From a bacterium (lineage in GTDB: Bacteria > CSSED10-310 > JAJRTK01), in assembly GCA_024278345.1 (NCBI GenBank), contig JAJRTK010000266.1, positions 1-13,508 on the forward strand: a stretch of DNA of 13,508 bases. The letters run 5' to 3'. How positions within the stretch are numbered: the stretch's first letter is position 1; each line of letters begins with the position of its first letter. Positions 1-13,508 of the stretch are shown one piece after another. The position numbers were made by a program, and so were the translations under genes. The notes below the pieces were generated by a model. The model was not told the DNA's origin. It worked only from the letters and a program-made list of their open reading frames with translations, and ran no database searches.

Positions 1-17
1 CTGCCTCCGGACCTCCG

Positions 18-63
18 CTGGGAGCGCCGCTCCCAGACCCACGCCAGGGAGCCAGCTCCCTGG
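18..63. repeat. Pair of REP-like hairpins downstream of the Hsp70 operon
   Basis: Two perfect stem-loops lie back to back: a 9-bp stem at 18-26/28-36 (CTGGGAGCG with CGCTCCCAG) and a 9-bp stem at 44-52/55-63 (CCAGGGAGC with GCTCCCTGG). Both are followed by the same GACCCAC. They lie about 70-115 nt past the TAG of the minus-strand operon, so they could stabilise or end its transcript. No U-tract follows on the minus strand, so a classic intrinsic terminator is not supported. Similar stems recur at 11998-12065 and 12384-12405, which suggests a dispersed repeat family. A separate small GC stem (78-88) followed by six T (89-94) on the plus strand could be a weak terminator for a gene off the left edge. 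Confidence 0.6.
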
Positions 64-132
64 ACCCACATCTTTGTGCGCTGCGCGCTTTTTTCGGGTG
101 GCCGGTACCATGACCGAGGCCCGTGCGACGGG

Positions 133-2940
133 CTACCCTTCCGCCAGGACCAGGCCCGACGGCAGGCTTTCTCCGTAGACCCAGCTCCTTTCCTTGCCCT
201 TCAAGGCGGCCCCTGGATCCTCCAAAAGCTTCATGAGCTCTTCGCCCTTGGGCTGCCGGGCCAGCCAGTCCCGGACGCGATCCCGGGCTTCGGCTGGCAG
301 GTCCCGGGCGCGGTCGCCTGTCCGGCGGGCAAGATGCACGACCGCATGACGAAGGGCATGGGTGGCCTTGATCTTGGGCGACAACAGGATGTCCAGCCAG
401 GAGGCGACTTCCGCGGACGCCACCACCCGATCCATGGGTCCATAGAACGGGACCCGCGCTCCCAGGCGACTCAGCGCCCAGATATGCTGCTCGGCGGCCT
501 TTCCCTTGCGGATCCGCGGGAGCAGCCAGCGGCCCAGCTTTTGCTTCGTCGCCGGCGAGAGCCTCTCGAAGTTGGCCAGGGCCATCCAGGCTTCGATCTC
601 CTCCTGCTGATTGAAGCGGCGGCCCTTTTTCTTGCCGCCCTTCACTTTCCCCGACTGTCCCGGCTTCAGGCTCGGGATGACCTTGTGGGAGATCTGCTCC
701 TGCTGCCCGGTGCTCAGGCCTCCGGCGCAGCGGCGCCAGAAGATCCACCACTGGATCCAGCAGGGAGTGTCCGACGGATGTTTCAACCCGTGCAAAAAGA
801 GCTTCCAAGCCTGCTTGATCCGCCATTCATCCAATGGGTCCCCGAAACCGGGCCGGAGACAGAAGCCCAGGAGATTGAGCCACCTGGCCTCGTGGTGGGG
901 AGATAGGCCCGGCCCCTCCGTCTGCTGGAACAGAGTGTCCGCCAACTGCCGGATAAGCCCCGTGGGCCACCGGGGCCGCCGGAGAGCCAGAACTGATTCC
1001 AGCTCCCTCACCAGCCGCTCCACTTCCCCCTTCGACGAAGCCGGTTTTGAAAAGACGCCCTGGACCCGCAGCCGCGCCTGCTCAATCAGGGCGGCATCCA
1101 CCGTCGTGCCAGCCGATTCGGGTTTGTCAGAGCCCGCCGCCTCCGGTTGGCGAACATCGAACAAGAGCCGCCACCGGTGGGAAGTTTCCCGGGATTCGCA
1201 CCATAACTCCAGGGTCCCCACCTCCGTGAGCTTCACGAAGAGAGTCACCGGCAGCTCCCTGGCCGAGGATTTTTTTCCAAATCTCAGAAGCGTGCGAATC
1301 GGAGGAAGAGGCGTAACTTCAGAAGCAGGAAGCTGAAGAATCTGTCCGAGCTTGTCTCCCAGTCTCGTGCTGGAGGAGAGCATTTTGAACAACACCGGCT
1401 GGTTCGTCCGCACCTGGAAGAAGGGTTTCTCAAGGCGAGACTCGGTCCCTTCCTCCGCGCTACGGGGGACAAGGCAAACCGCCGTGCCGGCCTGGAGCTC
1501 GTCATCGGCCTTCGGTGGAGCGACCTCGACATAATAGGCTCTGGGGGTTCCCGCGCCCACCCGGACGCCGGCTCCAAGGCGAACCTGGCCGTAATAGGCC
1601 GCCCCGATGGCGACGGCAAGCTCCGGCCTTGGATTGGAAAGCTCCCGTGCCACCTCTTTCTTCGCGGCGGGAAACCAGCTCCGGATCACCTCTTGTAGCC
1701 GGCGGCGCACGGATTTTGGGGTGAGAGCCCCTCCGTTGAAGAGAACCCAATCGGGAGAGAGCTCCTGGCGGCCTGTTTCCTGGGTCAAGAGATCCCGGAA
1801 CCTGGTCCAGAAGGTCGCCAGATGGCGGGTGATGGAGGGATCCTGCACGTATGGCAGCCCCCATTCCGTGAGTCCCCGGCGCCTGGGCGGCTTCGCTGCG
1901 TCCGCAACGGAGACGGCGGCGAAGAAGCCGTCAAGAATCTTTTCCTCCACCTCGGCCCACTCAAGGCGCGCTCGAAGTGTCCCGGCAATCAGACCGCTTC
2001 CCGAGCCCACCAGGGAGAGTCTCACCATCTCCTTCTCCCTGCCTTCGGCCAGAAGGATCTCCTTGGCCTTACGGCATTTGTGGACCAGTTGGTGCCATTT
2101 CCCCGCTTCCAGTTGCCCCGGTTTTTTCCCCAGTTTCTGTTCTACATACCGGGCCAGGGTCAGATCCATATTGTCTCCGCCCAGCATCAGGTGATCGCCC
2201 ACGGCCAGGCGATCAAACTTGAGGCCCTGCTCGCCCTGTCGGACGGCGATGATGGTGAAGTCGGTGGTTCCGCCGCCCACATCGCAAACCAGGATGATTT
2301 GGCCCGCCTCCATCCTCTCCCGCCAGTCGCTTTCGTGGCGGGAGAGCCAGGCGTAAAAGGCGGCCAGCGGCTCTTCCAGAAGGACAACTTTGCCCAGTCC
2401 CGCATCCCGTGCGGCGCGAACGGTCAGCTCCCGAGCGACTTCGTCGAAGGAAGCCGGCACCGTGAGTGCGACCAATTGCGATTCCAGAAACAATTCCTCG
2501 TCACCGCGGGCCATGAGGGAGTTCCAGGCTTCCCGGATATGGCCGATGTAGCGGGCACTGGCCTCCACGGGGGACACCTTCCCCACTTCCTCGCCGGCAC
2601 CCCAGGGCAAAATGGGTGCCGTTCTGTCCACGCCGCCATGGCAGAGCCACGATTTGGCCGAGGAGACCAATCGTCCCGGCACGGAGGCACCCTGTTCCCG
2701 GGCAAGCTCGCCCACGAGCCAGCTTCGCTCCGAAGCCCACGGAAGCGCCGTGGCCCCCTCGGGAAGCTCGTATTCACCGGGAAGATAGGTGAACGACGGA
2801 AGCACTGGGCGCTCCAGGATCTGCCCTGGCGCCACGAGCTGCGGAATCGGCAAAAAGCGGATCCCGCCATCGCCTTCGACTTTGGAATAAGCCACAGCCG
2901 AATTCGTCGTCCCCAGATCGATACCCACCACGTATTCCAT
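133..2940 (-). CDS. Hsp70-like protein with DUF3731-type C-terminal extension (935 aa)
   Basis: This is a cytoplasmic Hsp70-superfamily ATPase. The nucleotide-binding domain has all the key motifs: phosphate-1 IDLGTTNS (7-14), the DnaK K70 equivalent at K96 in SSAKSW, the E171 equivalent at E190 in LLEEP, phosphate-2 DVGGGTTD (220-227) and GGDN (254-257). A short, divergent substrate-binding beta region ends near EVGTLELWC (about 577). The last ~340 residues are helical and rich in Trp and Arg, with a basic patch GGKKKGRR near 772. This matches the DUF3731 family attached to such Hsp70s. There is no classical lid and no EEVD tail. The frame is open upstream to 3057, but the ATG at 2940 is chosen because it starts exactly at the Hsp70 N-terminus and lies 10 nt after the TAG of the upstream paralogue. 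Translational coupling is likely. Substrates are unknown. The family call is firm; the function is inference. Confidence 0.93.
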   Translation of the reverse strand: MEYVVGIDLGTTNSAVAYSKVEGDGGIRFLPIPQLVAPGQILERPVLPSFTYLPGEYELPEGATALPWASERSWLVGELAREQGASVPGRLVSSAKSWLCHGGVDRTAPILPWGAGEEVGKVSPVEASARYIGHIREAWNSLMARGDEELFLESQLVALTVPASFDEVARELTVRAARDAGLGKVVLLEEPLAAFYAWLSRHESDWRERMEAGQIILVCDVGGGTTDFTIIAVRQGEQGLKFDRLAVGDHLMLGGDNMDLTLARYVEQKLGKKPGQLEAGKWHQLVHKCRKAKEILLAEGREKEMVRLSLVGSGSGLIAGTLRARLEWAEVEEKILDGFFAAVSVADAAKPPRRRGLTEWGLPYVQDPSITRHLATFWTRFRDLLTQETGRQELSPDWVLFNGGALTPKSVRRRLQEVIRSWFPAAKKEVARELSNPRPELAVAIGAAYYGQVRLGAGVRVGAGTPRAYYVEVAPPKADDELQAGTAVCLVPRSAEEGTESRLEKPFFQVRTNQPVLFKMLSSSTRLGDKLGQILQLPASEVTPLPPIRTLLRFGKKSSARELPVTLFVKLTEVGTLELWCESRETSHRWRLLFDVRQPEAAGSDKPESAGTTVDAALIEQARLRVQGVFSKPASSKGEVERLVRELESVLALRRPRWPTGLIRQLADTLFQQTEGPGLSPHHEARWLNLLGFCLRPGFGDPLDEWRIKQAWKLFLHGLKHPSDTPCWIQWWIFWRRCAGGLSTGQQEQISHKVIPSLKPGQSGKVKGGKKKGRRFNQQEEIEAWMALANFERLSPATKQKLGRWLLPRIRKGKAAEQHIWALSRLGARVPFYGPMDRVVASAEVASWLDILLSPKIKATHALRHAVVHLARRTGDRARDLPAEARDRVRDWLARQPKGEELMKLLEDPGAALKGKERSWVYGESLPSGLVLAEG

Positions 2941-2950
2941 CGCCTGTCCG

Positions 2951-4774
2951 CTACCCTTCTTCGTCCCGTTCCAGCAGATTGAACTCGAGCTTCCACCGCT
3001 GTTTCTCGGCGTCTCTGGCCACGCACCAGAGCTCCAGCGTCCCGACTTCGGTGACACCGCTCTCCAAGAAGACCGGCTGCACGGCGCCCTTGCTCTCTTC
3101 CTCGGTCACCTCAAGCTCTGTTTCCATGGTGGTCACTTCCTGGATCTCTCCGCTCCAGTCCTCGACGATCTCGCCGGCCTCATCCTCTTTCCGCACGTTG
3201 GAGGCCAAGAGATGGAAGACCGATGGCTCCCCCACCACCAAGCCGAACTCCTTCTGGCGAATCTGGCGGCTGGTCCCCTCTTCCATGCCGTGGGGGACCA
3301 CGCAAAGCGCTTTCATCGGGGTCGGAATCCCTGGCACAGCCGGCATGGAGCTCTCGACACCGATATAGTAAGCATGGGCCGTGCCTCCTCGGATTCTCAC
3401 GCCTCGACCCTGACGGGCCAGCCCATAGTAGGCCGCGCCTCTTGCTACGGCCAGATCCAGGTCCTTGGACTCCAACTGGCGAACCTCCTCACCACCGCTG
3501 CCCCAGCTCCGCAAGAGCCCCAGCACGCGCTCCCGAAGAAGGCCCGACTTCATCACGCCGCCGTTGAACAAGACGGCTGCCGGCACGCCACTCTCCAGCC
3601 CGCCCGATTCGGCCTGTCTGCCCAAAAAACGGGCCAAATGCCGGGTCATTCCTGGATCGGCCTCGTACGGCAACCCGAATTCCCGAAGCCCCACCCGAGC
3701 TTTCCGTTCCGGATGGTCCGAAGAGCCGCACTTGGGGAAGAAGCCGTCCAAGAGGACCGATTGCAGCTCCCGCTGCGTCAGCTCCGTCCGGATGGTGCCA
3801 CCGATGAGGGACGATCCCCGCCCCACAATGACTACGGGGACGGCTTCGAGGGAGGGATGCGCCAAGAGCCTCTCCTTGGCCGCACGGCAACTGTGCCAGA
3901 GCCCCCGAAACTGCCAGGAATCGAGTTTTCTCTTTTTTTGCGCCAGCTTCGCGCGGATAGCATAGGCAAGCGTCAAGTCCATATTGTCGCCGCCCAGCAA
4001 GATGTGCTCGCCCACGGCCACGCGTCGAAGCGCCAAATCCCCGGATTCCTCCTCTACCCGGATCAGGCTGAGGTCGGTTGTCCCGCCTCCGATGTCGCAA
4101 ACCAGCAGGGACTCGCCCACGTGGACTCTTTTTCTCCACGCCCGGCCGCTGGCGGCAATCCAGGCGTAGAATGCGGCTTGGGGTTCCTCCAGGAGAGTCA
4201 GATCCGGGAGGCCGGCGGATTCCGCGGCCTGGACCGTCAATTCCCTGGCCACGGCATCGAAGGAAGCGGGGACCGTCAAAAACAGGTCCTGCCTCTCCAA
4301 CCGCAAAGCGGCATTCCCCTCCGCCATCCGGGCATTCCAGGCGTCCCGCAGGTGGCGCAGGAGCCGAGCCGAGGCTTCCACGGGGGAGACCCGGCGGCCA
4401 TCCTCGTCACCGTCCCACGGCAGGATATCGGCCCTCCGATCGACGCCTCCGTGACAAAGCCACGACTTCGCCGACGAAACCAGGCGGCCCGGGAGCTCCG
4501 ATCCCCGCCCGCGGGCGTACTCGCCCACGCACCAATCAAGCTCTTGGTCCCAGGGAAGCGCCAGCGCCCCCTCTGGCACATCGTGGGGGCCGGGGAGGAA
4601 GAGAGAAGAGGGCAGGAGCGGCTGCGCCTTGACCTCCCCGGGATTCACAATCTGCGGGATCGAGAAAATTTGGATCTCCGGTTCGGTGCTCTCGTCAGCG
4701 GGGACCTCCGTGAAGGCCAGCACGCTGTGGGTGGTTCCCAAATCGATACCGACAATATACCTGGCATCCTTCAA
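2951..4774 (-). CDS. Hsp70-like protein without lid domain (607 aa), TTG start
   Basis: This is a paralogue of the downstream 935-residue protein and collinear with it up to EVGTLELWC, where it ends. It is therefore an Hsp70 nucleotide-binding domain plus a short beta domain, with no helical lid or DUF3731 part. Motifs seen: IDLGTTHS (10-17), K103 in SSAKSW, E197 in LLEEP, DIGGGTTD (227-234), GGDN (261-264), and LFNGGV in lobe II. The frame is open to an ATG at 4897, but that adds 41 unrelated residues. The TTG at 4774 is preferred: AAAGGAGG (4780-4787) lies 5 nt before it, and translation then starts MKDARYIVGIDLGTT as in homologues. It follows the DUF2760 gene by 89 nt and precedes its paralogue by 10 nt, so all three probably share a transcript. 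ATP-dependent chaperone activity is expected from the family. The client and any J-domain partner are unknown. Confidence 0.93.
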   Translation of the reverse strand: MKDARYIVGIDLGTTHSVLAFTEVPADESTEPEIQIFSIPQIVNPGEVKAQPLLPSSLFLPGPHDVPEGALALPWDQELDWCVGEYARGRGSELPGRLVSSAKSWLCHGGVDRRADILPWDGDEDGRRVSPVEASARLLRHLRDAWNARMAEGNAALRLERQDLFLTVPASFDAVARELTVQAAESAGLPDLTLLEEPQAAFYAWIAASGRAWRKRVHVGESLLVCDIGGGTTDLSLIRVEEESGDLALRRVAVGEHILLGGDNMDLTLAYAIRAKLAQKKRKLDSWQFRGLWHSCRAAKERLLAHPSLEAVPVVIVGRGSSLIGGTIRTELTQRELQSVLLDGFFPKCGSSDHPERKARVGLREFGLPYEADPGMTRHLARFLGRQAESGGLESGVPAAVLFNGGVMKSGLLRERVLGLLRSWGSGGEEVRQLESKDLDLAVARGAAYYGLARQGRGVRIRGGTAHAYYIGVESSMPAVPGIPTPMKALCVVPHGMEEGTSRQIRQKEFGLVVGEPSVFHLLASNVRKEDEAGEIVEDWSGEIQEVTTMETELEVTEEESKGAVQPVFLESGVTEVGTLELWCVARDAEKQRWKLEFNLLERDEEG

Positions 4775-4863
4775 TTGGGCCTCCTTTCGCGATTCCGGGA
4801 AGGCAAACGCCAAGACGGCAGCCGCCGCCAAGGGTGTGGGGAAACGTAGGCGTTCAACCAGGG

Positions 4864-5634
4864 CTAAACTTCGACCTCTGCCGGAGCCACGACCCATTGA
4901 TCCTTCTGTTCCGCGGTCAGTTTTGGCAGATCCAGTTTCACGACCCTCCAGCCGCGATGGCGAAGAACCCCCTTGAAAGGTGGATCCCCTTTCACATTGC
5001 CCGTAAGGCGGATCGCTCCCGCGTCAAAACCGGCGTCCACTGAGATTTTCGATCCTTATTCATCCTTGAAGACCGGTTCGAGCTTCACCGATTCGGTGAG
5101 CGCCTCGCGGCAACCCTCGTGGACACTCCGCACGGCGGCTCCGATCTGGTCGTCCTCGAACTCGCTGAGGTCTTCCTGTAAAAAGTCGATGAGCCGGCCC
5201 TTCCGTTGAAGAAGAGCCAACACCTGGACTCCGGAATCGATGGAAGGTTTTGGCGGAACTTTCTTCGATTCAGTTTTCTTCTTCGGCGATTTTACGGGCT
5301 TTCCCTCCGCTGCGTCCTTGGAAGCTCCAGCCATCTGGGTGAGCCGAGCTCCCTGCATCCAGGCCAGGAACCAAACCAGGACCAACGCGCCCCCGCCAAA
5401 GAGAACGGTCTTAGGGGAAAGCTCCCTGGCCGCCGCCTCTTCCTTCACCTTTTCCACTACAAGTCCCCAGGGATCGGGCGGCCCCACCATATCGGCCTGC
5501 ACCTCGGCCTCAAGCTTCTCCAGGAGCGCTGCCGACGAGCGGGACGATTCAAACGAAAGAAAACCGAACATCGCAAGCAGACAGACCAGGCAAGAAACCA
5601 GGCACTGGAGCGCGATTGTCTGTTTGGGTGGCAT
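4864..5634 (-). pseudogene. DUF2760 membrane protein interrupted by an in-frame TAA
   Basis: The open part (5056-5634, 192 aa) starts at an ATG with GGAGG (5640-5644) 5 nt upstream. It has two hydrophobic segments (about 6-27 and 76-94), a Lys-rich linker (107-130), and the DUF2760 core LLQRKGRLIDFLQEDLSEF (141-159) followed by DDQIGAAVRSVHEGCREAL. It stops at TAA (5056-5058) after FKDE. The same frame then continues for 63 sense codons to a TAG at 4864-4866. These encode GSKISVDAGFDAGAIRLTGN, then PPFKGVLRHRGWR, and end APAEVEV, which is how DUF2760 proteins normally end. Homologues, as I remember them, have an acidic residue such as Glu before GS, so one GAA-to-TAA change would explain the break. 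DUF2760 has no known function and is typically found beside these Hsp70s. Either the gene is truncated, or this is a sequencing error, or (least likely) the stop is read through. Confidence 0.88.
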
Positions 5635-6062
5635 AAAAACCTCCGGACGGGATGGCGAACGAATCCTTGGGCCTCGCTCCGATAAGTACGCCGCCTCGGA
5701 GTGAAAGCCGGGGCTGGCCGCAACCAAGAAGAGTTCCAAAAACCCGCGAAAAGAGCCAAGAACAAGCCCTGCTCCGCAGCCCCCGTTCACGAGCGAGTAC
5801 GGATTCGTCACAAAAGAATGGCTTATTTTATCGCAACTTGATCGCGCCGTCCAATCCTGCGAAACGGTCCCGGCTCTTCGTTCAGCGTTGGAGGCACCAC
5901 CCCTGACCGCCGCCGAAGGCCGAACTTCCCATCCCTTGGGCCCCCCTCGTCGGCTTCCATGCTTTTTCCAGGAGCCGGTCTTTCGTTTATCTTTTTCCCC
6001 GCCACCGCGGATACCCAGGATCCCCACCAGGGATCCCACACTCCAACCCAAGGAGTTCCTAA
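5635..6062. other. Divergent intergenic region between DUF2760 and the NTF2-like gene
   Basis: 428 nt without a supported gene. The minus-strand frame stays open to 6051 but shows no conserved features and lies upstream of a good ATG and ribosome binding site at 5634. The region must hold promoters for both divergent units. I see only one minus-strand candidate (5825-5854) and no convincing plus-strand promoter. No tRNA, riboswitch or long repeat was recognised. Confidence 0.6.
5825..5854 (-). promoter_or_regulatory. Candidate sigma70-type promoter for the DUF2760-Hsp70 operon
   Basis: On the minus strand TTGGAC (5849-5854) is followed by an 18-nt spacer and TAAAAT (5825-5830, five of six matches to TATAAT). 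The site sits in an AT-rich patch of otherwise GC-rich DNA, about 190 nt upstream of the DUF2760 start. The -35 match is poor. No sigma32-like or CIRCE-like element was seen, so heat-shock control is not supported by sequence. Confidence 0.3.
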
Positions 6063-6545
6063 ATGGAGACGACCTCGAAGACGAAAACCACCCGCCACCC
6101 TTCCCTGATCAGCGTGGCGATCCTGATTCTCGGATCCATGATCGCCCACGAATCCGGGGCGACGGAGACCACGACCAGGCCTGCCAACGCCGTAGATCAA
6201 AGCTCCCCCGTCGCCGTAGTGGAATCCCTCTTCACCGCCGCTAAGACCCGAAACTTCGAGCCCCTGGCATCCCTCTGCGACCCCGAACGGAAAAACGACG
6301 GCGATACCGACTGTATCTGCGCCCTGGCCTCGGGCTATGAACCCCACAAGTGCCGAATGAACAGCCACAACCGGGTTTCCGCCGACGAATACGTCACCTA
6401 TTTCAAGGACGGCTCCGTGAAAGGGGAAGCCAGGATCCAGGGCGACCGGTCTGCCGTCGATTTCCGCTTCGGGCCTGGAGGCGGCCGATCCGAAACCATG
6501 AACCTGGTGCGGCGGAACGGGCTCTGGTATCTGTCGTCGTTCTGA
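6063..6545 (+). CDS. Small exported NTF2-like protein (160 aa), function unknown
   Basis: The start is ATG 6063 with AAGGAG (6050-6055) 7 nt upstream. The N-terminus has a basic region (KTKTTRH) and a hydrophobic stretch (about 14-28, LISVAILILGSMIA) ending in HESGA, which fits a signal peptide and export to the periplasm. The mature part opens SPVAVVESLFTAAKTRNFEPLASLCDP, the helix-loop start typical of NTF2-like or DUF4878-like proteins (the fold that gives a cone-shaped ligand pocket). It ends with beta strands MNLVRRNGLWYLSSF, as those domains do. Four cysteines (72, 84, 86, 97), with CIC in the middle, are unusual for the fold and could form disulfides outside the cytoplasm. It stands alone: divergent from the DUF2760 operon and convergent with the flavoprotein gene. 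The export and fold calls are inference; I do not recognise a specific family. Confidence 0.75.
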   Translation: METTSKTKTTRHPSLISVAILILGSMIAHESGATETTTRPANAVDQSSPVAVVESLFTAAKTRNFEPLASLCDPERKNDGDTDCICALASGYEPHKCRMNSHNRVSADEYVTYFKDGSVKGEARIQGDRSAVDFRFGPGGGRSETMNLVRRNGLWYLSSF

Positions 6546-6572
6546 TTCAGATTCGGCCGGAAGAACCAGACG

Positions 6573-6595
6573 GGCGGGGCAAGCATCGCCCCGCC
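6573..6595 (+). terminator. Stem-loop after the NTF2-like gene
   Basis: A perfect 8-bp GC stem (GGCGGGGC 6573-6580 with GCCCCGCC 6588-6595) and a 7-nt loop lie 28 nt past the TGA of the upstream gene, between two convergent genes. There is no T-run on either side, so termination is likely but not proven. Confidence 0.35.
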
Positions 6596-6660
6596 GGTGC
6601 CGGGCGAGCCTTGCGAATGGCGCGGGCGGAGGCCAAGCGACGTGAGCGGAACGCAACCCT

Positions 6661-6745
6661 GAGCCCTTTCAGGCTTGGAGTGATCGGGGTCAGGCGGAAC
6701 TCTATCTTGCAGAATGTCCCGATCCCTTGCAGGCTTGGGGTGACC
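6661..6745 (+). repeat. Two ~25-nt direct repeats 60 nt apart
   Basis: 6661-6685 and 6721-6745 share GA-CCCTT-CAGGCTTGG-GTGA-C, with 21 of 25 positions identical by eye. They lie in the 239-nt gap between the convergent NTF2-like and flavoprotein genes. The function is unknown; they could be remnants of a dispersed repeat. Confidence 0.5.
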
Positions 6746-6784
6746 TTTCGAGATCCCAGCCTCCTGTTGAATGCTCCGGAAAGA

Positions 6785-8386
6785 TCAGTTTTTCCGCGGG
6801 TTAGAACGGCCAAGGTCCTTCAGGATCTTGACTGCCGCAAGGGCGCCTGGCGCACCCATGACGCCACCTCCGGGATGGGCTCCGGAACCGCACAGGTAGA
6901 GGCCCTGGATGGGTGTATTGTAGCGGGACCAACGGGAGGTGGGACGGAGAAAGAAGAGCTGTTCCAGAGATAGCTCGCCGTGGAAGATGTTGCCTTCGGT
7001 GAGGCCGAACTCCTGCTCCAGGTCCCAGGGCGTCAAGACTTGCCGATGAAGGATGGAGTCTTTGAGGCCCGGAGCCAGCTCTTCGAGGGTGTCGATGACC
7101 GCGTCGCCGAAGGCTTCCCGCTGCTGGGGCCAGGTTCCCTCTGAAAGCTTGTAGGGTGCGTATTGGACGAAGGCGCTCAGGACGTGCTTTCCCGGAGGCG
7201 CCATGGTGGGATCGAGGACCGACGGAAAGATGACGTCCAGCATGGGCCGGCGGGAAAAGCGACCGTATTTGGCATCGTCGTAAGCCTGTTCCAGGTAGTC
7301 GATGGAGGGTGCCACGATGATGTCGCCGCGATGGTGAGGTCCGAAGCCTGGCCGGCAGGTGAAGCTGGGCAGGCGGTCCAGGGCCAGGTTCACCTTCCCC
7401 GAGGAACCGCGGATCTTGAAGCGCCGGATCTCCTGGACGAACTCGGGGGGGAGCTGTTGGGGATCCAGGAGGCCCAGGAAAGTCAGGTGGGGATCGACGC
7501 TGGAAGCCACGACCCGCGCCTTGATCTCGTCGCCGTTTTCCAGAACGACGCCAGTGGCGGAATCGCCCTCCATCAGGATCTTGCTGACCGGCGCCTCAGT
7601 GCGGATCTCGGCGCCATGAGCCTGAGCGGATCGGGCGATGGAAAGGCAGATCTCTCCGTTCCCGCCTCGGGCGAAGCCCCAGGATCGGAAGGCGCCGTCG
7701 ATCTCCCCCATGTAGTGATGGAGGAGCACATAGGCGGTGCCGGGGGAGCGGACGCCCAGAAAGGTTCCGATGATGCCGCTCACGGAGAGGAAGGCCTTGA
7801 AGTGGGGGTTTTCGAACCACTGGTCCAGCCAGTCCACGGCGCTCATGGTCATGAGCTTCACCAGGAGGCTCATATTCTCTGTCCCTTCGTCCTGGAAGCG
7901 TTTTCCAAGGCGTAAAAGGTCCCAGAGTTGCCGGGGGTCGAAGGAGGCCGGGTCGGGAGGCGTCATCCCCAGGATCGGTCGGACGAAGCGGGCCATGCGG
8001 GTCATGGTCATGCCGAAGTCGCCGTAGGCCTCGGCGTCGAGCTTGGAGAAGCGGCTGATCTCGCGGTAGTTCTCTCCCGGATCGGAGCCGCGAAACATGG
8101 AATCGCCGTTGGGCAAGGGGTTGAGGGTGCTCTCCAGAGGAATCAGCTCCAGGCCGTATTTGGCCAGTTCCAGGTCCCGGATGATCTCTGGCCGGAGCAG
8201 GCTCACCACGTAGGAACAGACAGTGTAACGGAAGCCGGGATAGACTTCTTCCGTGGCGGCGGCGCCGCCCAAGACGTGTCTCCGTTCCAAGACAAGGACG
8301 TCGAGTCCCGCCCGGGCCAGATAGGCCGCCGTCACCAATCCATTGTGTCCGCCACCCACGATCATGGCATCATAAAGCTTCGCCAA
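6785..8386 (-). CDS. PYROXD2/CrtI-like FAD-dependent oxidoreductase (533 aa), TTG start
   Basis: This is a flavoprotein of the phytoene desaturase/PYROXD2 group. The N-terminal Rossmann dinucleotide fold is YDAMIVGGGHNGLVTAAYLA (5-24) with the ribose-binding acid in VLERR (E34), followed by LGGAAATEE. The C-terminal FAD signature is GLYLCGSGAHPGGGVMGAPG, near 490-510. Length and motif order fit PYROXD2-like proteins (about 530-580 aa), whose substrate is not established; carotenoid genes are absent here. The start is TTG 8386: AGGAGG (8392-8397) lies 5 nt upstream and the first residues MAKLYDAMIVGGG match the family. An ATG seven codons in would remove the first strand of the fold. It is divergent from the GcvT-like gene, which suggests joint work on an N- or S-methylated substrate. 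That link is inference; FAD binding is well supported. Confidence 0.92.
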   Translation of the reverse strand: MAKLYDAMIVGGGHNGLVTAAYLARAGLDVLVLERRHVLGGAAATEEVYPGFRYTVCSYVVSLLRPEIIRDLELAKYGLELIPLESTLNPLPNGDSMFRGSDPGENYREISRFSKLDAEAYGDFGMTMTRMARFVRPILGMTPPDPASFDPRQLWDLLRLGKRFQDEGTENMSLLVKLMTMSAVDWLDQWFENPHFKAFLSVSGIIGTFLGVRSPGTAYVLLHHYMGEIDGAFRSWGFARGGNGEICLSIARSAQAHGAEIRTEAPVSKILMEGDSATGVVLENGDEIKARVVASSVDPHLTFLGLLDPQQLPPEFVQEIRRFKIRGSSGKVNLALDRLPSFTCRPGFGPHHRGDIIVAPSIDYLEQAYDDAKYGRFSRRPMLDVIFPSVLDPTMAPPGKHVLSAFVQYAPYKLSEGTWPQQREAFGDAVIDTLEELAPGLKDSILHRQVLTPWDLEQEFGLTEGNIFHGELSLEQLFFLRPTSRWSRYNTPIQGLYLCGSGAHPGGGVMGAPGALAAVKILKDLGRSNPRKN

Positions 8387-8442
8387 CTTCGCCTCCTAGT
8401 GAGAAACTTTGACAAGAACGTATCAAAAAGCGAAGGGGATGC

Positions 8443-8670
8443 ACAAAGTCGGGTCGTGCTCTTCTTTTAGGGCGTAATTGTCGGAAACCCCTTTGTTTTC
8501 TTCGTGTTGCGTTCCGCTCCCATCGGCATGACCCACGCCTTCGGCGTGAGTTCCCCTCCGTCCGCCGCTGTTCGCCATCCTCGCCGCTCTCACTCTCCAC
8601 TGCCCTAAGGCCGAATCACCACCCAAAGTCGGGTGGTGCTCTTGGTTCAGGGCATGGTTTTGTGGATACC
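8443..8670 (+). repeat. Two diverged direct copies of a ~47-nt element, 180 nt apart
   Basis: 8443-8489 and 8623-8670 both contain CAAAGTCGGGT-GTGCTCTT, then TT-AGGGC, then a divergent stretch ending ACC. In the first 30 positions 26 are identical. The spacing between matching positions is exactly 180 nt. Only the second copy lies inside a long inverted repeat. They could be operator-like sites or remnants of a dispersed repeat. Confidence 0.6.
8601..8654. repeat. Long imperfect stem-loop
   Basis: The inner stem is 8 bp, CACCACCC (8617-8624) with GGGTGGTG (8631-8638), with loop AAAGTC. The outer stem is 6 bp, TGCCCT (8601-8606) with AGGGCA (8649-8654). Symmetric 10-nt arms lie between them. 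It sits about 120 nt upstream of the GcvT-like start and upstream of its candidate promoter, so it is more likely a DNA site or repeat remnant than a leader RNA of that gene. Confidence 0.55.
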
Positions 8671-8701
8671 GCCAAACCAAAATGTCTGGTGAGAACCGGG
8701 A

Positions 8702-8730
8702 TTGCCCTTGGAGGGTTGGTCTGGTACTTT
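8702..8730 (+). promoter_or_regulatory. Candidate extended -10 promoter for the GcvT-like gene
   Basis: TTGCCC (8702-8707), a 17-nt spacer, then TACTTT (8725-8730) preceded by TGG, an extended -10. It lies 43 nt before the TTG start, giving a short leader. Both hexamers match only three of six consensus bases. Confidence 0.3.
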
Positions 8731-8773
8731 CCCGTGTCAAGCCTGTTCAAGTTCGAAGACCAGGAGGATCGCT

Positions 8774-9964
8774 TTGGGAATTCCGACTCCTTTCCACAGC
8801 CGCACATCGGCCCTTTGCACGAGCCTTCAATGGCGCGAATGGGCGGGATATTTCGCCGTGTCCCGGTACGGCGCGACCCATGACACGGAATATTTCGCGT
8901 TCCGGGAGGCCGCGGGACTCCTGGATGTGACGCCGCTCTACAAATACGACGTCACCGGCCGCGATGCCCTGGCACTGGCCAACCGGATCGCCACGCGGGA
9001 CATGGAAAAGGTGGCGCCCGACATGGCGACCTACACCTGCTGGTGCGACGAGGAAGGGAAGATCATTGAAGAGGGAACGCTCTTCCGGATGGGCGAGGAT
9101 CGAGTCCGCTTCAACACGACCTCGCCGACATTCCGATGGCTGCACCAGTGCGCCGTGGGCTTTGAGGTCGAGATATTGGATCGGACGGAAGAGATCGCCG
9201 CAGTGGCCGTGCAGGGTCCGACGTCGCGGGATCTTTTGGTTCCTCTTTGCGATTTCGACCTGGCGAAGCTGCCCTATTTCGGCCTTGCCTCGGGGCGCCT
9301 GGGACGGATCCCGGCGTTGGTCTCCCGGACAGGTTACACGGGGGACCTTGGGTACGAAATCTGGGTTTCGGCGGAGAACGCGGAGAGCCTGTGGGATCTA
9401 TTGATGGCCGAAGGCAAGCCGTGGGGACTGATTCCGGCTGGCTTGTTGGCGCTGGATGGTACTAGGATCGAGGCCGGCTTCATCTTGGCCGATGTCGATT
9501 ACACCTCGGCTCACAAGGCGATGATCGAGTCGCGAGAATCGACTCCATACGAGTTGAGCCTGGGATGGAGCGTCCATCTGAACAAAGCCCCGCCCTTCAT
9601 CGGGCAGGAAGCACTGGCGGCGGAAAAGCGACGGGGTCCGGCGCGGCGACTGGTGGGCCTCGAACTCGATTGGCCGGAGCTGGAGCGGCTCTACGATGCC
9701 GTGGGGCTGGCTCCGGAGATCTGCTCCATGGGGTGGCGAACCGCGGTGCCTGTCTACTCGGGCCGCCGCCAGATCGGGCGCGCCACCAGCGGCGTCTGGT
9801 CGCCCATCCTCAAGAAGAACCTGGCTCTGGCAACCCTCGACGCCCCCTTCGCCAGACTGAAAAGCCGCGTGGAGATCGAGTGGACGGTGGACTATGTCCG
9901 CCACAAGCTTCCGGCCACCGTGGTCCGGCGGCCTTTCCTGGATCTGGCACGCCGGAAGGCCTAG
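8774..9964 (+). CDS. GcvT-like aminomethyltransferase family protein (396 aa), TTG start
   Basis: This is a folate-binding protein of the glycine cleavage T/DmdA/sarcosine-dehydrogenase-tail superfamily, which moves one-carbon units from an amine or sulfonium to tetrahydrofolate. Visible features: LDVTPLYKYDVTG (50-62), VQGPTSRDLL (146-155), the hallmark RTGYTGDLGYEIWV (185-198), LLALDGTRIEAGF (224-236), and a C-terminal barrel-type domain with PVYSGRRQIGRATSG. The frame is open upstream to 8702. The TTG at 8774 is chosen because AGGAGG (8762-8767) lies 6 nt before it and the protein then starts MGIPTPFHSRTSALC, as homologues do. Upstream codons in that frame encode no recognisable sequence. 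No gcvH or gcvP is nearby, so a demethylase role with the divergent flavoprotein is more likely than glycine cleavage. The substrate is unknown. Confidence 0.9.
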   Translation: MGIPTPFHSRTSALCTSLQWREWAGYFAVSRYGATHDTEYFAFREAAGLLDVTPLYKYDVTGRDALALANRIATRDMEKVAPDMATYTCWCDEEGKIIEEGTLFRMGEDRVRFNTTSPTFRWLHQCAVGFEVEILDRTEEIAAVAVQGPTSRDLLVPLCDFDLAKLPYFGLASGRLGRIPALVSRTGYTGDLGYEIWVSAENAESLWDLLMAEGKPWGLIPAGLLALDGTRIEAGFILADVDYTSAHKAMIESRESTPYELSLGWSVHLNKAPPFIGQEALAAEKRRGPARRLVGLELDWPELERLYDAVGLAPEICSMGWRTAVPVYSGRRQIGRATSGVWSPILKKNLALATLDAPFARLKSRVEIEWTVDYVRHKLPATVVRRPFLDLARRKA

Positions 9965-10031
9965 GGTCGGTTCGCGGCCCAATTCCCATCGATTCGCGGG
10001 GAAGCTCGAAAAACCGCACAATCCGATAGTA

Positions 10032-10946
10032 TCAGTCCTCCTCGGTACCAAAGGCAAGGTTCAACTGGCCAGATGCCATGAGCTCCCGCACTTGATCGGC
10101 AAACTCTCTTCCCGTCTGGCCGCTGGAAGCTCGGCTTCCCCGATTGTTTCCCTCTTGATCATAAAAGACGATGCGACTGGATGTCCCATTTTCGCTGGTC
10201 GTCAAGGTCGCCAAGCGGAACTCGCCAAACTCCTCACCGCCCACAACCCCGCCTACGAAAAGGTCGGCCTCATAGCCGGCATCCCGTGCGGAAGAAGGCA
10301 CGGGTCCGCTATTCTCCGTGGAACCATCGTCCATGCGCCACTCCAGGTCGATATTCCGGTCCTCATCGACGATTCGGCCCTGGATCTCTTCCCCTGCCGC
10401 GTATTGGCGGTAAGCCTCATCCAGGATAGACTGGAACTCCACCAATCCCAGGGGCGAATCCGCCGGAGGCTTGAGAACGGAGAGGAGCGGCGCCGTGATC
10501 AGGGAAGCGAAGGGAAACGGGGGCGCTGTTTCCAGTCGCTCCAGGCGGGTTTCAAGGGGTTCTCCGAAGACCAAGGGTCCGCCAGCGGAGGCAATCGAGG
10601 CGGTCACCGGCGGAAGCTGGGATTGTGCCGAACTCTTGACGGCTGGGCGGGGCAGCTTTGGCGCCGCGATAGAATCATGAGTTTTTTGGGGAGCCTTGCC
10701 CGCGGAAACAGGTGCGGCAGCCCCGTCCTCACGAGCAACCCCGGCGGGGACAGCGATTTCAGCGCTTTCCAGCTCTGATCCGGGCTGCTCCGGAGAACCA
10801 GTGACCTCCGTAGTCTCCTGGCGACGGGCCTCGGAAGAAGAAGATTCGCGGGGCGGAGTGGCCTTCCGTATGGAGATCATGGACAATGCCACCAGGACAA
10901 TGAAGAGGACGCCTCCGACCAAAATTGGCGCTGGGCGAAATTGCAT
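10032..10946 (-). CDS. Membrane-anchored protein with Pro/Ala/Ser-rich linker (304 aa), unknown
   Basis: Not recognised. The start is ATG 10946 with GGAGG (10956-10960) 9 nt upstream. A single hydrophobic segment (about 8-26, ILVGGVLFIVLVALSMISI) follows a short N-terminus and precedes IRK, which fits a signal anchor with the rest outside the cytoplasm. Residues 30-150 are low-complexity and rich in Ser, Glu, Ala and Pro (for example APKLPRPAVKSSAQ), typical of a flexible spacer. The C-terminal ~150 residues look folded: an acidic region DEDRNIDLEWRMDDGS, a Gly-rich GGVVGGEEFGEF, and a closing helix FADQVRELMASGQ. It converges with the GcvT-like gene (67-nt gap) and diverges from the P-loop gene (30-nt gap). 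No function is claimed. Confidence 0.8.
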   Translation of the reverse strand: MQFRPAPILVGGVLFIVLVALSMISIRKATPPRESSSSEARRQETTEVTGSPEQPGSELESAEIAVPAGVAREDGAAAPVSAGKAPQKTHDSIAAPKLPRPAVKSSAQSQLPPVTASIASAGGPLVFGEPLETRLERLETAPPFPFASLITAPLLSVLKPPADSPLGLVEFQSILDEAYRQYAAGEEIQGRIVDEDRNIDLEWRMDDGSTENSGPVPSSARDAGYEADLFVGGVVGGEEFGEFRLATLTTSENGTSSRIVFYDQEGNNRGSRASSGQTGREFADQVRELMASGQLNLAFGTEED

Positions 10947-10976
10947 CGTGTTGTTCCTCCAGGAGCTCTGTAGACC
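10947..10976. promoter_or_regulatory. 30-nt divergent gap with back-to-back ribosome binding sites
   Basis: The gap between the start codons at 10946 (minus) and 10977 (plus) contains CTCC-A-GGAG at 10957-10965. CCTCC (10956-10960) is the minus-strand GGAGG, 9 nt from its ATG. GGAG (10962-10965) serves the plus-strand gene, 11 nt from its ATG. There is no room for two promoters, so each gene's promoter must lie within the other's coding region. Confidence 0.6.
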
Positions 10977-11489
10977 ATGAAGCGAGTTATTATTATCGGT
11001 TCCGGCGGCGCGGGCAAGTCCACTCTAGCGAGTCGGCTCGGAGAACTGCTTCAACTGGAAGTCGTTCATCTGGACACGCTCTATTGGAAGCCAGGATGGG
11101 TGAAAACCGACGGAAGCCGCTGGAAGGAGGTGGTGGAGGCGTTGGCGGCTCGAGATTCGTGGATCATGGACGGGAATTTTGGCGGCACGTTGGAGCTCCG
11201 TCTGGAAGCGGCGGATACGGCAATTTTCCTTGATTTCCCGCGCCGGCTTTGTCTTTGGCGGATCCTCCTGCGTTGGTGCCGGTACCGTGGCCGAAGCCGG
11301 CCGGAACTGCCTCTTGGCTGCGATGAAGGGTTGGACTGGGAGTTCGTCAAGTGGGTCTGGACGTTTCCAGAGCTGGAAAGGCCTCGGATTCTGGAGATGC
11401 TCGAAGGATCCGCGCCCAAAGTCTCGCTCTTCGTGTTGAAGGGGCCTGCGGAGGTTGAGCAGTTTCTGGGTGGCCTCCGAGACGGGTGA
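10977..11489 (+). CDS. FlaR/adenylate-kinase-like P-loop protein (170 aa)
   Basis: A small P-loop NTPase of the group annotated as DNA topology modulation protein FlaR or AAA-family ATPase, structurally related to adenylate and shikimate kinases. The Walker A motif is GSGGAGKST (8-16). It is followed by LASRLGELLQLEVVHLDTLYW (17-37), then WIMDGNFGGTLELRL (62-76) and AIFLDFPRRLCLWRILLR, the usual Walker-B-like strand and Arg-rich lid region of this family. At 170 aa it is a normal length (about 165-185). It likely phosphorylates a nucleotide or small molecule; the topology name is historical and not evidence of DNA action. ATG 10977 has GGAG 11 nt upstream, longer spacing than usual, and the N-terminus MKRVIIIGSGGAGKST matches the family. 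Confidence 0.88.
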   Translation: MKRVIIIGSGGAGKSTLASRLGELLQLEVVHLDTLYWKPGWVKTDGSRWKEVVEALAARDSWIMDGNFGGTLELRLEAADTAIFLDFPRRLCLWRILLRWCRYRGRSRPELPLGCDEGLDWEFVKWVWTFPELERPRILEMLEGSAPKVSLFVLKGPAEVEQFLGGLRDG

Positions 11490-11561
11490 AGGCCTCGTCC
11501 ATCCTTTCCGCCACCGGGGGGATTTTAGGTGCTGCGCCGGGACCTCCGGCCCTGGAACCCG

Positions 11562-11580
11562 GCGGAGGCTCCGCCGGGCG
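11562..11580. repeat. Hairpin abutting the intron 3' end
   Basis: CCCGGCGGA and TCCGCCGGG form a perfect 9-bp stem with a 3-nt loop, immediately beside and partly overlapping the expected 3' end of the intron. It has no T-run. It could be exon-side sequence at the insertion site or part of the REP-like family. Confidence 0.45.
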
Positions 11581-11615
11581 GGTAGCCAGAGCGGTTGCCC
11601 GCCCAAGCTCCCACA

Positions 11616-11646
11616 GAACCGTACTTGTGCTGTTCACATACGGCTC
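11616..11646 (-). ncRNA. Group II intron domain V-like hairpin
   Basis: The lower stem is 8 bp (GAGCCGTA 11646-11639 with TACGGTTC 11623-11616, including one G-U pair). A 2-nt AG bulge follows on the 3' side, then a 4-bp upper stem TGTG/CACA and a 5-nt loop. Canonical domain V is 34 nt with a GNRA loop. This copy is 31 nt with a non-GNRA loop, so it may be catalytically inactive. The AGC triad is present. Confidence 0.7.
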
Positions 11647-11966
11647 CCCGGGACGGAAGGTTGTGAACCCCTCCGTCGAATCAGTCTACGACCTCCCAGG
11701 TTCCAAAGGCAATCTGAGTTGCTTTGGCGCGTCAATGTTGTTTCCATCGGCGCGGGTCTATCTCTTCTTTCCTTGCCCTCCGCCTTCGGCCCCTTACTCG
11801 TTTCCGGCCCCTACAGGTTCGGGCTTTCCACGCTTTCGGCTCTGTGCTTTTCTCGTGGATTTTCCTCTGTCGCGAATATTTCGTAGCCATCACCTCGCCA
11901 ATACATCAGGAACACCGACAGAACCCTCATGGAGACCAATCGAACCACCCCGGAAGTATGAAAGAA

Positions 11967-12068
11967 ACGACGCGGAGCGTCGTACATAAACGTGGGTCCA
12001 GGGGGCGATATCCCTGGTGGGTGCGGGGCAAAGCCCTGCCAGGGGACCGGGGACGGAGTCCCCGGACG
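11967..12068. repeat. Cluster of four REP-like hairpins inside the intron remnant
   Basis: Four stem-loops in about 100 nt: ACGACGC/GCGTCGT (11967-11983, 7 bp), CCAGGG/CCCTGG (11998-12017), a 7-bp stem around AAA (12023-12039, one G-U pair), and CCGGGGAC/GTCCCCGG (12047-12065, 8 bp, GGA loop). They occupy the place where a group II intron's domain IV and its ORF would be. They resemble the hairpins at 18-63 and 12384-12405. Confidence 0.6.
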
Positions 12069-12071
12069 CCC

Positions 12072-12117
12072 GCCGAGCGGAGCGAGGCGTGACCCGCTGA
12101 GCGGAGCGAGGCGAGGC
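12072..12117. repeat. Short tandem GC-rich repeat
   Basis: GAGCGGAGCGAGGCG occurs exactly at 12075-12089 and again at 12099-12113, 24 nt apart, with similar flanks (CCGC-GAGC). It adjoins the hairpin cluster on its right side. Confidence 0.6.
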
Positions 12118-12383
12118 CCGCAATCTAAGAAGACAATGATCTGCTTTGCGTGTACTTTCACGGTAACTTGGGCTGTGTCGCCGCAGCCCGACTTACCCGC
12201 TCCTCATGCCTTACGGCGCTTCACTTTCGTTCGCCACGGCTACGCGCCTATGATTTCCACCAGACACCCTTCCCTGGCCTCGTCCCGACCTTGCAACTCA
12301 CGTCCAATCTGAACGCCGTGGCGCACCCGTCAGGAGCTTGGATTGTGGCCTCCGGATTCCGTCCGCCCCGGTTCTGAACCTCA

Positions 12384-12405
12384 CCAGAGGGCGATTGCCC
12401 TCTGG
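12384..12405. repeat. Isolated REP-like hairpin
   Basis: CCAGAGGGC (12384-12392) and GCCCTCTGG (12397-12405) form a perfect 9-bp stem with loop GATT, followed by ACACCCG. The layout (CCAG stem, closing CTGGAC) matches the stem at 44-63. The rest of 12327-12599 holds no supported gene apart from a weak promoter candidate. Confidence 0.55.
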
Positions 12406-12537
12406 ACACCCGTTTTCGTCAGCTATTTTGTGCTTGTTTTTCAACTTGTTGCTTGTTCTCTGTGCAACTCGTTGCGCCTCTCGTGGGACCACCTCCGTTT
12501 TGTCTTCATGTTCGTTCAGTGGATGCCCCCCGGCCAT

Positions 12538-12566
12538 TTGCGCCTCCGGGAATGCTTCGCTACTTT
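12538..12566 (+). promoter_or_regulatory. Weak promoter candidate for the Uma2 gene
   Basis: TTGCGC (12538-12543), a 17-nt spacer and TACTTT (12561-12566), ending 33 nt before the ATG. Each hexamer matches about half the consensus. The same -10 sequence TACTTT is proposed for the GcvT-like gene. Confidence 0.2.
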
Positions 12567-12599
12567 GGTAAGGATCTCTCCCCGAGCCAAGGAGGCGTC

Positions 12600-13508
12600 A
12601 TGGCTACTTCTCCCACCATCATGGACTCCCCCGCTGAAGCCACCCGTCGGCCCGCCGACGGTTTCAGGGTCCACGCATCTCCGGAAGAGTCCACGCGACA
12701 CCAAGATGCCACCCGCGGTTTCCGGAATACCGGCGAAGATCCTCCCGCGGACTTCCCAACGCGCCAGCGACCCGCCCCTACGAAGGAAGACCTCTTCGCA
12801 CAAAAGATCATCCGCGAGCTGGAAGAGATCGAGCTCGTCTTCGACGATGGGATCCCCATGGAATCTCCCTGGCACCGCTTCCAGATGAACCTTCTCATCG
12901 AGCTCACACACTGCCACCTTTCCCCTCGCGAAGACTTCTACGTCGGCGGGAACAATTTCATCTACTTCAGTCTCCAGCAGGTGAGGAACAAGGACTACCG
13001 TGGCCCCGACTACTTCATGGTCCTGGCCGTAGATGGCGCCAAGGAGAGGGACGGCTGGGTCGTCTGGGAAGAGGGCGGTCGCTATCCCGATCTCATTCTA
13101 GAGCTTCTTTCACCTTCCACACGCCAACGGGATCTGGTCACCAAGAAGCGCCTTTACCAAGACGTCTTCCGCACGCCAGAATACCTCTGTTACGGTCGCG
13201 AAGGAGCGGAGCTCATGGGATGGCGCCTCACCAACAGCGGCTACCGCCCCCTGAAAGCCAACCCCGATGGCCGCCTCTGGAGCGAGGCGCTGGGGGCTTT
13301 CCTGGGGCCTCACCACGAAAAGCGCTGGGGAATTGAAGCCCCGTGGCTGCGTCTCTACGACTCCCGCGGACACCTCATCCCCACCGACGCCGAAGCCGAA
13401 AAAGAACGCGCCGAAGCCGAAAAAGAACGCGCCGAAGCCGAAAAAGAACGCGCCGAAGCCGAAAAAGAACGCGCCGAAGCCGAAAAAGAACGCGCCGAAG
13501 CCGAAAAA
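12600..13508 (+). CDS. Uma2-family (DUF820) PD-(D/E)XK-fold protein, 3' truncated by window end
   Basis: The frame is open from ATG 12600 to the last base (303 codons, no stop). AAGGAGG (12589-12595) lies 4 nt before the ATG. A variable, Pro/Arg-rich N-terminus (1-60) precedes the Uma2 domain: HRFQMNLLIELTHCHL (92-107), RGPDYFMVLAVDG (134-146), and the core RYPDLILELLSPSTRQRDLV (161-180) with KK (182-183). The spaced D, E and K fit the restriction-endonuclease-like active site of PF05685. Nuclease activity is assumed in databases but rarely shown. From residue 264 the protein is a perfect heptad repeat AEAEKER (5.7 copies in view), expected to form a highly charged helix or coiled coil. It lies just beyond the group II intron remnant. 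The true C-terminus is off the window. Confidence 0.9.
   Translation, partial: MATSPTIMDSPAEATRRPADGFRVHASPEESTRHQDATRGFRNTGEDPPADFPTRQRPAPTKEDLFAQKIIRELEEIELVFDDGIPMESPWHRFQMNLLIELTHCHLSPREDFYVGGNNFIYFSLQQVRNKDYRGPDYFMVLAVDGAKERDGWVVWEEGGRYPDLILELLSPSTRQRDLVTKKRLYQDVFRTPEYLCYGREGAELMGWRLTNSGYRPLKANPDGRLWSEALGAFLGPHHEKRWGIEAPWLRLYDSRGHLIPTDAEAEKERAEAEKERAEAEKERAEAEKERAEAEKERAEAEK
13389..13508 (+). repeat. 21-nt perfect tandem repeat encoding AEAEKER heptads
   Basis: The unit GCCGAAGCCGAAAAAGAACG plus a final C is repeated 5.7 times with no mismatch and runs off the window. Because 21 is divisible by three, copy-number change would add or remove whole heptads without a frameshift. Confidence 0.95.

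Follow-up and report, generated by a model that had tools for sequence, protein, structure and literature searches.

An in-frame TAA codon splits an otherwise intact DUF2760 gene in a draft bacterial genome

Introduction

In the window, the whole stretch of 13,508 nucleotides that was analysed, a gene of the DUF2760 family meets a TAA codon in the middle of its conserved domain, after which the same frame runs on to a further stop. The question raised by this locus is whether the TAA reflects a fresh mutation, a base error, a stop passed by ribosomes, a boundary between two genes, or a codon with another meaning.

Structure of the interrupted DUF2760 gene

The gene and its neighbours were assigned as follows:

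5059..5634, minus strand: DUF2760 gene, codons 1-192, ATG start; PF10816 positions 3-61, 75.7 bits
5056..5058, minus strand: in-frame TAA, codon 193; among 110 homologues, 109 have Glu and 1 has Asp here
4867..5055, minus strand: 63 open codons after the TAA, second half of DUF2760, undecayed; PF10816 positions 64-124, 80.8 bits
4864..4866, minus strand: TAG, regular gene end, in the same frame as the ATG
2951..4774, minus strand: Hsp70-like gene (PF00012), downstream in the same operon; neighbour in 99 of 110 loci
133..3057, minus strand: second Hsp70-like gene, with C-terminal DUF3731 (PF12531, 296 bits; PF00012)

The DUF2760 gene starts with the ATG at 5634-5632 on the minus strand, with GGAGG six bases upstream, and is made up of 192 codons, the TAA and 63 more codons before the TAG. 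The first 192 codons encode N-terminal hydrophobic segments, a charged linker and the first half of the DUF2760 domain. A sequence-only reading of the window had described the TAA as splitting an otherwise complete DUF2760 gene, and this was borne out by two adjacent matches to PF10816, each of which separately passed the Pfam gathering score of 25 bits (75.7 and 80.8), while the whole frame, read through with its one internal TAA, scored 171.5 bits. The PF10816 profile has 124 positions and the TAA is located between positions 61 and 64; as the two pieces match adjacent parts of the profile (3-61 and 64-124), the stop falls midway in one small domain. The further open codons, reported in that reading without a strand, were located at 5055-4867 on the minus strand. 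A chance open frame of 63 codons would not reach 80.8 bits against exactly the part of the domain that the first piece lacks. An uninterrupted frame across the 124-position domain, which is a trait of the homologues and lies outside the Pfam definition, is lacking in the window copy.

In a six-frame search of its own genome, this gene was the single DUF2760 match. The 28 bases around the TAA occurred once in the genome, so a second intact copy was not found there. As anticipated, annotation by open reading frame would return a 192-residue protein, or one of 331 residues from an upstream TTG. The TAA matters mainly for annotation in this respect, since an automatic call would drop half of a conserved domain, the part after the stop.

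The TAA site in homologues

The codon at the TAA site was GAG in 62, GAA in 47 and GAC in 1 of the 110 homologues, which matched the expectation of an acidic residue, and a stop was found there in none of them. TAA is one substitution away from the codon of the relatives. Around the site the window has VFKDE*GSKISV, against IFKDEEGKEVTV in the closest full-length relative. The window copy is homologous to the DUF2760 family (PF10816) over both halves, and its hydrophobic N-terminus can be aligned with those of the closest relatives; in contrast to the family, a stop inside the domain was seen only in the window copy. Relatives that end at the TAA site with the 63 downstream codons unconserved, named in the sequence-only reading as counter-evidence, were looked for and not seen.

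These homologues came from several searches. An alignment query of named genomes found 502, of which 80 loci were kept, and the closest full-length loci among the 80 belonged to Candidatus Scalindua and Syntrophobacteraceae. One phylum of 195 genomes, chosen as the phylum of the sole match among more distant genomes, was also searched; the domain was carried by 123 of them, with no internal stop in any of the 123. Both DUF2760 and DUF3731 were absent from all 7 other genomes of the organism's own phylum that were searched. No close DNA relatives of the gene were detected among the plasmids searched, and a protein search of genome contigs with the 192-residue piece alone returned no relatives. 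The nearest homologues were about 40-60% identical to the window protein, and with none nearer the age of the lesion is poorly constrained. In a relative from goat rumen (L169 2048-2671), two TAA codons were observed near each other upstream of the DUF2760 domain; the pair lies at a long distance from the domain, in an N-terminal part that is not conserved, and probably precedes the true start.

Preservation of the codons after the TAA

The mean identity to the homologues was 57% for residues 136-192 and 56% for residues 194-256. All 12 of the positions conserved in at least 95% of homologues were retained before the TAA, and so were all 16 after it, which upheld the statement that the post-stop sequence is well preserved. 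In a neutral simulation, the retention of all 16 positions without a new stop occurred in 9% of cases at 5% substitutions per site and in 1% at 10%. Since the downstream part is undecayed, either the change is very recent, or the draft genome is in error, or the downstream part is still in use. A young stop and a base error are the simpler readings compared with continued downstream use, and the sequence suggested that a real TAA would be of recent origin.

Isolated stops elsewhere in the genome

Internal stops were surveyed in 225 matches to PF00072, PF00005, PF02518 and PF00873 in the same genome. Three matches were flagged and two proved real:

L099 993-1472, contig C262: lone TAG in an OppD-like ABC transporter
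L104 2101-2475, contig C297: lone TAA in a histidine kinase

The third flagged stop, on contig C313, was rejected because it proved to be the regular end of a histidine kinase gene. Extrapolated from the two real events and the match lengths, the rate would be very roughly 1 per 18,000 conserved codons, or on the order of a hundred genome-wide. With two further lone stops among 225 matches, an isolated stop in the DUF2760 gene is unremarkable in this genome.

A TAA flagged in one other draft genome may be that gene's own end. In an ABC transporter ATPase (L100 962-1492, contig C49), about 50 additional codons are inserted without breaking the frame; the insertion includes GTGILPV and resembles a dispersed repeat.

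Origin of the TAA

A one-off event, either a recent nonsense mutation or a wrong consensus base, very probably accounts for the TAA. By this account, a single base substitution would have turned a near-invariant Glu codon into TAA in an otherwise intact gene, through a very recent nonsense mutation in the population or through a wrong base in the consensus of the draft assembly (6.06 Mb, 550 contigs, 87.9% complete). The two forms are held to be about equally probable. An event of this type is ordinary in kind: recent pseudogenes and draft consensus errors likewise combine one substitution with no other decay and with further isolated stops in the assembly. Of the options listed in the sequence-only reading, a very recent lesion and a sequencing error fitted all the findings, whereas readthrough gained no positive support.

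Misbinning of the contig was considered and rejected. Its G+C content of 0.62 lies about 2 sd above the mean of the sampled stretches (0.587, sd 0.016), while its tetranucleotide profile correlation was 0.963 against a mean of 0.967; this agreement indicated that the contig probably belongs to the genome.

Readthrough would mean that the TAA is tolerated because ribosomes pass it at a rate sufficient for some full-length product, for which we see only a slim chance. The undecayed codons downstream are what such use would leave, and in-frame stops in bacteria have been described as widespread, with dN/dS below 1, and in many cases proposed as tolerated (Belinky et al. 2021, PMC7918605). The window TAA shares with that set a single stop in a conserved frame, probably short-lived. 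However, only stops present in two or more genomes were accepted in that study to exclude errors, whereas the TAA here is known from a single draft genome and was common to none of the 110 homologues, so that it falls outside such a set. The decoding machinery also argued against readthrough. Two PF03462 release factors were found in the genome, as expected for RF1 and RF2, and none of the typed tRNAs among 48 tRNA matches had a UUA, CUA or UCA anticodon; one match was untyped, and with the genome 87.9% complete an unseen stop-reading tRNA is possible. The RNA around and after the TAA folded like shuffled sequences (z -0.10). Moreover, TAA ends 5 of 43 ordinary domain-bearing genes and is thus a functional terminator in this genome. 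The more demanding version, in which a genuine TAA has become fixed in the population and is usefully read through, giving an Hsp70-linked DUF2760 protein in short and long forms, is slightly less credible again. The untyped match is a tRNA-like sequence at L091 373-445 (contig C257), for which ARAGORN gave a two-base anticodon.

It is similarly improbable that the locus now consists of two genes, with translation restarting behind a weak AAGGA at a GTG six codons past the TAA and the two halves assembling. The sixth codon after the TAA is indeed GTG, and TAAGGA stands about a dozen bases ahead of it, but the spacing from AAGGA to GTG exceeds the usual one and a single isolated GTG in 63 codons is the chance expectation. 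In addition, the split point would lie inside a single small domain, and a split gene was seen in none of the 110 homologues.

That TAA is a sense codon for Glu in this organism has practically no chance of being right: the histidine kinase on contig C297 does contain a second internal TAA, where Glu would presumably be usual, but the 225 conserved-domain matches yielded only that TAA plus one TAG, TAA serves as a terminator of ordinary genes, each of the two PF03462 release factors reads UAA, no UUA-anticodon tRNA was found, and the marks of a recoded stop, namely a cognate tRNA, a missing or altered release factor and repeated internal use, were not observed.

Effect on the protein

If the TAA is real, translation would stop there and give a 192-residue product. 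A structure predicted for a close homologue (mean pLDDT 86.6) shows the domain as four helices and then four strands, with the TAA site mapping between strands 58-62 and 71-74. As the site lies between the first and the second strand, strands 71-74, 95-98 and 104-109 would be lost in the truncated product. The product would retain the helices of the domain as well as the hydrophobic N-terminus, but only one of the four beta strands predicted; the alignment placed the well-conserved motifs GFD, RLTGNV, GW and PAEVE in the lost part. A real TAA would therefore probably inactivate the DUF2760 protein. A fold search of the domain against the PDB gave no significant match, a sequence search found no solved relative, and a search of the literature library for DUF2760 found no paper.

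Neighbouring genes

The DUF2760 gene and the two Hsp70-like genes, the second fused to DUF3731, form a compact minus-strand operon at 133-5634. The first Hsp70-like gene has a probable start at the TTG at 4774 behind AAGGAGG, and its mechanical ATG start (4897, giving 2951-4897) overlaps the end of DUF2760. For the second, 3057 is the longest possible start, and translation probably begins around 2940. In 99 of the 110 DUF2760 loci the next gene downstream, on the same strand, is Hsp70-like, and the pair recurs in Myxococcota, Scalindua, Nitrospirae, Acidobacteria and Massilia. No paper was found on the DUF2760-Hsp70 gene pair. On account of the Hsp70 linkage and the hydrophobic N-terminus, our guess is that DUF2760 acts with chaperone-like proteins at the membrane. 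This widespread gene pair is of more interest than the TAA itself.

At the other end of the window (13400-13508, plus strand), a Uma2-type nuclease gene enters a tandem repeat that encodes KERAEAE units at the contig end, and this repeat probably broke the assembly there.
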